From NCBI GenBank assembly GCA_018057455.1, contig JAGPDT010000010.1, positions 1 to 58,943 of the forward strand: DNA of 58,943 nt. Direction: 5' to 3'. This DNA comes from Flavobacteriales bacterium (lineage in GTDB: Bacteria > Bacteroidota > Bacteroidia > Flavobacteriales_F > PHOS-HE28). Position 1 is the stretch's first letter, and every line of letters starts with the position of its first letter. The notes beneath the pieces were generated by a model. The model worked only from the letters and a program-made list of their open reading frames with translations. It was not told where the DNA came from and did no database searches. Positions 1-58,943 of the stretch are shown piece by piece. The position numbers were made by a program, and so were the translations under genes.

Positions 1-2
1 AG

Positions 3-1307
3 CGGCAGGATACCACCATGTACACCATGGCCAGCCACTGGACCCGCACGGATACGATGCCCGCCATGGCCGTGGCCGCAACCCGCAGGGACCCGCGGGA
101 AACCGACTGGTACAGCAAGGCGATGGAGAGCCATGGCGGCGAGCCCGTGTGGTCGGAGGCGGAATGGCCTTCGGGCACCAGGAGCCTTCAGCTTTCTGGC
201 CTGATCCTGGCCTCCAGCGACACCGGCACCTTGCATGTGCTGAGCTTCTGCATGAAAAGCGCGGAACTGTTCTCCGGTATCCTTGAACGCAGCTCACAGT
301 CCTCCGCATTGGTGCTCAATGCCCTGTGGCAGCCCATCAGCCCACTGGACAGCGGAGCCATGGGGACGGCCTGGGATCAATTGCTCAAAGACCGGAAGCA
401 GCACGACCTGGGCAAGCCGTTCCGGCCCGTGGCAGCCAACCCCAAGTTGCTGGGCCGCATCGGCCCCTTGTTCCTCAACGGCACCACGCTGCAATCAGGG
501 GTCGTCATCAGCATCGACCAAGTCGACCAGTTGAACCAGCAACGGACCTTGGGCTTGTGGGCCCTGATGGGGCTGTTGATCCTGTTGAGCCTGCTGTTGA
601 CGCTGGTGTTCCTGCAAAGCCGAAGTGCCGAACGCCGTGAAATACAACAAACACGGAGGTCGAAACTTCAGGCCCGGCATTTGGAGAAGGTGATCGTGGA
701 ACGGGAAGTGCTGGACCGGGAGGTTCACCACCGGGTGAAGAACAACCTCCAGGTAGTGAGCAGCCTGCTGAACTTGCAGGCCCAACGGATACCGGACGAA
801 GGCGCCCGGCGCGAATTCGTGCGCGGCAAACGACGCATTGATTCCATGGCGCTGGTCCATCACAAACTGTACCGGCAGCATGACCTCACCGCCGTGGACC
901 TCCAGGCATTCCTTGACGATATTGCAAAAGCCATGGCCGCGATGTTCGCGCCCCGAAGCAACAAAGTGGTCCAAACGGTGGATGCGGAGGGGATCCGATG
1001 CGATGCGGATACCAGCATCCAATTGGGCATGGTGCTCTGCGAACTGCTGGCCAACTGCCACCAGCACGCCTTTCCGTATGATACGGGCGGGCAGATCGAC
1101 ATCCGGGTGCTCCGCAAGGGCGGAAACACCTTCGTACTGGTGGTGAAAGACAACGGCCATGGCTTCGACCCGGATCCGCTGCCTGACCTCCACTTGGGCC
1201 TGGAAGTGGTGGAGGCCTTGGCCGGGCAGTTGGACGGCACCATGCAGGTCCAACGGGATGGGGGTACCCGTGTGGAGGTGACCTTCCAGCCGGCGGAAAC
1301 CTCGTGA
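3..1307 (+). CDS. Sensor histidine kinase of the HisKA_2/HWE type, 5' end outside the window
   Basis: Membrane sensor kinase that would autophosphorylate on His and pass phosphate to a response regulator. The frame is open to the left edge, so the N-terminus is missing. Counting from the first ATG (position 18), residues 1-175 look like the end of an extracellular Cache-type sensor domain, residues 178-200 are a transmembrane helix, and the phosphoacceptor motif HHRVKNNLQ sits near residue 237, typical of HisKA_2 kinases. An HATPase domain follows with ELLANCHQHAF (N box) and KDNGHGFDPD (G1 box). No response regulator gene lies next to it. It converges on the OmpA-family gene with only 15 nt between the stops. 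The family call is firm; the ligand is unknown. Confidence 0.88.
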   Translation, partial: RQDTTMYTMASHWTRTDTMPAMAVAATRRDPRETDWYSKAMESHGGEPVWSEAEWPSGTRSLQLSGLILASSDTGTLHVLSFCMKSAELFSGILERSSQSSALVLNALWQPISPLDSGAMGTAWDQLLKDRKQHDLGKPFRPVAANPKLLGRIGPLFLNGTTLQSGVVISIDQVDQLNQQRTLGLWALMGLLILLSLLLTLVFLQSRSAERREIQQTRRSKLQARHLEKVIVEREVLDREVHHRVKNNLQVVSSLLNLQAQRIPDEGARREFVRGKRRIDSMALVHHKLYRQHDLTAVDLQAFLDDIAKAMAAMFAPRSNKVVQTVDAEGIRCDADTSIQLGMVLCELLANCHQHAFPYDTGGQIDIRVLRKGGNTFVLVVKDNGHGFDPDPLPDLHLGLEVVEALAGQLDGTMQVQRDGGTRVEVTFQPAETS

Positions 1308-1322
1308 TCCACCTGCAGCACT

Positions 1323-2678
1323 TCACCGGATCCAATCCAGCGAAACACGGCGTTCAGCTGCACCGGCACCGGTGCTGTAGCGTGACCCGGTGTAGTTCAA
1401 CAGAACGCGCTCACCGCTGATCCCGTGGCCGAGCAAGTAGTTGCGTACCGACTTGGCGCGCTGTTCGCTCAAGGCCAGGTTGCGCGCAGGATCACCACTG
1501 CTGTCGGCATGGCCCGTAAGCAGCACCCGGCCCGTTGGGGCCTGTGCCATGGCCCTGATCACCTCGTTCAACAAGGCAGCCTCTTCGGCACCCAAGGTGG
1601 CAGACCCCAGTGTAAAGTGGACGGACAAGTTCTTTCCGGTGAGGGCACTGAGGCCGGCCACTGGATTTTCCGCTTGCCTGGCTTCATCCCCCCCGCGGTC
1701 CAACTGGTCCACGTGCAGGCTCAGGTCGTCCACGCGTCCTTCCAGATCGTCCATGCGGTCGCGCAAGGCCCACAGCTCCTTCCGTTGATCAATGCGGTCC
1801 AAGCGTTGATTGATGGCGTCCAGTTCCGTTTTCAACCAGCGGTCGCGTTTGCGCAACCGGGGCTGTTCTGCCGAGGCTTCCATACGGCCCGCCTGCAGGG
1901 CGATGTCCGACAGCAGGTCATCGGTGAGGTGCACATCAGGCACGGCCATGGTGCTGTCCAAGCGCAGGTCCAAGGCACAGAGGTAGTTCTCATCGTCAAA
2001 CACCGTGGTGCATACGGTGGGCACCTGCAGGGGCTGGCCCGGCGCACCTGTGCCGGGGGCAGGCTCACCCAGCTGGATACGCAGGCCCACCAACGGGCTG
2101 AGGTCATTGCGCAGGTTGCGCTCCAACTCATTTCGCTGGGCCCTTACATAATAGAAGATGGCCATGTACTTCTCCTGGTCGTCTCCTCCGTCCACGCCGA
2201 AGTTGGCCTGGCTCCAATCAATGCTGCATACCCGCTGCAACTGCCGCCGCGTGGCTTCTGAAAGGGCTACCACCGGTGTGCCGAAATGCATGGAGGCCAT
2301 GGCCAGTAGGCGATCCACACCACCGGCAAGGCCGTCCACGGGCATGGTGTGCTCCACCCCGTTCCGGGTGAACTCGAGGCGCTGGTCCAGGTATTGGTCC
2401 ACCCCTGCCACCAACAATTCGATGAGGGCCACTGGCGGCAATTCGGCCTGCTGGCCGAGCGAAATGAATGTGAAGGAGGGTGCAGGCCCATCCACGGCAA
2501 GCCAGTCCGCGCGCAGGATGGCCACCCCCAACGGGGGCTCGTCCGAATAACCGGTAACTTGGATGGAATCGGGTGTGCCCAAGGCCACAAGCACGGGTTC
2601 ATACTGTGCCCATACCCCCCTGAGGGAGAACAGGAAACACAGCAGAACATACCTGCGAATGACGTGGTGGCTCGGCAT
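1323..2678 (-). CDS. OmpA-family outer-membrane protein with coiled coil
   Basis: About 451 residues. The chosen ATG (2678) gives a signal peptide with the hydrophobic core YVLLCFLFSLRGVWA; the longer open frame upstream adds only a non-hydrophobic stretch, and a -7-like box (TAAGTTCG) sits 8 nt before this ATG. A middle part with no family I recognise is followed by a charged heptad-like region (ELDAINQRLDRIDQR and onward) that looks like a coiled coil. The C-terminal 100 residues form an OmpA peptidoglycan-binding domain with LLTGHADSSGDPARN and LSEQRAKSVRNYL. It probably anchors the outer membrane to peptidoglycan. The N-terminal part could bind another partner, but nothing in the sequence identifies it. 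Confidence 0.87.
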   Translation of the reverse strand: MPSHHVIRRYVLLCFLFSLRGVWAQYEPVLVALGTPDSIQVTGYSDEPPLGVAILRADWLAVDGPAPSFTFISLGQQAELPPVALIELLVAGVDQYLDQRLEFTRNGVEHTMPVDGLAGGVDRLLAMASMHFGTPVVALSEATRRQLQRVCSIDWSQANFGVDGGDDQEKYMAIFYYVRAQRNELERNLRNDLSPLVGLRIQLGEPAPGTGAPGQPLQVPTVCTTVFDDENYLCALDLRLDSTMAVPDVHLTDDLLSDIALQAGRMEASAEQPRLRKRDRWLKTELDAINQRLDRIDQRKELWALRDRMDDLEGRVDDLSLHVDQLDRGGDEARQAENPVAGLSALTGKNLSVHFTLGSATLGAEEAALLNEVIRAMAQAPTGRVLLTGHADSSGDPARNLALSEQRAKSVRNYLLGHGISGERVLLNYTGSRYSTGAGAAERRVSLDWIR

Positions 2679-2686
2679 TGGCGCCA

Positions 2687-2694
2687 CGAACTTA
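2687..2694 (-). promoter_or_regulatory. Candidate -7 box for the OmpA-family gene
   Basis: On the minus strand this reads TAAGTTCG, matching the Bacteroidota -7 consensus TAnnTTTG with C for the third T. It ends 8 nt before the ATG at 2678, so the transcript would have a very short leader or none. Confidence 0.4.
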
Positions 2695-2791
2695 GAGAAC
2701 CAGGGTACGCGGCGCCAGTCCCCCCCCCCAACCAGCAACTGCTGGAGTCTCCCGATTCGCGGTCTATCGAGGCCCGGTTCGCAGGCTGCGG

Positions 2792-4405
2792 TCAGTGCCG
2801 GACCACCTCCGGCACCACCTGTCCATCGGCCGCATTGGGCAGGGCCATGCCCAGGATGGCAGCGACTGTTGGGGCTATATCGGTGATGGACGTCCGGCGC
2901 AACACCTCCCCCTTTGCCACACCATGGCCAAAAAATATCACGGGCACGTGGGTGTCATAGTTCCAAGCCGTGGCATGGTCGGCCCCCTTGCCGTCCCACC
3001 GGCCGTGGCTGCGGAAAAATCCCGGTCGAAGGGCGATGACCACATCCCCGCAGCGTTGCCGCATGAAGCCTTTGGCCATAAAACCTGCGAGCCCCGTGGA
3101 TGCCGGGTTCTCCAGCAATTGGTCGGCACTGGCCGCGTAGGCCACTTGCGGCATTTCGTTCAAGGCCCGGGCAATGGCCTGTGCCGTACCCGGTGGGGCG
3201 TTGGGGCGGAGGTACACCTGGTCATTCTTCACCGTGTCCACCCAGGTACCGTATCCGCGCTGGACCAGTTCGGCCTGCAACGCGCCCAAGGCGGTATAGC
3301 CCGCACTGCCCTTCAGGTGCTTCAGGTAGGCAGGCACATCCCCACCGCCATGGTCCGCCGTGAGGAAAACGGTATAGGCCCCGGCGCCCACACGCTCATC
3401 AAGCTGCAGGAGCAACCGCGCCAGTTCCCGGTCCAGCCGGATGTACATGTCCTCCAGCTCCAAGGCCCGCGGCCCCATGTTGTGGGCCAGCTCATCGGTG
3501 CTGCCGTAGCTTACCGAGAGCAGGTCCGGTATTTCGTCCTTCCCCATGTCGTTCCCCAGGAGCGCGGCAATGGCCACATCGGTGGTGAGGGTATTGCCCC
3601 ATGGGGTGTACTTGATCATGTCCAGGTCCTGGCCGTCCTTGCCAAGGATTGCGAGGTCCATGGGCAGTACGGGCGGTAGGCTATCTCCCCAGCTCTCCTC
3701 GTACGGATTGTTGTCCGGAAGCGGGAGGTGATAGAGGTTCCTCGGAAGGGCCAGGTCCCAGGTGCCCTGGAGGTATTCAGCCGGGAGCCCTTTCTTGTTG
3801 AAGGCTTGCAACCACGGCGGCAGGGCATCGGCGTACCAGGAACTGGTGATGAACTTGCCCTGGTCATCCCCCGCGAACCAGTACGCTTGGTCGCCCATGC
3901 GCCCCATGGGCAGCATGGCGGAGCGGTCCTTGAGGGCCACGCCCACCGTGTGTGCGCGGCCGGCGGTGCGCAGCTCCAGTTCATCGGCCAAGGTGGTGGC
4001 CAGCAGGTTCACCGGTGAGCGGAGCGCTTTGGTACTGAACGTGCCCACTGGCGAAACAGCGGTATCCAGCCCGATGTACACCGTCCGGCGCCTATCCCTG
4101 TTGTACGGATGGTTGGCCACGATGCCGTGGCGTGCCGGGGTGGTGCCGGTGTAGATGCTGGCGTGGCCGGGGGCCGTTTGCGTAGGTACATAGTTGTAGT
4201 GGGCATCGCGCTGGAAGGACCCTTCACGCACCAGGCGCCGGAAACCGCCGTCACCCAAGTTGTCCCAATAGCGGTAGAGCAGGTCCGTGCGCATTTGGTC
4301 CACCACGATGCCCACGACCAGCCTGGGGGGATCGGTCCAAGTGGGTTCTTGGGCCTGGAGACCGGCGAGTGCGGCGATGGCCAACGGGAAAGCGAGGACC
4401 CTCAT
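2792..4405 (-). CDS. PafA-like alkaline phosphatase / phosphodiesterase superfamily protein
   Basis: About 537 residues with a signal peptide (MRVLAFPLAIAALAG, then LQAQ), so periplasmic or surface located. It belongs to the alkaline-phosphatase superfamily and resembles the calcium-stimulated PafA phosphatase of Bacteroidota. Visible features: the first metal Asp in VVDQM, the catalytic Thr in TQTAPGHASIYTG, the PafA-type Lys and Arg in LKDRSAMLPMGR, and metal ligands in STDELAHN, TADHGGG and YDTHVP. All key residues appear intact. The ATG overlaps the crcB stop by 4 nt (ATGA), so the two are probably translationally coupled; the open frame continues upstream into crcB but that part is not this protein. 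Likely role: phosphate release from phosphomonoesters outside the cytoplasm. Confidence 0.88.
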   Translation of the reverse strand: MRVLAFPLAIAALAGLQAQEPTWTDPPRLVVGIVVDQMRTDLLYRYWDNLGDGGFRRLVREGSFQRDAHYNYVPTQTAPGHASIYTGTTPARHGIVANHPYNRDRRRTVYIGLDTAVSPVGTFSTKALRSPVNLLATTLADELELRTAGRAHTVGVALKDRSAMLPMGRMGDQAYWFAGDDQGKFITSSWYADALPPWLQAFNKKGLPAEYLQGTWDLALPRNLYHLPLPDNNPYEESWGDSLPPVLPMDLAILGKDGQDLDMIKYTPWGNTLTTDVAIAALLGNDMGKDEIPDLLSVSYGSTDELAHNMGPRALELEDMYIRLDRELARLLLQLDERVGAGAYTVFLTADHGGGDVPAYLKHLKGSAGYTALGALQAELVQRGYGTWVDTVKNDQVYLRPNAPPGTAQAIARALNEMPQVAYAASADQLLENPASTGLAGFMAKGFMRQRCGDVVIALRPGFFRSHGRWDGKGADHATAWNYDTHVPVIFFGHGVAKGEVLRRTSITDIAPTVAAILGMALPNAADGQVVPEVVRH

Positions 4406-4770
4406 GCGGTGCGGGCAATGATGAAGAAGATGGACGTACAGGCCAGGATGTTCAGCAAGATGTTGGCCAGCGCCAGGCCGGGCAGGCCTTCCCGGAAGAG
4501 CAGGAAATTCTCGTAGCTGAAGGTGCTGAACGTACTGAAGCCGCCGCAGATGCCCACGGCCACGAAGGCCCCCAAGGCCGGGCGCTGCTGGAAATGGGGC
4601 TGCATGCGCAGCACCATCCACGCCAGGACAGCGGTGCTGAGCACGTTGGCGAGCAGCGTGGCCCAAGGGAATGCACCGCGCAGGTCCATGGCCAACAACA
4701 GCCGGGAAATGCCGTAACGCATCAAGCTGCCGATGCCACCACCCAGGAATACGGCCGCCCAGGTGCTCAT
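4402..4770 (-). CDS. crcB: Fluoride ion channel CrcB/Fluc
   Basis: 122-residue, four-helix membrane protein of the Fluc family, which works as a dual-topology dimer exporting F-. Signature motifs are GGGIGSLMRYGIS near the N-terminus and GICGGFSTFSTFSYE in helix 3, which contains the pore phenylalanines and central Na+ site. Length matches the family. The start overlaps the upstream PAP2 stop (ATGA at 4767-4770) and the stop overlaps the downstream phosphatase start, so it sits inside a tightly coupled operon between two phosphatase genes. No fluoride riboswitch was seen; the gene has no leader of its own. Confidence 0.95.
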   Translation of the reverse strand: MSTWAAVFLGGGIGSLMRYGISRLLLAMDLRGAFPWATLLANVLSTAVLAWMVLRMQPHFQQRPALGAFVAVGICGGFSTFSTFSYENFLLFREGLPGLALANILLNILACTSIFFIIARTA

Positions 4771-5348
4771 CGTTCCATGGTGCGCATATGGATGAACTGG
4801 AACAGCCAGTAGGCCAAGCCGCCGACCAGCGCACCGTAAAGGGCGCCCACGATCACATCACCGGGGTAGTGGGCACCGAGGTAGATGCGGCTGTAGGCCA
4901 CGGCACCGGCCCAGAGCAGCAGCACGGGCGAAGCCCACTTGGGGCTACGGCGCACCATGCCGATCATGAACACGGCCAGGGCGAAGTGGTTGGCGGCATG
5001 GGAGGAGATGAAACCGTAGCGGCCCCCGCAGTGGCCGTCCACCAAGTGCACCATTCCCTGCAATTCGGGTGCGTGGCACGGGCGCAGGCGTTGCACGGTG
5101 TCCTTGAACAGCACCACGGAGCCGGTATCGCTGCAGAAGACCATGAGGGCCACCACGGGCAGCGACCAGAAGAACGCTTTCCACCCCCAGCGCAAGCGGA
5201 TCAGCACCAGGAAGAACACGTAGAGCGGCACCCAGAAGAGGGGTTCGCTGAGGTAGCTCATCCAGGCATCAGCCACTTGGGAGTGCGCTCCGTTGATCGC
5301 CAGGAACGCCGTTCTGTCCGCCTGCAATATGGCCTCGGTCCACGCCAT
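4767..5348 (-). CDS. PAP2-superfamily membrane phosphatase
   Basis: About 193 residues with several hydrophobic segments. It carries the three PAP2 motifs: KDTVQRLRPC (KX6RP), SSHAANHFA (the PSGH-like motif with SSH) and SRIYLGAHYPGDV (SRX5HX3D). It would act on lipid phosphates such as undecaprenyl pyrophosphate or phosphatidic acid at the membrane; substrate cannot be told from sequence. The ATG at 5348 overlaps the obgE stop by one base (TGATG), which decides the start; the frame is open further upstream inside obgE. The stop overlaps the crcB start by 4 nt. Confidence 0.9.
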   Translation of the reverse strand: MAWTEAILQADRTAFLAINGAHSQVADAWMSYLSEPLFWVPLYVFFLVLIRLRWGWKAFFWSLPVVALMVFCSDTGSVVLFKDTVQRLRPCHAPELQGMVHLVDGHCGGRYGFISSHAANHFALAVFMIGMVRRSPKWASPVLLLWAGAVAYSRIYLGAHYPGDVIVGALYGALVGGLAYWLFQFIHMRTMER

Positions 5349-6373
5349 CACGGCGAAATGGGGTCCTCCTCTTTTTCCTTCACTGCATGCAATCGGGCCC
5401 ACAGGAGGTCCTTGAGCCGGTCCATGCCTTGGTTGGCCACGGCACTGATGAAGATATGCTCAACACCGATGGGCAGTTCAACTTGCAAGGCAGTGCGCAA
5501 TTCCTCGTCCAGCAGGTCGCTCTTGGAAATGGCCAGGATCCGGTCCTTGTCCAGCAATTCGGGCGAATACTGCTTGAGTTCGTTGAGCAGCACATTGAAT
5601 TCGGCCTTGATGTCCGGGCTATCGGCGGCCACCATGAAGAGCAGCACGCTGTTGCGTTCGATGTGGCGCAGGAAGCGCAGGCCGATGCCTTTGCCCTCGC
5701 TGGCCCCTTCAATGATGCCGGGGATGTCGGCCATGACGAAGCTCTGCCCTCCATGGTAGGGCACAATGCCCAGGTTGGGCACCAGCGTGGTGAAGGGGTA
5801 GTCGGCGATCTTGGGCTTGGCGGCGCTGAGCACCGAGAGCAGGGTGCTCTTGCCGGCATTTGGGTGGCCCACCAAGCCTACATCGGCCAGCACCTTCAAT
5901 TCCAGGATGAACCATTTCTCACGTCCGGGTTCACCGGGTTGGGCGAAACGCGGCGTTTGGAAGGTGGAGCTATGGAAATGCTGGTTGCCCAAGCCGCCGC
6001 GGCCGCCCAGGAGCAGGGTGGTTTCCTGGCCGTCCTCGGTGATCTCGCCCAGGACCTCGCCGGTCTCGGCGTCCCTGGCAATGGTGCCCAGGGGCACTTC
6101 GATCACGCGGTCCTCGCCGGATCGGCCACTGCGTTGGTTGCTGCCGCCGGACTCGCCGTCGCCGGCGATGACGTGCTTGGTGTAGCGCAGATGCAGCAAG
6201 GTCCACAAATGCGGGTTGGCGCGCATGACCACATGGCCCCCGCGCCCACCGTCCCCCCCATCAGGCCCGCCCTTGGGCACGTACTTCTCGCGCCGCAGGT
6301 GGCGGCTGCCCGCCCCGCCCTTTCCGGAGCGGCACTCGATGCGGATCTGGTCGATGAAGTTGGCGGAGGACAT
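5348..6373 (-). CDS. obgE: Obg-family GTPase, 50S ribosome assembly
   Basis: 341 residues. The N-terminal Obg fold is glycine rich ([25 protein letters not shown]), followed by a G domain with P-loop GHPNAGKST, switch I around DYPFTT, G3 in [10 protein letters not shown] and a G4 position reading SKSD in place of NKxD. The SKxD form seems to be common in Bacteroidota ObgE, from memory. Obg binds late 50S intermediates and links growth to nucleotide pools. It is downstream of adk with a 27-nt gap, and its stop overlaps the PAP2 start by one base. Confidence 0.95.
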
Positions 6374-6400
6374 GGCAGCAGGTTGTGCGCGTTGGACGTT

Positions 6401-6976
<576 letters not shown>

Positions 6977-7004
6977 GGGTAGGTGCGCCCCCAACGGACG
7001 CTGA

Positions 7005-7553
7005 TCAATGGGTTGTATTGTTCACCAAGCGGTAAATGCCGGGCAGGTTGCGGCCCAGCCCGTTGTGGTCCAGTCCGGAGCCCACCACGAACACGTTGGG
7101 CACCTCCTTGGCCACGAACTCAATGGGGAAATCCTTGCGGTACACCGCGGGCTTGAGCAGGAGGCTGGCCACGGCGATGCTGGCGGGGTGCCATGCCCGC
7201 AGGGCCTCCACCACGTGCAGGATGGTGTTGCCCGTGTCCACGATGTCTTCCAGCACCACCACGTGCCGGCCGGCGATGCTCTCCTGCAGGCCGATGAGCT
7301 GCTTCACCGTGCCGCTGCTGCGGGTACCGTGGTAGCTGGCCACCTTCACGAAGGAGATCTCGCAGGGGAAGGACAACCGCTTCATCAGCTCCGAGGCAAA
7401 ATAGTAGCTGCCGTTGAGCACGCCCAGGAACAGTGGCAGCTGATCCGCATAGCGCGCCGTTACGCGCAAGGCCACCGCATCAATGGCCGCATCCAGCTCC
7501 GCTGCGCTGATATAGGGCTCGAACTCCTTGTCGTGAAGGGTGACCTTTTCCAT
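7005..7553 (-). CDS. hpt: Hypoxanthine phosphoribosyltransferase
   Basis: About 182 residues; purine salvage enzyme making IMP/GMP from hypoxanthine/guanine and PRPP. The PRPP-binding loop reads VVVLEDIVDTGNT; the family motifs LGVLNGSYYF near the N-terminus and GLDHNGLGRNLPGIY at the end are also present. The start at 7553 is set by homology and by a TACCTTCG -7-like box just upstream at 7565-7572; the frame is open further upstream but lacks similarity. It is the first gene of the hpt-adk-obgE-PAP2-crcB-phosphatase run, and the adk pairing makes sense as purine metabolism. Confidence 0.94.
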   Translation of the reverse strand: MEKVTLHDKEFEPYISAAELDAAIDAVALRVTARYADQLPLFLGVLNGSYYFASELMKRLSFPCEISFVKVASYHGTRSSGTVKQLIGLQESIAGRHVVVLEDIVDTGNTILHVVEALRAWHPASIAVASLLLKPAVYRKDFPIEFVAKEVPNVFVVGSGLDHNGLGRNLPGIYRLVNNTTH

Positions 7554-8749
7554 GGACCGGGGGCCGAAGGTAGGGAACGGCTTGGTGGTGGCTGTGCGGT
7601 GGTCCGGACGCATCGCGGAGCCATACGCCTTGGCCCCATGCACCTGCCACATTACCTTGCCCGGCGCAGACACCTCGTTCTTGAAACTGGCTTTCACCGG
7701 CCAGGACAGCCTGCACATCGATTGGATGGGCGCGCTGCGGATGTATGTGCTGGAGCATTGGATCGAACTGCGCCAAGGCGTGGCCTACCAAGTGGACGGA
7801 AACGACACCACACTGCCCGTAGGCTGGCAGCCCTCCTATGCCCACCAGGCAGGCACCTCGTATGTTGGCTTCACCTTTGGCAGCTTCAACCCCACCCTGC
7901 CCCTGGTGCTGCAGATCGGCTACGGCCCCCTGGCCATGGGCGGAGGACCCGACCAGCGCAACCTTGGCTGGAGTACCTTTAAGGGGCGGCACCGGCGGCG
8001 ACGAACTAACCTGCGTGGAAACGGATATGGAGGGCAACCCGTATAGCTGCGGCCACACGTGGGCATCCGATATCCCAGGACACCCTGGAAATTCAGTCTT
8101 CAATCCAGCCATCGGCGAATTCGCCGGGAACGACGATGCTGTGATCATGAAGTTCGCGGCCAACAATAAACAACTGGTGTGGGCCACCTACTATGCCGGA
8201 AGCATACCCGCCATGGCCGGCAGCTATGCCCAAACCGAAGCGCAAAAGCTGGCCTTGGGCGCCAACACGCCGTACGTGTTTGCCGTGGGGACGACCAATT
8301 GCATGGACTTTGCCGCCCTTGCTCGATCATTTACACCCTTCTCGAATGCGGTGCAAGAGGTGTACATGGGTGGTCAACATCGTATGTGGGTTGGGGCTTT
8401 CAGGGAATATGATGGCAGGTGTGATTGGGCCACCACCCATGGCCAGATGAATGGATATACCTGGAAGGAGGAGGGGTTGTCCATTGCCGTGGATGCTTCT
8501 GCGGGAGTGGCCGTGGGCGGACGGCTGGTCGGCAACGCTCCGGATTTTGAGGCCGTTACCCCGGCAGGTGCTTTCCGCCGGCCCACGGGTGGAGCCTTCG
8601 TGGTGCTTTTCGAACCCCTGAACTACACCATCCTCTGGGCTTCCGCCTCTGGTGGCCATCCCTTGCCCGGCCAACCACCCCATACCCAGGTTTCGGACAT
8701 GCGCTTCGTCAAGAAGGATGGCCCCCTAAACTGTGGATCACCGGCATGA
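7540..8749 (+). pseudogene. Broken 5' part of a T9SS beta-propeller (SBBP-like) surface protein
   Basis: The recognisable coding sequence runs from about 7640 in one frame (LEHWIELRQGVAYQVDG, PLVLQIGYGPLAMGGG, RNLGWSTF), then must shift at about 7978-7987 to read GGTGGDELTCVETD, giving the SBBP-like phrase WSTF-x-GGTGGDEL. It stops at 8747-8749 unless it shifts back at the five-C run 8722-8726. The first shift equals one extra base, the second one missing base. No signal peptide lies upstream: similarity starts abruptly next to the hpt promoter, so the 5' end also looks lost. The rest of the protein continues in 8746-9948. It is either a decayed gene or an intact gene with assembly errors; the missing N-terminus favours decay. 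Confidence 0.6.
7565..7572 (-). promoter_or_regulatory. Candidate -7 box for the hpt-adk-obgE run
   Basis: Minus strand reads TACCTTCG, a TAnnTT(T/C)G match, 11 nt before the hpt ATG. No clear TTG at the -33 position was seen. It supports the short hpt start. Confidence 0.45.
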
Positions 8750-9948
8750 GCATCGGCGATAACGCCTACTGGGACGGCCTCGACTATACCCTGCCCACCC
8801 AACTTCCCAACGGCGACCCGCTGCCGCCGGATGCCTTCTACCACAACTACGGCATGGCCTTTCTCGCCTCCTTCGATGTGGCCAGCCTCCACTTGGACTA
8901 CTGCACCGGGTGGGGGCAGGGCACGGCCCTGAACGCGCCCGACCTGCAGAGCGCCGCCTATGGCCTGGACTACGACGGCGGGCACCTGTGGATGGTGGGC
9001 GGCACCCACGCGCTGGCCCTCACCAACACCGACTGCCCCGATCCGGGGGGCACGGGCGTACACCACACCCCCGCGAACAACGGTGGCATGGATGACCATG
9101 CCAAGTGCGACGGCTTCATCCTGGCCTTCGACCCCGCCACCTACCAGCTGAAGTACGGCACCCTGCTGGGCGGCTACAATTACGATATGCTGCTGGATGT
9201 GGCCCACGATGCCGACCACATCTACATCACCGGCGAAACCCGCAGCAACACCCATTACACCACCGACCTGGACGCGGACCGCTATTTCCAACCGTTGAAC
9301 CCCAATGGATCCAGCCGCGATGCGGTGATCATCGCCTTGGCCAAGAACATGGCATCGCCCACCCTGCTGTGGCAAACGCCCTTCGGCGGCAGCAACAGCG
9401 AGCGCGGCTGGGGCATTGCCGCCAACGCCACGGAGCTCTACCTCACCGGCGGCACCGCCTCCTCCACCTGGGATACATACCCGCTGAAGGAGTTCAACCC
9501 GGATGACGACCTCGATTTCTACCAGAACATCCACTTCGGCGGCAACGCCTATTCCTTCCTGGACTATTGCCAATTCGAATACGGCTTGGACGGTTCAAAT
9601 GGCACTCCGAGCACCAACCCGGAACCGGACCAGCAACCGCACGACGGCTTCATCGCCTCCTTTGATCTGCAATACCAGAATACTGTGGGTACCGCTGAGC
9701 CTCCCGCACCAGCGCCCCACTTGGTGGTGAACCCCTTGCCGGTGGATGGCCGCTGGGAAGTACGCTTCCCCGGCCCGGGCCACTGGACGGTGCCCGCTTA
9801 CCATGCGGGGGGCCAAACGGTGGGTTCGTGGCATACGTCCGACACCCCGCTCGTGGTAGACCTCTCCGCCCGCCCGCAGGGCTTGTACCTGCTGGTGGCC
9901 ACCACAGCGGCCGGTGCCCGGTACACGGCAAAAGTTGTGCGGCCATGA
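8746..9948 (+). CDS. C-terminal part of the broken SBBP-like protein, with T9SS sorting tail
   Basis: Open frame of 400 codons continuing the disrupted gene upstream; reading LWITGMSIGDN across 8731-8763 shows the coding sequence starts before this ATG. It contains repeated propeller-like phrases such as DGFILAFDPATYQLKYGTLL, YITGETRSNTHY and LYLTGGTASSTWD. The last 75 residues (VVNPLPVDGRWEVRF to the end, ARYTAKVVRP) look like a type A T9SS sorting domain for export across the outer membrane. On its own it has no signal peptide, so this piece alone could not be secreted. An automated annotation would probably call it a separate gene. Confidence 0.6.
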   Translation: MSIGDNAYWDGLDYTLPTQLPNGDPLPPDAFYHNYGMAFLASFDVASLHLDYCTGWGQGTALNAPDLQSAAYGLDYDGGHLWMVGGTHALALTNTDCPDPGGTGVHHTPANNGGMDDHAKCDGFILAFDPATYQLKYGTLLGGYNYDMLLDVAHDADHIYITGETRSNTHYTTDLDADRYFQPLNPNGSSRDAVIIALAKNMASPTLLWQTPFGGSNSERGWGIAANATELYLTGGTASSTWDTYPLKEFNPDDDLDFYQNIHFGGNAYSFLDYCQFEYGLDGSNGTPSTNPEPDQQPHDGFIASFDLQYQNTVGTAEPPAPAPHLVVNPLPVDGRWEVRFPGPGHWTVPAYHAGGQTVGSWHTSDTPLVVDLSARPQGLYLLVATTAAGARYTAKVVRP

Positions 9949-10028
9949 GGTAGGCCCACAGACCGGTGCGAAGGTGATTCCTTGAACCGGAATAGGGCAC
10001 GTCTGGCCTTCCATTTCCGCCCGTTCCC

Positions 10029-10036
10029 TACATTCG
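10029..10036 (+). promoter_or_regulatory. Candidate -7 box for the barrel-protein pair
   Basis: Reads TACATTCG, 5 nt before the ATG at 10042. At this distance transcription would start at or next to the start codon. Confidence 0.4.
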
Positions 10037-10041
10037 GACCG

Positions 10042-10857
10042 ATGCGCACAGCTTGTGTCCTTTTGGCTTGGGCGGTGGTCCCTGCCCTCGTCTTCAGCCA
10101 AGGCATGCAGAGCACCACCGGCGCGCGCATGGCCGGCATGGGCCAAGCGGGCATCACCCTGGTGGACCTCTGGAGCGTAAGCCACAACCAGGCCGGATTG
10201 GCCGGGTTGGACCGGCCTGTGGCGGGGGCCTACTACCAGCAGCACTGGTTGGCGCCGGACCTGGCCATGCAGGGCTTGGCCTTTGCGCTACCGGTGGGCA
10301 AAGGCACCTTCGCCTTCAGCGGGAATTCCTTCGGCGGCAGCCTCTATGCCCAACGCTCCTTCGGCCTGGCCTACGCCATGAAGCTCAACGACGGCTTGCG
10401 CGTGGGGGTGCAGTTGGACTACCTCCACCTTCAACTGGGCGAAGGTTATGGCAACACCGGTGCGCTCACGGCCGAACTGGGCGTGCAGGCCCAACTCACC
10501 GAAGCGCTATGGATCGGGGCCCACATGTACAACCCCAACCGCGCCGAGCTCGGCGGGCCGTATGCCGAAAAAGTGCCCACCGTGCTGGCCGCCGGCCTGG
10601 GCTACCGGTTCAATGACCAGGTGGTGCTCACCGGGGAAGTGGCCAAGGACATCGACCGGCCCGAACAATTCCATGCCGGCGTGGAATACCGGCCGATCTC
10701 CGCGCTTTTCCTGCGCACGGGCATCAGCAGCGGCCCGTCCATGGTGCACTTCGGGGCGGGCGTAAAGTGGGGGCGGCTGGACCTTGACCTGGCCACGGTG
10801 ATCCGTGCGCGGCTGGGCCTTACGCCCATGCTCAACCTCAACTACCGCTTCAAATGA
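10042..10857 (+). CDS. PorV/FadL-like outer-membrane beta-barrel protein
   Basis: About 271 residues. The ATG at 10042 gives a signal peptide (MRTACVLLAWAVVPALVFSQ); the open frame starts 20 codons earlier without one. The mature N-terminus QSTTGARMAGMGQAGITL with SVSHNQAGLAGL is typical of Bacteroidota PorV-like/UPF0164 barrels, where it forms the start of an outer-membrane barrel. The remainder alternates hydrophobic and polar residues and ends NLNYRFK, a barrel-like end with an aromatic residue. The stop overlaps the next gene's ATG by 4 nt, so the two barrels are probably made together. Exact function unknown. Confidence 0.75.
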   Translation: MRTACVLLAWAVVPALVFSQGMQSTTGARMAGMGQAGITLVDLWSVSHNQAGLAGLDRPVAGAYYQQHWLAPDLAMQGLAFALPVGKGTFAFSGNSFGGSLYAQRSFGLAYAMKLNDGLRVGVQLDYLHLQLGEGYGNTGALTAELGVQAQLTEALWIGAHMYNPNRAELGGPYAEKVPTVLAAGLGYRFNDQVVLTGEVAKDIDRPEQFHAGVEYRPISALFLRTGISSGPSMVHFGAGVKWGRLDLDLATVIRARLGLTPMLNLNYRFK

Positions 10858-13052
10858 AGCGCTGCGCCGGGCTCATCGGCCTCGCCGCCCTGGTGGCCTT
10901 GCCGGTACATGCCCAGCGCGAACCCTCCCCCGAACTGCGGGACATGGTGGAGCAGCGCATCAGCGCCATGGCCGAACAGCTGGGCGATGACAGCGACGTG
11001 GACCTCTCCGAACTGGCCGACCAACTGCTGGACCGGCTTCAAGATCCGGTGGACCTCAACCACACCACGGCCCAGGAACTGGGCTCCCTGTACCTGCTCA
11101 CCGACATCCAGATCAACGCCCTGCTGGAGCACGTGCGGCGCTTCGGCAAGTTCATCAGCATCTACGAGCTGCAGGTCGTCGATGGCATGGACCTGGCCAC
11201 CTTGGAACTGGTCCGCCCTTTCCTCACCATCCGTGGTGAAGGCAGCTCGCGCACCCCGTTGAAGGTGATGTTGGCCAAGGGCAAGCATGAACTGCTCTTC
11301 CGCAGCCAGGTGAACATCGAAGAACGCCGCGGGTTCCTCGGCCGCGACCCCTTCGGCAGCCCCTACCACGATCCCCACGGAGATCCATTGCCCGATGTGG
11401 ACGACCCCGCGGTGATGGATTCGCTGCGGCGCACCAACAAGGTGTACTTGGGCAGCCCCTGGAAGGTGTACACCCGCTACCGCTTCCAGTACCGGCGCCA
11501 GTTGGACTTCGGCATCACCGCGGAAAAGGATGAGGGCGAGGAATTCTTCCAAGGCACCCAGCAACGCGGTTACGACTTCTACTCCGCCCACCTCTTCCTG
11601 CGCGACCTCGGCCCGGTGAAGGCCATGGCCTTGGGCGACTACCAGGCGCAATTCGGCCAAGGACTCACCTTCTCCAGCGGCCTGTCCTTCTCGCGCAAGT
11701 CGGCCTACACCATGAACATCAAGCGCAACGCACCGGGCTTGTCGCCCTATACCAGCGTGAACGAAAACCAATTCCTGCGGGGGGCAGGGGCCACCCTGCA
11801 ACTGGGCAAGCGCTGGGAGGGTACCGCTTTCATCAGCAAGAAGAAGTATGATGCCAACCTACAGGCCGATGGGGACAGCGCTTCCGCCGGACTGGATGCC
11901 GACCTGGTGACCTTCAGCTCCTTCCAAGAAGACGGCTACCACCGCACCTTTGCCGAATTGGACAAACGCAACACCCTGGAGGAGCTGATCTACGGGGGGC
12001 ACATGCGCTACCGGGGCAAAGGCTGGGATGCCGGCGCCACCGCCGCCCGGGTGGACTATGGCCATGCCCTGAGCCGTACCCGCGTGCAACCCTACAACCA
12101 GTTCGAATTCCAAGGCCACAGCAACACCACCTTCGGGTTCGACTGGAACGTACCCTACCGCAACATCACCTGGTTCGGTGAGGTGGCCCGCAACGTGCCC
12201 GGCGGCCAGGCCAGCACCGATGGCGGTTACGCCGGGACCACCGGCCTGCTGGCAGCGTTGGACAAGCGCCTCTCGGTGGCCCTGCTCTACCGCGAACTCA
12301 GGCGTGATTTCCAGGGCTTGTACAGCAGCGCCTTCGCCGAAAGCACAAACCCCTGGAACGAGCGCGGCCTGTACACCGGCATTGAGATCAAACCCAGCCG
12401 GCAGTGGGTCTTCAACGCCTACTTCGACCAGTTCACCTTCCCCTGGCTGCGTTTCCAGACCGACGCCCCCAGCAACGGGCAAGAAGCATTGGCACAGCTC
12501 ACTTGGACCCCCGCACGCGGCATCCAGCTCTATGTGAAAGCCCGCCGCCAGAGCCGCCCGCGCAACGCCGGTGATGATCCTTCGGGCATCCCTCCACTGG
12601 TGGATGCACGCCAGGACAACCTCCGCTTCAATGCCAGCTACCGGGTGGGCCCCGCTGTTACCCTGCGCACCAGGGTGGAGACCGTGGACTACCAGCGCGC
12701 AGAAGAACCCGTGGAGCACGGCTTCGTGGTGTACCAGGATGTGATCCACCGCCCGATGCAGGGCCCGCTGGAATTCACCGGCCGCATCATGGTCTTTGGC
12801 ACGGACAGCTATGATGCCCGGCTGTATGCCTTCGAGAGTGATGTGCCCGGGGTGTTCAGCCTGCCGCCGATCTACGGCCGCGGCATGAAATGGTACACCA
12901 TGCTGCGGTGGTCCGCCACCCGGCACGTGGACTTGTGGGCGCGTTATGGGGCCACGCTCTTTACAGACCGTACAGCGATCGGATCCGGCCTGCAGGAAGT
13001 CGCGGGCAGCCGCAAGAGCGACCTGAAAGTGGCCTTGCGCCTGAAGTTCTGA
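10854..13052 (+). CDS. ComEA-type helix-hairpin-helix protein with outer-membrane barrel
   Basis: 732 residues, signal peptide MKRCAGLIGLAALVALPVHA. Residues about 45-125 contain helix-hairpin-helix motifs (DPVDLNHTTAQELGSLYLLT, FGKFISIYELQVVDG) like those of ComEA, and the rest is rich in alternating beta-strand segments and aromatic girdle residues, ending LKVALRLKF as outer-membrane barrels do. In Bacteroidota this architecture often sits beside a PorV-like protein, as here. DNA binding or uptake is possible because of the HhH part, but nothing proves it; the protein may simply be an unassigned outer-membrane protein. Confidence 0.75.
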   Translation: MKRCAGLIGLAALVALPVHAQREPSPELRDMVEQRISAMAEQLGDDSDVDLSELADQLLDRLQDPVDLNHTTAQELGSLYLLTDIQINALLEHVRRFGKFISIYELQVVDGMDLATLELVRPFLTIRGEGSSRTPLKVMLAKGKHELLFRSQVNIEERRGFLGRDPFGSPYHDPHGDPLPDVDDPAVMDSLRRTNKVYLGSPWKVYTRYRFQYRRQLDFGITAEKDEGEEFFQGTQQRGYDFYSAHLFLRDLGPVKAMALGDYQAQFGQGLTFSSGLSFSRKSAYTMNIKRNAPGLSPYTSVNENQFLRGAGATLQLGKRWEGTAFISKKKYDANLQADGDSASAGLDADLVTFSSFQEDGYHRTFAELDKRNTLEELIYGGHMRYRGKGWDAGATAARVDYGHALSRTRVQPYNQFEFQGHSNTTFGFDWNVPYRNITWFGEVARNVPGGQASTDGGYAGTTGLLAALDKRLSVALLYRELRRDFQGLYSSAFAESTNPWNERGLYTGIEIKPSRQWVFNAYFDQFTFPWLRFQTDAPSNGQEALAQLTWTPARGIQLYVKARRQSRPRNAGDDPSGIPPLVDARQDNLRFNASYRVGPAVTLRTRVETVDYQRAEEPVEHGFVVYQDVIHRPMQGPLEFTGRIMVFGTDSYDARLYAFESDVPGVFSLPPIYGRGMKWYTMLRWSATRHVDLWARYGATLFTDRTAIGSGLQEVAGSRKSDLKVALRLKF

Positions 13053-13061
13053 CCCGGGCCG

Positions 13062-13268
13062 CTACGGCAGCGGAGACGACAACTCCATGGCCGCAGGATC
13101 TGCGGCACGTTCCTGCCCAGCTTCATCCCCTCCGGTGAAAACGATGATCGAGATCACCATGGACAAGAAAAGCAGCACCATGACCAAGGCACGCAAGGCT
13201 GAAACCTGATACACCGCCCGAATGGGCTCCTCGTTGGACATGAGTTGCGCCGTTGATAGTTGCTCCAT
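13062..13268 (-). CDS. Possible small single-pass membrane protein
   Basis: 68 codons reading MEQLSTAQLMSNEEP, then a hydrophobic segment ALVMVLLFLSMVISIIVF at about residues 28-45, and a charged and alanine-rich tail. It fills the gap between the HhH barrel gene and the pirin gene, on the opposite strand. No homologue is recognised and there is no clear start signal; ten bases upstream is an 11-G run (13278-13288) in plus orientation. The hydrophobic block with a polar N-terminus is what makes it more than a chance frame. Confidence 0.4.
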   Translation of the reverse strand: MEQLSTAQLMSNEEPIRAVYQVSALRALVMVLLFLSMVISIIVFTGGDEAGQERAADPAAMELSSPLP

Positions 13269-13442
13269 GGTCTGCTCGGGGGGGGGGGCGACAGCGGTTC
13301 GCTGTTGCAATGGCCAATTGCTTGCGGATCGAATGCCACAAATGCCACGCCCGTGCTGGAAGGCCTGCCCACACTTGCCCGTTGGAGCAGGCCTGGTGCC
13401 TGGCCACGCGGGTGCCGTACCTTGCGGACAGCCGTAAATGCC

Positions 13443-14339
13443 ATGTCCAACATCGGTTCGATCATCGAGGAGCGCCCCCGCCAAGTGGGAAATTTCCTGG
13501 TGGGGCGCCTCCTGCCCTTCCACCGCAAACGTGCTTTGGACCCTTTTGTCTTCATTGACCACATGGGGCCGGTGGCGATGAATGACCACGAAAATGTGGA
13601 TATTGGTCCACACCCCCACATCGGCCTGAGCACCCTCACCTATCTCTTCGAAGGGAGCATCCTGCACCGCGACGGCCTGGGCACCAGGCCGGCAATCACC
13701 CCGGGGGCCGTGAACTGGATGACGGCCGGTAGCGGTATCGTGCCCAGTGAGCGCACCCCGGTCCATTTGCGCCAGGCGGACAAACACATGCACGGCCTGC
13801 AGATCCGGGTAGCCCTGCCCAAGGACCAGGAACGGAAGGCGCCCTCCTTCCACCCTGTGGAAGCCCATGCCCTACCCTGCTGTAAACAGGACGGGGCCAA
13901 GTACAAGCTGATCGCCGACGAGGTGCTGGGCCACTGCTCACCAGTGCCGGTGTGCAGCAGGCTGTATTTGTTGGAGATCGCCTGTGGTACGGACCATGAG
14001 GTGAGCTTCGACGAAAGCTCGTATGGGGAGGCAGGCCTGTACATCCTCCGCGGTGAAGTACACACCGGGGGGGAGTCGTTCGCCCCGCGGCGGATCATGA
14101 TGGCGCAGGATGCCTCACGGTGCGGTTTCCGCATGGCGGCGGACACCACCGTGTACCTGTCCGGTGGTGAGGCGTTCCTGGAAGAGCGGCTGATCCACTG
14201 GAATTTCGGGGCCACCGACCAACACGGGATCGATCAGGCCAAGCAACGTTGGCGCGATCGATACCGGCCCAAGCCACCGGGTGAAACGGACCCGATACCG
14301 CCCCCCTCCAACGCAACAGCCGATGATCCATTCCATTGA
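13443..14339 (+). CDS. Pirin family protein
   Basis: About 298 residues, cupin-fold cytoplasmic protein. The metal-binding part is visible: DIGPHPHIGLSTLTYLFEG and ILHRDGLG, followed by NWMTAGSGIVPSER and HMHGLQIRVALP, all hallmark pirin motifs. Pirins bind iron; some have quercetinase activity and others bind transcription factors, so a reaction cannot be assigned. The ATG at 13443 fits the family start (SNIGSIIEERPRQVGNFLVGR); the open frame upstream has no similarity. Its last 17 nt overlap the start of the OsmC gene, pointing to co-expression of two redox-related proteins. Confidence 0.92.
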   Translation: MSNIGSIIEERPRQVGNFLVGRLLPFHRKRALDPFVFIDHMGPVAMNDHENVDIGPHPHIGLSTLTYLFEGSILHRDGLGTRPAITPGAVNWMTAGSGIVPSERTPVHLRQADKHMHGLQIRVALPKDQERKAPSFHPVEAHALPCCKQDGAKYKLIADEVLGHCSPVPVCSRLYLLEIACGTDHEVSFDESSYGEAGLYILRGEVHTGGESFAPRRIMMAQDASRCGFRMAADTTVYLSGGEAFLEERLIHWNFGATDQHGIDQAKQRWRDRYRPKPPGETDPIPPPSNATADDPFH

Positions 14340-14718
14340 GGCCCATATCGGGCGCGACCAATACCGCACGCAAATCCGTACAGCGGACCATGCGATCATT
14401 GCGGATGAGCCCGTGGGCCTTGGAGGCCAAAACCTCGGTTTCAGCCCGCACCAACTGCTGGCCGCCGCCCTGGGCGGCTGTACCAATGCCACCCTGCGCA
14501 TGTATGCCGACCGGAAATCATGGCCCCTGGAGGCCGTGGACACCCGTGTGGAAATCGAACACGGAGACACCTACGACACCACGTACATACGGCGCACCAT
14601 CCACCTCACCGGGGCCCTTAGCGAGGAGCAGCGCACCCGGTTGTTGGAGATTGCCGAGCGCTGCCCCATACACCGCACCCTTTCGGGCCAGGTGGGCATC
14701 ACCTCGCAGTTGGCCTGA
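14323..14718 (+). CDS. OsmC family peroxiredoxin-like protein
   Basis: About 131 residues. The two catalytic cysteines of OsmC/Ohr proteins are present: AAALGGCTNATLRMYA and AERCPIHRTL. These enzymes reduce organic hydroperoxides using a Cys pair. I chose ATG 14323 (MIHSIEAHIGRDQY) over a GTG 14 codons upstream because the upstream residues are unlike the family. The start lies inside the pirin gene. Confidence 0.9.
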   Translation: MIHSIEAHIGRDQYRTQIRTADHAIIADEPVGLGGQNLGFSPHQLLAAALGGCTNATLRMYADRKSWPLEAVDTRVEIEHGDTYDTTYIRRTIHLTGALSEEQRTRLLEIAERCPIHRTLSGQVGITSQLA

Positions 14719-14748
14719 TCGTTGGTTCCCACAACGGCCGGACGGTGC

Positions 14749-15214
14749 TCAGTTCGCCCTTTCGAGCCCTTCAAGACCTTCCCGCAACGCAGTGGCCTCC
14801 GCTGCATGCTGCTTCAACAAGACCCAGTGGCCCGCCAGCATAACCCGCATGGCCTCCGGCAGTTCAGTCATGTCCAACACACGGCGGTATTGGTTCACCA
14901 GGTCCACTTCTTGGCGCTCATACTCCACCAGCAAGTTCACCTCGCTGCTGTTGTACACCAAGTCGCGCACGGCAAGTATGGTGCGGTGCACCGCCCCCCA
15001 CAGGGTGCCCCCCTTTGGTCCTGTCCCCGGCTTCGGATCGCGTGTCGCCGACCAGTTCCATCCACAGCTCGTGGCGGTGGGCCGCACGCTGCAGGAGCAA
15101 AGTGCGCAATTGCTCCTGCTGTACACGGCCGGCAATGGCCTGATAGCTCTTACGGCTGTCCGCCAACATGGCGCTCAGTTCTTGGGCAGCCTGGTGGTGA
15201 TCCCCGGATTGCAT
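14749..15214 (-). pseudogene. DUF2383 / PA2169-type four-helix-bundle protein, frameshifted
   Basis: Two minus-strand frames join into one protein of about 154 residues. The first runs from ATG 15214 (MQSGDHHQAAQELSAML, RTLLLQRAAHRHELWMEL) to about 15014; the second continues as GGTLWGAVHRTILAVRDLVYN, LLVEYERQEVDLVNQYRRV to the stop at 14749. The pattern (AAHRHELWMEL, GALHR-like GAVHRT, ECERGED-like EYERQEV) is that of DUF2383 ferritin-like bundles, linked to stress tolerance in other bacteria. Removing one base from the six-G run (plus-strand C run 15008-15013) restores a single frame, so this is a one-base insertion, by assembly error or mutation. Confidence 0.65.
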
Positions 15215-15399
15215 CTGCGCTTTTCCTACGGGTGCAGCCAGTATCGGGCCGAACCCTAACCTGCTCCAACACAGGCCGTTCCGCCGCGCCCGATGCCGAC
15301 CGGCTGGCCCCGATCGAGGAAAAAACGCCACAGGCAGGCACGGGTCCACTTGCTGCCGGAAGCACCAAATGGCACCAGACTTGTTTCCTTTGTGCCGTT

Positions 15400-15855
15400 A
15401 TGGGAACAATGGTCACCACCGCGGGCAAACCGCGCTACTCCGCCGAAGAGCTCCAAGAGTTTGAGGCCTTGATCCACGCCAAGCTTGCCAAGGCGGAGGA
15501 GACGCTACAACTGGACAAAGAATCGTTGCTGCGGCTCGCCGGCAACACCACGGACGATACTTACCTGGGCCAGAGCGGCCTGGAAGACGGCTCCGTGATG
15601 ATGGAACGCGAGGACCTTTCCCGCTCCGTGGAACGGCAGCAGAAGTTCATCGGCCAGCTCAAGGCGGCCCTGGGCCGGATCCGTACCGGCGAGTATGGCA
15701 TTTGCCGCACCACCGGAAAGCTCATCCCCAAAGAGCGGCTTCGCCTGGTACCGCATGCCACGCTCACCGTGGAAGCCAAGAACCAGCGCCCGGAGCAAGT
15801 GCCGGCCACCGTGGCCGGACCGCAGGACGCGCCCTTGGAGGAGGACCTCCTCTAG
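15400..15855 (+). CDS. TraR/DksA-family RNA polymerase-binding regulator
   Basis: About 151 residues. An N-terminal charged helical part (FEALIHAKLAKAEETLQLDKESLL, a coiled-coil finger in DksA) is followed by the C-terminal zinc-finger-like module GEYGICRTTGKLIPKERLRLVPHA. Classical DksA uses four Cys; here only one Cys (GIC) is left and the rest reads RTTGK...P, a form I recall as usual in Bacteroidota homologues. DksA-like proteins act with ppGpp on RNA polymerase. Start could be 15400 or 15409. It lies between a broken DUF2383 gene and a secreted nuclease and is probably transcribed alone. Confidence 0.88.
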   Translation: MGTMVTTAGKPRYSAEELQEFEALIHAKLAKAEETLQLDKESLLRLAGNTTDDTYLGQSGLEDGSVMMEREDLSRSVERQQKFIGQLKAALGRIRTGEYGICRTTGKLIPKERLRLVPHATLTVEAKNQRPEQVPATVAGPQDAPLEEDLL

Positions 15856-15947
15856 AACGCCCGGCACGCCGTGGCCCGGTGCGGGCATGCACCCTTCCAC
15901 GCCCCGTGCAAGGCGCGGGCTGCACCGCCATGGCCTATCCTTGTGGC

Positions 15948-16715
15948 ATGAAAGCGCTCCAGCTCCTGGTCCTATGCCTGCTCTTGTTGCCTGTGGAAAC
16001 GCAGGCCTGGGGCCGTACGGGACACCGCGTGGTGGGGAGCATTGCCCAGCAGCACCTGTCGAAAAAGGCCCGTAAAGCGGTGAACCGCATCCTGGGCGGT
16101 GAGAGCTTGGCCATGGCCTCCACCTGGATGGACGACATCAAGAGCGACCGGACCTATGAGGCGCTGCGCGATTGGCATTGGGTAACCATCCCGGACGGTA
16201 GCACCTATGCGTTGGCCGCGAAGAACCCCAACGGCGATGCCGTGGAAACCATCGACCGCATGATCGCCGCCCTGCAAAGCGACACCCTTCCGCCCGAGCG
16301 CGAGGTCGTCTGCCTGAAGGTGCTTGTGCACCTGATCGGCGACCTGCACCAACCGCTGCACGTGGGCAAGGGCGACGACAAGGGCGGCAACGACTTCCAG
16401 GTGCGCTGGTTCAAACAGGGCTCCAACCTGCACCGGGTATGGGACAGCGGCATGATCGACGAAAGCCAGCTGAGCTATTCGGAACTGGCCCGCAGCCTGG
16501 ACCGGGCCACCCGGGCACAGATCACGCAATGGAGCCAAGGCAGCGCCGCCGACTGGGCCCAGGAGAACGTGGCCTTCCGCACGGCCATCTATCCGGAGGC
16601 CCCGGGGGCCGAACTGGGCTACGCCTACCAGTACCAGCATTGGCCCCTGGTGCAGCAGCAATTGCTCAAGGGCGGCATCCGGTTGGCCGGCGTATTGAAC
16701 GCGGTGTTCGGCTGA
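15948..16715 (+). CDS. Secreted S1/P1-type zinc nuclease
   Basis: About 255 residues; signal peptide MKALQLLVLCLLLLPVETQA, cleaved before W of WGRTGHRVVG so that Trp becomes the N-terminal zinc ligand. The ligand set of the S1/P1 family is complete: W and H (WGRTGH), D (STWMDD), H (DWHWV), H and D (HLIGDLHQPLH), H and D (NLHRVWDSGM). It should hydrolyse single-stranded DNA/RNA and 3'-nucleotides outside the cell, probably for nutrient recovery. The start was chosen so that the signal peptide follows directly; an ATG six codons upstream is also possible. A TATCCTTG sequence, a weak -7-like match, lies 4 nt upstream. Confidence 0.93.
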   Translation: MKALQLLVLCLLLLPVETQAWGRTGHRVVGSIAQQHLSKKARKAVNRILGGESLAMASTWMDDIKSDRTYEALRDWHWVTIPDGSTYALAAKNPNGDAVETIDRMIAALQSDTLPPEREVVCLKVLVHLIGDLHQPLHVGKGDDKGGNDFQVRWFKQGSNLHRVWDSGMIDESQLSYSELARSLDRATRAQITQWSQGSAADWAQENVAFRTAIYPEAPGAELGYAYQYQHWPLVQQQLLKGGIRLAGVLNAVFG

Positions 16716-16757
16716 ACGGCCCAAGGTGCCTAACTTGGCCGTGCAAAACACGAACAC

Positions 16758-17144
16758 ATGAAATGGATGACGGCGTTGGCCTTCACCGCCCTGCTGGCGG
16801 GAAGTGCCGCTGCACAAAGCAAGAACGGTGAAGTGATCAATGTGGCGCAAGCGGCGGAACGCCTGACCACGCGCATGACCGATGAGCTGGGGCTGAGCCC
16901 CGAACAAGCCCAGCAGGTGAACGCCGTCAATGTGAAGTACATGGAGAAGACCATGGTGATGCGCGATGCCAAGGACGAGACCGTGGACGGCCTGGACAAA
17001 GCCGGGCTGTTGGCCGCGCGCGACCAGGAACTGAAAGGCGTGCTCACCGCGGACCAGTTCACCAAAATGATGAGCATGCAGGGAGCCGGCCCGGCCAAAG
17101 CGACCAGCACCAAGGAAGTGAAACCGGCGGCGCCGGTGAAGTGA
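16758..17144 (+). CDS. Small secreted Spy/CpxP-like or DUF4890-like protein
   Basis: 128 residues: signal peptide MKWMTALAFTALLAGSAAAQ and a helical, charged mature part with LGLSPEQAQQVNAVN and LTADQFTKMM, resembling the LTxEQ repeats of Spy-like periplasmic chaperones. It is similar in layout to the protein at 20300-20683. A weak TAACTTGG box precedes it by 20 nt. A strong hairpin follows (17166-17194). Function is inferred only from the fold pattern. Confidence 0.7.
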   Translation: MKWMTALAFTALLAGSAAAQSKNGEVINVAQAAERLTTRMTDELGLSPEQAQQVNAVNVKYMEKTMVMRDAKDETVDGLDKAGLLAARDQELKGVLTADQFTKMMSMQGAGPAKATSTKEVKPAAPVK

Positions 17145-17165
17145 TCACCGGTCACGCGGATTATG

Positions 17166-17194
17166 CGAACGGCCCGCAGGTTGCGGGCCGTTCG
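17166..17194. terminator. 13-bp perfect hairpin between convergent genes
   Basis: Arms CGAACGGCCCGCA and its exact complement, with a GGT loop, lie between the Spy-like gene and the TonB-domain gene. There is no U-run on either side, so it may be a factor-assisted or weak terminator that serves both strands. Confidence 0.6.
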
Positions 17195-17205
17195 TGCGTG
17201 CAGCC

Positions 17206-17706
17206 TCAACGGGTGCTGTCCGGTGGCCTGGCGGGTGCCGGCCCGCCCAGTTCAAAAGTCATCGGCAAGGTGAACCGGACCGCCACTGGCTGGCCGTCCA
17301 TTTCACCGGGCGACCAGGCCGGCATGGAGCGCACCACGCGCAACGCTTCGGCATCCAAGGAAGGCGCCACGCCGCGCCGGACCTGCACATGGCCCACAAC
17401 ACCGTTGCGGCCCACCACGAACTCCACGAACACCCTGCCTTCCTGGCCGGCGTCCAAGGCCTCACCGGGGTACCGGGTGTGCTTTGCGATGTAGGCGTAC
17501 ATGGCCTCCATGCCCCCGGGGAATTCCGGTTGAACTTGCACCGAGGCCAAGTCCCACACCGTGTCCGGCGCCGCTTGGAAACCGCCGTTGAACAGGTGTT
17601 GGGCCGCATCCGAAGAGGTGCCCAATGCCTCCTGGCTGCTTTGCGCCACCGATCCGGCAGCCGCACAAGCCAGCCCGGTTGCAATCCACAATTTGATCAG
17701 GTCCAT
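17206..17706 (-). CDS. TonB C-terminal-domain protein
   Basis: About 166 residues: signal peptide MDLIKLWIATGLACAAAGSVAQ and a C-terminal TonB-like domain (QPEFPGGMEAMYAYIAKHTRYP, GRVFVEFVVGRNGVV, RVVRSMPAWSPGEMDGQPV). The FPGG...YPxxA and PGxxxGxPV phrases are the Bacteroidota TonB-family signature. It lacks the long proline spacer of energy-transducing TonB, so it may be a periplasmic protein that uses this domain for something else. It is divergent from kynA, with a perfect -7 box only 3 nt before the ATG. Confidence 0.82.
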   Translation of the reverse strand: MDLIKLWIATGLACAAAGSVAQSSQEALGTSSDAAQHLFNGGFQAAPDTVWDLASVQVQPEFPGGMEAMYAYIAKHTRYPGEALDAGQEGRVFVEFVVGRNGVVGHVQVRRGVAPSLDAEALRVVRSMPAWSPGEMDGQPVAVRFTLPMTFELGGPAPARPPDSTR

Positions 17707-17709
17707 GTT

Positions 17710-17717
17710 CAAATATA
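17710..17717 (-). promoter_or_regulatory. Candidate -7 box for the TonB-domain gene
   Basis: Minus strand reads TATATTTG, a perfect TAnnTTTG match and AT-rich in a GC-rich gap. It ends 3 nt before the ATG, so the mRNA would be nearly leaderless. No TTG at -33 was seen. Confidence 0.4.
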
Positions 17718-17757
17718 GGCACGGATGACCGCCTGCAGGGGCACGCACCGCGGCGGT

Positions 17758-17765
17758 TACATTTG
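17758..17765 (+). promoter_or_regulatory. Candidate -7 box for kynA
   Basis: Reads TACATTTG, a perfect match to TAnnTTTG, 24 nt before the ATG at 17790. It is divergent from the box at 17710-17717. Confidence 0.5.
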
Positions 17766-17789
17766 GCCTCCACCCGATCCCATAACGGC

Positions 17790-18791
17790 ATGAGCAACGT
17801 GTATTATCCCGACTACCTGCAACTGGACAAGATCCTCGGCGCCCAGCAACTCGAGAGCGACAAGCACGGCAAGCACGCGCACGATGAAATGCTCTTCATC
17901 ATCATCCACCAGGCGTATGAGCTTTGGTTCAAGCAGGTGCTGTATGAGGTGGACAGCGTGATGGGGATCTTCAAGCACCAGCGCGTGGACGACAACGCCG
18001 GTGAACTGAACGTGGTGGTGCACCGGCTGCAGCGTGTGAAGACCATCTTGGACGTGCTGGTGAAACAGTGGGAGGTCATTGAAACGATGACCCCTTTGGA
18101 CTTCCTGGATTTCCGCGACATGCTGCGGCCCGCCAGCGGCTTCCAGAGCATGCAGTTCAAGGTCCTGGAAGCGCGTTTGGGCCTGCGCATGGAGGCGCGC
18201 TTCGGCCGGCAGTACTACACCAGCCAGCTGAAGCCTGAGCACAAGGCGCAGATCGAGGCGCTGGAAGGCGAACAGACCTTGTTGGAGCTGGTGAACGCCT
18301 GGTTGGAACGCATGCCTTTCCTGCAACCGGAATACTGGCCCGGTGAAGCGCAGTTCTTCGACCAACTGGAGAAGCTCTATGTGGGCAGCCTGGTGCAGGG
18401 CGAGGAAGGCAACGCCGCGCTGTGGCGCAAGATCTTCGTGGACGGATCGCCCGAACGGCACTTCTCCCCGGCTGCGGCGCGCAGCGCGCTCTTCATCATG
18501 CTCTACCGCGACGAGCCCATCTTCCAGCAAGCCTTCCGTTTCCTGGATTCGCTGCTGGACCTGGACACGGTGATGGCCTCGTGGCGGGCACGGCACATCA
18601 GCATGGTGCACCGCATGATCGGCCTGCGCGTGGGCACCGGCGGCAGCACAGGCAAGAACTATCTCAAAGGCGCCATGGACAGCCACCACATCTTCAGCGA
18701 AGTGGCCGACCTGAGCAGCTTCCTGTTCGAGCGCCGCAAACTGCCACCCTTGCCCGACGGGTTGAAGAAAGCCGTTGGTTTCGCGGGTTGA
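17790..18791 (+). CDS. kynA: Tryptophan 2,3-dioxygenase
   Basis: About 333 residues; opens the kynurenine pathway by converting L-Trp + O2 to N-formylkynurenine with heme. Signature residues: the substrate-side His and region HDEMLFIIIHQAYELWFKQ, and the heme-ligand region HRMIGLRVGTGGSTGKNYL. The ATG at 17790 gives MSNVYYPDYLQLDKIL, the normal start for bacterial enzymes; an in-frame TTG nine codons upstream is less likely. Its stop codon and the stop of the opposite metallo-beta-lactamase gene form the palindrome TGATCA. No other kynurenine-pathway gene is adjacent; nadA/nadB (aspartate route to NAD) lie 18 kb away. Confidence 0.95.
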   Translation: MSNVYYPDYLQLDKILGAQQLESDKHGKHAHDEMLFIIIHQAYELWFKQVLYEVDSVMGIFKHQRVDDNAGELNVVVHRLQRVKTILDVLVKQWEVIETMTPLDFLDFRDMLRPASGFQSMQFKVLEARLGLRMEARFGRQYYTSQLKPEHKAQIEALEGEQTLLELVNAWLERMPFLQPEYWPGEAQFFDQLEKLYVGSLVQGEEGNAALWRKIFVDGSPERHFSPAAARSALFIMLYRDEPIFQQAFRFLDSLLDLDTVMASWRARHISMVHRMIGLRVGTGGSTGKNYLKGAMDSHHIFSEVADLSSFLFERRKLPPLPDGLKKAVGFAG

Positions 18792-20204
18792 TCACACCTC
18801 CACACGCTCGCCTTGGTGCGGGATGGCGATCTTGCGGAAACCGCGGTCGGCATATGCGTCGCGCAAGCTTTCCATGGCCTCCATGTCGCCATGCACCAGG
18901 AAGACCCGCTTCACCAAGGACGGGTCCTGGCAACCGATCCACCGCAGCAGCTCGCCGCGGTCGGCATGGGCGCTGTAGCTTTCCATGGTGAGGATGGCGG
19001 CGCGCACGGGCACTTCCTCTCCGTACATGTGCACCGCAGCAGGCCGCTTGAGCAACTGCGCGCCAAAGGTGCCGGGGGCGCAAAAGCCCACGATGAGCAC
19101 GGCGTTGTTGGCACCGGGCAGGCCGTGGAACAAATGGTGGCGGATACGGCCGGCATCCATCATGCCGCTGGCCGCAATGGTGATGCTGGCGCCCTTGCGC
19201 GTGTTGAGCGCCTTGCTGCGGGCCGCCTCGCGGATGAATTCCACGCCGGGGAATCCGAAGAGGTCGTGGTCCTGCTCCAATTCCGCCCGGATATCGGCTT
19301 GCAGGAGCTGTGCGTGCCTGCGGTAGATCGAGGTGGCGTTGATCGACAAGGGGCTGTCCACGAACACCGGCACGCGCGGAAGCATCCCGTCGTTGAACAG
19401 GTGGTTGAGTTGATAGAGCAGTTCCTGTGTGCGGCCCACGCTGAACGCCGGGATGATGAGCCTGCCCTGTTGCTCCACGCACACGCGCTGCACGTGGCCC
19501 AGCAGCTCCTCGGCCGAGGCCGAGGCCTCTTGGTGGTCGCGGTTGCCATAGGTGCTCTCGCAGATGATCACGTCGGCCTGCGGAAAGGGCTTGGGATCGG
19601 GCAGCAGGCGGTCCACATAGCGGCCCACGTCGCCGCTGAAGGTGATGCGACGGACCCCTTCCTTTCCGGCCACGGTGAGGTGTACGGAAGCGCTGCCCAG
19701 AATGTGGCCCGCATCGATGAAGGTGAGGGTGACGCCCTGCAGGATCTCCGAGGGCGTGTCGTAGGGTACGATGCGGAAGAGGGCCATGGCGGCTTCCACG
19801 TCGGCATTGGTGTACAAGGGGCCGATCTCCGTCATGGCCTTGCCCTGCTTCTTGGCCCGCTTGGCATCGTAGCGGTAATCGTTCTCCTGGATGAAGGCGC
19901 TGTCGGCAAGCAGGATCTCGCAGAGGTCGCGTGTGGCCTCCGTGGCATAGATCGGCCCCTTGAAGCCCTCGGCCACCAGCCGTGGAATAAGGCCGCTGTG
20001 ATCGATATGGGCGTGGGAGAGCACCAGGGCATCGATGCGCCGGGGGTCGAAGCCGAAGCGGCGATTGAGGGCGTCGCTGGCCGGGCCTTCGCCTTGGAAC
20101 ATGCCGCAGTCCAACAAAAGGCGTTGGCCGTCGGGCAGCTCCAGCAGGTGTTTGCTGCCGGTGACCATGCGGGCGGCACCGTGGAACGTGATGGACAAAG
20201 GCAT
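18792..20204 (-). CDS. Beta-CASP metallo-beta-lactamase, RNA-processing nuclease
   Basis: About 470 residues, cytoplasmic. Metallo-beta-lactamase motifs: SHAHIDHSG (HxHxDH), AGHILGSASV, SGDVGRY; beta-CASP motifs follow (FSVGRTQELLYQL, VDSPLSINATSIY, SGMMDAGRIRHHL, GFCAPGTFG, SAHADRGEL, VHGDMEAM). This is the CPSF-73/YsgA-like group of zinc-dependent RNA endo/exonucleases. Start 20204 gives MPLSITFHGAARMVTGSKH, the usual family N-terminus; upstream codons are not similar. The longer overlapping open frame on the same strand is a shadow. Likely role: RNA turnover or processing. Confidence 0.92.
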   Translation of the reverse strand: MPLSITFHGAARMVTGSKHLLELPDGQRLLLDCGMFQGEGPASDALNRRFGFDPRRIDALVLSHAHIDHSGLIPRLVAEGFKGPIYATEATRDLCEILLADSAFIQENDYRYDAKRAKKQGKAMTEIGPLYTNADVEAAMALFRIVPYDTPSEILQGVTLTFIDAGHILGSASVHLTVAGKEGVRRITFSGDVGRYVDRLLPDPKPFPQADVIICESTYGNRDHQEASASAEELLGHVQRVCVEQQGRLIIPAFSVGRTQELLYQLNHLFNDGMLPRVPVFVDSPLSINATSIYRRHAQLLQADIRAELEQDHDLFGFPGVEFIREAARSKALNTRKGASITIAASGMMDAGRIRHHLFHGLPGANNAVLIVGFCAPGTFGAQLLKRPAAVHMYGEEVPVRAAILTMESYSAHADRGELLRWIGCQDPSLVKRVFLVHGDMEAMESLRDAYADRGFRKIAIPHQGERVEV

Positions 20205-20229
20205 GGTGACAAGATGAGAATGAGGGTCG

Positions 20230-20237
20230 GCAAGGTA
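20230..20237 (-). promoter_or_regulatory. Weak -7-like box for the metallo-beta-lactamase gene
   Basis: Minus strand TACCTTGC, a partial match to TAnnTTTG, 25 nt before the ATG at 20204. It lies between that ATG and the terminator hairpin of the gene upstream. Confidence 0.25.
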
Positions 20238-20249
20238 GCATGAAACGAA

Positions 20250-20276
20250 AACAGCCCCGGGCTGTCCGGGGCTGTT
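20250..20276 (-). terminator. Rho-independent terminator after the Spy-like gene
   Basis: Perfect 11-bp stem (AACAGCCCCGG / CCGGGGCTGTT) with a 5-nt loop. Read on the minus strand it is followed by TTTTCGTTT, a U-tract, so it ends the 20300-20683 transcript. Confidence 0.85.
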
Positions 20277-20299
20277 CCAGTGCATGGAGGGGGTCCTGT

Positions 20300-20683
20300 T
20301 CACTCGGCCTGCTTCGTGGCACCTTGCTTCTTCGCCTTGCGCTCGGCTTTCTCCTCCTTGAGTTTCGTTTCGAGCTTGCTGTATTGTTCCGGGGTGAGCA
20401 CGCCTTTGTAGCGGGCCAGGCGGGCTTTTTCCAGGTCCTTCCTCTTGCCGCTCACATCGGTGCCGGCCTCGCGGGCAGCCTTGAGCTCTTCAAGCTTCAC
20501 CCGGTAATCGGCGTTGATCTCCTTGACCTTGGCCGTTTGGTCCTGGTCCAGGCCCAAGCTCTTCACGATGCGCTCGTGGTTGGCTTCGGCCCGGGCCTCC
20601 GCGTTGCGCGCCACCTTCTCCTGGGCTTGTGCGAAGGTGGCCGTCAGGGCTACCAAGGCAATGGTCGTCATCAGCTTCTTCAT
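20300..20683 (-). CDS. Small secreted Spy/DUF4890-like protein
   Basis: 127 residues: signal peptide MKKLMTTIALVALTATFAQA, then a highly charged helical domain with RIVKSLGLDQDQTAKVKEIN and GVLTPEQYSKLETKLKEEKA, and a Lys/Gln-rich end. The helix pattern and LTPEQ motif resemble Spy/CpxP-type periplasmic chaperones. It shares the layout of the protein at 16758-17144. Its terminator is at 20250-20276. Confidence 0.75.
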   Translation of the reverse strand: MKKLMTTIALVALTATFAQAQEKVARNAEARAEANHERIVKSLGLDQDQTAKVKEINADYRVKLEELKAAREAGTDVSGKRKDLEKARLARYKGVLTPEQYSKLETKLKEEKAERKAKKQGATKQAE

Positions 20684-20840
20684 GGTACTTCGTCTTTGCG
20701 CCGGAGCGGCGTTGGTTTGGGTTAGGCCCAGGTCAAAAACAATTCATGTGCCAAACTCGGCTGCTTCCTTCGGCTTGCCTGTGCCAAGCAGATCAGGTGC
20801 GCAACGCCGGAGCCGGGTGGCACGGGTTCGATCCACGGGC

Positions 20841-22295
20841 CTATCCATGGGACGATGCGGCGGTGCCAGCCCCAGCCTCCTTGGCCCGGCGGGGCATAGC
20901 GGCGTACACCACGGCGCCCAACGCCACGATGCCCAGGCCGAAACCGGTGTAAAGCGGCTTGCTCCAAAGCAAATTGATGCAGAAGGCGGCGGCGGCCAAG
21001 ATGTAGATTGCCGGCAGCACGGGGTAGCCCCAAGCACGATAAGGCCGCTGGGCATGGGGCTCCCGCACACGCAACACGAACAAGCCGGCAATGGTGACGA
21101 TGTAGAAGAGCAGTGAAGCGAACATGGTGTATTCCAGCAGATCGCCGTAGCGGCCGCTCAGGCACAGCAACGAAGCCCACACGCACTGCACCCAAAGGGC
21201 GAAGCCGGGCACGGCCGCCTTGTTCAGTTCGCCGGCCCGGCGGAAGAACAGGCCGTCCTGGGCCATGGCATAATAGAGCCGGGCCCCGGAAAGAATGATC
21301 CCGTTGTTGCAGCCGAAGGTGCTCACCATGATGAGGCCGGCCATGATCAGGGCCCCTTGGTCGCCGAAGATCACCGCTGCCGCCGCAGCCCCCACGCGGT
21401 CGGCCAGGGCGTGCTGGATATCAACGGTGGGCAGCAACGCCAGGTAGGCGAAGTTGGCCAGCAAGTAGAGCACCGTGACCAAGGCGGTGCCCAGCACCAG
21501 GCCGAGCGGGATGTTGCGCTGGGGCCGATCGATCTCCCCGGCGATGAAGGTGACGTTGTTCCAGGCATCACTGCTGAAGAGCGAACCCACCAAGGCCACC
21601 CCGAAGGCCGATACCAGGAGCAGCCCGCTGAGCGGCACGTGGCCCTCCGTGCCATCGGCCGCGGTGCGCAGGCCGGTGGCCTCCCACCCCCCGCTGAAGT
21701 TGGTGCTCCACACGCCCGTTCCACCGCCCAGCCAGAGACCTGCGGCGATCAACCCCAGCAGGGCGATGATCTTGGCCAGGGTGAAACTGGTCTGCAAGAG
21801 CTTGCCATTGCGCACGCCCCGCGCATTGAAGGCGGTAAGCAACACCACGCTGGCAATGGCCACCAGCTGGGAAGCGTTGACCTGCAGGAACCCGAGGTCG
21901 AGCAGGATGACCCCTTCGCCCAGGGCCGGCACGAACACGGCGGTGTACTTGGCGAAAGCCACGGCCACCGCGGCAATGAGGCCCGTTTGGATCACGGTGA
22001 ACACCGTCCAACCATACATGAACGCCGGCAGCCTCCCAAAGGCCCGTTGGATGTACACATACTGCCCGCCCGCCTTGGGCATCATGGCGGCCAGCTCCCC
22101 GTAGCTCAACGCCGCCAACACCGTCATGACCCCGGAAACCACCCAGGCTGTGATCATCCATGCGGGCGAGCCCAGTTGCCTGAGCATGTCGGCGCTGACG
22201 ATGAAGATACCGCTGCCGATCATCGAACCGGCCACCAGCATCACGGCATCCAGCAGCGTAAGGGAGCGTTTGAATCCGGTCATGTCGGTGGCCAT
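20841..22295 (-). CDS. APC-superfamily amino-acid permease
   Basis: 484 residues with about 12 hydrophobic segments. N-terminal GSMIGSGIFIVSADML is the APC motif of helix 1 (GSG core binds the substrate), and YGELAAMMPKAGGQYVYI is the helix 2/3 loop typical of LAT-like exchangers. The C-terminus is short and hydrophilic. Transported amino acid unknown. Start 22295 (MATDMTGFKRS) or the ATG four codons later are both possible. A TACATTGG sequence lies 9 nt upstream on the minus strand. Confidence 0.9.
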   Translation of the reverse strand: MATDMTGFKRSLTLLDAVMLVAGSMIGSGIFIVSADMLRQLGSPAWMITAWVVSGVMTVLAALSYGELAAMMPKAGGQYVYIQRAFGRLPAFMYGWTVFTVIQTGLIAAVAVAFAKYTAVFVPALGEGVILLDLGFLQVNASQLVAIASVVLLTAFNARGVRNGKLLQTSFTLAKIIALLGLIAAGLWLGGGTGVWSTNFSGGWEATGLRTAADGTEGHVPLSGLLLVSAFGVALVGSLFSSDAWNNVTFIAGEIDRPQRNIPLGLVLGTALVTVLYLLANFAYLALLPTVDIQHALADRVGAAAAAVIFGDQGALIMAGLIMVSTFGCNNGIILSGARLYYAMAQDGLFFRRAGELNKAAVPGFALWVQCVWASLLCLSGRYGDLLEYTMFASLLFYIVTIAGLFVLRVREPHAQRPYRAWGYPVLPAIYILAAAAFCINLLWSKPLYTGFGLGIVALGAVVYAAMPRRAKEAGAGTAASSHG

Positions 22296-22304
22296 GGAGG
22301 GGCG

Positions 22305-22312
22305 CCAATGTA
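22305..22312 (-). promoter_or_regulatory. Weak -7-like box for the permease gene
   Basis: Minus strand TACATTGG, one base off TAnnTTTG, 9 nt before the ATG at 22295. Confidence 0.25.
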
Positions 22313-22411
22313 ATTGCCCGAACCCTTTGCACCAGCGCCCCTCGGCAACACTTCGCCGATCCTTCCTGGTCCGCTTCCACGCCCTGGTTATGCACGGGGT
22401 CGAAGAAAAAG

Positions 22412-22441
22412 TTGCGGAATTAGTATGCGTGCATAATTTAC
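22412..22441 (+). promoter_or_regulatory. Possible promoter of the TonB-dependent receptor gene
   Basis: TTG at 22412-22414, 19-nt spacer, then TAATTTAC at 22434-22441, an imperfect -7 box in a locally AT-rich stretch. It lies downstream of the in-frame ATG at about 22389, which argues for the TTG start at 22507. Confidence 0.3.
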
Positions 22442-22506
22442 GCCTGCCATTTCACCGGTTACCTTTCCTCCACCGGAATGGCGATCCACCCCATACCCGT
22501 CTGCTT

Positions 22507-25380
22507 TTGAGCTTCAAATCCACCTTGGTCCTTTTGGTTGCCTCCCTGCTGTGCAACATGGTGCATGCGCAACCGCTGCGCTTGAAAGGCAGTGTGCGCG
22601 ATGCGGCCACGGGCGAAGCCCTGGTGGGGGCGGTGGTGAAGGTGATGGACATCCCCGGGGGCGCGAGCACGGACCTGGAGGGCCGCTTCGATCTCATCGT
22701 GGACAAGGCACCGCCCTTCACGCTCACCGTGGTCTTCTTCGGGTACAGCACACAGCATGTACGGGTTACCACGCTGGACAAGGAACTGCGGGTGGCCCTG
22801 GTGGCCGATGCCGTGCTGTTGCAGGAAGCGCAAGTGGTACGCGAGCGCATCAGCGACCGGCAGAAGCAGGCCCCCCTGACGGTGGAGACCATGGACCTGC
22901 TGGCCATCAAGGACGTGGCCGGAGGGGACTTCTACGAAGGCTTGGGCAACCTCAAAGGGGTGGACATGACCGCGGCCAGCTTTGGATTCAAGGTGATCAA
23001 CACGCGCGGCTTCAACAGCACCAGCCCGGTGCGCTCCCTGCAACTGATCGATGGCGTGGACAACCAGAGCCCCGGCCTCAACTTCTCCTTGGGCAACTTC
23101 CTGGGGGCAAGCGACCTGGACGTGCTCAAGGTGGACGTGATCGCCGGTGCCAGTACCGCTTTCTTCGGGCCGGGGGCCTTCAACGGGGTGATCAACATGA
23201 CCACCAAAAGCCCATGGACCTTTCCGGGCCTGAGCATGAGCGTGAAAGGCGGTGGGCGCAACATGGCCGAGGTGGCCGTACGCTGGGCGGAAGTACTGGG
23301 CGACAGCACCAAACCGCAACGCTGGGCCTACAAGCTCAACGCCTATGCCCTGCGCGCCGATGACTGGTGGGCGGAGAACTACGGCCCCACCTCGGACAGC
23401 CCCACCGATGCCACCAACCCGGGCGGGTTCGACGCCGTGAACATCTACGGCGATGAAGATGTGAGCGTGAACAACAACTACAGCACCTTCTTTGGCCGCC
23501 GCAGCTACCCGGGGCTGGGCAAATTCCTGCGCAACGGCTACGCCGAAAGCGACCTGGTGGACTACAACACACAGAACCTCAAGCTCGGCGCCTCCCTCCA
23601 CCACCGCTTGGGCGACAGCCTGGAGCTGGTATTGGCCAGCAACTTCAGCACCGGAAGCACCGTGTACCAAGGCGACAACCGCTACCGGCTCAAGGACATC
23701 AAGTTCTTCCAGCACCGCGTGGAGCTGCGCCAGGAAGGCACCTGGTTCCTACGCGCCTACGTCACCCATGAGGACGCGGGCCGCACCTACGACATCTACA
23801 CCACGGCACTGCGGCTGCAAGAGGCCGCCGGCGCCACGGGGGGCGCCAACGGTTGGAACTTCGAATACAACAAATACTGGGGCGACTCCATCACCCCGCT
23901 GGTGCACCTGCCGGACTACATCACCGCCACACAGGCCGCAGGCATGGGCTGGACACAAGCCCAATGGATCGCCTGGCAGGACCAGTTCGTGCAGGACAAC
24001 CACACCCTTTTCGAGGGCTTCCATGAGCAGGCCGTCAACTACACCAACAACCTGAACACGGCCTTCCTGGACCCCTTCTTCGCGCCCGGCACCGACCGGT
24101 TCAACCAGGAATTCGACGCGATCACCGGCAAGCGCTTCACCGAAGGCGGGTCGCTCTTCTTCGACAAAAGCGCCTTGGCCCATGCCATGGGCGAATACAA
24201 GTTCAAGCCCGCCTTCGGGGAGGTCACCGTGGGCGGCAACTTCCGGCAGTACCTGCCCAACAGCGCCGGCACCATCTTCCGCGACACCGGCAACGTGGTG
24301 ATCCGCAACAGCGAATTCGGGGCCTTTGCCGGCCTGGAGAAAAGGCTCATGCAAGAACGGCTCACCGGCACCGCCACCTTGCGCCTGGACAAGAACCGGA
24401 ACTTCAAGGCCCTGCTCTCCCCCGCCCTCTCGCTGGTGTACGCCAACACGCCGGCCCATGTATGGCGCCTCAGCTTCAGCAGTGCCGTACGCAACCCCAC
24501 CCTGGCCGACCAGTACCTGTACTACAACGTGGGCCGCGCCCTGCTGCTGGGCAACGTGGACGGCCAGTTCGAGGCGGGCCGCGACTCGCTGTTCACCATC
24601 GAGAGCTTCCAAGTGTACCGGGACAACGACCTCAACCGCAGCCTGCTGGACTACTTCCACGTGGACCGCCTGCGGCCCGAACAAGTAAAGACCATCGAAG
24701 TGGGCTACCGCGGCACCCACTGGAACAACGTCTACTTCGACATTGGCGCATACAACAGCTGGTACACGGATTTCATCGGGTACATCGTGGGCCTGCAAGC
24801 CTACTTCCCCCAGGCAGGCAACACCCCCCCGCTGGGCCTGCAGGCCTACCGCGTGGCGGCCAACGCCACCAGCACCGTGGTGACCCGCGGGGTGAACCTG
24901 GGCATGAACTGGTACCGCCCCAAGCTCACCTGGACCTTCAACTATGGCTACAACCAGCTCACCACCGGGGAAGACGACCCCATCATCCCCGCTTTCAACA
25001 CCCCGCTGAACAAGTTCAACGCCGGCCTCAACGCCCGCGAACGCCGGATCCCCTTCACCACCCTGCAGCGCCTGGGCTACGGCGTGAACTGGAAATACGT
25101 GGAGGGCTACCTCTTTGAGGGATCGCCCCAATTCACCGGCCCCATACCGGGCTATGACATGGTGGACGCCCAAGTGAACATGCAATTCCCCCGGCAGCAC
25201 CTCACCGTGAAGCTGGGCGCCAGCAACCTCTTCGGCTTGTTGCCCCTGTGGCAGGAAGGAGTGCCTTCCGGAGACCGGCTGGAGCGCGCGCTGAACAACG
25301 ACGTGTACCTGGTCTACGGCGGCCCGGCCATCGGCAGGCTGGCCTACGTCCAACTCACCTACGAACTTTCCAAACGCTGA
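22507..25380 (+). CDS. TonB-dependent receptor with carboxypeptidase-regulatory N-domain
   Basis: About 957 residues. After a signal peptide (SFKSTLVLLVASLLCNMVHAQ, read from a TTG start) comes a carboxypeptidase-regulatory-like domain (LKGSVRDAATGEALVGAVV to LVADAV), then a plug domain (INTRGFNSTSPVRSLQLIDG, VDVIAGASTAFFGPGAFNGV) and a 22-strand barrel ending RLAYVQLTYELSKR. It would take up a substrate at the outer membrane using TonB. No SusD-like partner is beside it; the next gene encodes a secreted hydrolase-like protein 32 nt later, so the two are likely one transcription unit. The start codon is not certain: an in-frame ATG exists about 39 codons upstream but gives no better signal peptide. 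Confidence 0.88.
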   Translation: MSFKSTLVLLVASLLCNMVHAQPLRLKGSVRDAATGEALVGAVVKVMDIPGGASTDLEGRFDLIVDKAPPFTLTVVFFGYSTQHVRVTTLDKELRVALVADAVLLQEAQVVRERISDRQKQAPLTVETMDLLAIKDVAGGDFYEGLGNLKGVDMTAASFGFKVINTRGFNSTSPVRSLQLIDGVDNQSPGLNFSLGNFLGASDLDVLKVDVIAGASTAFFGPGAFNGVINMTTKSPWTFPGLSMSVKGGGRNMAEVAVRWAEVLGDSTKPQRWAYKLNAYALRADDWWAENYGPTSDSPTDATNPGGFDAVNIYGDEDVSVNNNYSTFFGRRSYPGLGKFLRNGYAESDLVDYNTQNLKLGASLHHRLGDSLELVLASNFSTGSTVYQGDNRYRLKDIKFFQHRVELRQEGTWFLRAYVTHEDAGRTYDIYTTALRLQEAAGATGGANGWNFEYNKYWGDSITPLVHLPDYITATQAAGMGWTQAQWIAWQDQFVQDNHTLFEGFHEQAVNYTNNLNTAFLDPFFAPGTDRFNQEFDAITGKRFTEGGSLFFDKSALAHAMGEYKFKPAFGEVTVGGNFRQYLPNSAGTIFRDTGNVVIRNSEFGAFAGLEKRLMQERLTGTATLRLDKNRNFKALLSPALSLVYANTPAHVWRLSFSSAVRNPTLADQYLYYNVGRALLLGNVDGQFEAGRDSLFTIESFQVYRDNDLNRSLLDYFHVDRLRPEQVKTIEVGYRGTHWNNVYFDIGAYNSWYTDFIGYIVGLQAYFPQAGNTPPLGLQAYRVAANATSTVVTRGVNLGMNWYRPKLTWTFNYGYNQLTTGEDDPIIPAFNTPLNKFNAGLNARERRIPFTTLQRLGYGVNWKYVEGYLFEGSPQFTGPIPGYDMVDAQVNMQFPRQHLTVKLGASNLFGLLPLWQEGVPSGDRLERALNNDVYLVYGGPAIGRLAYVQLTYELSKR

Positions 25381-25412
25381 AAACCACTACCTTTCCGAAA
25401 CCCAAAAAAACC

Positions 25413-27113
25413 ATGCCCATGTTCAATAAACTACACTGGACCATTCCCTTGGCCGCCATGGCCCTTGGCGCACAAGCCCAGGACCGCTACCTCGAAGAGG
25501 TGTTCACCCCGGCACAGATCACGGCGACCAGCGATGTGACCTTCGGCACCAACATCGACTTCCTCACCTCCGACTTCACCAACCCGGCGACTTACGGCCC
25601 GGATGTCATGCAATTGCAGAGCCTGGTCAGCTCAGGCCAGCCCATTCCGGCCGCCTTCTTCGATCCCGTTGACGAGAGCACCGTGGTGAAAGTGACCAAC
25701 CTGAAGATGGACGTGTACCAGCCCGACCAGGCCGTGGACAGCGAAACGGAACGGCCGCTGTTCATCTTCGTGCACACGGGCAATGCGCTGCCCCCGCCCC
25801 TGAACGGCAGCCCCAATGGCACCCGCAAGGACAGCAGCGCCGTGGAGGTGTGCAAGCAGATGGCCCGCCGTGGCTATGTGGCCGTGAGCATGAGCTACCG
25901 CATGGGCTGGAACCCCTTGGGCAGCACCTTGGAGATCCGCCGGGGCACCCTGCTCAACGCCATCTACCGCGCCATCCACGATGTGAAGCAATGCGTGCGC
26001 AACCTGAAGGCCGATGCGGCGGGCGCCAACACCTATGCCATCGACCCGGACAAGATCATCCTCTACGGGGAAGGCACCGGGGGGTATATCACCCTGGCCA
26101 CGGCCACGCTGGATGAACCCGGGGAACTCTTCATCGACAAATTCCTCCCCGACCCGTTCACCCCGACGATCAGTTACGTGGACACCGCCACCGTGGGCAA
26201 CTTCGAAGGCTTCGGCGGATCCCTGGCCTTGTACCGCCCCAACGGTTTCGACAGCGGGATCAACTTCTGCGTGAACGCCGGTGGTGCCTTGGCCGACACC
26301 AGCTGGCTGGCTGCCGGTGACGTCCCCATGGTGGCCTTCCACACGGTGTTCGACCCCTTCGCCCCCTTCGGGGCCGGCACGGTGATCGTGCCCACCACCG
26401 GCGAACAAGTCGTGGACGTGCAGGGCAGCAACGTCTTCATGGACCTGGTGAACGACTATGGCAACAACGCCAGCTTCGCCACCCTGCCCAACGGAGACCC
26501 CTTCACGGACAAGGCCCGTTCGCTGTACAACACCAACCAGGTGCACGGCACCAACAGCGTGCACATCAACACCAACTTGGAAGGCTTGTACCCCTTGGTC
26601 ACCCCCAATTGGCCGGCCCTATCACCGGGCACCCTGGAAGAAGCCAGCCCTTGGCAATGGTGGGACCCCGCCGGACCCTTGGCCAACGTGGACCTGGACG
26701 GCCCCGGCCCCGGCACCCTCACCACCGGACAGGCCAGCCAGGCCAGCAACCCGAACTTCAGCGGTACCAAGGGCCGCATGTACATCGATACGATCATGGG
26801 CTACATGACCCCCCGCATCGTATGCGCCCTGCAACTGGGCCCCTGCTCGTTGGTGGGCGTGGATGAAAACAGCCCCCTTGCCGTTGGTGTGGAGCTGTAC
26901 CCCAACCCAGCGCAGGGCAACGTGCGCATCACCAGTGCCAACGGGACCATCCGCATGGTGGAAGTGTACGACGTGAATGGCCGCCGCGTGCAGGCCGAAA
27001 ACGTGGAGAACACCGCATTCACCCTGCAGCGCAACGGGCTGAAGCCCGGCGCCTATTTCGTTACCCTCACCTTCGACCAAGGCACGGTGACCAGGAAGTT
27101 GATGTTGGATTGA
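25413..27113 (+). CDS. Secreted alpha/beta-hydrolase-like protein with T9SS tail
   Basis: About 566 residues: signal peptide MPMFNKLHWTIPLAAMALGAQA, an alpha/beta-hydrolase-like core and a T9SS sorting domain at the end (VELYPNPAQGNVRITSANG, VYDVNGRRVQAENV, FTLQRNGLKPGAYFVTLTF, KLMLD). In the core, RPLFIFVHTGNALPPP is where esterases have HGGG, and the nucleophile elbow reads YGEGTGGYIT, so the GxSxG serine is replaced by Gly. Either it is not a serine hydrolase or the fold is used for binding. The position behind a TonB receptor suggests it processes or captures the same substrate. Start ATG 25413 or 25419. Terminator at 27134-27164. Confidence 0.72.
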   Translation: MPMFNKLHWTIPLAAMALGAQAQDRYLEEVFTPAQITATSDVTFGTNIDFLTSDFTNPATYGPDVMQLQSLVSSGQPIPAAFFDPVDESTVVKVTNLKMDVYQPDQAVDSETERPLFIFVHTGNALPPPLNGSPNGTRKDSSAVEVCKQMARRGYVAVSMSYRMGWNPLGSTLEIRRGTLLNAIYRAIHDVKQCVRNLKADAAGANTYAIDPDKIILYGEGTGGYITLATATLDEPGELFIDKFLPDPFTPTISYVDTATVGNFEGFGGSLALYRPNGFDSGINFCVNAGGALADTSWLAAGDVPMVAFHTVFDPFAPFGAGTVIVPTTGEQVVDVQGSNVFMDLVNDYGNNASFATLPNGDPFTDKARSLYNTNQVHGTNSVHINTNLEGLYPLVTPNWPALSPGTLEEASPWQWWDPAGPLANVDLDGPGPGTLTTGQASQASNPNFSGTKGRMYIDTIMGYMTPRIVCALQLGPCSLVGVDENSPLAVGVELYPNPAQGNVRITSANGTIRMVEVYDVNGRRVQAENVENTAFTLQRNGLKPGAYFVTLTFDQGTVTRKLMLD

Positions 27114-27133
27114 GCTTGATCCAACCCACTGGA

Positions 27134-27164
27134 AAGGGCTGGTCCGCGAGGGCCGGCCCTTTTT
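27134..27164 (+). terminator. Rho-independent terminator of the receptor/hydrolase unit
   Basis: AAGGGCTGGTC pairs with GGCCGGCCCTT (11 bp including two G-U pairs) around a 6-nt loop, followed by a T-run to 27164. Confidence 0.85.
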
Positions 27165-27605
27165 CATCCGGGCTTGGTGCATAAGGAGACCAAGAAAGAC
27201 CCCGCTCCGGCATCCTCGACGCTTTGCGCAGCCCCCTTGGGCACCAGGCACCCATTCGCCCTGCCTCGTTGCTCCCCAGCCGGCTGCTCCGCCCAGGATC
27301 CGCCTTTCGTCGCGCCTTGTCAGCCCACCGGGTAGGCCGGTGTGCCATCCGTTCGAGGACCTGCGAAGAACCCCGGAGGCGTTGCCCGTGGCTCGAAAAG
27401 CGCAGTGGTGTGGCACCTGCGACACAGGCCCCCGGCGGACGAGGAACAACGAACCACTCCACGCCTGGAACTGCGGTACCACCCCGGTCCCGTAAACGAA
27501 CCAGGGCCTGCGACACCCGGCCTCACCAGCGGCGATCAACGCGGGCCAAGCCCACCGACCGCGCCTCCGCCGCCCATCCCACCCCATGCGCCGTCCATCA
27601 CAAAC
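27165..27605. other. Long gap with no recognised gene
   Basis: 440 nt between the terminator and the PadR promoter. Open frames on both strands are short and show no recognisable protein. CCTGCGACAC occurs twice (27416-27425 and 27507-27516) and a related ACCTGCGAAG sits near 27358; AACGAACCA also occurs twice, within the same stretch. No tRNA, RNase P or tmRNA signature could be made out. It may hold a non-coding RNA or a degraded gene. Confidence 0.4.
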
Positions 27606-27651
27606 AGTACTTTGTGTTGCATAGTACCATCTTGTGCATATATATTTGCAT
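27606..27651 (+). promoter_or_regulatory. Promoter and likely operator of the PadR-PspC unit
   Basis: TTG at 27617-27619, 21-nt spacer and a perfect -7 box TATATTTG (27641-27648), 49 nt before the PadR ATG. Two imperfect 18-nt direct copies, AGTACTTTGTGTTGCATA and AGTACCATCTTGTGCATA, overlap by one base at 27623 and cover the -33 region, and GCATATATATTTGC (27637-27650) is nearly palindromic. PadR proteins usually repress their own gene, so these are the best operator candidates. Confidence 0.6.
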
Positions 27652-27697
27652 CGTCAACTACCGGGCATCACCCGGGGAGGACCGAAAGCACCAAGCG

Positions 27698-28033
27698 ATG
27701 AAAGTGGAGAACACCAAAGCACAGATGCGCAAGGGCGTGCTGGAGTACTGTATCCTCTCGCTGCTCTCAGCGGAGGAGATGTACCCCTCGGACGTGATCG
27801 CCAAGCTGAAGGACGCGAAGCTGATCGTGGTGGAAGGCACGCTCTACCCCCTGCTCACCCGGCTGAAGGATTCCGGCTACCTCACGTACCGCTGGGAAGA
27901 GAGCCGCAGCGGCCCGCCCCGCAAGTACTACAAGCTCACCCCGGTGGGCCTGAAATTCCTCAAGGAGCTGGACGATACCTGGGCCGACCTGATGCAAGCC
28001 GTGAAAAAAACCACCCGCAACAACCCCTCGTGA
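27698..28033 (+). CDS. PadR-family transcriptional regulator
   Basis: 111 residues, the normal size for a PadR subfamily-2 regulator: winged helix around MRKGVLEYCILSLLSAEEMYPSDVIAKL, VVEGTLYPLLTRLKDSGYL and SRSGPPRKYYKLTPVGLKFL, with a short C-terminal dimer helix. It binds DNA as a dimer and often responds to small ligands or envelope stress. The stop and the next ATG overlap as TGATG, so the PspC gene is translated with it; a PadR-PspC pair is common in Bacteroidota and usually autoregulated. Confidence 0.93.
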   Translation: MKVENTKAQMRKGVLEYCILSLLSAEEMYPSDVIAKLKDAKLIVVEGTLYPLLTRLKDSGYLTYRWEESRSGPPRKYYKLTPVGLKFLKELDDTWADLMQAVKKTTRNNPS

Positions 28034-29814
28034 TGAAAAAGACCTTCACAGCAAACCTGAACGGCACCGTCTTCCACATCGAGGAAGATGCCTACGACCA
28101 GCTGCAGCGCTACCTGGCCAACATCCGCGCCAAGTTCAGCGGCAGCAGCGAAGCCGAGGAGATCATGGCCGACATCGAGGCCCGCATCGCCGAGCTGTTC
28201 ACCGAGCGCCTGCAAGGGCGGCAAGCGGTATCCCTGGCCGATGTGGACCACGTGAAGCAGGTGATGGGCCAGCCGGAGGACTACGTGAACGACGAGACCG
28301 CCGAGGAACCTGCCGCCGGTGCGCACCAGCAGTACCAAAGCAGCTCACGGCGGCACAAGCGCCTGTACCGCGACCCGGACGACAAGAAAGTGGCGGGGGT
28401 GCTCTCGGGCCTGGGCCACTACATCGGCATGGACCCGTTGTGGCTGCGCATCTTCTTCTTGGTGCTGCTGCTGGCCGGCTGGGGCTTCCCGGCGGTGATC
28501 TACCTGGTGATGTGGGTGCTGGTGCCCGAAGCCAACACAGCTGCCGAGAAACTGGAGATGCAGGGCGAGGCGGTCACCGTGGACAACATCAAGCGCATGT
28601 TCGATGAGGGTGCCGATCGGGTGAAGACCGGCAGCCAGCGCATGGCCCAAGAAGCCAAGGACCTTGGCCGGCCGTGGGGCCCCACGGCGCGCCAAACAGG
28701 CCGCCAACTGGGCGATGTCATCGGAAAACTCTTCGGCGTGGTGGTGCTCCTCTTCGCCTTCACGCTCCTGGTGGGCCTGTTCACCGGCGTCATTGGCGGC
28801 TCCGTAGGCTTGTGGCAAGCCACTTGGAGCAACGACGACATCGGCCTGTTGGACCTGGGTGGCCAAGTCTTCAACAGCCGCACCCACGCCTTGTGGTTCG
28901 GCATTGGCGCCTTTCTGCTGGTGGTGATCCCCATCGTGGCCCTCTTCCTGGCCGGCTTCCGCCTGCTCCTGGGCACCCCCGCACCGCGCTGGTTGGGCTG
29001 GACGCTCACCACCGTGTGGCTGCTCGCCCTCCTTCCCACCATTTCGGCGGGGGTCGCATTGGGCAAGGATTTCCGCCGGGAGAACAGCATCCGCACCGAA
29101 CTGGCGTTGGAACAACCCGGCAGCGGCATCATCTACTTGGACAGGCTGGCACCGGCCGACAGCAGCGCCTACGGATGGAGCATCGACCACGAAGGCAGCA
29201 ACATGGACGTGGACCTCGATGGCATCCACATCGAAAAAGACCGGATCAGCGCCGCATGGGCCGAAGTGGACGTGGAGGCCAGCAGCGACAGCCTCTTCCA
29301 CCTGTTGGTGGTGCGCAAGGCGCATGGCGCCACGGCCAAGGCGGCGCGGTCCAGGGCCGAAAGGACCATGTACGCCTACCAGCAGCAAGGCGATGCCCTG
29401 TTGTTGTCGCCACTGGTGCAATTCCCCTTGGCCGACCGGATCCGGTGCCAAGAGACCCGCTTCATCCTGCAAGTGCCCAACGGAAAGTCCGTGTTCCTGC
29501 GGGGATCCTCGCGCCGCATGCTGGATGATATCGCCAACACCACCAACACCTATGATGACGAGATGGTGGACCATCTGTGGACCATGACGCCCGAAGGCTT
29601 GACCCTGGGCACGGGCACACCAGCGGCACCAGACAGCCGTCCGCCGGCACCTCCAAGGGAACCCGCACCGGCTGAGAACCCCGGCAATCACCAGGAAAGC
29701 CGCTTGGAGATCACCGCCGAACGCCTGCAAGAGCGAGCCGCCACCACGGCCGAACTGGCCGCGGCGCACATGCCCAACCTGATCGAAATGCTCACCGCTG
29801 GCCTCAGGCCGTAG
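28033..29814 (+). CDS. PspC-domain membrane protein
   Basis: About 593 residues. An N-terminal cytosolic part (MKKTFTANLNGTVFHIEEDAY to about residue 90, with IEARIAELFTERL and VMGQPEDY) precedes a PspC domain (KRLYRDPDDKKVAGVLSGLGHYIGMDPLWLRI, then a long hydrophobic stretch to VMWVLVPEA), more transmembrane helices at about 235-260, 285-305 and 320-345, and a beta-rich exported C-terminal domain. The end is Pro/Glu rich. PspC proteins sense envelope stress. Starts on the PadR stop codon. Confidence 0.9.
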   Translation: MKKTFTANLNGTVFHIEEDAYDQLQRYLANIRAKFSGSSEAEEIMADIEARIAELFTERLQGRQAVSLADVDHVKQVMGQPEDYVNDETAEEPAAGAHQQYQSSSRRHKRLYRDPDDKKVAGVLSGLGHYIGMDPLWLRIFFLVLLLAGWGFPAVIYLVMWVLVPEANTAAEKLEMQGEAVTVDNIKRMFDEGADRVKTGSQRMAQEAKDLGRPWGPTARQTGRQLGDVIGKLFGVVVLLFAFTLLVGLFTGVIGGSVGLWQATWSNDDIGLLDLGGQVFNSRTHALWFGIGAFLLVVIPIVALFLAGFRLLLGTPAPRWLGWTLTTVWLLALLPTISAGVALGKDFRRENSIRTELALEQPGSGIIYLDRLAPADSSAYGWSIDHEGSNMDVDLDGIHIEKDRISAAWAEVDVEASSDSLFHLLVVRKAHGATAKAARSRAERTMYAYQQQGDALLLSPLVQFPLADRIRCQETRFILQVPNGKSVFLRGSSRRMLDDIANTTNTYDDEMVDHLWTMTPEGLTLGTGTPAAPDSRPPAPPREPAPAENPGNHQESRLEITAERLQERAATTAELAAAHMPNLIEMLTAGLRP

Positions 29815-29866
29815 CGTTGGGCATGGGCCATCAACGGCAACGAGGGGTTCCGTTGGTTGTGCCATG

Positions 29867-29896
29867 AACGGCCCTGGGTGATCCCCGGGGCCGTTT
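29867..29896 (+). terminator. Hairpin terminator after the PspC gene
   Basis: AACGGCCCTGGG pairs with CCCGGGGCCGTT (12 bp, one G-U pair) around a 5-nt loop, followed by only a short T-run. Confidence 0.65.
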
Positions 29897-29958
29897 CCGT
29901 TCTCCGGTCCGGCCGCGCCCGGTAATGCCGAACTTCGCAGCCCCAAGCGCAGACCAGC

Positions 29959-31011
29959 ATGAGCAAAGCATCCAAGATCGACCATTTCGACCCCAACAGC
30001 CCCGGCAGCGCCCAAGCAGGCATCTACGGCCTGCCCTTCACACCGGAGGAAAGCGACATCGTGCTGGTGCCCGTACCGTGGGAAGTGACCACCAGCTACG
30101 GCGCGGGCACGGCCAATGGCCCGGGGGCGATCAGGGAAGCTTCGTTCCAAGTGGACCTTTTCCACCCGGAATTCGCCGACCTGTGGAAGCGCGGCATTGC
30201 CATGGACGAACTCCCCGGGGCCTTGCAAGAGCAGAGCACCCACCTGAAGGAAGAGGCGGCGAAGGTGATCGACGTGCTGGTGAACGGCGGAGGGAAAGCG
30301 GCCGAAAAGCGCGCTGCCAAGGCCCTCATGCTGGTGAACGAGGAAAGCGCCGTGATGAACGACTGGGTGCAGCAGCGCACCGGCTACTGGATGGACCAGG
30401 AAAAACTCGTGGGCCTCGTAGGCGGCGACCACAGCACCCCGCTGGGCTACTTCCGGGCCTTGGCCGAGCGCCATGGCGCCTTCGGCATCCTGCATTTGGA
30501 TGCCCACCTGGACCTGCGCAAGGCCTACGAAGGCTTCACGCACAGCCACGCCAGCATCATGTACAACGCCCTGCAGATCCCCGAGGTGGAGCGCATCGTG
30601 TCGGTGGGCATCCGTGATTTCTGCGAAGAGGAAGCCCGCGTGTTCGCCAACGAGGAACTGCGCGTGCGCATCCACCGCAGTGCCGAGCTCCGCCGGGAGC
30701 AGTACGAAGGTGCGCGCTGGAAGGAACAGTGCGACCGCATCATTGCCCAACTGCCGGACCAGGTGCACATCAGCTTCGACATCGATGCGCTGGACCCCGC
30801 CCTCTGCCCCAACACCGGCACCCCGGTGCCCGGCGGGCTGGCCTTTGAGGAAGCCACCTATCTGCTTTCACAGCTCGCCGCCAGTGGCAAGGCCATCATC
30901 GGTTTCGACCTGGTGGAAGTGACGCCCGGCCCCCAGGGTGATTGGGATGCCAACGTGGGTGCACGGCTGCTGTGGCACCTGTGCGGCGTATTGGCCAAGG
31001 CCAACCCCTGA
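29959..31011 (+). CDS. Arginase/agmatinase family protein
   Basis: 350 residues, ureohydrolase fold. Mn ligands are all visible: GGDHST, LDAHLDLR and SFDIDALDPALCPNTG. Family members hydrolyse agmatine, arginine, guanidinobutyrate or formiminoglutamate; PNTGTPVPGGL is a ureohydrolase loop, but the exact substrate is not readable. There is an extra segment at about residues 85-135 (ALQEQSTHLKEEAAK to DWVQQRTGYW) compared with short agmatinases. The DCC1-like gene follows after 11 nt and may be co-transcribed. Confidence 0.88.
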   Translation: MSKASKIDHFDPNSPGSAQAGIYGLPFTPEESDIVLVPVPWEVTTSYGAGTANGPGAIREASFQVDLFHPEFADLWKRGIAMDELPGALQEQSTHLKEEAAKVIDVLVNGGGKAAEKRAAKALMLVNEESAVMNDWVQQRTGYWMDQEKLVGLVGGDHSTPLGYFRALAERHGAFGILHLDAHLDLRKAYEGFTHSHASIMYNALQIPEVERIVSVGIRDFCEEEARVFANEELRVRIHRSAELRREQYEGARWKEQCDRIIAQLPDQVHISFDIDALDPALCPNTGTPVPGGLAFEEATYLLSQLAASGKAIIGFDLVEVTPGPQGDWDANVGARLLWHLCGVLAKANP

Positions 31012-31022
31012 AAACGCACGGC

Positions 31023-31460
31023 ATGGACACGGTCCCGGCCAAAGCCACCACGGTGTCCCCCCTGCCCGAGCACCTGTTGCTCTTTGACGGGGTATGCAAC
31101 CTGTGCAACGGGCTGGTGCAGTTCATCATCCGGCACGATCGCCGCAGCCGGTTCATGTTCGCTCCCTTGCAATCGGCCACTGGCCGGCAGGTGCTGCAGC
31201 ACCTTGCACCTAAGGCCGGATCCTCCGATACCCTGGTGTACCACCGCAAAGGCGTGTTCCTTGTCCGCTCAACCGCCGCCTTGCACGTGGCCCGCGACCT
31301 GGGCGGATCCTGGCCGTTGGCCTATGGTCTCATCATCTTGCCCCGGCCGTTGCGCGATGCCCTGTACAACCTGGTGGCGCGCAAGCGCTACCGGTGGTTC
31401 GGCCGCCGCGATCAATGCATGGTGCCCTCCCCTGCCCTGCGCCACCGCTTCTTGGATTGA
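31023..31460 (+). CDS. DCC1-like (DUF393) thiol-disulfide oxidoreductase family protein
   Basis: About 145 residues, with the signature FDGVCNLCNGLVQFIIRHD carrying a CxxC pair near residue 25 and the C-terminal KRYRWFGRRDQCMVP block. These are small thioredoxin-fold proteins of unknown detailed function. The ATG at 31023 follows the agmatinase-family stop by 11 nt. Confidence 0.9.
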   Translation: MDTVPAKATTVSPLPEHLLLFDGVCNLCNGLVQFIIRHDRRSRFMFAPLQSATGRQVLQHLAPKAGSSDTLVYHRKGVFLVRSTAALHVARDLGGSWPLAYGLIILPRPLRDALYNLVARKRYRWFGRRDQCMVPSPALRHRFLD

Positions 31461-31481
31461 ACCGGCCCGAGCCCAATTGGC

Positions 31482-32312
31482 CTATGGCAGGTCATCATCC
31501 CCATTCCCTTCATGCTGCATCACCAGCAGGGGCAGGTTGGTGTGCAGCGCCAAACGCTTGGCCGTGCTGATCCGGAAGAGGTCCTCCAGAAAACCGGCAT
31601 GGCGGTGCAGCACGGCGATCATGGCCGCTCCTTCGCGCTCGGCCAGCATGTCAATGGTGCCGGCCACGTCCTTTCCTTCCTCCGAGACATAGCGGTGCGG
31701 CACGGCCTGCAAAAGTTCATCGAAGAGCGCCACCAAGGCCGTGCGTGGAAGCTCCTCGGCGTTGCGCAGCACATGGGCCAGCACCACCTCGGCGCGGGTA
31801 CGCAAGGCGATGTGGAGCAGCATCTTCAGGTCGTGGGGCTTCACCCGGCGCTGGTCGTCGGCAAAGAGGATACGGTGCACCCCGTTGAGCCCTGCCTTGG
31901 AAGGCACCACCAGCACGGGCACATGGCACTGCTTCACCACGCTGGCCGCGTTGCTGCCAAGCAAGCCGCCGCCGGATCGGCCTTGAGTGCCCATCACCAC
32001 CAGGTCCGCCGATTTCTCCCGGGCCATTTCGTTCAGCACCCCTGTCAGCGGGCCGAACACCACATCCTTGCCCACCTTGGCTCCGCGGAACGCCTCCGAC
32101 CCCCGGATCCGTTCCAGCCAATGCACCATGCCCTCGTTGGCGGCCCTGTACAGCTCCTCGGCCATGCTGCCCCAGGAGGTCACCGAAGGATCGGCGTCCA
32201 TGTACGTATGCACCAGGACGTATGACACATGCTCCACCCCCATCAACCCGGCGGCATACTGGGCGGCATGGTATGCATGGTCGCTATAATCGGTGGGGAG
32301 CAGGATACGCAT
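31482..32312 (-). CDS. Tandem universal stress protein
   Basis: 276 residues with two UspA-like halves. The first carries the ATP-binding motif VVMGTQGRSGGGLLGSNAASVV; the second (from about residue 145) has lost this glycine-rich motif. It starts MRILLPTDYSDHAYHAAQYA. Usp proteins bind ATP or AMP during stress. A TTG-N17-TAATTTTG promoter lies just upstream. Its stop is 21 nt from the end of the convergent DCC1-like gene. Confidence 0.9.
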   Translation of the reverse strand: MRILLPTDYSDHAYHAAQYAAGLMGVEHVSYVLVHTYMDADPSVTSWGSMAEELYRAANEGMVHWLERIRGSEAFRGAKVGKDVVFGPLTGVLNEMAREKSADLVVMGTQGRSGGGLLGSNAASVVKQCHVPVLVVPSKAGLNGVHRILFADDQRRVKPHDLKMLLHIALRTRAEVVLAHVLRNAEELPRTALVALFDELLQAVPHRYVSEEGKDVAGTIDMLAEREGAAMIAVLHRHAGFLEDLFRISTAKRLALHTNLPLLVMQHEGNGDDDLP

Positions 32313-32334
32313 CGTGTGCCGGGTGGTGTTCGTA

Positions 32335-32362
32335 CAAAATTAGTGAACGGCTCCTTGGCCAA
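32335..32362 (-). promoter_or_regulatory. Promoter of the universal stress protein gene
   Basis: Minus strand: TTG (32362-32360), 17-nt spacer, TAATTTTG (32342-32335), a perfect -7 box. The start codon is 22 nt downstream. Confidence 0.55.
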
Positions 32363-32429
32363 GGCCGCCGGCAAGCACAAGCTGATGAAGATCATGCACC
32401 GTACCCGGGCCGACCGCTAATCTTGGGCG

Positions 32430-32975
32430 ATGGCCCTTTTGCTGGACGACCGCGCCGAGGCGGGAACGATCGGTACGATCGAGGAGTTGATCCGTTTGCT
32501 CAGTGAGGAAACGCGCCCGGCAGGCTACACGGAAGTGATGCAACGCCTGTCCGTGGCGCCGGAAAGTCTCTCCCCTTTCTGTATTTGGGACCAGCGGCAA
32601 TACACCCGCAAGAGCCTGCACCGCAGCCGCGCCCATGAGCTGCTGCTGATCTGCTATGAACCGGGCCAGCGCACCAGCATCCACGACTACGACAGCCAAA
32701 TGGCATGGATCAAACCCGTGCTGGGCAGCGTGTGCGAAGAGCGCTACAAGCTTGCCGGCAATGGCGAACTCAAGCTGCAAGGGCAACGGAAGCTGGAAAC
32801 CGGCCCCTTGGCGTACATGACCACCAAGGATTGCATCCACCGCCATACCAACATGGGGCCGGGCCGTGCCATCACGCTCAATCTCTACGTGCGGCCCATC
32901 AGCCGGTGGCGCGTCTACGACGAACGCACGGGCCGTTCTTCGCTGTCCGGCACTTCGCATCCGTCCCACCAATAA
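32430..32975 (+). CDS. Cysteine-dioxygenase-like cupin with altered metal site
   Basis: 181 residues matching type I cysteine dioxygenase over its length: YEPGQRTSIHDYDSQMAW, DCIHRHTN and LNLYVRPISRWRVYDERTG align with the mammalian enzyme. Normal enzymes bind Fe(II) with three His; here the second is Tyr87 (IHDY in place of IHDH), while His85 and His137 remain. The catalytic Ser-His-Tyr triad (SLHLY) reads TLNLY, so the His is Asn151, and the Cys of the Cys-Tyr crosslink is also absent. It may use another substrate, bind metal differently or be inactive. Its next neighbour on the same strand is the PAS kinase, 15 nt away. Confidence 0.75.
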   Translation: MALLLDDRAEAGTIGTIEELIRLLSEETRPAGYTEVMQRLSVAPESLSPFCIWDQRQYTRKSLHRSRAHELLLICYEPGQRTSIHDYDSQMAWIKPVLGSVCEERYKLAGNGELKLQGQRKLETGPLAYMTTKDCIHRHTNMGPGRAITLNLYVRPISRWRVYDERTGRSSLSGTSHPSHQ

Positions 32976-32990
32976 CTTCACCCCCTGTTG

Positions 32991-34187
32991 ATGGTGCACG
33001 GGGAAACCAACGTTGATCCGGTCCAGTTGGAACGGGTGCGCGACATGCTCTTCAGCACGGCCGCTGAAGGGCTGGTGCTGGTGGACCGCACCGGGGCCGT
33101 ACGGATGTACAATCCACGGCTGATGGAGCTCTTCGGCTATGCCGAAGGTGAGTTGCTGGGCAAGTCCATCGAGGACCTGATGCCGGCAAGCTTCCGCCAG
33201 GCGCACAAAGGCCATCGCCATGCATTCAATGTACGGCCGAGCAAGCGGCACATGGGCCATGGCCGTGAATTGTTCGGCTTGCGCAAGGACGGGAGCATCT
33301 TCCCCGTTGAAGTGGGCCTGAACCATTTCACGGTGGACGATGAGCTGTACGTGATGGGCCTGGTAACGGACATCACCGCGCGCAAGCATGCCGAGGAGGC
33401 CTTGCAGCGCAACACCGCCGAGCTGGAAAAGCGGGTGGAGGAACGCACCGCCGAGCTGGCCAAAGGCGCCCGCGCGGTGGAGATCGCCTACGAACGGGAA
33501 AAGGAGCTGAACGCCCTCAAATCGCGCTTCGTGTCCATGGCCTCCCATGAATTCCGCACGCCGCTCAGCACCATCATGGGCTCGGCCGACCTGATCGCGC
33601 GCTACGCCGAGGCCGGCGACCAGGAGAAGATCATCAAGCACGTGCAGCGCATCCGGGGCAAGGTGCGCGACCTCACCTCCATCCTCAACGACTTCCTCTC
33701 TTTCGAACGGATCGGGCAGAGCGACGTGGTGATCCAGCCCGAAACGCTGGACATCGTGCACTTCTGCATCGGCCTGGTGGAGGAGCTGCGCGGCACGGCC
33801 AAGGCCGGGCAGGCCTTGGAGTACGACCACGGCAGCGAGGAGCGCACCATCGTCGTGGACCGCACCATGCTGCTGAACACCATCACCAACCTGGTGACCA
33901 ACGCCATCAAATACTCGCCCGAAGGTTCGGCCATCCGCCTGCGCACCTCGATCAACCAAGGCGAACTGCTGATCACCGTGGCCGACCGCGGCATCGGCAT
34001 ACCCGTGGAAGACCAGCCTCATCTGTTCACCCCTTTCTTCCGCGCCCAGAACGTGCTCACCATCCAAGGCACCGGCCTGGGCCTGCATTTGGTGAAGCGC
34101 TACGTGGACCTGATGGGCGGGGAGATCACCTTTACCAGCACGCCCGGCCACGGCAGCTCATTCTACATGCGCCTGCCGGGCAAATGA
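32991..34187 (+). CDS. PAS-domain sensor histidine kinase
   Basis: About 398 residues, no transmembrane helix, so cytosolic. PAS domain at about 10-125 (LVLVDRTGAVRMYNPRLMELFGY, EVGLNHFTVDDELYVMGLVTDIT), a coiled coil (EALQRNTAELEKRVEERTAELAK), HisKA with FVSMASHEFRTPLSTI, and HATPase with VTNAIKYSPEG (N), DRGIGIP (G1) and GTGLGLHLVKRY (G2). It lies 6 nt upstream of the receiver-Crp gene, which is the obvious phosphorylation target. Start ATG 32991; an in-frame TTG one codon earlier is unlikely. Confidence 0.93.
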   Translation: MVHGETNVDPVQLERVRDMLFSTAAEGLVLVDRTGAVRMYNPRLMELFGYAEGELLGKSIEDLMPASFRQAHKGHRHAFNVRPSKRHMGHGRELFGLRKDGSIFPVEVGLNHFTVDDELYVMGLVTDITARKHAEEALQRNTAELEKRVEERTAELAKGARAVEIAYEREKELNALKSRFVSMASHEFRTPLSTIMGSADLIARYAEAGDQEKIIKHVQRIRGKVRDLTSILNDFLSFERIGQSDVVIQPETLDIVHFCIGLVEELRGTAKAGQALEYDHGSEERTIVVDRTMLLNTITNLVTNAIKYSPEGSAIRLRTSINQGELLITVADRGIGIPVEDQPHLFTPFFRAQNVLTIQGTGLGLHLVKRYVDLMGGEITFTSTPGHGSSFYMRLPGK

Positions 34188-34193
34188 ACCACC

Positions 34194-35255
34194 ATGAAGA
34201 CCATTCTGCTCATTGAAGACGATGCGGACGTGCGCGACAACACCGCGGAGATCCTTGAACTGGCCCAGTACCGGGTGTTGAAGGCCGAGAACGGCAAGCG
34301 CGGGGTGGACCTCGCCCGCAAGGAAGTACCGGACCTGGTGCTGTGCGACATCATGATGCCCGAGCTGGACGGCTACGGCGTGTTGCACCTGCTGGGCCGC
34401 GCACCGGACACGGCGGAGATCCCCTTCATCTTCCTCACGGCCAAGGCCGAGCGCAGTGATGTCCGGCGGGGCATGGAGCTGGGCGCCGATGACTACCTCA
34501 CCAAGCCCTTCGAGGAGAGCGAACTGTTGAACGCCATCGAGGGGCGGCTCAAGCGCAGCGACCTCTTCCGCAAGGGATTCGACCGCACCCTCAACGGACT
34601 CAACGACTTCATGGAGCAGGCCCGTGGCTCGGCCGCCTTGCAGGACCTGGGCAAAGACCGCAAGACCAAGGTGTTCGAGCGCAAGGGGGTGCTCTTCCAC
34701 GAAGGCGATGAACTGCGCCATGTGCCCTTCCTGGTCTCCGGCAAAGTGCGCACCTTCAAGGTGAACAACGACGGCAAGGAACTCGTTACCGGCTTGCACG
34801 TACCGGGCGATTTCATCGGGTATTTGGGCCTGTTGGAGAGCGGCCATGCCGTGGAAACGGCCGAGGCCATGGAGGAAAGCGAGGTGGCCCTGGTGCCGCG
34901 CGAGGACCTGCTGCGCCTGCTATACCGCGACCGCGACGTGTCCATGCGTTTCATCCGCATGCTCAGCCAGGAGGTGGGCGCCAAACAGGAGCGCCTGCTT
35001 CAGCTTGCTTACGCCAGCGTGCGCCAGCGCGTGGCCCAGGCACTGCTCCAACTGCACGACCGGTTCAGTGGCCAGCCCACGGGCGAGCTCGGGGTGCGCA
35101 TCAGCCGCGATGAGCTGGCCGCCATTGTGGGCACCGCCACGGAATCGTTGATCCGCTGCCTGACCGACCTGAAGGACGAGGGCCTGATCAACACCCAGGG
35201 GCGCGACATCAGCATCACCGACCACCGGCGCTTGGTGAAGCTGTCCAACGTCTGA
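34194..35255 (+). CDS. Response regulator with Crp/Fnr-type output
   Basis: 353 residues: a receiver domain (1-120: LLIEDDADVR, phosphoacceptor Asp in LCDIMMPELDG, FLTAKAE, TKPF), then a cyclic-nucleotide-binding-like domain (about 155-260: KGVLFHEGDELRHVPFLVSGKVR, VPGDFIGYLGLLESG) and a Crp-type helix-turn-helix (about 300-350: VRISRDELAAIVGTATESLIRCLTDLKDEGLI). So phosphorylation, not only ligand binding, probably controls a Crp-like DNA-binding protein. The kinase gene immediately upstream completes the two-component pair. Confidence 0.92.
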   Translation: MKTILLIEDDADVRDNTAEILELAQYRVLKAENGKRGVDLARKEVPDLVLCDIMMPELDGYGVLHLLGRAPDTAEIPFIFLTAKAERSDVRRGMELGADDYLTKPFEESELLNAIEGRLKRSDLFRKGFDRTLNGLNDFMEQARGSAALQDLGKDRKTKVFERKGVLFHEGDELRHVPFLVSGKVRTFKVNNDGKELVTGLHVPGDFIGYLGLLESGHAVETAEAMEESEVALVPREDLLRLLYRDRDVSMRFIRMLSQEVGAKQERLLQLAYASVRQRVAQALLQLHDRFSGQPTGELGVRISRDELAAIVGTATESLIRCLTDLKDEGLINTQGRDISITDHRRLVKLSNV

Positions 35256-35278
35256 GGTGCAGCCGGTGCTGCCCAAGC

Positions 35279-35725
35279 TCAGCGCCGGCCCCACTCGGCC
35301 CAGCTGGACGCCGTTTCCTGCAAGCGTACCGCGTACAGGGCCTGCTTGTCCGGCAGGGCGCCCTGCAGGCGCTCCACAATGTCCAGCAGCACATTCTCGC
35401 AACTGGGCTGCCAAGGCGTGAACCGCGTACGGCCGAAGAGCTCGTGGCCGGAGGCTGCTTGTGCACGGTCGTGCTCGTGCAGCAGCAACGCATGGTCGTA
35501 CTCGTCGATCACGGCCCTGTTCACCAAATTCTTCAGCTCGGAGAAGTCGATGACCATGCCGTTCTTCGGGTGATGGTCGCGGTCCATGGGCACCCCCTCC
35601 AAGGTCACGTCCAGCACGTAGGAATGCCCGTGGATGTTGGCGCACAGGCCATCATGGCAGCGCAGGGCGTGGGCCATTTCAAAATGGAAGCGCTTGGTGA
35701 CGCGCACCTGTCGTTCGAGGTTCAT
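35279..35725 (-). CDS. queD: 6-carboxytetrahydropterin synthase QueD family
   Basis: 148 residues. Zinc ligands: EMAHAL (first His) and NIHGHSY (two His); the catalytic Cys is in CHDGLCANIHGH, and the catalytic Glu is in RLQETASSWAEW. QueD converts dihydroneopterin triphosphate to 6-carboxytetrahydropterin for queuosine; the related PTPS makes pyruvoyl tetrahydropterin. QueD is more likely, but no other que gene is nearby. It converges on the receiver-Crp gene with a small GCAGC hairpin in the 23-nt gap. Confidence 0.88.
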   Translation of the reverse strand: MNLERQVRVTKRFHFEMAHALRCHDGLCANIHGHSYVLDVTLEGVPMDRDHHPKNGMVIDFSELKNLVNRAVIDEYDHALLLHEHDRAQAASGHELFGRTRFTPWQPSCENVLLDIVERLQGALPDKQALYAVRLQETASSWAEWGRR

Positions 35726-35777
35726 GGGTGATCAGCGGTAAGAGCCACCAGGCCGGGCAAGGGCCACAGGCCGCGGC

Positions 35778-36254
35778 TCAATGGAAATACTGGTGATAGG
35801 TGCCCAGGTAGTTGCCCATGGCGCCGAGCTTGGCGGCGTCGGGGGTGGTGCCCAAGCTGTCCAGCATGCCTTTGAGCGGAATGAGGTAGTTGTGGAGCTG
35901 GTCGTGTGCTTCACCGGTCATGGTGCACTTGGCGAAGATGTCCTTGAACTCCACCACCAGGCTGTCCTTCAGCAGGGCACTGTTGCCGCTGGCGGTATTG
36001 TACCCGTCCACCAAGGCTTTCATGGCGGCAATGCCTTCGGTGGTCTCCGGGTTGGCGGACCAGGTTTGGCCATGGTCCAGCTGCACGGCATGGCCGGCGG
36101 TTTCCTCGGCATGGTCATGATCCCCGGCCTGCATGGTGTCGTGGTCATGGTCATGGTCGTGCCCATGGTCGTGGTCATGCGGTGCTTCGGCCGCGCCGCA
36201 GGCTGCGGCAAAGAGGGCGATCAGGAGTACGGAACCGATGGTTGAGGCTTTCAT
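35778..36254 (-). CDS. Histidine-rich lipoprotein, probable metal binding
   Basis: About 158 residues. Lipoprotein signal MKASTIGSVLLIALFAAAC, then a strongly His/Asp-rich stretch (HDHDHGHDHDHDHD, GDHDHAEE) that would bind Zn, Cu or Ni, then a helical domain (FAKCTMTGEAHDQLHNYLIPL) of a Bacteroidota family I cannot name. The start is one base after the stop of the upstream membrane-protein gene, so the two are translated together. It may bind metal in the periplasm or at the surface. Confidence 0.75.
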   Translation of the reverse strand: MKASTIGSVLLIALFAAACGAAEAPHDHDHGHDHDHDHDTMQAGDHDHAEETAGHAVQLDHGQTWSANPETTEGIAAMKALVDGYNTASGNSALLKDSLVVEFKDIFAKCTMTGEAHDQLHNYLIPLKGMLDSLGTTPDAAKLGAMGNYLGTYHQYFH

Positions 36255-36255
36255 G

Positions 36256-36687
36256 TCAGGCGGGTTGGTCGTAGGGTGGTTGATGTTTGGAGAAGTGGCG
36301 CACCGCACGATGGAAGAGTGCGGTGACAAAGATGCGGAAGGAGAGCGCGACCACTGTGCGCGGCTCATAGGGCAGGCCCCGGCGCACATGCAGGAAAAAG
36401 CCGATGGCGGCCACGGCCAGCAAGGCCAAGGCCAGCAGCAACGGGAACGGCGCCCATGTGCGCTGTTGGTAAAGCCCGATGGCACCGGCGATGTAAAGTG
36501 CACCCGACAAGATGCTCATCCAGAGTACCAACGGCACCACGTGGCCGGCCTGGTTCCCGGCACCGGCGAAATTGAGGAGCACGGCGCTGCCGGAAGCCAC
36601 GGTGAGCAGGCCGATCAAGCCCAAGACCCAAGCCACGCCCAGTTTCCGTTGCGGGATTGGTGATCGAAGGTGCTTCGGCCGGGCCAT
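36256..36687 (-). CDS. Small four-helix membrane protein, unknown function
   Basis: 143 residues with hydrophobic segments at about 17-42, 50-70, 78-98 and 115-125; basic N-terminus MARPKHLRSPIPQRK and a His-containing C-terminus (FHRAVRHFSKHQPPYDQ). No family recognised. It is directly upstream of the His-rich lipoprotein (one-base gap), so a joint role in metal handling is the simplest inference. Confidence 0.65.
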   Translation of the reverse strand: MARPKHLRSPIPQRKLGVAWVLGLIGLLTVASGSAVLLNFAGAGNQAGHVVPLVLWMSILSGALYIAGAIGLYQQRTWAPFPLLLALALLAVAAIGFFLHVRRGLPYEPRTVVALSFRIFVTALFHRAVRHFSKHQPPYDQPA

Positions 36688-36708
36688 GATGGCTGTTTGC
36701 TGGCGGGC

Positions 36709-38316
36709 TCAGTGGCGTGTGACAGGGGCACCTGGTCCGGTTGCATGCCCCGTGGCACCGGCACCGGCTGCATCGGCCAGGTCCTGGCACCAATGGGCCC
36801 CCACGTTCTGCCGTTGCTCCAAGGCGGAAGCGGCTATGGCGCCGGATACCTGGGCCATATCGCGCACCTGGGCCCATGCCCAAGCAGGCCGGTGGGCGGC
36901 CAAAGCACGGTGGCAGGCGGCCTCCATGGCGGCCAGCCGTTGTTGTGCCAGTTGCAGGCCTGCGGTGGTACGGAGGATGCCCACCTGTGCGGTCATCAGG
37001 TCCTTGATCTCTTGGATCAGCTGATCGGCTAACGGAGCAATGCCTTGCATGGTGAAGTGGCGCCCGGACCCGGGTCCACGTTCCCCAACCGGTTGGTGCA
37101 GCTTTCGCGCCGCCATGGCTTCAGCCGCGCGGCGCGGCATCACCAAGGCCTCAAGCAGGGAGTTGGACGCCAGCCGGTCGGCGCCGTGCAAGCCGCTGCT
37201 GGCGCATTCGCCCAAGGCGAAGAGGCCGTGCAAGGCGGTTTCACCGTGGTCATCAGTGCGTATGCCGCCGCAGGCATAGTGGGCGGCGGGCATCACGGGA
37301 ATGGGGTCGCGGCCGGCCACAATTCCGCGCTGGCCGCAGGTGTTGGCGATATTGGGGAAATGGCGGCCGAAGGCCTCCACGCCAATGGGCGCGGTATCCA
37401 GCCACACATGGGGGTGCCCGGTGCCCTGGATGGCGCGGTGGATGGCGCGGGCCACCACATTGCGCGGGGCCAGGTCGCCTTTGGGGTGCTGCCCTTGCAT
37501 GAGCGGTGCACCATCGGGGTGGAGCAGGCGTGCACCGGCGCCGCGCACGGCCTCGCTGATGAGGAAGGTGGGGCCGTTGGCGGGGTCGTACAGCGCGGTG
37601 GGATGGAACTGCACAAAGGCCATGTCGCGCAGGGGTACGCCGGCGCGGATGGCCATGGCAATGCCGTCGCCGGTGGCCGCTGCGGGGTTGGTGGTGTGGC
37701 GGTATACCTGGCCCAGCCCGCCGGTGGCCAATACGACGGCAGCGGCGGAATACAGGCTTACCTCGCCGGTACGGATGTCCAATGCCTTGAGGCCGGTGCA
37801 TCGCCTCAGGTCGCCCTCGCCATGCATCAGCAGGTCCAAGGCGCACTGGTGCTCGAGCACCCGGATGCGGGGATCGCATGCCACGCGCTGGTGGAGCACA
37901 CGCACGATCTCGGCCCCGGTGGTATCGCGGTGGTGCACCACACGCGCCTGTGAATGGCCACCCTCGCGGGCCAGTTGCAGGCGGCCTTGTGCATCGGCAT
38001 CGAAGCGGGCGCCGGCGCCCACCAGGCGGGCTATGCTGGCCGGGCCTTCCTCCACGATCAAGCGCACCACGTGCGGGTCGCAGCGGCCGGCGCCCACCGC
38101 CAGGGTGTCCTGTACGTGTTCTTCCACGGAATCCTCCGGCAGCACCACGGCGGCCACGCCGCCTTGGGCCAAGTAGGAATTGCTGGCTTCCACGGGGGCC
38201 TTGGTGAACAACAGGATGCGCACCTCCGGCCCGGCCAGGTCGGCGAGGCGTTCTGCGAAGGCCATGCCTGCAATGCCGCCGCCCACCACGATCACGTCCT
38301 TCTCCATGGCGTCCAT
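36709..38316 (-). CDS. nadB: L-aspartate oxidase
   Basis: 535 residues; FAD enzyme oxidising L-Asp to iminoaspartate for NAD synthesis. FAD motif VIVVGGGIAGMAFA, flavin/substrate motifs SNSYLAQGGVAAV, LATGGLGQVYRHTTNP, FVQFHPTALYD, AHYACGGIRTD and DRLASNSLLEALV are all typical of NadB. It starts 7 nt after the nadA stop (ATG 38316; a second ATG at 38307 is equally possible). Together with nadA it makes quinolinate. Confidence 0.95.
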   Translation of the reverse strand: MDAMEKDVIVVGGGIAGMAFAERLADLAGPEVRILLFTKAPVEASNSYLAQGGVAAVVLPEDSVEEHVQDTLAVGAGRCDPHVVRLIVEEGPASIARLVGAGARFDADAQGRLQLAREGGHSQARVVHHRDTTGAEIVRVLHQRVACDPRIRVLEHQCALDLLMHGEGDLRRCTGLKALDIRTGEVSLYSAAAVVLATGGLGQVYRHTTNPAAATGDGIAMAIRAGVPLRDMAFVQFHPTALYDPANGPTFLISEAVRGAGARLLHPDGAPLMQGQHPKGDLAPRNVVARAIHRAIQGTGHPHVWLDTAPIGVEAFGRHFPNIANTCGQRGIVAGRDPIPVMPAAHYACGGIRTDDHGETALHGLFALGECASSGLHGADRLASNSLLEALVMPRRAAEAMAARKLHQPVGERGPGSGRHFTMQGIAPLADQLIQEIKDLMTAQVGILRTTAGLQLAQQRLAAMEAACHRALAAHRPAWAWAQVRDMAQVSGAIAASALEQRQNVGAHWCQDLADAAGAGATGHATGPGAPVTRH

Positions 38317-38323
38317 CGGGGAG

Positions 38324-39304
<981 letters not shown>

Positions 39305-39471
39305 GGCAACAAAGGTCACCCTCATCCCCACCCTGCAAGCTGACGTTCATCAGCCCCGACCAACGGTGGCCGGCCCGTGCCGCATCCTCTTGCTCCCTTG
39401 CTTCCTTTTCGTCCCCTTCCACGTGTCCTCTTCTTGCCTCCCTTACCTTCCATTCCCGCCATACGTTCGCC

Positions 39472-39479
39472 CCCCTCCA
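39472..39479 (+). promoter_or_regulatory. Candidate -7 box for the NRDE gene
   Basis: Reads TACGTTCG, 48 nt before the ATG TGC start at 39528. Confidence 0.35.
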
Positions 39480-39527
39480 TGGCTCCGGCACCACCCAAAC
39501 ACCGTATCCATGGGATACCTTTATGAC

Positions 39528-40256
39528 ATGTGCCTGATTGCGCTGGCTTACAAGGTTCACCCGCACTTTCCGCTGATCGTGGCCGCCAACCGTGATGAGT
39601 TCCTGGACCGCCCTGCGGAGCCTGCACGGTTTTGGCCGGAAAGCCCCCACCTGCTGGCCGGGCGCGACCTGCAAGCCGGTGGCACTTGGCTGGGCGTCAC
39701 GCGTGCGGGGCGCTTTGCCGCGATCACCAACCACCGCGACATGCGGCGCCCCCACGCACCAGGCCCATCGCGGGGGCTGTTGGTGAAGCACGCCTTGGAG
39801 CAGGGTGTAAATACCAGCTCAACCGCGGCTTTCGCGGGCTTCAACCTGATCTACGGAACGGTGGACCACCTGCACTACCACAACAACATACAACCAGCCT
39901 CCACCCCGCTGGCACCGGGCATCCACAGCCTTAGCAATGCCTTCCTCAACACCCCATGGCCGAAGGTGGAGAAGGCGCGGCGGGCCATGGAAGCGTTGGT
40001 GGGCCGGCCGGACAACCATTTGGAAGAAGGCCTTTTCGCCTTGCTGGCCGATGAAGCCCGGGCTGGCGATGACCAACTGCCGGATACGGGACTGCTGCTG
40101 GAACAGGAACGCGCGGCCTCGTCCATCTTCATCCGCTCCCCGCACTACGGCACGCGTTGCAGCACGGTGCTGCTGGTGGATGCCCATGGGGCCGTTCACT
40201 TTGCCGAGCGCACGGTGGGCGGCCAATGGGTCACCGAGGACTTCCGGATGCGGTGA
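39528..40256 (+). CDS. NRDE/TANGO2-family protein
   Basis: About 242 residues starting MCLIALAYKVHP; the family carries a conserved Cys at position 2 and the NRDE motif, seen here as AANRDEFLDRP, which suggests an Ntn-hydrolase-like fold whose N-terminal Cys acts after Met removal. I therefore choose the ATG at 39528 over one six codons upstream. Other family motifs: AGRDLQAGGTWLGVTR, SRGLLVKHAL, GIHSLSNAFLNTPWPK. Function in bacteria is not established. Confidence 0.9.
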   Translation: MCLIALAYKVHPHFPLIVAANRDEFLDRPAEPARFWPESPHLLAGRDLQAGGTWLGVTRAGRFAAITNHRDMRRPHAPGPSRGLLVKHALEQGVNTSSTAAFAGFNLIYGTVDHLHYHNNIQPASTPLAPGIHSLSNAFLNTPWPKVEKARRAMEALVGRPDNHLEEGLFALLADEARAGDDQLPDTGLLLEQERAASSIFIRSPHYGTRCSTVLLVDAHGAVHFAERTVGGQWVTEDFRMR

Positions 40257-40279
40257 ACGGGAAAAAATCAAGCCGTGGC

Positions 40280-40310
40280 TTGGTACGATCCTTGCCAACG
40301 ACCAAATTTG
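40280..40310 (+). promoter_or_regulatory. Possible promoter of the glycosidase-like lipoprotein gene
   Basis: TTG (40280-40282), 20-nt spacer, CAAATTTG (40303-40310), which matches TAnnTTTG except for its first base. The ATG at 40371 is 60 nt downstream. Confidence 0.4.
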
Positions 40311-40370
40311 TTGCAAGCAAACGCGGGCACCCGCCCCTTGACGCAGCCCCACAAACCAAAAGGCACCCTG

Positions 40371-41504
40371 ATGATCAGCAGCATGCTTCACCTGTCCCGG
40401 ATCCTCCCCATTGGCCTGCTGGCCTGCACGGCCATGGCCTGTGCCAACATGAACACGCCCGCCCAGCAACCTGCACCACCCACGGCCTCCACCTCCATGG
40501 AAGCCCCGCCGCCGCCGCCAGCACCGCCCGCTCCCCCAACCTCCGGCACCACCACCCAAACGGTACCGGCCACGACCAAACAAGCCAGCGACCGGCCCAT
40601 CTTCGGTTTCAACGCCAAAGGCAACGTGGACGTGGACATGCAGACCAGCTATGCCGACGACTACCTCGCGCGCATCACCGCGCCGGGTGCCAAGGCCAAC
40701 TTGGCGATCCGCGTTACCGGCGGCACCGTGTCCCAAACCACCAAAGGCACCGACTGGACCGACCACGCCATCGGCAAATGGGCGGCCTTGCAGCAGAAAC
40801 ATGGCTTCCGCCTGATCTACGTGGTGAACGGCAACGAGGCGCCCGCCGCACAAGCTGCCACCATCCAGCGGTGGATGGATGCCGGGGCCAACTTCGACTT
40901 CATCGAAATGATGAACGAATACTACCTGCCCAAGTTCGACAAGGGCGAGACCCAGCATGGCGAGGTGACCCGCAGGGTGACCCCGGAGATTTACGTGAAC
41001 GAGATCCTGCCCGCCTTCTGGAAAGAGCTGGACCGTTTCCAGCTGCCCTACTACGTGATCTTCGCACCCTCCCGTGAAGGTACCGGTGCGCAAGACCGCA
41101 TGGAAAACTGGAACCGCGTGGTGGCCCAGGCCGTGAAGAAGACCTACGCCGACCGCGACCTCAACGCCACCATCCACCTCTACGCGCGCAACGTGGCGGG
41201 CATCGGCCAATTCGACTATGACCAGATAGACCGCTTGCGGGCCCTGCTGCCCCACGGCCGGCACATTGCGGTCACCGAAGCCGGCTTCCTGGACAAGGAG
41301 GCCGACATGAACAACGTAGGCCCGCAGATCCGCAGCTACTACCACAACATCCTCCAGCACCTCCATGCAGGCGATTATTTGCTGGACCAAGTGCTCTACA
41401 ACCCTTCCAAGGGCAAGAACCCCGGCAACCTCAGCCCCCATCGCCAAGGCATTACACCCAAGGGCCAGGCCGTGCTTCAGTTCATCAATAACAACTACCA
41501 GTAG
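40371..41504 (+). CDS. Lipoprotein with TIM-barrel glycosidase-like features
   Basis: About 377 residues. Lipoprotein signal MISSMLHLSRILPIGLLACTAMAC, a proline-rich linker (PPPPPAPPAPPTSGTT), and a domain with an Asn-Glu pair (FIEMMNEYYLPKF) and a later Glu at a strand end (HIAVTEAGFLD). In clan-A glycoside hydrolases the acid/base Glu follows Asn on strand 4 and the nucleophile Glu ends strand 7, so this protein may be one. No family is recognised with confidence; the ligand could be a surface polysaccharide or peptidoglycan. Confidence 0.6.
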   Translation: MISSMLHLSRILPIGLLACTAMACANMNTPAQQPAPPTASTSMEAPPPPPAPPAPPTSGTTTQTVPATTKQASDRPIFGFNAKGNVDVDMQTSYADDYLARITAPGAKANLAIRVTGGTVSQTTKGTDWTDHAIGKWAALQQKHGFRLIYVVNGNEAPAAQAATIQRWMDAGANFDFIEMMNEYYLPKFDKGETQHGEVTRRVTPEIYVNEILPAFWKELDRFQLPYYVIFAPSREGTGAQDRMENWNRVVAQAVKKTYADRDLNATIHLYARNVAGIGQFDYDQIDRLRALLPHGRHIAVTEAGFLDKEADMNNVGPQIRSYYHNILQHLHAGDYLLDQVLYNPSKGKNPGNLSPHRQGITPKGQAVLQFINNNYQ

Positions 41505-41832
41505 GTTCACCTCAGCCGAAGACCTGGAAGCGGCGACCTCGGGCGAAAACCGTGGTGCAACAAACCGTACCGCCGTGCCTGGCCGTACCGGACGGAAGCC
41601 GAAGTACCTCCGTCGGGGACACCTCGGCATCAGCGCCATGCAAACGGAGCCTACCGCCCTTTCCGGTAGGACCAGGTGCGGCAGCCCGTTTGGATCGGGG
41701 ATGGACACCGGATGATGGAGCGCTGTCGCCCGATTCCCGCGCCACATGCCCCACCGATTCCCCAACGCCATCCATGGGTTGGCGTGCTGGTGCCCAATGG
41801 GGGGTAAATTGGCAGCCCCAACCACTCGCCCC
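41505..41832. other. Gap without recognised gene before the Asp-box protein
   Basis: 328 nt. Contains a 7-bp hairpin (CCTACCG, loop, CGGTAGG) at 41650-41670 with no U-run, and a possible promoter at 41779-41812. Nothing else recognised. Confidence 0.5.
41779..41812 (+). promoter_or_regulatory. Possible promoter of the Asp-box protein gene
   Basis: TTG (41779-41781), 23-nt spacer, TAAATTGG (41805-41812), one base off TAnnTTTG; 20 nt before the ATG at 41833. Confidence 0.3.
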
Positions 41833-44361
41833 ATGCGCCCCTTGCTGCTCACCAGCTCCGTGCTCCTCGCTGCCATGCTGTACACGCCCCGGTGCCATGG
41901 CCAGCATTGGGTAAACCTGCTGCTTGACGGCGAAACGCCACTGCCCCAGGTGAAGGCGTCCTTCGATTCGGCCTGGGCCGGGCGGGCCTATGAGCGCAGC
42001 AAGGGCTGGAAACAGTTCAACCGGTGGTATTGGTTCATGGACCAACGCACCTGGCCCAGCGGGGAGCGCCCCAGCCAGGCCGTGTTTGCACAAGCCATGG
42101 CCGATGTGGCCCACCTGCGGCGCCAAGCTCCAACCGGATCGCGCAGCGAAGCCAACTGGCAACCCTTGGGTCCGCTGGCTTGGAACACCACCTCTTACAA
42201 CCCGGGCAACGGCCGGGTGAACGCCGTGGCCATGGACCCCACCGACCCCGATGTGCTCTATGCGGGCACGCCCGCCGCAGGGCTGTGGAAGAGCACCGAT
42301 GGCGGCGACACCTGGCAATCCCTCTTCACCGACCTGCCCTCCATGGGTGTCTCCAGCATCGTGGTGCACCCCACGGCCCCCTCCGTGGTGTACATCGCCA
42401 CGGGCGACGGCGACGGCGCCGACACCTACAGCGCAGGGGTGCTCAAAAGCACCGATGGCGGCGCCACCTGGAACAGCACCGGCCTGAGCTGGACGCTGGA
42501 CGAGGCCCGCACCACCCGCTGCCTGCGCATGGCCCCTACCGATCCGCAGCGCATGCTCTGCGCGGCCAACAACGGCCTCTTGCTCACCACCGATGGCGGC
42601 GACAGCTGGGCCCAGGTGCGCACCGGCAACTTCAGCGACGTGGAGTTCCAGCCCGGCAACGATTCCATCGTGTACGCCAGCGCCCTCACCTTCAACCGCA
42701 GCACCAACGGCGGCGCCACCTTCTCCGTGCCCCCTGCCAACGGGCTGCCCTCCGGCGGCAACATTGGCCGCATGGCCATCGCCGTTTCACCCAGCCAACC
42801 CCAATGGGTGTATGTGCTGTGCAGCAATGATGTGGACAACGGATTCCTGGGCCTGTACCGCAGCACCAACGGCGGCCTCACCTTCACCCTGCAGTCCAAC
42901 GCCCCCAACATTTTCGGCTACGAAACCGATGGCAGCGATACCGGCGGGCAGGCCTGGTACGATATGGCCCTGGCCGTGGACCCCGAAGACGCCTCCACCG
43001 TGTACGCCGGTGGTGTGAACGTGTGGAAGAGCACCAATGCCGGCCAAAGTTGGGACATCAAGGCCCACTGGGTGTTTCCCTCGGACATCGGCTACACCCA
43101 TGCCGACATCCACACCTTGGCCTTCCTCAATGGCCACTTGTTCTGCGGCTCCGATGGCGGTCTCTATGCCAGCGCCAATGGTGCCGAGGATTGGACCGAC
43201 CTCAGCGCCGGGCTCAACATCACCCAGTTCTACCGCCTGGGCGGCTCCGAACTGCTGCCCTACAAATTCATGGCCGGTGCGCAGGACAATGGCACCAACC
43301 GCCTGGTGAACGGCAACTGGACGCACGTTTACGGAGCCGATGGCATGGAGGCCGCCATTGACCCGGGGGAGCCGCAGATCGTGTACGGCTCTTCGCAGAA
43401 CGGCGGCCTGCTGCGCTCGTTCAACAACGGGCAGGACTGGGACTACATCGGTGGCAACGTATGGGAAGACGGTCCATGGGTCACGCCCTTTCTGATCGAT
43501 CCCAACAACACCACGCACCTGCTGGCCGGATACAGGAACATCTGGTCCTCGTGGGACCGCGGGGATAATTGGGAGATGCTCACCAACTGGAACCAGGACC
43601 TGGGCGTGCGCTGCATCGCCATGGCCCCCTCCAACAGCGAGGTGATCTATGCGGCCCGGCAGGACCTCATGCAGCACAGCCTCAACGGGGGCCTAAGCTG
43701 GACCAACATCCTCAACGGGCTGCCCCAGCTCACCCCCACCTCCTTCGCGGTGGACCCCGAAGACCCCTTGCATGTATACGTCTCGTTCTCCGGCAGTGAG
43801 GCCGGCGAGAAAGTATATGCCAGCACCAACGGTGGCCTCAGTTGGGCCAACCACAGCATGAACCTGCCCAACGTGCCGGTGAACTCGGTGGTGTACGAAC
43901 CGGGCACCGACGATGGCCTGTACGTGGGCACGGACATGGGCGTGTTCTACACCAACAACACGTTCACGGACTGGCAACCCTTCGGCCAAGGTTTGCCCAA
44001 TGTGGTTGTCAATGAGCTGGAGGTGAACCTCAACGCAGGCAAGCTCCGGGCGGCCACCTACGGCCGTGGGCTGTGGGAGAGTGACCTGTTCACCTCCATT
44101 GTGGGCCTGGCATTTGCGGGCACCGGAGCGCCACCGCGGTTGGTGCCCTTGGACCAAGACGGCCGCTTTGCATGGGTGCCTGGTGCCGCCATGCCTTACA
44201 CCGGCGCCCGGGTGCTGGATGCCTTGGGCCGCACAGTTCGTTCCTACCACTGGGGCATAGCACCACCGCCCGTGGTGGACCTCAGCGCCAACGCCCCCGG
44301 CGTTTACTTGGTTGAACTCACCAATGGGCGCCAGGCATGGACCCTACGCGTGGTGCGTTGA
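41833..44361 (+). CDS. Secreted BNR/Asp-box beta-propeller protein with T9SS tail
   Basis: About 842 residues: signal peptide MRPLLLTSSVLLAAMLYTPRCHGQ, then about twelve Asp-box (S/T-x-D/N-x-G-x-T-W/F) repeats, for example WKSTDGGDTWQ, LKSTDGGATWN, YRSTNGGLTFT, WKSTNAGQSWD, QHSLNGGLSWT, YASTNGGLSWA. These build sialidase/sortilin-like propellers that bind carbohydrate or protein. The last 80 residues (VLDALGRTVRSYHW to WTLRVVR) form a T9SS sorting tail, so it is exported and held at the surface. Enzyme activity cannot be inferred. Confidence 0.87.
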   Translation: MRPLLLTSSVLLAAMLYTPRCHGQHWVNLLLDGETPLPQVKASFDSAWAGRAYERSKGWKQFNRWYWFMDQRTWPSGERPSQAVFAQAMADVAHLRRQAPTGSRSEANWQPLGPLAWNTTSYNPGNGRVNAVAMDPTDPDVLYAGTPAAGLWKSTDGGDTWQSLFTDLPSMGVSSIVVHPTAPSVVYIATGDGDGADTYSAGVLKSTDGGATWNSTGLSWTLDEARTTRCLRMAPTDPQRMLCAANNGLLLTTDGGDSWAQVRTGNFSDVEFQPGNDSIVYASALTFNRSTNGGATFSVPPANGLPSGGNIGRMAIAVSPSQPQWVYVLCSNDVDNGFLGLYRSTNGGLTFTLQSNAPNIFGYETDGSDTGGQAWYDMALAVDPEDASTVYAGGVNVWKSTNAGQSWDIKAHWVFPSDIGYTHADIHTLAFLNGHLFCGSDGGLYASANGAEDWTDLSAGLNITQFYRLGGSELLPYKFMAGAQDNGTNRLVNGNWTHVYGADGMEAAIDPGEPQIVYGSSQNGGLLRSFNNGQDWDYIGGNVWEDGPWVTPFLIDPNNTTHLLAGYRNIWSSWDRGDNWEMLTNWNQDLGVRCIAMAPSNSEVIYAARQDLMQHSLNGGLSWTNILNGLPQLTPTSFAVDPEDPLHVYVSFSGSEAGEKVYASTNGGLSWANHSMNLPNVPVNSVVYEPGTDDGLYVGTDMGVFYTNNTFTDWQPFGQGLPNVVVNELEVNLNAGKLRAATYGRGLWESDLFTSIVGLAFAGTGAPPRLVPLDQDGRFAWVPGAAMPYTGARVLDALGRTVRSYHWGIAPPPVVDLSANAPGVYLVELTNGRQAWTLRVVR

Positions 44362-44559
44362 CCGCCCCCACCGAAGGCATGGCGAAGGCCTGCGTGGTTG
44401 ACAGGCCCTGCACCCTGCTTGCGAGGTGGCGTGCATGCAACGACGCCGAAGCAAGTTCAGGTCGGGCCCAGGCCCCCCCGGAAAAATCGACCCCGCGGGA
44501 GCAACCGGGCGGAGCCGTACGTCGGTCTTGCCTGTTGTCCCTGTCCTGGCCGCAAGGGT

Positions 44560-46635
44560 TCAGCGGCCGGCGATGAAGGTGACCGTGCCACGCCGTTCCA
44601 CGGTCTTGCCGGCGCCATTGCGGAAGGAGCAGTACCAAGCGTACACACCCAGCGGCACAACCGTACCGTTCACGCGTCCGTCCCATGCCTGGTGCAGGTC
44701 CGTGGTGGACCAGATCTGCTGGCCCCAACGGTTGAAGATGGCGAACTCGAATCCACCTGCATCGGCATAAGCCAGCACCGGCTTGAAGGTGTTGTTGTAG
44801 CCGCCTTCGATGAAAGCGTTGGGCACCCACAGCTCCTCCTGCTGCACGGCACAGGCGGTGTTGCTGGTGCTGGATGCATTGATGCCCGCAGGATTGCCGG
44901 CTTCCAGGGCCTCCACGTAGTAGCAGAACCGGCCCGGCGATTGCCACAAGTCCTGCACATCGTCCCGGAAGCTCCATTGGCCGGCGGTGGTGGTGGCCAC
45001 CAGTTGAAAGGGTTCATCGGCCCCGCTGCGGTAGACGTTGTAGCCCGCCACGGTACCGGCCCATTGCACGTAGCCGTTCCACTGCAGGTGGTTGGTGCCG
45101 TCCAGTTGCGGCGTAACGGTGAGCAGGATTGAATTGCCGATGTTGCTGGTGACCACGGTGTTGCCGCAGCTATCTTCCACCAGCACACGATAGGTGTAGC
45201 TGCGGGCGGCAGGATCGGCATCGGCATCGGTGAAGAACACCGTGGGGGCGGTGCCGGGCATGGCCGTGGCCACCGCTTGCCATGGCAGTCCGTTGTGGCT
45301 GCGCTCCAGCACCAGGCGGCGGGTATGGCCGGTGAGGTCCAGGCTGTCGATCACCAGCACGGTGTTGTCGGCCTCCACGGTGGCCGTTCGCAGGTAGTTC
45401 CACTGGGGCACCGGCGGGTAGGCGGTGGTGCGGCAGTGCAGGTTGCTCAGCGCTTCAAGCAGGCCCACGGCCTTGGCCACGAAACAATATTGCCGACCGG
45501 GCACCACGCCGGTGAGCAGGTGCTGGTGGTCTGCGGGGTCCATCAAGGCCACCAGGCTCAGCGGGCCGGCATGGTCCATTTGCAGGTACAGTTCATAGTG
45601 GTCCACGGGCCAGCCGGAATAATCGGTGCGCTCCACCAGCAGGGTACCGGCGCATCGGTCGTAGGTGGTGGTGAGGTGCACGGTGGTGTGGGCCGCGGAA
45701 GCCGCACTGGTGTTGGGGCTGGGAGGAATGCCTTTCCAGCAGGTATCAATGGCGGCCACGGTATAGGATTCGGGGCCGGCACCGGCATCGCTCAGCGGCC
45801 AGGTCCAGGTGGTGTTGAACTGGCCATAGAGCGTATCGAGGATCACATTGCCCCCCGGTGTTGAAAGCACGATGATGTACCCATCGGTATCGGCTTCGGG
45901 GCTGGGACTCCACTGCAGCACGGCTTGGTTGGTGGCGGTATCCACGGAGAGGTTCACCATGGTAGGCACCGTGGGCGGGCTGATGTCCTGGAAGAAGGCA
46001 CCATGGGCATTGCTGGTGGATGTGCACCCGCTGGCATCGGGCACGTGCACGCGGAAGGCCAGCGAATCGGCACAGATGGACACCACACGCTGCCAATGGT
46101 GCAGTGTATTGGCCACGCTATCGGCAAGCACCCAGGCGCCCATGGGGTGCTCCAGGTCCACCAAGGACATGGGTGCGGCCGTGGGCAGGGGCGGGTTGTG
46201 CGGCAGGTTCCAGTCCACCACGGAGCTGCCCAAGGGCACACTTTGGGTGACCTGCACGAGGATCGTGGCCAGAGTATCACTGCTGGCCGAGGTGTTGGGC
46301 ACACCCGAGGTGGACACGGTATTCAAGTAATAGAACTGCGGGGCCGCGTTGGCCCCGGCCGCGGCATGGGTATAGGTGACCTGTGTGTAGGTGGGCACCT
46401 GTGCCACCAAGGTGAAGGGCCCGGTGGGGCTGGTGGCGTGGTACACGTCATAGCGGAGGAATACACCGGTGGGGTCGGCCGGGGCCACCCAAGTGAGCAG
46501 CGCTTCGCCGGCGGCCCCCACGGAGGCGCAGCGCAGGCTGGGCGGGTCCAGCACGGCTGCCGGTGCCAGCACCGGCAGCAGCACGACCCCGGCGATCAAC
46601 AGGTTCACGCGCACGTTGCACCAACGCAACTTCAT
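44560..46635 (-). CDS. Fibronectin-III-like surface protein with gliding-motility C-terminal domain
   Basis: About 691 residues. Signal peptide MKLRWCNVRVNLLIAGVVLLPVLAPA (start 46635; further upstream ATGs give no better signal), several fibronectin-III-like beta domains (LRYDVYHATSPTGPFTLVAQ, WSPSPEADTDGYIIVLS, VAGYNVYRSGADEPFQLVA) and a CHU_C/type B T9SS domain at the end (LWVPNAFIEGGYNNTF, FAIFNRWGQQIWST, WDGRVNGTVVPLGVYAW). Likely a secreted adhesin or matrix protein. No gene for a cognate partner is next to it. Confidence 0.82.
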   Translation of the reverse strand: MKLRWCNVRVNLLIAGVVLLPVLAPAAVLDPPSLRCASVGAAGEALLTWVAPADPTGVFLRYDVYHATSPTGPFTLVAQVPTYTQVTYTHAAAGANAAPQFYYLNTVSTSGVPNTSASSDTLATILVQVTQSVPLGSSVVDWNLPHNPPLPTAAPMSLVDLEHPMGAWVLADSVANTLHHWQRVVSICADSLAFRVHVPDASGCTSTSNAHGAFFQDISPPTVPTMVNLSVDTATNQAVLQWSPSPEADTDGYIIVLSTPGGNVILDTLYGQFNTTWTWPLSDAGAGPESYTVAAIDTCWKGIPPSPNTSAASAAHTTVHLTTTYDRCAGTLLVERTDYSGWPVDHYELYLQMDHAGPLSLVALMDPADHQHLLTGVVPGRQYCFVAKAVGLLEALSNLHCRTTAYPPVPQWNYLRTATVEADNTVLVIDSLDLTGHTRRLVLERSHNGLPWQAVATAMPGTAPTVFFTDADADPAARSYTYRVLVEDSCGNTVVTSNIGNSILLTVTPQLDGTNHLQWNGYVQWAGTVAGYNVYRSGADEPFQLVATTTAGQWSFRDDVQDLWQSPGRFCYYVEALEAGNPAGINASSTSNTACAVQQEELWVPNAFIEGGYNNTFKPVLAYADAGGFEFAIFNRWGQQIWSTTDLHQAWDGRVNGTVVPLGVYAWYCSFRNGAGKTVERRGTVTFIAGR

Positions 46636-46708
46636 TCCGATCGGTATACGGTCCATTGACGCGGCCCGGCGTGCGTGGGCATGCCCGGGGAAAAGCCGGT
46701 GGTGGGGG

Positions 46709-47659
46709 TCAGCCTTCATCCATGGCGGCCATCCGCTGCCTGGCTTCCCTGAACTCGTTCATCACCCTTTCCACGATCACAGCGGCGGGCAGCACCTCAT
46801 GGAGGGCGGCGGCCACTTGGCCGATCTCCAATTCGCCCTGCACCAGGTCGCCCTCGAACATACCGCGTTTGGCGCGGGCACGCCCCAGCACCTGCTTGAG
46901 TTCATCCACGGAAGCGCACCGGGCATAGGCCGCCTTCACCTCCTCGAAGAATTCATTGCGCATCAGGCGTACGGGTGCCAGCTCCTTCAGGGTGAGCAGG
47001 GTATCACCCTCGCTGCTGTCCACCACATGCTGTTTGAAGGCGGGGTGTGCGCTGCTTTCCAGGGAACACACGAAGCGGCTGCCCATCTGCACGGCATCGG
47101 CGCCCAAGGCCATGGCGGCCAGCATGGCGCGGCCATCGGCAATGCCGCCTGCGGCGATCACGGGCACCTGCACGGCATCGCGCACCAAGGGCACCAGCAC
47201 CAGGGTGGTGGTTTCCTCGCGGCCGTTGTGGCCGCCGGCCTCGAAGCCTTCGGCCACCACGGCATCCACCCCTGCCCGTTCCGCCTTCTGGGCGAACTTG
47301 GCGCTGGCCACCACATGCACCACGGTGATGCCGGCGTCCTTGAGCTTGGCGGTCCAGGTGGCGGGGTTGCCCGCGCTGGTGAACACAATGGGCACCTTTT
47401 CAGCGATCACCGTGTGGATATGCTCCTCCACGGCAGGATACAACATGGGGATGTTCACGGCGAAGGGCTTGCTGGTGGCGGCCTTGCACTTGCGCACATG
47501 TTCGAGCAACACCTGCGGATACATGCTGCCCGAGCCGATCATGCCCAAGCCCCCGGCATTGCTTACGGCCGAGGCCAGGCGCCAGCCGGAATTCCAGATC
47601 ATGCCCGCCTGCACCAACGGGTGGCGGACGCCCAACAGGGAAGTGATTCGGTTGGCCAC
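46709..47659 (-). CDS. Nitronate monooxygenase family flavoprotein
   Basis: About 316 residues, FMN-dependent TIM barrel: PLVQAGMIWNSGWRLASAVSNAGGLGMIGSG, EGFEAGGHNG (typical EAGGHxG with the active-site His), AAGGIADGRAMLAAMALGADAVQMGSRF. It may oxidise nitronates or act as a NAD(P)H:quinone or enoyl reductase. The GTG at 47659 is chosen: homology begins with VANRITSLLG, and a TACTTTCG box at 47688-47695 lies 28 nt before it; upstream ATGs would place the start beyond that box. Confidence 0.85.
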   Translation of the reverse strand: MANRITSLLGVRHPLVQAGMIWNSGWRLASAVSNAGGLGMIGSGSMYPQVLLEHVRKCKAATSKPFAVNIPMLYPAVEEHIHTVIAEKVPIVFTSAGNPATWTAKLKDAGITVVHVVASAKFAQKAERAGVDAVVAEGFEAGGHNGREETTTLVLVPLVRDAVQVPVIAAGGIADGRAMLAAMALGADAVQMGSRFVCSLESSAHPAFKQHVVDSSEGDTLLTLKELAPVRLMRNEFFEEVKAAYARCASVDELKQVLGRARAKRGMFEGDLVQGELEIGQVAAALHEVLPAAVIVERVMNEFREARQRMAAMDEG

Positions 47660-47687
47660 GGTGGGAGCGCTAGCGGGGTGAAGGCCG

Positions 47688-47695
47688 CGAAAGTA
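47688..47695 (-). promoter_or_regulatory. Candidate -7 box for the nitronate monooxygenase family gene
   Basis: Minus strand reads TACTTTCG, 28 nt before the GTG at 47659. Confidence 0.45.
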
Positions 47696-47767
47696 GCCCC
47701 TCGGCGAAGTACGGCCATCCTGTTGATATCCAATGGGGCCCATGACCGTATAATGGCCCTTGGTAAG

Positions 47768-47775
47768 TATGTTTG
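47768..47775 (+). promoter_or_regulatory. Candidate -7 box for the DUF6089 gene
   Basis: Reads TATGTTTG, a perfect TAnnTTTG, 24 nt before the ATG at 47800 and divergent from the box at 47688. Confidence 0.5.
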
Positions 47776-47799
47776 CGACCAACCGGAGAATTGAATTGC

Positions 47800-48747
47800 A
47801 TGCAGGCAGGAAAAACTACCTTGGCACTGGTGGCGCTGCTGGGGCTGATTTATGCTGGAGAGGCACGGGCCCAGTACAACTGGGACATCGGGGGCCACTT
47901 GGGCGGCGCCAACTACCTGGGCGAAATGGGGGGCAAGGAGAAAACGCGCCAGGATTTCGTGTGGGACATGAAGCTGGGGCAGTCGCGCTGGGCCTTGGGT
48001 GCCTTTGCCCGCCGCAAGATCAACCGCACCATTGCCGTGAACGGCGGCCTGATGTACTTGCGCTTGCAAGGCGCCGACCACCTGAGCACCAACCAAGCGC
48101 GCGTGGGCCGCAACCTGAATTTCCGCAACGACCTGTTGGAGGTCTACGCCCGGCCGGAATTCACCCTCTTCCAGGACAATGACCTGGGCGGCAGCGGGCG
48201 CTACCGCACGGATTTCCGTCTATTCGCCTACGTGGGTGCCTCGGTGTTCCTGAGCAACCCCAAGGGCCAGCTCAACCACACCGGTGAATACTACAACCTC
48301 CGGGAGTTGGATACCGAACAAGCGGGCTACTCCTCGTTGGGTTTTGCGGTGCCTGCGGGCATGGGCTTCCATTTCACCTTCAGCCGGCGCCACCGTGTGG
48401 GCTGGGATTTCGGCTGGCGCACCACCTTCAGCGATTACTTGGATGATGCCAGCACCGTGTACGCCGACCCGGCCACCTTGCCCGGCGGAGCCAACGGACT
48501 CTCGGCCCAACTCGCCGACCAGAGCGGCTACATCTACGGACCAGGGGGGCTTACGCCCGAACCCGGCGAGCATGTGCAGTACAGCATGGGCCAAAAGCGC
48601 GGCGACCCCACGCACAACGACAGCTACCTGACCATGACCTTCACTTACAGCTACGTGCTGCGGGGGCAGTCCAACTTCTACCGCCAGCGCTACAACTGGA
48701 TGCGCGGCAAGAAACGCATCGGACGCAGGAGCCGCGCCAAATTCTGA
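47800..48747 (+). CDS. DUF6089-type outer-membrane beta-barrel protein
   Basis: About 315 residues, signal peptide MQAGKTTLALVALLGLIYAGEARAQ, then YNWDIGGHLGGANYLGEMGG, an opening shared by DUF6089 proteins, and barrel-like strands (LFAYVGASVFLSNPKG, GFAVPAGMGFHFTFS, HRVGWDFGWRTTFSDYLDD). It ends with a basic tail RGKKRIGRRSRAKF. Outer-membrane location is likely; function unknown. A UUCG-capped terminator follows. Confidence 0.82.
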   Translation: MQAGKTTLALVALLGLIYAGEARAQYNWDIGGHLGGANYLGEMGGKEKTRQDFVWDMKLGQSRWALGAFARRKINRTIAVNGGLMYLRLQGADHLSTNQARVGRNLNFRNDLLEVYARPEFTLFQDNDLGGSGRYRTDFRLFAYVGASVFLSNPKGQLNHTGEYYNLRELDTEQAGYSSLGFAVPAGMGFHFTFSRRHRVGWDFGWRTTFSDYLDDASTVYADPATLPGGANGLSAQLADQSGYIYGPGGLTPEPGEHVQYSMGQKRGDPTHNDSYLTMTFTYSYVLRGQSNFYRQRYNWMRGKKRIGRRSRAKF

Positions 48748-48768
48748 GGCATTGCGCCGTGTGTGCAG

Positions 48769-48791
48769 AAAAGGGGCTTCGGCCCCTTTTT
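48769..48791. terminator. Bidirectional terminator with UUCG loop
   Basis: AAAAGGGGC-TTCG-GCCCCTTTT, perfect 9-bp stem with a T-run to 48791 on the plus strand and TTTT on the minus strand, so it can end both the DUF6089 gene and the convergent epimerase gene. Confidence 0.88.
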
Positions 48792-48952
48792 CCTTGGCAT
48801 CCCGGGCAAGATGCCCGGTGGGGCCCAGCCCCCGGCCATGATCCACCTACGGACTTCCGCAGGCGAGCCAAGGGCCGCACGGAGCGGCTGACCAAGGGCC
48901 TGTGCCGCCCGGATCCTCCCGGGGGGGGACGCGGCCTTCGCCGTGAGCGCGC

Positions 48953-49891
48953 TCAATCCAGGATGTACGAGGGATCGGCAAGTATGCGCTCCAAGCCTTG
49001 TTGCAACGGCATCAGCTCACGGCCCAGCAAGGAGCGCATGCGCCCAATGTCGGGCATGCGGCGGGTCATGTCGCCCTCTTTCAACGGGGGCAGGTGCACG
49101 ATCTTCGAGTTGCTGCCGGTAATGGACAGCACCAAACGCGCCAGTTGCAGGATGGTGGTCTCCAGGTCGTTGCCGATGTTGGCCACGTCGTTCACCACCT
49201 CGCCGTTGCGGAAGGCGTTGGTGGTGGCCTCAATGTTGTCGTCGATGTAGCAGAAGGTGCGGGTTTGGCCACCGTCGCCGTAGATGGTGATATCCTGGCC
49301 CTTGAGGGCTGCCCGGATGAACTTGCTCACCACGAAATCCTTGCTTTGTTTGGGCCCGTAGGTGTTGAAGAAGCGGAACACGGTATAGTCCAGGCCGTAC
49401 TCGCGGTGGTAGCTGCGCAGGAAGGCCTCGCCCACGTTCTTCACGATGGCATAGGGGAGCTTGCTGTTCAGCGGGGTGGTGTGCTCGTTCTGGGGGAACT
49501 CCACGGGTTCGCCGTACACCTCGCTGCTGCTGCTGAAGAAGATGCGCTTCACGCCGGTGTTCTTGCACAGGTCCAGCACGTTGCGGATGCCGTCGATATC
49601 ATGCAGCACGTTCACGGGGTGGTCGGTGGTGCGCTTCACCCCTACCACGGCGGCGTAGTGGAACACGTATTCGGGGCGGTAGGCGAAGAACACGCTGCTG
49701 ATGTCCTCGAAGCGGTTGGCGTCGCACTTGATGAAGTGGATGCCGGGATATCGGCGGGGTTCGAGCTTTTGGAGGTCGCCGGTGGTGAGGTTGTCCACGG
49801 CCACCACTTCATGGCCGGGAAGCTGGGCCAGGCGGATGGCCAGGGCGCTGGGGATGAAGCCGGCACCGCCGGTGATGAGGATACGGGGCAT
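48953..49891 (-). CDS. NAD-dependent epimerase/dehydratase (extended SDR)
   Basis: 312 residues: Rossmann motif ITGGAGFIPSALA, with Pro where most members have Gly (GFIGS), substrate loop HYAAVVGVKRTTDHP, catalytic Tyr and Lys in YAIVK, and FFNTYGPKQSKDF. It resembles UDP-glucuronate decarboxylase/epimerase-like enzymes that make nucleotide sugars. Part of the polysaccharide locus. A perfect -7 box TACTTTTG lies 15 nt upstream, and the shared terminator at 48769 is downstream. Confidence 0.88.
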   Translation of the reverse strand: MPRILITGGAGFIPSALAIRLAQLPGHEVVAVDNLTTGDLQKLEPRRYPGIHFIKCDANRFEDISSVFFAYRPEYVFHYAAVVGVKRTTDHPVNVLHDIDGIRNVLDLCKNTGVKRIFFSSSSEVYGEPVEFPQNEHTTPLNSKLPYAIVKNVGEAFLRSYHREYGLDYTVFRFFNTYGPKQSKDFVVSKFIRAALKGQDITIYGDGGQTRTFCYIDDNIEATTNAFRNGEVVNDVANIGNDLETTILQLARLVLSITGSNSKIVHLPPLKEGDMTRRMPDIGRMRSLLGRELMPLQQGLERILADPSYILD

Positions 49892-49905
49892 GGGATCGAT
49901 CGGGC

Positions 49906-49913
49906 CAAAAGTA
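49906..49913 (-). promoter_or_regulatory. Candidate -7 box for the epimerase gene
   Basis: Minus strand reads TACTTTTG, 14 nt before the ATG at 49891; perfect match. Confidence 0.5.
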
Positions 49914-49924
49914 CGGGTGCAAGC

Positions 49925-51292
49925 TCAACGTGCAGGCAGGACCAAGGGGGGCGGCTGTTCCGCGGCCGTTCCAGGTTCAGCGGCCACGGGCACTTCCTTG
50001 GCGCCGATGATCTCCTCTTCGGACATCACGGTGAGGATCACCAGCAGCAGGATGGTATACGGGTTGAGCGAACCGGCCAGCCAACTTTCGTAGAGGATGG
50101 AGAAGAGCACGCTGAAGAGCACGGCCAGGGCGATGGGGGTGTTCTTGCCGGCCTTGATGAAGACCAGGAAGAGGCTGCGCAGGAACAGGAGCAGGCCCAC
50201 GATGCCGGTATTGAGCCAGAACACCAGGTAGCTGTTGTGGGCGCCGCCCTGGTGGCCCAGGCTGGAGAGCAGCATCTTGGCGCGCTGCATCACCACGTTC
50301 TCATGCTCAAAGCCGGCGCCAAAGAGGAATACGCCCTGCTCATTGATCTGCTGCCAGGCGTATTGCCAGGCCACGTAGCGGCCGGAACCGTCGGAGATCG
50401 TATCCACCCGCAGGTAGTCGTGCAGCCCCAAGGCATTGATGATGGCCGGCAGGTTGGCGATCAGCAGCTCGCCGATGCCCACGAAAGCGAAGAAGGAAAT
50501 GATGCCCAGGAACACCGAGATGCGGAAGACCTGGATGAAGAGCAGGAACATCACGGCGGACATCAGGGAAGTACGCGCACCACAGGTGATCAGGTAGTAG
50601 GCCAGGACCAAGCTGAAGAACACCACTTCGGCCCGCCTGAAGAGGTCCGTGCGCAAGTGGTTCACCACCACGAACAGCACCAAGGTGAGGTAAACGAAGA
50701 TGGCCATGCCGTTGGGGTTGCCGAAGAACCCCTTGAAGCGGCCCGCCAGGAAGTAGGTGCCGTTGCCGTCCACCCAGGGCAGCAGTTGCTGGGCCAACAG
50801 CAAGAACACGAGGAACCGCACCAGGTTGCCGAAGAAATCCCAGCCCTGGAGCCTGAAATTGTAGAGCACATAATTGGGCACCACCAGGAAGAGCAAGGCG
50901 TAGGAGACGGTTTTCTGGAAAGCCAGCATGGGCACTTCCGAGCGCAGGATGGGCAGGAAGGCATAGACGAGGAATGGCAGGAAGATGGGGAATACCCGGG
51001 CCATGGGCATCAGGCGGGCGCGGTCGGTCACCAGCAGCAGGCCCATGGCCAGGATGTAGGTGTATTTGGCGGTCTTCATGGCGTCCATCCCGGGCAGGCC
51101 GTGGAGCATGTCCGAGAGCACCAGGCTCATGACCAATCCGAAGAAGATGTCCGGCCAGCGTTCGGCACGACGGAACAGGAACACGCCGATGGGCAGCACG
51201 GCATAGAGCAGGATGGGCGCCATGGCAACCACCACGATCCACAACAGGATAAAGACCACCAGAGGGAAATGCGCCTGTAGGAATCGCTTCAT
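49925..51292 (-). CDS. O-antigen ligase / Wzy-like polymerase
   Basis: 455 residues with about 12 hydrophobic segments and a large periplasmic loop between helices (IINALGLHDYLRVDTISDGSGRYV) containing the region typical of Wzy_C proteins; GAHNSYLVFWLNTGIVG near the end is the conserved HNxYL motif. It would join or ligate glycan repeat units at the membrane. A long hydrophilic C-terminal tail (PPPLVLPAR) is atypical. Own -7 box at 51325-51332. Confidence 0.88.
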   Translation of the reverse strand: MKRFLQAHFPLVVFILLWIVVVAMAPILLYAVLPIGVFLFRRAERWPDIFFGLVMSLVLSDMLHGLPGMDAMKTAKYTYILAMGLLLVTDRARLMPMARVFPIFLPFLVYAFLPILRSEVPMLAFQKTVSYALLFLVVPNYVLYNFRLQGWDFFGNLVRFLVFLLLAQQLLPWVDGNGTYFLAGRFKGFFGNPNGMAIFVYLTLVLFVVVNHLRTDLFRRAEVVFFSLVLAYYLITCGARTSLMSAVMFLLFIQVFRISVFLGIISFFAFVGIGELLIANLPAIINALGLHDYLRVDTISDGSGRYVAWQYAWQQINEQGVFLFGAGFEHENVVMQRAKMLLSSLGHQGGAHNSYLVFWLNTGIVGLLLFLRSLFLVFIKAGKNTPIALAVLFSVLFSILYESWLAGSLNPYTILLLVILTVMSEEEIIGAKEVPVAAEPGTAAEQPPPLVLPAR

Positions 51293-51324
51293 GCGGCTTG
51301 CGGGGCCCGCGCCCCGGAAGTGGG

Positions 51325-51332
51325 CAAAGGTA
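51325..51332 (-). promoter_or_regulatory. Candidate -7 box for the O-antigen-ligase-like gene
   Basis: Minus strand reads TACCTTTG, perfect, 32 nt before the ATG at 51292. Confidence 0.5.
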
Positions 51333-51568
51333 ACCGGAGGTCCATGGGCGGCAGCCGTGCCAGGGGCTTGCCCAACGTGGGCCCGGGCTTCCGGTGTTCC
51401 CGCATCCGCCGCAAGGGCCGTTGTGAGGCCGGCACCTGTGCCCGGTGCTGCACCGCTATCGCGTGGTGCCGGGCATTCAACGTCGCCTCCTGCGGCAAGG
51501 CTTGGGGCCGCGGGCTCGGAACAGATTGCTTGATCGCCTTTCGGCTCTGCGTTGGGGCCCGCTCCCGA

Positions 51569-52762
51569 TCACGGCTTGGATGCGCGTAGTTCCCGCTGCT
51601 GCTTGCCCCGCCGCACCACCGTATCCAGCAACTGGAGCTGGCGCTCCACCACCCGATCCCAGATGAAGTGCGCCCGGATGTGCTCCAGGGAGCGGCGCTT
51701 AAGTGCCAGCAGTTGTTCGGCCGGCAGGAGGATCGCCTCGTGCATGGCCGCCACAATGGCTTCGGGGTCAGGTGCGTGCAGCAACCAGCCGTTGCCGTCC
51801 ACCAACAAACCGGCAGCACCCACATCGGTAACGATCACGGCGTTGCCATTGGCCATGGCCTCCATGATCACCGTGGGCATGCCTTCGGACCAGCTGGGGC
51901 ACAGCAGCACATCGGCCGCTTGCAGCAGGGCTTTCACTTTCTCCTCCCCGCGCACGGCACCGTGGTACACCACGCGGGGATCCACCACCCGGCCGTGTTC
52001 CTTCATGGGGCCCACGAAGTGGAACCGCCACCCCTGTGTTCCGCCCCGGATCAATGCACGCAAGGCTTCGTGGATCTCCGGCACGCCCTTGCGGCGCTCA
52101 TCACGGCCCACGAAGATGAAGGTGCGCTCCGGGTGCACAGGCAGCGACTCCTCGCCCACCAGCCACCGGGCATCCACCGCGCTGGGGCACTCCAAGATCC
52201 GCTCCGCGGGCACGCCCAACCCCCGCAAAATACCGGTGATGTGCCTCCCCAGGTTGAACACGCCATCGGAACCCAGGGCCACGCGCCGGGCCATGGTGCG
52301 AAGCGGTCCGCGGACAAGGCGTGCCTTCAAGGATGGCGGCACTTGGAACATCTCGTAGCCGTGCAGATGGGATACCACCGGCACATGCAACCGGCCTTCA
52401 CGACGGGCTTGTATGAAGGCCAGTCCGGTGAAGCCTTGGCAGTAGACCACGTCATGACCGGAGGCCTCGTCCTGCACCGCTTCATACACCAGCCGAGCGT
52501 ATCGCCTGCTGGCGCGCAGATAGTGGCCGGGCCAGCGATCCTCGGTCGGGAACGGCACGGAGCGGAAATCCACGAGGCGGCGATTGAACGAGGCGAACTC
52601 GGGCCGTTGCCATTCCGTGCCGGCCATGGCGGGTGGGACGCAATGCACCACGGTCACCTGCACCCCATGGATGCATAAGGACTCAGCCAGGTCGAAGGCG
52701 TACTTCTGCATGCCGCCCAGCACAAAGGGGTAAATTCCATCGGTGACGAGCAGGATGCGCAT
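51569..52762 (-). CDS. Glycosyltransferase family 4 protein
   Basis: About 397 residues, GT-B fold: N-terminal MRILLVTDGIYPFVLGGMQKY (glycine-rich acceptor loop) and a C-terminal donor domain with FIFVGRDERRKGVPEI and the EX7E motif within LCPSWSEGMPTVIMEAMANG. The ATG at 52762 matches the family start. Probably transfers a sugar to the growing lipid-linked glycan. 59 nt downstream of the next GT gene, same strand. Confidence 0.92.
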   Translation of the reverse strand: MRILLVTDGIYPFVLGGMQKYAFDLAESLCIHGVQVTVVHCVPPAMAGTEWQRPEFASFNRRLVDFRSVPFPTEDRWPGHYLRASRRYARLVYEAVQDEASGHDVVYCQGFTGLAFIQARREGRLHVPVVSHLHGYEMFQVPPSLKARLVRGPLRTMARRVALGSDGVFNLGRHITGILRGLGVPAERILECPSAVDARWLVGEESLPVHPERTFIFVGRDERRKGVPEIHEALRALIRGGTQGWRFHFVGPMKEHGRVVDPRVVYHGAVRGEEKVKALLQAADVLLCPSWSEGMPTVIMEAMANGNAVIVTDVGAAGLLVDGNGWLLHAPDPEAIVAAMHEAILLPAEQLLALKRRSLEHIRAHFIWDRVVERQLQLLDTVVRRGKQQRELRASKP

Positions 52763-52821
52763 GGGCGGCAAAGGGGGGCGGAAGGGCAAAGAAAACCTGA
52801 AATGCCGAGCCGCGCGGGCGA

Positions 52822-53859
52822 TCAAGGCCGGACCAGTGCCCGATCGTAGAGCTGGGCCAATGCGGAGTTGCGCACCGGCAAGGAGAAGCGCTCGCTGAGA
52901 ATGCCGTGGTTGGCGGCGCCCATGCGTTCCCGCAGGCCTCTGTCGTCCATCAGTTGCCGCATGCGCAGGGCCACCTCCTCGGCGATGTCATCACTGGTCC
53001 GGCCTTCCACGGGCAGCACCCAGCCGTTGCGCGTGTTGTGCACCACCTCGGGCAAAGCGCCCACGTCGGAACAGATCACGGGCAAGGCACAGCCCATGGC
53101 TTCCAGGACGGTATTGTTGAAGGGATCGCGGAAGGTGGTCCCCACGAAGAGGTCCGCGGCGCGCATCTGCCCGATCAGCAGCCCGTGGGGCAGGCCGCGG
53201 TGGAGGGTGATCCGCGTGTCGTGTGCGATGGCATGTTCCGCCCAGGCCACCACCTCGGGCTTGGGGAACACGCCCCAGTCCACTTCCAACTGGCTGATGA
53301 TCACCAGGCGGGCATCGGGCCTGTTCAACCGGATGAAAGCCTTGAGCAACTCGATCCCGCCCTTGCGGTAGAACCCGTTGCCGGCGAAGAGGATGGTGAA
53401 GCGATCGGGGTCGCGGCCTTGGGGGGCGAACTGCTCCACGGCCCGGTAGACCACGTGCATCTTTCCGGGATCCACCCCGGCGGCGGCCAAGGGTTCCTGG
53501 TTGAGCTGCATGGCCTTGTTGCTGGTAAAGATCAACGCCTTGCAGCGGTGGCCCGCCAGCTGGCGCAGGGCCCACCGGTGGCGCGGATGTTCCGCCGGCA
53601 TGGGGCCATAGCGTGGCAGCAGGCTTTCCACCTCCACCACCCAGGGGTGCCTGTTGGCCACCACGCCATTGTAGGTGTGGTACAAGTGGACCCGGCGCAA
53701 CGGCAGAAAGCACTTGGTGTGGGCCAGGAACTGGGAATGCACGCGCAACAGGTGCCAGGGGATGTCCAGGCCGCGCACATAGCGGTAGCCCTGCGGCGGG
53801 TGGCTGAAGCAGTAGTGCTGCCAATAGCGTGTTTTGTGGCTGATGCCAATGAGGGGCAT
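52822..53859 (-). CDS. Glycosyltransferase family 4 protein
   Basis: 345 residues, GT-B. The donor domain is clear (ILFAGNGFYRKGGIELLKAFI, TTFRDPFNNTVLEAMGCALPV with its EX7E-like NTVLEAMG). The N-terminus is shorter than usual (MPLIGISHKTRYWQH), with no classic GGxxR/K loop, so the acceptor half is divergent. Followed by the other GT after 59 nt. Confidence 0.87.
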   Translation of the reverse strand: MPLIGISHKTRYWQHYCFSHPPQGYRYVRGLDIPWHLLRVHSQFLAHTKCFLPLRRVHLYHTYNGVVANRHPWVVEVESLLPRYGPMPAEHPRHRWALRQLAGHRCKALIFTSNKAMQLNQEPLAAAGVDPGKMHVVYRAVEQFAPQGRDPDRFTILFAGNGFYRKGGIELLKAFIRLNRPDARLVIISQLEVDWGVFPKPEVVAWAEHAIAHDTRITLHRGLPHGLLIGQMRAADLFVGTTFRDPFNNTVLEAMGCALPVICSDVGALPEVVHNTRNGWVLPVEGRTSDDIAEEVALRMRQLMDDRGLRERMGAANHGILSERFSLPVRNSALAQLYDRALVRP

Positions 53860-54040
53860 CCGGCGAGTATACGCACCAAGCGCTGGAGGGACGTAGGTTG
53901 CGGCCGCCGGTCCTTACGGCAAGAGGGCACAAGCACCTGTGGCGGCCGGCGTCATCGGCCGATGGAGGGACCGCGTTGCGGCGTGGTGTTGCCCGCGCAC
54001 CACGTGCACCGGCGCCCGATCGGAAAGTTCATGTGACCCG

Positions 54041-55033
54041 CTACCCGCGCCGCCGCTGCTCTTCGTACCAGCGGGCAAAATGGCCCAAGCCTTCCGCCAA
54101 GTGCGTGGTGGGCTTGTACCCGAACTGCGCTCCAGCCTTGGCCACGTCGGCGAAGGTCCGGGGCACATCGCCCGGTTGCGTCGGCAGCGCATCGATGACG
54201 GCCTGGCGGCCGCATTGCTGCTCAATGGCGGCGATCAGGTCGCGCAGGGCCACCGTTTCCGAATTGCCCAGGTTGAAGATGTCGAACGCCCCTTGTCCGT
54301 CGGCATGGTGCAGGGGCCGCTGCATGGCCGCATGCATGCCGTTCACGATATCGGCCACATAGGTATAGTCCCGGCACGAGGTGCCATCGCCGAAGCGTTG
54401 GATGGGCAGACCCTCGTGGACTTTGCGGAAGAACGCATGGATGGCCAGATCGGGCCGCTGCCGGGGGCCGTAAACGGTGAAGAAGCGCAGCACGGTGGTG
54501 TGCAGGCCGTGCAGGCGGGCATAGACCTGGGTGAACTGTTCGGCGGCAAGCTTGGTGGCGGCATAGGGGCTGATCGGCCGGAGGTCGCGCAGGGATTCCT
54601 TCCACGGCACCTGCGGGTGCTCGCCGTACACGCTGCTGCTGCTGGCCAACACGAAATGCGCGATGCGGTGTGCCCGCGCTTTTTCCAGCAGCTTCAGGGT
54701 GCCGGTCACATTCACCCGGTGATAATCCAAGGCGTGGTTGATGCTGGGGCGCACACCGGTCTTCGCCGCCAGGTGCACCACGGTGGTCACCGCGGCGGGA
54801 TGCATGCCCAAGGCCTGTTCCAGCACCGCATCCTCCAACAGGTCGCCTTCCACCAGCCGGAACGCCGGATTGCCCCGGTGCGCGGCGATGTTGGCTTCCT
54901 TGCTGGCCCGGGGGTAGAAGGGGTCGAAGTTGTCGATCACCGTTACCGGCCCCACTTCCTCGGCCAGCAGCTTGTCCACCAAGTGGCTGCCGATGAACCC
55001 GGCCCCACCGGTGATGATCGTGTGCCTTTCCAT
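54041..55033 (-). CDS. UDP-glucuronate 4-epimerase-like SDR
   Basis: 330 residues: TGGAGFIGSHLVDKL, VIDNFDPFYP, AAKTGVRPSIN, catalytic YAATK, RFFTVYGPRQRPDLAI and TQPGDVPRTFADV are all typical of UDP-glucuronate 4-epimerases that give UDP-galacturonate. Complete active site. Divergent to the 55095 GT gene; both have -7 boxes in the gap. Confidence 0.9.
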   Translation of the reverse strand: MERHTIITGGAGFIGSHLVDKLLAEEVGPVTVIDNFDPFYPRASKEANIAAHRGNPAFRLVEGDLLEDAVLEQALGMHPAAVTTVVHLAAKTGVRPSINHALDYHRVNVTGTLKLLEKARAHRIAHFVLASSSSVYGEHPQVPWKESLRDLRPISPYAATKLAAEQFTQVYARLHGLHTTVLRFFTVYGPRQRPDLAIHAFFRKVHEGLPIQRFGDGTSCRDYTYVADIVNGMHAAMQRPLHHADGQGAFDIFNLGNSETVALRDLIAAIEQQCGRQAVIDALPTQPGDVPRTFADVAKAGAQFGYKPTTHLAEGLGHFARWYEEQRRRG

Positions 55034-55043
55034 GGCAAGGGCG

Positions 55044-55051
55044 CGAAGCTA
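55044..55051 (-). promoter_or_regulatory. Candidate -7 box for the UDP-glucuronate-epimerase-like gene
   Basis: Minus strand reads TAGCTTCG, 10 nt before the ATG at 55033. Confidence 0.4.
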
Positions 55052-55079
55052 ACCAAACAGGGCCAAGGACCTGCGCGGC

Positions 55080-55087
55080 TACCTTCG
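55080..55087 (+). promoter_or_regulatory. Candidate -7 box for the GT gene at 55095
   Basis: Reads TACCTTCG, 7 nt before the ATG; divergent from the box at 55044-55051 and 28 nt away. Confidence 0.4.
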
Positions 55088-55094
55088 CGGCCCC

Positions 55095-56372
55095 ATGCAG
55101 CCCGGCGAACCGGTCCTTCTTGTGTGCCATGCTTTCCCGCCGGTGGCGGGCATCGGCGGCAGGCGCTGGGCCAAGTTCGCCAAGGAGCTGGCACGGCGCG
55201 GCCACACGGTGCATGTGGTGCGCTGCGGAACCCGGCCCGGCAGGCCCGCTTCACTGTGGAGCGAGGACGCCGACACGCCGGGCATTGTGCACCATGTGCT
55301 GCCTGCACGCTACCCGGCGGTGCTCACCCAAGTGGAGGTGGCCTCCCTGGCCGACAAGCTGCGCTACCATGCCTGGATGAAGGTGCTGCCCTGGTTGTGC
55401 AAGGGCAATTGGTACGACCCCACGATCTTCTGGCGCAAACAACTGCGCCGAAAGGCCAAGGAGCTGGTGCACCGGCACGGCATCCGGCAGGTGATCGCCA
55501 CCGGGGCGCCCTTCCGCCTGATGGCCTATGCCGCGGAGCTGAAACTAGACCTCCCGCACCTGCACCTGGTGGTGGACCTGCGCGATGAGTGGACGTGGAA
55601 AGACCATTACGGCCTGGCCTCGATCGGGGCCGGGCGCCGGCAACGGGAAATGGCCATGGAAGCCCGCGTGATGCAGCTGGCCGACCAGGTGACCACGCCC
55701 CATGCGCGGATCGTGGAGCACCTCCAACGCACCTATCCGGGCGACCCGGCCAAATACAAGGTGCTGCCACACGCGGTGGACCCCGCCGACTTTGATGCCG
55801 CCACCTTCCCTGCCGAAGACGGCATCTTCCGCATGGTATATGCCGGCAGCCTGTACGGCGCCGGTGAGGCCGATGTGTATTTCGAACAGCTGCTGGGGGC
55901 GTTTGAAGCGTTGCGCACCAATCGGCCCGGGGCATTTGCCTGTTGCCGGCTGGACCTGTACATCACCGGCCACGACGTAGGCGCGTACAGGACCAAAGTG
56001 GCCGCGCGCGGGCTCGCTGAACAGGTCCGCTTCCATCCACCGGTGCCGCCGAAAGAGGTCTTCCGTTTGATCAAGGCATCAAACGTGGTGATCCTTTACA
56101 TCCCGCAAGTGAACAAGGACATCCTGGGCACCAAGTTCCAGGAAATCTTCTACGCAGGCACGCCCATCCTGCACGTGGGCGAACCCGGGGTGGTGAGCCG
56201 CACCATCCGCGAGAAGCGCATGGGCGATACCGTGCGCGTGGAGGAACTGGTGCAGGAACTGCCGCGCATCCTTTCCGGGGAACGCCAGGTGAGGTGCGAC
56301 CGCCATGCCGACCACAGCGCATACCTGCTGCCCAGCGTGACGGACAAGCTGTTGCGCGAAGTCCTGGTTTGA
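55095..56372 (+). CDS. Glycosyltransferase (GT-B, family 4-like)
   Basis: 425 residues, beginning LLVCHAFPPVAGIGGRRWAKFAKEL, a typical GT4 N-terminal loop with the GGxR pattern, then a C-terminal half with DGIFRMVYAGSLYGAGEADVYF and VVILYIPQVNKDILGTKFQEIFYAGTPIL. The donor site resembles families that transfer deoxy- or amino-sugars, but specificity cannot be read. The only plus-strand gene in the right part of the polysaccharide locus. Confidence 0.88.
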   Translation: MQPGEPVLLVCHAFPPVAGIGGRRWAKFAKELARRGHTVHVVRCGTRPGRPASLWSEDADTPGIVHHVLPARYPAVLTQVEVASLADKLRYHAWMKVLPWLCKGNWYDPTIFWRKQLRRKAKELVHRHGIRQVIATGAPFRLMAYAAELKLDLPHLHLVVDLRDEWTWKDHYGLASIGAGRRQREMAMEARVMQLADQVTTPHARIVEHLQRTYPGDPAKYKVLPHAVDPADFDAATFPAEDGIFRMVYAGSLYGAGEADVYFEQLLGAFEALRTNRPGAFACCRLDLYITGHDVGAYRTKVAARGLAEQVRFHPPVPPKEVFRLIKASNVVILYIPQVNKDILGTKFQEIFYAGTPILHVGEPGVVSRTIREKRMGDTVRVEELVQELPRILSGERQVRCDRHADHSAYLLPSVTDKLLREVLV

Positions 56373-56383
56373 CCCATGGGCGA

Positions 56384-57517
56384 TCAACCCAGCCTGGCCA
56401 ACAACCCTACGTAGGCGCTGCGGAAGCTTTCCTTGGTGAAGTGGGCCCTGGCGTAGGCTTGCAACCGCATGCGCTCCACGGCCGAAGGACGCCGCAACGG
56501 CGGCAACGGCGCCCCCACCGGGCAGAGGGTGCCCAACTCTTCGCGCACCACGGCAGCGGAGAAATCGCCGATGCCCTCGCTGATCACCACCGGCAGGCCG
56601 CAGGCCAGGTACTCGGCAAACTTGGTGGGCGAGGCCACGCGGTTGGTCACGGCATCCTCGCGTACCAGCAGCGCCACGTCGCAACCGCGCAGCAGCAGCG
56701 GCACTTCCTGCGAAGGCACCCAACGGCGGGCCACCCGGCCGGGGAAGTCCTGCACCAGCGCCTCGATGGCAGCATCCGCTTGGCTCAGGAACAACACCTT
56801 CAGCCGGGGCTGCTGCACCAAGGCCTCGCGCAGCAGGGCGTTGAGCAGGGCAAAGGATTGCCACCCCGCCGAGGAACCCGCGTAGGCCGCGATGACATCG
56901 TCGGCATGGGCCTCCGGCAGCGGCCGCTCCACCGGGGTTTCCCCCCTCTCCTGCACATGTGCGCGACCCAGTGTGCAGGGGATCACCACATGGTCGTTGC
57001 CTGCATAGCCATAGCGTTCCCGCCAGTGCTGCACCAAGGCCCGGCTCACGGCCAGGCGCATGTCGGCCCGGGCCACGGCCTCGGCTTCCAGCGCACGGAA
57101 CTGGCCGATCAGCGCATCATCGTCAATGATGCGGTACTCCTCCCACTCGGCGGCATAAGCCGCACGCGCATCGAAGCCCACCTTGGCCACCAGGCGCCGG
57201 TCCCTTGCACGCAGGGCCATCCAGGTGCCCAGCACCCCGCGGGCCAGGATGGCCGAAGGCCGCATGAAGCGGCACAGCAGGTACACCAGGAACCGGTTGC
57301 CGCGCCAGCGCTTCACCCCGGGCACCATGGGCAGCACCAGGGCATCGGGGGCATGGGCCCTGATCTTGCGGCGGATGCCCCTGTAATCGCGGGCGCTTAC
57401 CAGGGCCACCAGCCGCACACGTGCACCGCCCAAGGTGTTGAGGTAGGCCACCACATCGGTCACCTGGCTCCAGTACACCCCGCCGGGGGCGTCGTTGTAT
57501 GTGAGGTAGAGGATCAC
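56384..57517 (-). CDS. Glycosyltransferase-like protein
   Basis: 377 residues. The C-terminal half shows GT-B donor features (VIAAYAGSSAGWQSFALLNALL, LRGCDVALLVREDAVTNRVASPTKFAEYLACGLPVVIS), while the N-terminal half is divergent (MILYLTYNDAPGGVYWSQVTDV). It overlaps the upstream wecB gene by 4 nt (ATGA at 57514-57517), so it is translated with it. Probably uses the sugar nucleotide made by the epimerase pathway. Confidence 0.83.
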   Translation of the reverse strand: MILYLTYNDAPGGVYWSQVTDVVAYLNTLGGARVRLVALVSARDYRGIRRKIRAHAPDALVLPMVPGVKRWRGNRFLVYLLCRFMRPSAILARGVLGTWMALRARDRRLVAKVGFDARAAYAAEWEEYRIIDDDALIGQFRALEAEAVARADMRLAVSRALVQHWRERYGYAGNDHVVIPCTLGRAHVQERGETPVERPLPEAHADDVIAAYAGSSAGWQSFALLNALLREALVQQPRLKVLFLSQADAAIEALVQDFPGRVARRWVPSQEVPLLLRGCDVALLVREDAVTNRVASPTKFAEYLACGLPVVISEGIGDFSAAVVREELGTLCPVGAPLPPLRRPSAVERMRLQAYARAHFTKESFRSAYVGLLARLG

Positions 57518-58599
57518 TGGCGGGCGATCACGTCAAGGACCCGTTCGGTGGCATGGCCGTCCCACAGCGGCGGTACGCTTCCCCGCTTGAAGGTGCCCGC
57601 CCCGATGCGGCCGATGGCTTGCTGCAACGCGGGCAGGTCGAAGGTGATCAGCTCGTTGGAGCCCATGGCAACGGTGATGGGCCGCTCGGTGTTGGGACGC
57701 AGGGTGAGGCAGGGCACCTGGCGGTAGGTGGTCTCTTCCTGGATGCCGCCGCTGTCGGTGATCACGAAGGCGCAAGTGGCGATGAGCCGTTGGAAGTTGA
57801 AGTAGTCCATGGGCCCGGTGAGGCGCAGGTTCCTGAGGTGCTTGAGGCGGTCCATCAGGCCGGTGGCCTCCAGCTTGGCGGTGGTGCGCGGGTGCACGGG
57901 GAACACCACGGGCCGGTCCTTGGCCACCAAGCCGATGAGCTCCACCAACTTGGCCAGTTCGGCGGGGTGGTCCGTGGTGGCGGGCCGGTGGATGGTCATC
58001 AGCACGTGATCACCGCCCTTGAGCCCCAGGTGCTGGAGCACGGGGGCGGCCTGCACCTGTGCATCGAAGGCCACCAGGGTGTCGATCATGGTGTTGCCGG
58101 TGAAATGGACGGCTGCCTCGGGGCGTCCCTCGGCCTTCAGGTGGTCCAGGCCGCTTTGTTCGGTCACGAAGAAGAGGTCGGTGAGGCGGTCGGTGAGGAT
58201 GCGGTTGATCTCTTCGGGCATGCCCGTGTCGCCACTGCGCAAGCCGCTTTCCAGATGCGCCAAGGGGATGCCCATCTTGTTGGCCACCAGGGCGCCGGCC
58301 AGGGTGCTGTTCACGTCGCCGGGCACGATCATCAGGTGGGGCTTCCAGGCCCGGGCCTCGGCTTCCAGGCCGATCATGATGTGGCCCATCTGTGCGGCGG
58401 GCGTGGCCTGGGGCGTGTCCAGGATGCAGTCCGGCCGCAGGCCGAACTGATCGAAGAACACGGTGCTCATGCGGTCGTCGTAGTGCTGGCCGGTATGCAC
58501 CAGGTGCAGTTGCAGGCCACGTTCCGCGGCCAGCGCCTTGAAGCGGGTCACCTTGATGAAATTCGGGCGCGTGCCCACCACCACCATCAACTTCTTCAT
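57514..58599 (-). CDS. wecB: Non-hydrolysing UDP-GlcNAc 2-epimerase
   Basis: About 361 residues: GTRPNFIK at the start, HTGQHYDDRMSTVFFD, PGDVNSTLAGALVANKM, HLESGLRSGDTGMPEEINR, TGNTMIDTL, TDSGGIQEET and a conserved RPNTERPIT block. It interconverts UDP-GlcNAc and UDP-ManNAc. The ATG at 58599 is the family start; 65 codons of open frame upstream have no similarity. Promoter box TACTTTCG at 58645-58652. Confidence 0.94.
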   Translation of the reverse strand: MKKLMVVVGTRPNFIKVTRFKALAAERGLQLHLVHTGQHYDDRMSTVFFDQFGLRPDCILDTPQATPAAQMGHIMIGLEAEARAWKPHLMIVPGDVNSTLAGALVANKMGIPLAHLESGLRSGDTGMPEEINRILTDRLTDLFFVTEQSGLDHLKAEGRPEAAVHFTGNTMIDTLVAFDAQVQAAPVLQHLGLKGGDHVLMTIHRPATTDHPAELAKLVELIGLVAKDRPVVFPVHPRTTAKLEATGLMDRLKHLRNLRLTGPMDYFNFQRLIATCAFVITDSGGIQEETTYRQVPCLTLRPNTERPITVAMGSNELITFDLPALQQAIGRIGAGTFKRGSVPPLWDGHATERVLDVIARQ

Positions 58600-58644
58600 G
58601 CCATGTCCGGTTCGCCACGGGCCATCAGGCCGGCATGGCGGGCG

Positions 58645-58652
58645 CGAAAGTA
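58645..58652 (-). promoter_or_regulatory. Candidate -7 box for wecB and the following GT gene
   Basis: Minus strand reads TACTTTCG, 45 nt before the wecB ATG. Confidence 0.4.
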
Positions 58653-58715
58653 GGCTTCGTTGTGGTGAAGGGCCGGGGCGGGTTGCGGCCCGCCGGGTGA
58701 TCAGGAGGCGGCTCC

Positions 58716-58858
58716 GGGCCGAAGCGATCTTTGATTCCCGTCCGGCGTCATCGCGAGCCCCCCCAGTGCGGGACCGAAGCAATCTTTCATTCAACTGTGG
58801 CTTCGCCCGATGAAAGATTGCTTCGGTCCGGTTGAATGCACCGGCCCTCGCAATGACG
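58716..58858. repeat. Palindromic REP/MITE-like element
   Basis: Core: GGACCGAAGCAATCTTTCAT (58771-58790) and its exact reverse complement (58810-58829), a 20-bp stem with a 19-nt loop. Outside it are near-inverted ends CGTCATCGCGAG (58746-58757) and CTCGCAATGACG (58847-58858), one mismatch. A decayed copy of the left arm (19 of 22 bases) lies at 58716-58737. No coding frame. The terminal phrase resembles the CGTCATTGCGAG repeats I recall from other bacterial genomes. Confidence 0.8.
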
Positions 58859-58943
58859 GAAGGGGGGTCCGGTTGAATGCACCGGCCCTCGCAATGACGG
58901 AAGAGGGTCCGGTTGAATGCACCGGCCCTCGCAATGACGGAAG
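58825..58943. repeat. Tandem direct repeat, about 41 bp unit
   Basis: Three near-identical units beginning GGTCCGGTTGAATGCACC at 58825, 58866 and 58906 (spacing 41 and 40 bp), each holding CTCGCAATGACGG. The third runs to the window edge. Unit 1 overlaps the right arm of the palindromic element. Confidence 0.9.

Follow-up and report, generated by a model that had tools for sequence, protein, structure and literature searches.

The stretch of DNA analysed in this work (hereafter the window) covers 58,943 nt of contig JAGPDT010000010.1 from a Flavobacteriales bacterium (GCA_018057455.1). A gene whose product resembles cysteine dioxygenase (CDO) is the first gene of an operon that also encodes a PAS sensor histidine kinase and a response regulator with a receiver and a Crp/FNR-type DNA-binding domain (Table 1). 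The CDO-like ORF starts with ATG and ends with TAA, and the kinase ATG at 32991 gives the gap of 15 nt that a previous, sequence-only reading of this DNA had reported. The divergent universal stress protein (Usp) gene adjoins the operon in the closest relatives, but not in all loci of the genus.

Table 1. Genes and regulatory elements at the CDO-like locus, in window coordinates.
Feature	Position	Strand	Basis or remark
Universal stress protein, divergent, shares the intergenic region	31482..32312	-	Pfam Usp
FNR/FixK-type palindrome TGATGAAGATCA, consensus TGAY-N4-RTCA, proposed operator	32383..32394	+	conserved upstream of the operon
-7-like promoter element TAATCTTG	32418..32425	+	23 nt after the palindrome
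CDO-like protein	32430..32975	+	181 aa; Pfam CDO_I, PDB sequence matches, structure model
PAS sensor histidine kinase, FixL-like PAS domain	32991..34187	+	Pfam PAS, HisKA, HATPase_c
Response regulator: receiver, cNMP-binding fold, Crp/FNR HTH	34194..35255	+	Pfam Response_reg, cNMP_binding, HTH_Crp_2

The CDO-like protein is recognized by the Pfam CDO_I profile (E 1.2e-12; score 48.1 bits, cut-off 23), which is its sole Pfam domain, i.e. there is no receiver domain, and its own genome has no other CDO_I match. The NCBIfam search assigned it to no family. Its best sequence matches in the PDB are CDO type 1 proteins, including rat, mouse and human entries, the top one being the H155N variant of the rat enzyme (4YSF). 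The structure model, built from 32 aligned relatives (mean pLDDT 89), has mammalian CDO entries as its closest folds (Z 22.0, 166 residues and rmsd 2.0 for the first), and the CDO fold spans residues 9-176. The clear alignment to the mammalian enzyme that was described earlier thus holds.

The residues of the active site are only partly retained. The PDB alignments place Tyr87 (codon 32688-32690, in the motif IHDY) opposite His88, the second Fe ligand of rat CDO, and Asn151 (codon 32880-32882, TLNLY) opposite His155, the triad His, which bears out both substitutions as they were first read; rat residue numbers are used for the aligned positions. Two of the three Fe-binding His residues are kept (His85 and His137, opposite rat His86 and His140), and so are Tyr58, Tyr153 (rat Tyr157) and the carboxylate-binding Arg60. 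The protein accordingly has a Tyr in the three-His iron site (rat 86, 88, 140), and Thr-Asn-Tyr in place of the Ser-His-Tyr triad (rat 153, 155, 157). Two further changes, absent from the earlier reading, are Ala92 (rat Cys93) and Trp160 (rat Cys164). Asn at 155 is tolerable and Tyr at 88 the larger change: in 3-mercaptopropionate dioxygenase (MDO), a variant with the triad His replaced by Asn keeps its hydrogen-bond network, although its kcat is about 20-fold lower, its KM for oxygen is higher and its coupling is weaker, and in CDO the H155A variant is down by two orders of magnitude (PMC10966181). This speaks against an outright dead site. The Asn change is therefore real but milder than the sequence-only reading implied.

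The CDO-like protein was found in 34 of the 35 genomes of the genus, own genome included, by the search of relatives. Of the 45 genomes of the order, which all belong to this one genus, 44 have some match to the Pfam CDO_I profile, the exception being G574 (79% complete). The sole CDO_I match of G005 was missed when searching with the window protein and is probably of another kind; the same genome (91% complete) has no match to the kinase. Four genomes (G001, G012, G014 and G575) contain more than one CDO_I match each, and the extra ones were left aside. The extra gene of G014 (L111, also L189), which lies on a small contig (C313) and is of the His/His kind, may be contamination. In the class, the protein occurs in 43 of 395 genomes, 16 of the 43 being from the genus. 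A search of plasmids returned six records (4 Vibrio, 2 Streptantibioticus) at 22-31% identity, and no paper on such a protein was found among the matches listed in the open-access PMC literature.

The residue census was based on an alignment of 69 rows, 36 from the genus and 33 others, in which L044 and L112 are identical; L030 (Tyr/Asn) was dropped from it, as were L001, L032-L041, L043, L045 and L047, which repeat the window or other loci. In the genus, position 88 (rat numbering) is Tyr in 31 rows, Phe in 3 and His in 2, and position 155 is Asn in 34, Asp in 1 and Glu in 1. Five extra genus loci, two of which (L177 and L185) appear to be the same as L046 and L042, have Tyr in four cases and Phe in one, and Asn in all. 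Close homologues therefore share Tyr and Asn, and the finding that would have overturned the first reading, normal His residues in such homologues, did not materialize. Tyr157 is present in 35 of the 36 genus rows, and His86, His140 and Arg60 are found in all 69 rows. The dN/dS ratio of the CDO-like gene was 0.09-0.21 in 8 out of 8 pairs tested, i.e. the gene is under purifying selection.

Among the 33 rows from outside the genus, His88 occurs together with His155 in 20, and Cys93 and Cys164 are both present in 17 of these. The remaining 13 rows are without His88 (12 Tyr, 1 Phe). In the tree, the canonical proteins, with His88 and His155, are set apart by one branch (support 96/92) from a clade of 49 rows, the Tyr88 clade, in which position 88 is occupied by Tyr (43 rows, across several families), Phe (4) or His (2), Cys93 does not occur (0 of 49) and Trp stands at the Cys164 position in 45. 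The Tyr88/His155 rows fall outside the genus with Asn155, which is typical of this genus only. The tree was drawn from its midpoint and the placement of the long branches L110, L111, L107 and L087 is unsure; with a root on the canonical side, the loss of His88 and Cys93 would have preceded that of His155. Phe88 appears on three separate branches (L022 with L042; L113; L082), which weakens the case for Tyr as an obligatory ligand. One genus member, L115 (G021, gene at 6042-6755 on the minus strand), carries Glu155, His157 and Thr93. It retains the operon, the upstream palindrome, His86, His140 and Arg60 despite these changes, which fits binding better than turnover.

The association with the kinase and the regulator is a constant feature of the genus. 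Loci (L002-L031) could be obtained from 30 of the 34 genus genomes with a match; a same-strand PAS kinase lies within about 130 nt 3' of the CDO-like gene in all 30, and the receiver-Crp regulator follows in 29, the contig of L027 ending first. Four further genus loci agree 4 out of 4, with L112 being from the same species as L044. As for the kinase, FixL chains are the first PDB matches of its PAS domain (E 9.3e-15), and the heme-PAS protein DosP comes lower, with another sensor kinase in between. The kinase has a heme-PAS sequence with a proximal His that is aligned with the heme-His of FixL, and the equivalent residue is found in 86 of 87 kinase rows (locus repeats included, 7 rows from outside the genus). 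The position of FixL Arg220 is Arg in the window and its close relatives, which make up 30 of the 87 rows, and Leu and Met occupy it in 29 and 25. The heme stays a prediction because of this limited conservation, and the kinase is probably an oxygen-sensing, FixL-like protein.

The matches of the regulator to the NCBIfam Fnr and FixK models fall below the cut-offs, and homologs of the regulator at E<=1e-60 are found in 195 of the 395 class genomes. In 19 loci from outside the genus (L129-L147, inspected by eye) kinase, Usp, hemN-like, ccoG/H/S-like and comparable genes are located nearby; the regulator and kinase together look like a widespread FixL/FixK-like system. Among the loci examined, the CDO-like gene is joined to the regulator only in this genus. 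Since the regulator is far more widespread than the CDO-like protein, it can act without it.

The palindrome upstream of the operon follows TGAY-N4-RTCA, the FNR/FixK box motif. Of the 230-nt stretches from 37 genus loci (L044 and L112 being one species), 36 contain it, as compared with 0.32 expected from mononucleotide shuffles. Exactly 23 nt past the box, 33 of the 37 loci have a -7-like element, TAnnYTTG in 23 and TAnnTTCG in 10, which resembles TAnnTTTG, the promoter motif of the Bacteroidota type; among the 37 rows the element is missing at this spacing from L020, L025, L028 and L113. Class II activator sites for FNR/CRP have this spacing, and from the promoter geometry the box would occupy the class II activator position, near -41. 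By its sequence, the region upstream of the CDO-like gene therefore carries an FNR/FixK-type palindrome at activator spacing. An upstream ORF of 25 codons was considered as a leader peptide and rejected, the ORF itself not being conserved and only the palindrome inside it being so.

A scan of the own genome for the box gave 3 sites with the stricter pattern and 8 with the looser one, and the reversed control gave 0 in both. Four of the eight looser sites are promoter-like by position, namely those of this operon, a cytochrome c/narG pair, MnmH and a Cys/Met-metabolism PLP enzyme; the others are not placed at a promoter, one of them, by eye, lying inside an ABC-type gene. At the cytochrome c/narG site (L165 from 9268 onward, contig C32) the box is followed at a distance of 22 nt by a -7 motif of looser form and then by the two genes, with a narK-like gene nearby, and control of nitrate respiration is the likely function of this box. 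At the PLP enzyme, a member of the cystathionine gamma-synthase family, the order is box, 24 nt, TAGCTTCG and gene (L161, about 1496-1544 on the minus strand, contig C72), a possible regulon link to thiol metabolism. The MnmH gene is also preceded by a looser box composite. A TGAC-N4-GTCA box precedes ccoS (FixS)/ccoNO at L164 3181-3508 (contig C79), with 30 nt to a TA motif as judged by eye. Since there are five Crp-type HTH genes in the genome, the regulator of the operon itself is one candidate binder of the box among several.

The box is also found upstream of Tyr88 relatives from outside the genus, in 8 of 13 loci (0.30 expected) as opposed to 0 of 18 canonical loci (0.42 expected), although these do not count as eight independent cases, since L104 and L105 are near copies and L100, L103, L106 and L109 belong to one family. 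The His/His loci L110 and L111 are in the tree and were left out of both the box and the neighbour counts. Seven of the 13 relatives lie in cbb3-oxidase or sulfide-oxidation clusters. In L100, L103, L106 and L109 the Tyr88 gene has a CcoI-type ATPase/FNR-like regulator on one side and cbb3 genes on the other, other ORFs intervening on the ATPase side in L103 and L109. In L104, L105 and L108 it is clustered with an MBL-rhodanese protein and a Crp-type regulator, plus an SQR-like protein in L108, and these clusters appear to be of the sulfide/persulfide-oxidation type. L082 and L091 adjoin receiver/kinase genes and L087 adjoins a Usp gene; in the closely related L079-L081 neither a queried neighbour nor a box is present. 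Queried neighbours were present in 10 of 13 Tyr88 loci and 1 of 18 canonical ones, a comparison that leans to Tyr88, as the queries came mostly from Tyr88 loci and the rows share ancestry (four from one family, three from one genus). None of the 13 non-genus Tyr88 relatives is adjacent to this kinase/regulator pair. Judging from sequence and neighbourhood, the genus proteins and their Tyr88 relatives are a CDO-fold subfamily tied to low-oxygen control that lacks two defining features of CDO, the three-His iron site and the Ser-His-Tyr triad.

Our preferred reading, which we put forward tentatively, is that the protein may be a CDO-fold accessory signalling protein, i.e. a sensor or feedback partner, of a low-oxygen FixL-like two-component system. 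Low oxygen would induce the operon, probably through the regulator that it encodes. The retained pocket (two His, Arg60, Tyr58, Tyr157) could hold a metal and/or a carboxylate thiol, the third His ligand and the Cys93 cross-link partner having been given up, and in this genus the triad His too. Oxygen, NO, iron or thiol status would be reported by binding more than by turnover, and the protein may modulate the kinase in the way that FixT, to which it is unrelated, modulates FixL. In a more specific form, which we consider doubtful, the two-His pocket, with Tyr or Phe for the third His, would bind iron together with a thiol or NO without turnover and feed into the FixL-like kinase that drives the receiver-FNR regulator. 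We favour the sensor reading because the kinase/regulator operon is conserved, the box stands at the 23-nt spacing and the PAS domain is closest to FixL, because Tyr88 relatives from elsewhere carry the box, four of them beside cbb3 genes, because the box of the own genome also precedes cytochrome c/narG, and because L115 keeps the operon and the gene is under purifying selection. It is weakened by the fact that the kinase contact, the ligand and the metal are all predicted, by the Tyr88 relatives that lack the kinase/regulator pair, L079-L081 having neither queried neighbours nor box, by the much wider occurrence of the regulator, by the variable residue at the FixL Arg220 position, by the presence of several candidate binders of the box, and by the box before the Cys/Met PLP enzyme, as low-oxygen co-regulation would suit an enzyme of thiol metabolism equally. 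The sequence-only reading had offered a sensor protein, a new metal site and an enzyme with a different substrate; the FixL-like operon and the FNR-type box speak for the first, the Phe88 branches against a Tyr-ligated metal, and the third is possible.

An enzyme with altered chemistry is in fact nearly as likely as a sensor. The protein might be an active thiol (or other) oxygenase with a two-His iron site completed by the substrate, induced at low oxygen for cysteine, persulfide or sulfide and merely co-transcribed with the regulators, and we regard this as a serious if not the leading candidate. The invariance of His86, His140 and Arg60 and the near-invariance of Tyr157 in the genus would be expected of it, the sulfide-type neighbours in L104, L105 and L108 and the boxes before the PLP enzyme and the MnmH gene are consistent with it, and the His-to-Asn variant of MDO retains about 5% of kcat (PMC10966181). 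However, the Fe-ligand His88, Cys93 and the triad His are all altered, Trp replaces Cys164 in most of the Tyr88 side, L115 retains the operon even though its Tyr157 is His, and the operon of the gene itself consists of regulators and has no thiol enzymes.

It is improbable that the Tyr is a true metal ligand in a 2-His-1-Tyr site, e.g. a Fe(III)-tyrosinate with new redox chemistry: Tyr does prevail at position 88 in several families of the clade, but Phe replaces it in four rows on three branches, and His in two. Still less probable is a structural pseudoenzyme devoid of metal, with the kinase or a small carboxylate ligand as its binding partner, which would agree with the stepwise change of the catalytic residues but not with the two invariant His residues, as a metal-free protein need not keep them. 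A lone mutant, pseudogene or base error can be rejected, since the genus relatives share the changes and dN/dS is low.

If the sensor reading is right, the system, whose regulator has relatives in about half of the class genomes sampled, would have a candidate second sensor. More generally, the Tyr88 proteins are a bacterial branch of the thiol dioxygenase fold in which catalytic residues change stepwise while the protein stays tied to low-oxygen control, be it in cbb3 oxidase clusters, in sulfide-oxidation clusters or in the FixL-like operon of this genus. The natural series His/His, Tyr/His, Tyr/Asn and Phe/Asn could serve as a test of which ligands a CDO-type iron site needs.

It is useful to compare the protein and its operon to known systems. 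With CDO type I (PF05995; rat CDO, B. subtilis YubC) it has in common the fold, Arg60, Tyr58, Tyr157 and two of the three Fe-His residues, but it differs by the four substitutions described above and by the position of its gene in a signalling operon. The 3-mercaptopropionate, ergothioneine and mercaptosuccinate dioxygenases have the common cupin thiol-dioxygenase fold and match more weakly (best Z 19.5, 15.7 and 14.9). ADO and the plant cysteine oxidases have the same wider fold (Z 14.2-14.9) and a link to oxygen sensing; in animals and plants these enzymes sense oxygen by catalysis on an N-terminal Cys with a 3-His iron. The FixL-FixJ-FixK system contains the same elements, a FixL-like PAS kinase, a receiver, a FixK/FNR-type DNA-binding domain and the box, but here the receiver and the Crp-type domain are fused in one protein, and the heme is predicted. 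FixL is inhibited by FixT, an Fe-S receiver protein that can serve as an additional oxygen/redox sensor (PMC7078487). The single receiver domain of FixT is absent from the CDO-like protein in the Pfam search, which makes the latter, with its CDO-cupin fold, an analogue and not a member of that family; the role that the two may have in common is to provide a small second redox/oxygen sensor, itself a product of the system that it modulates.
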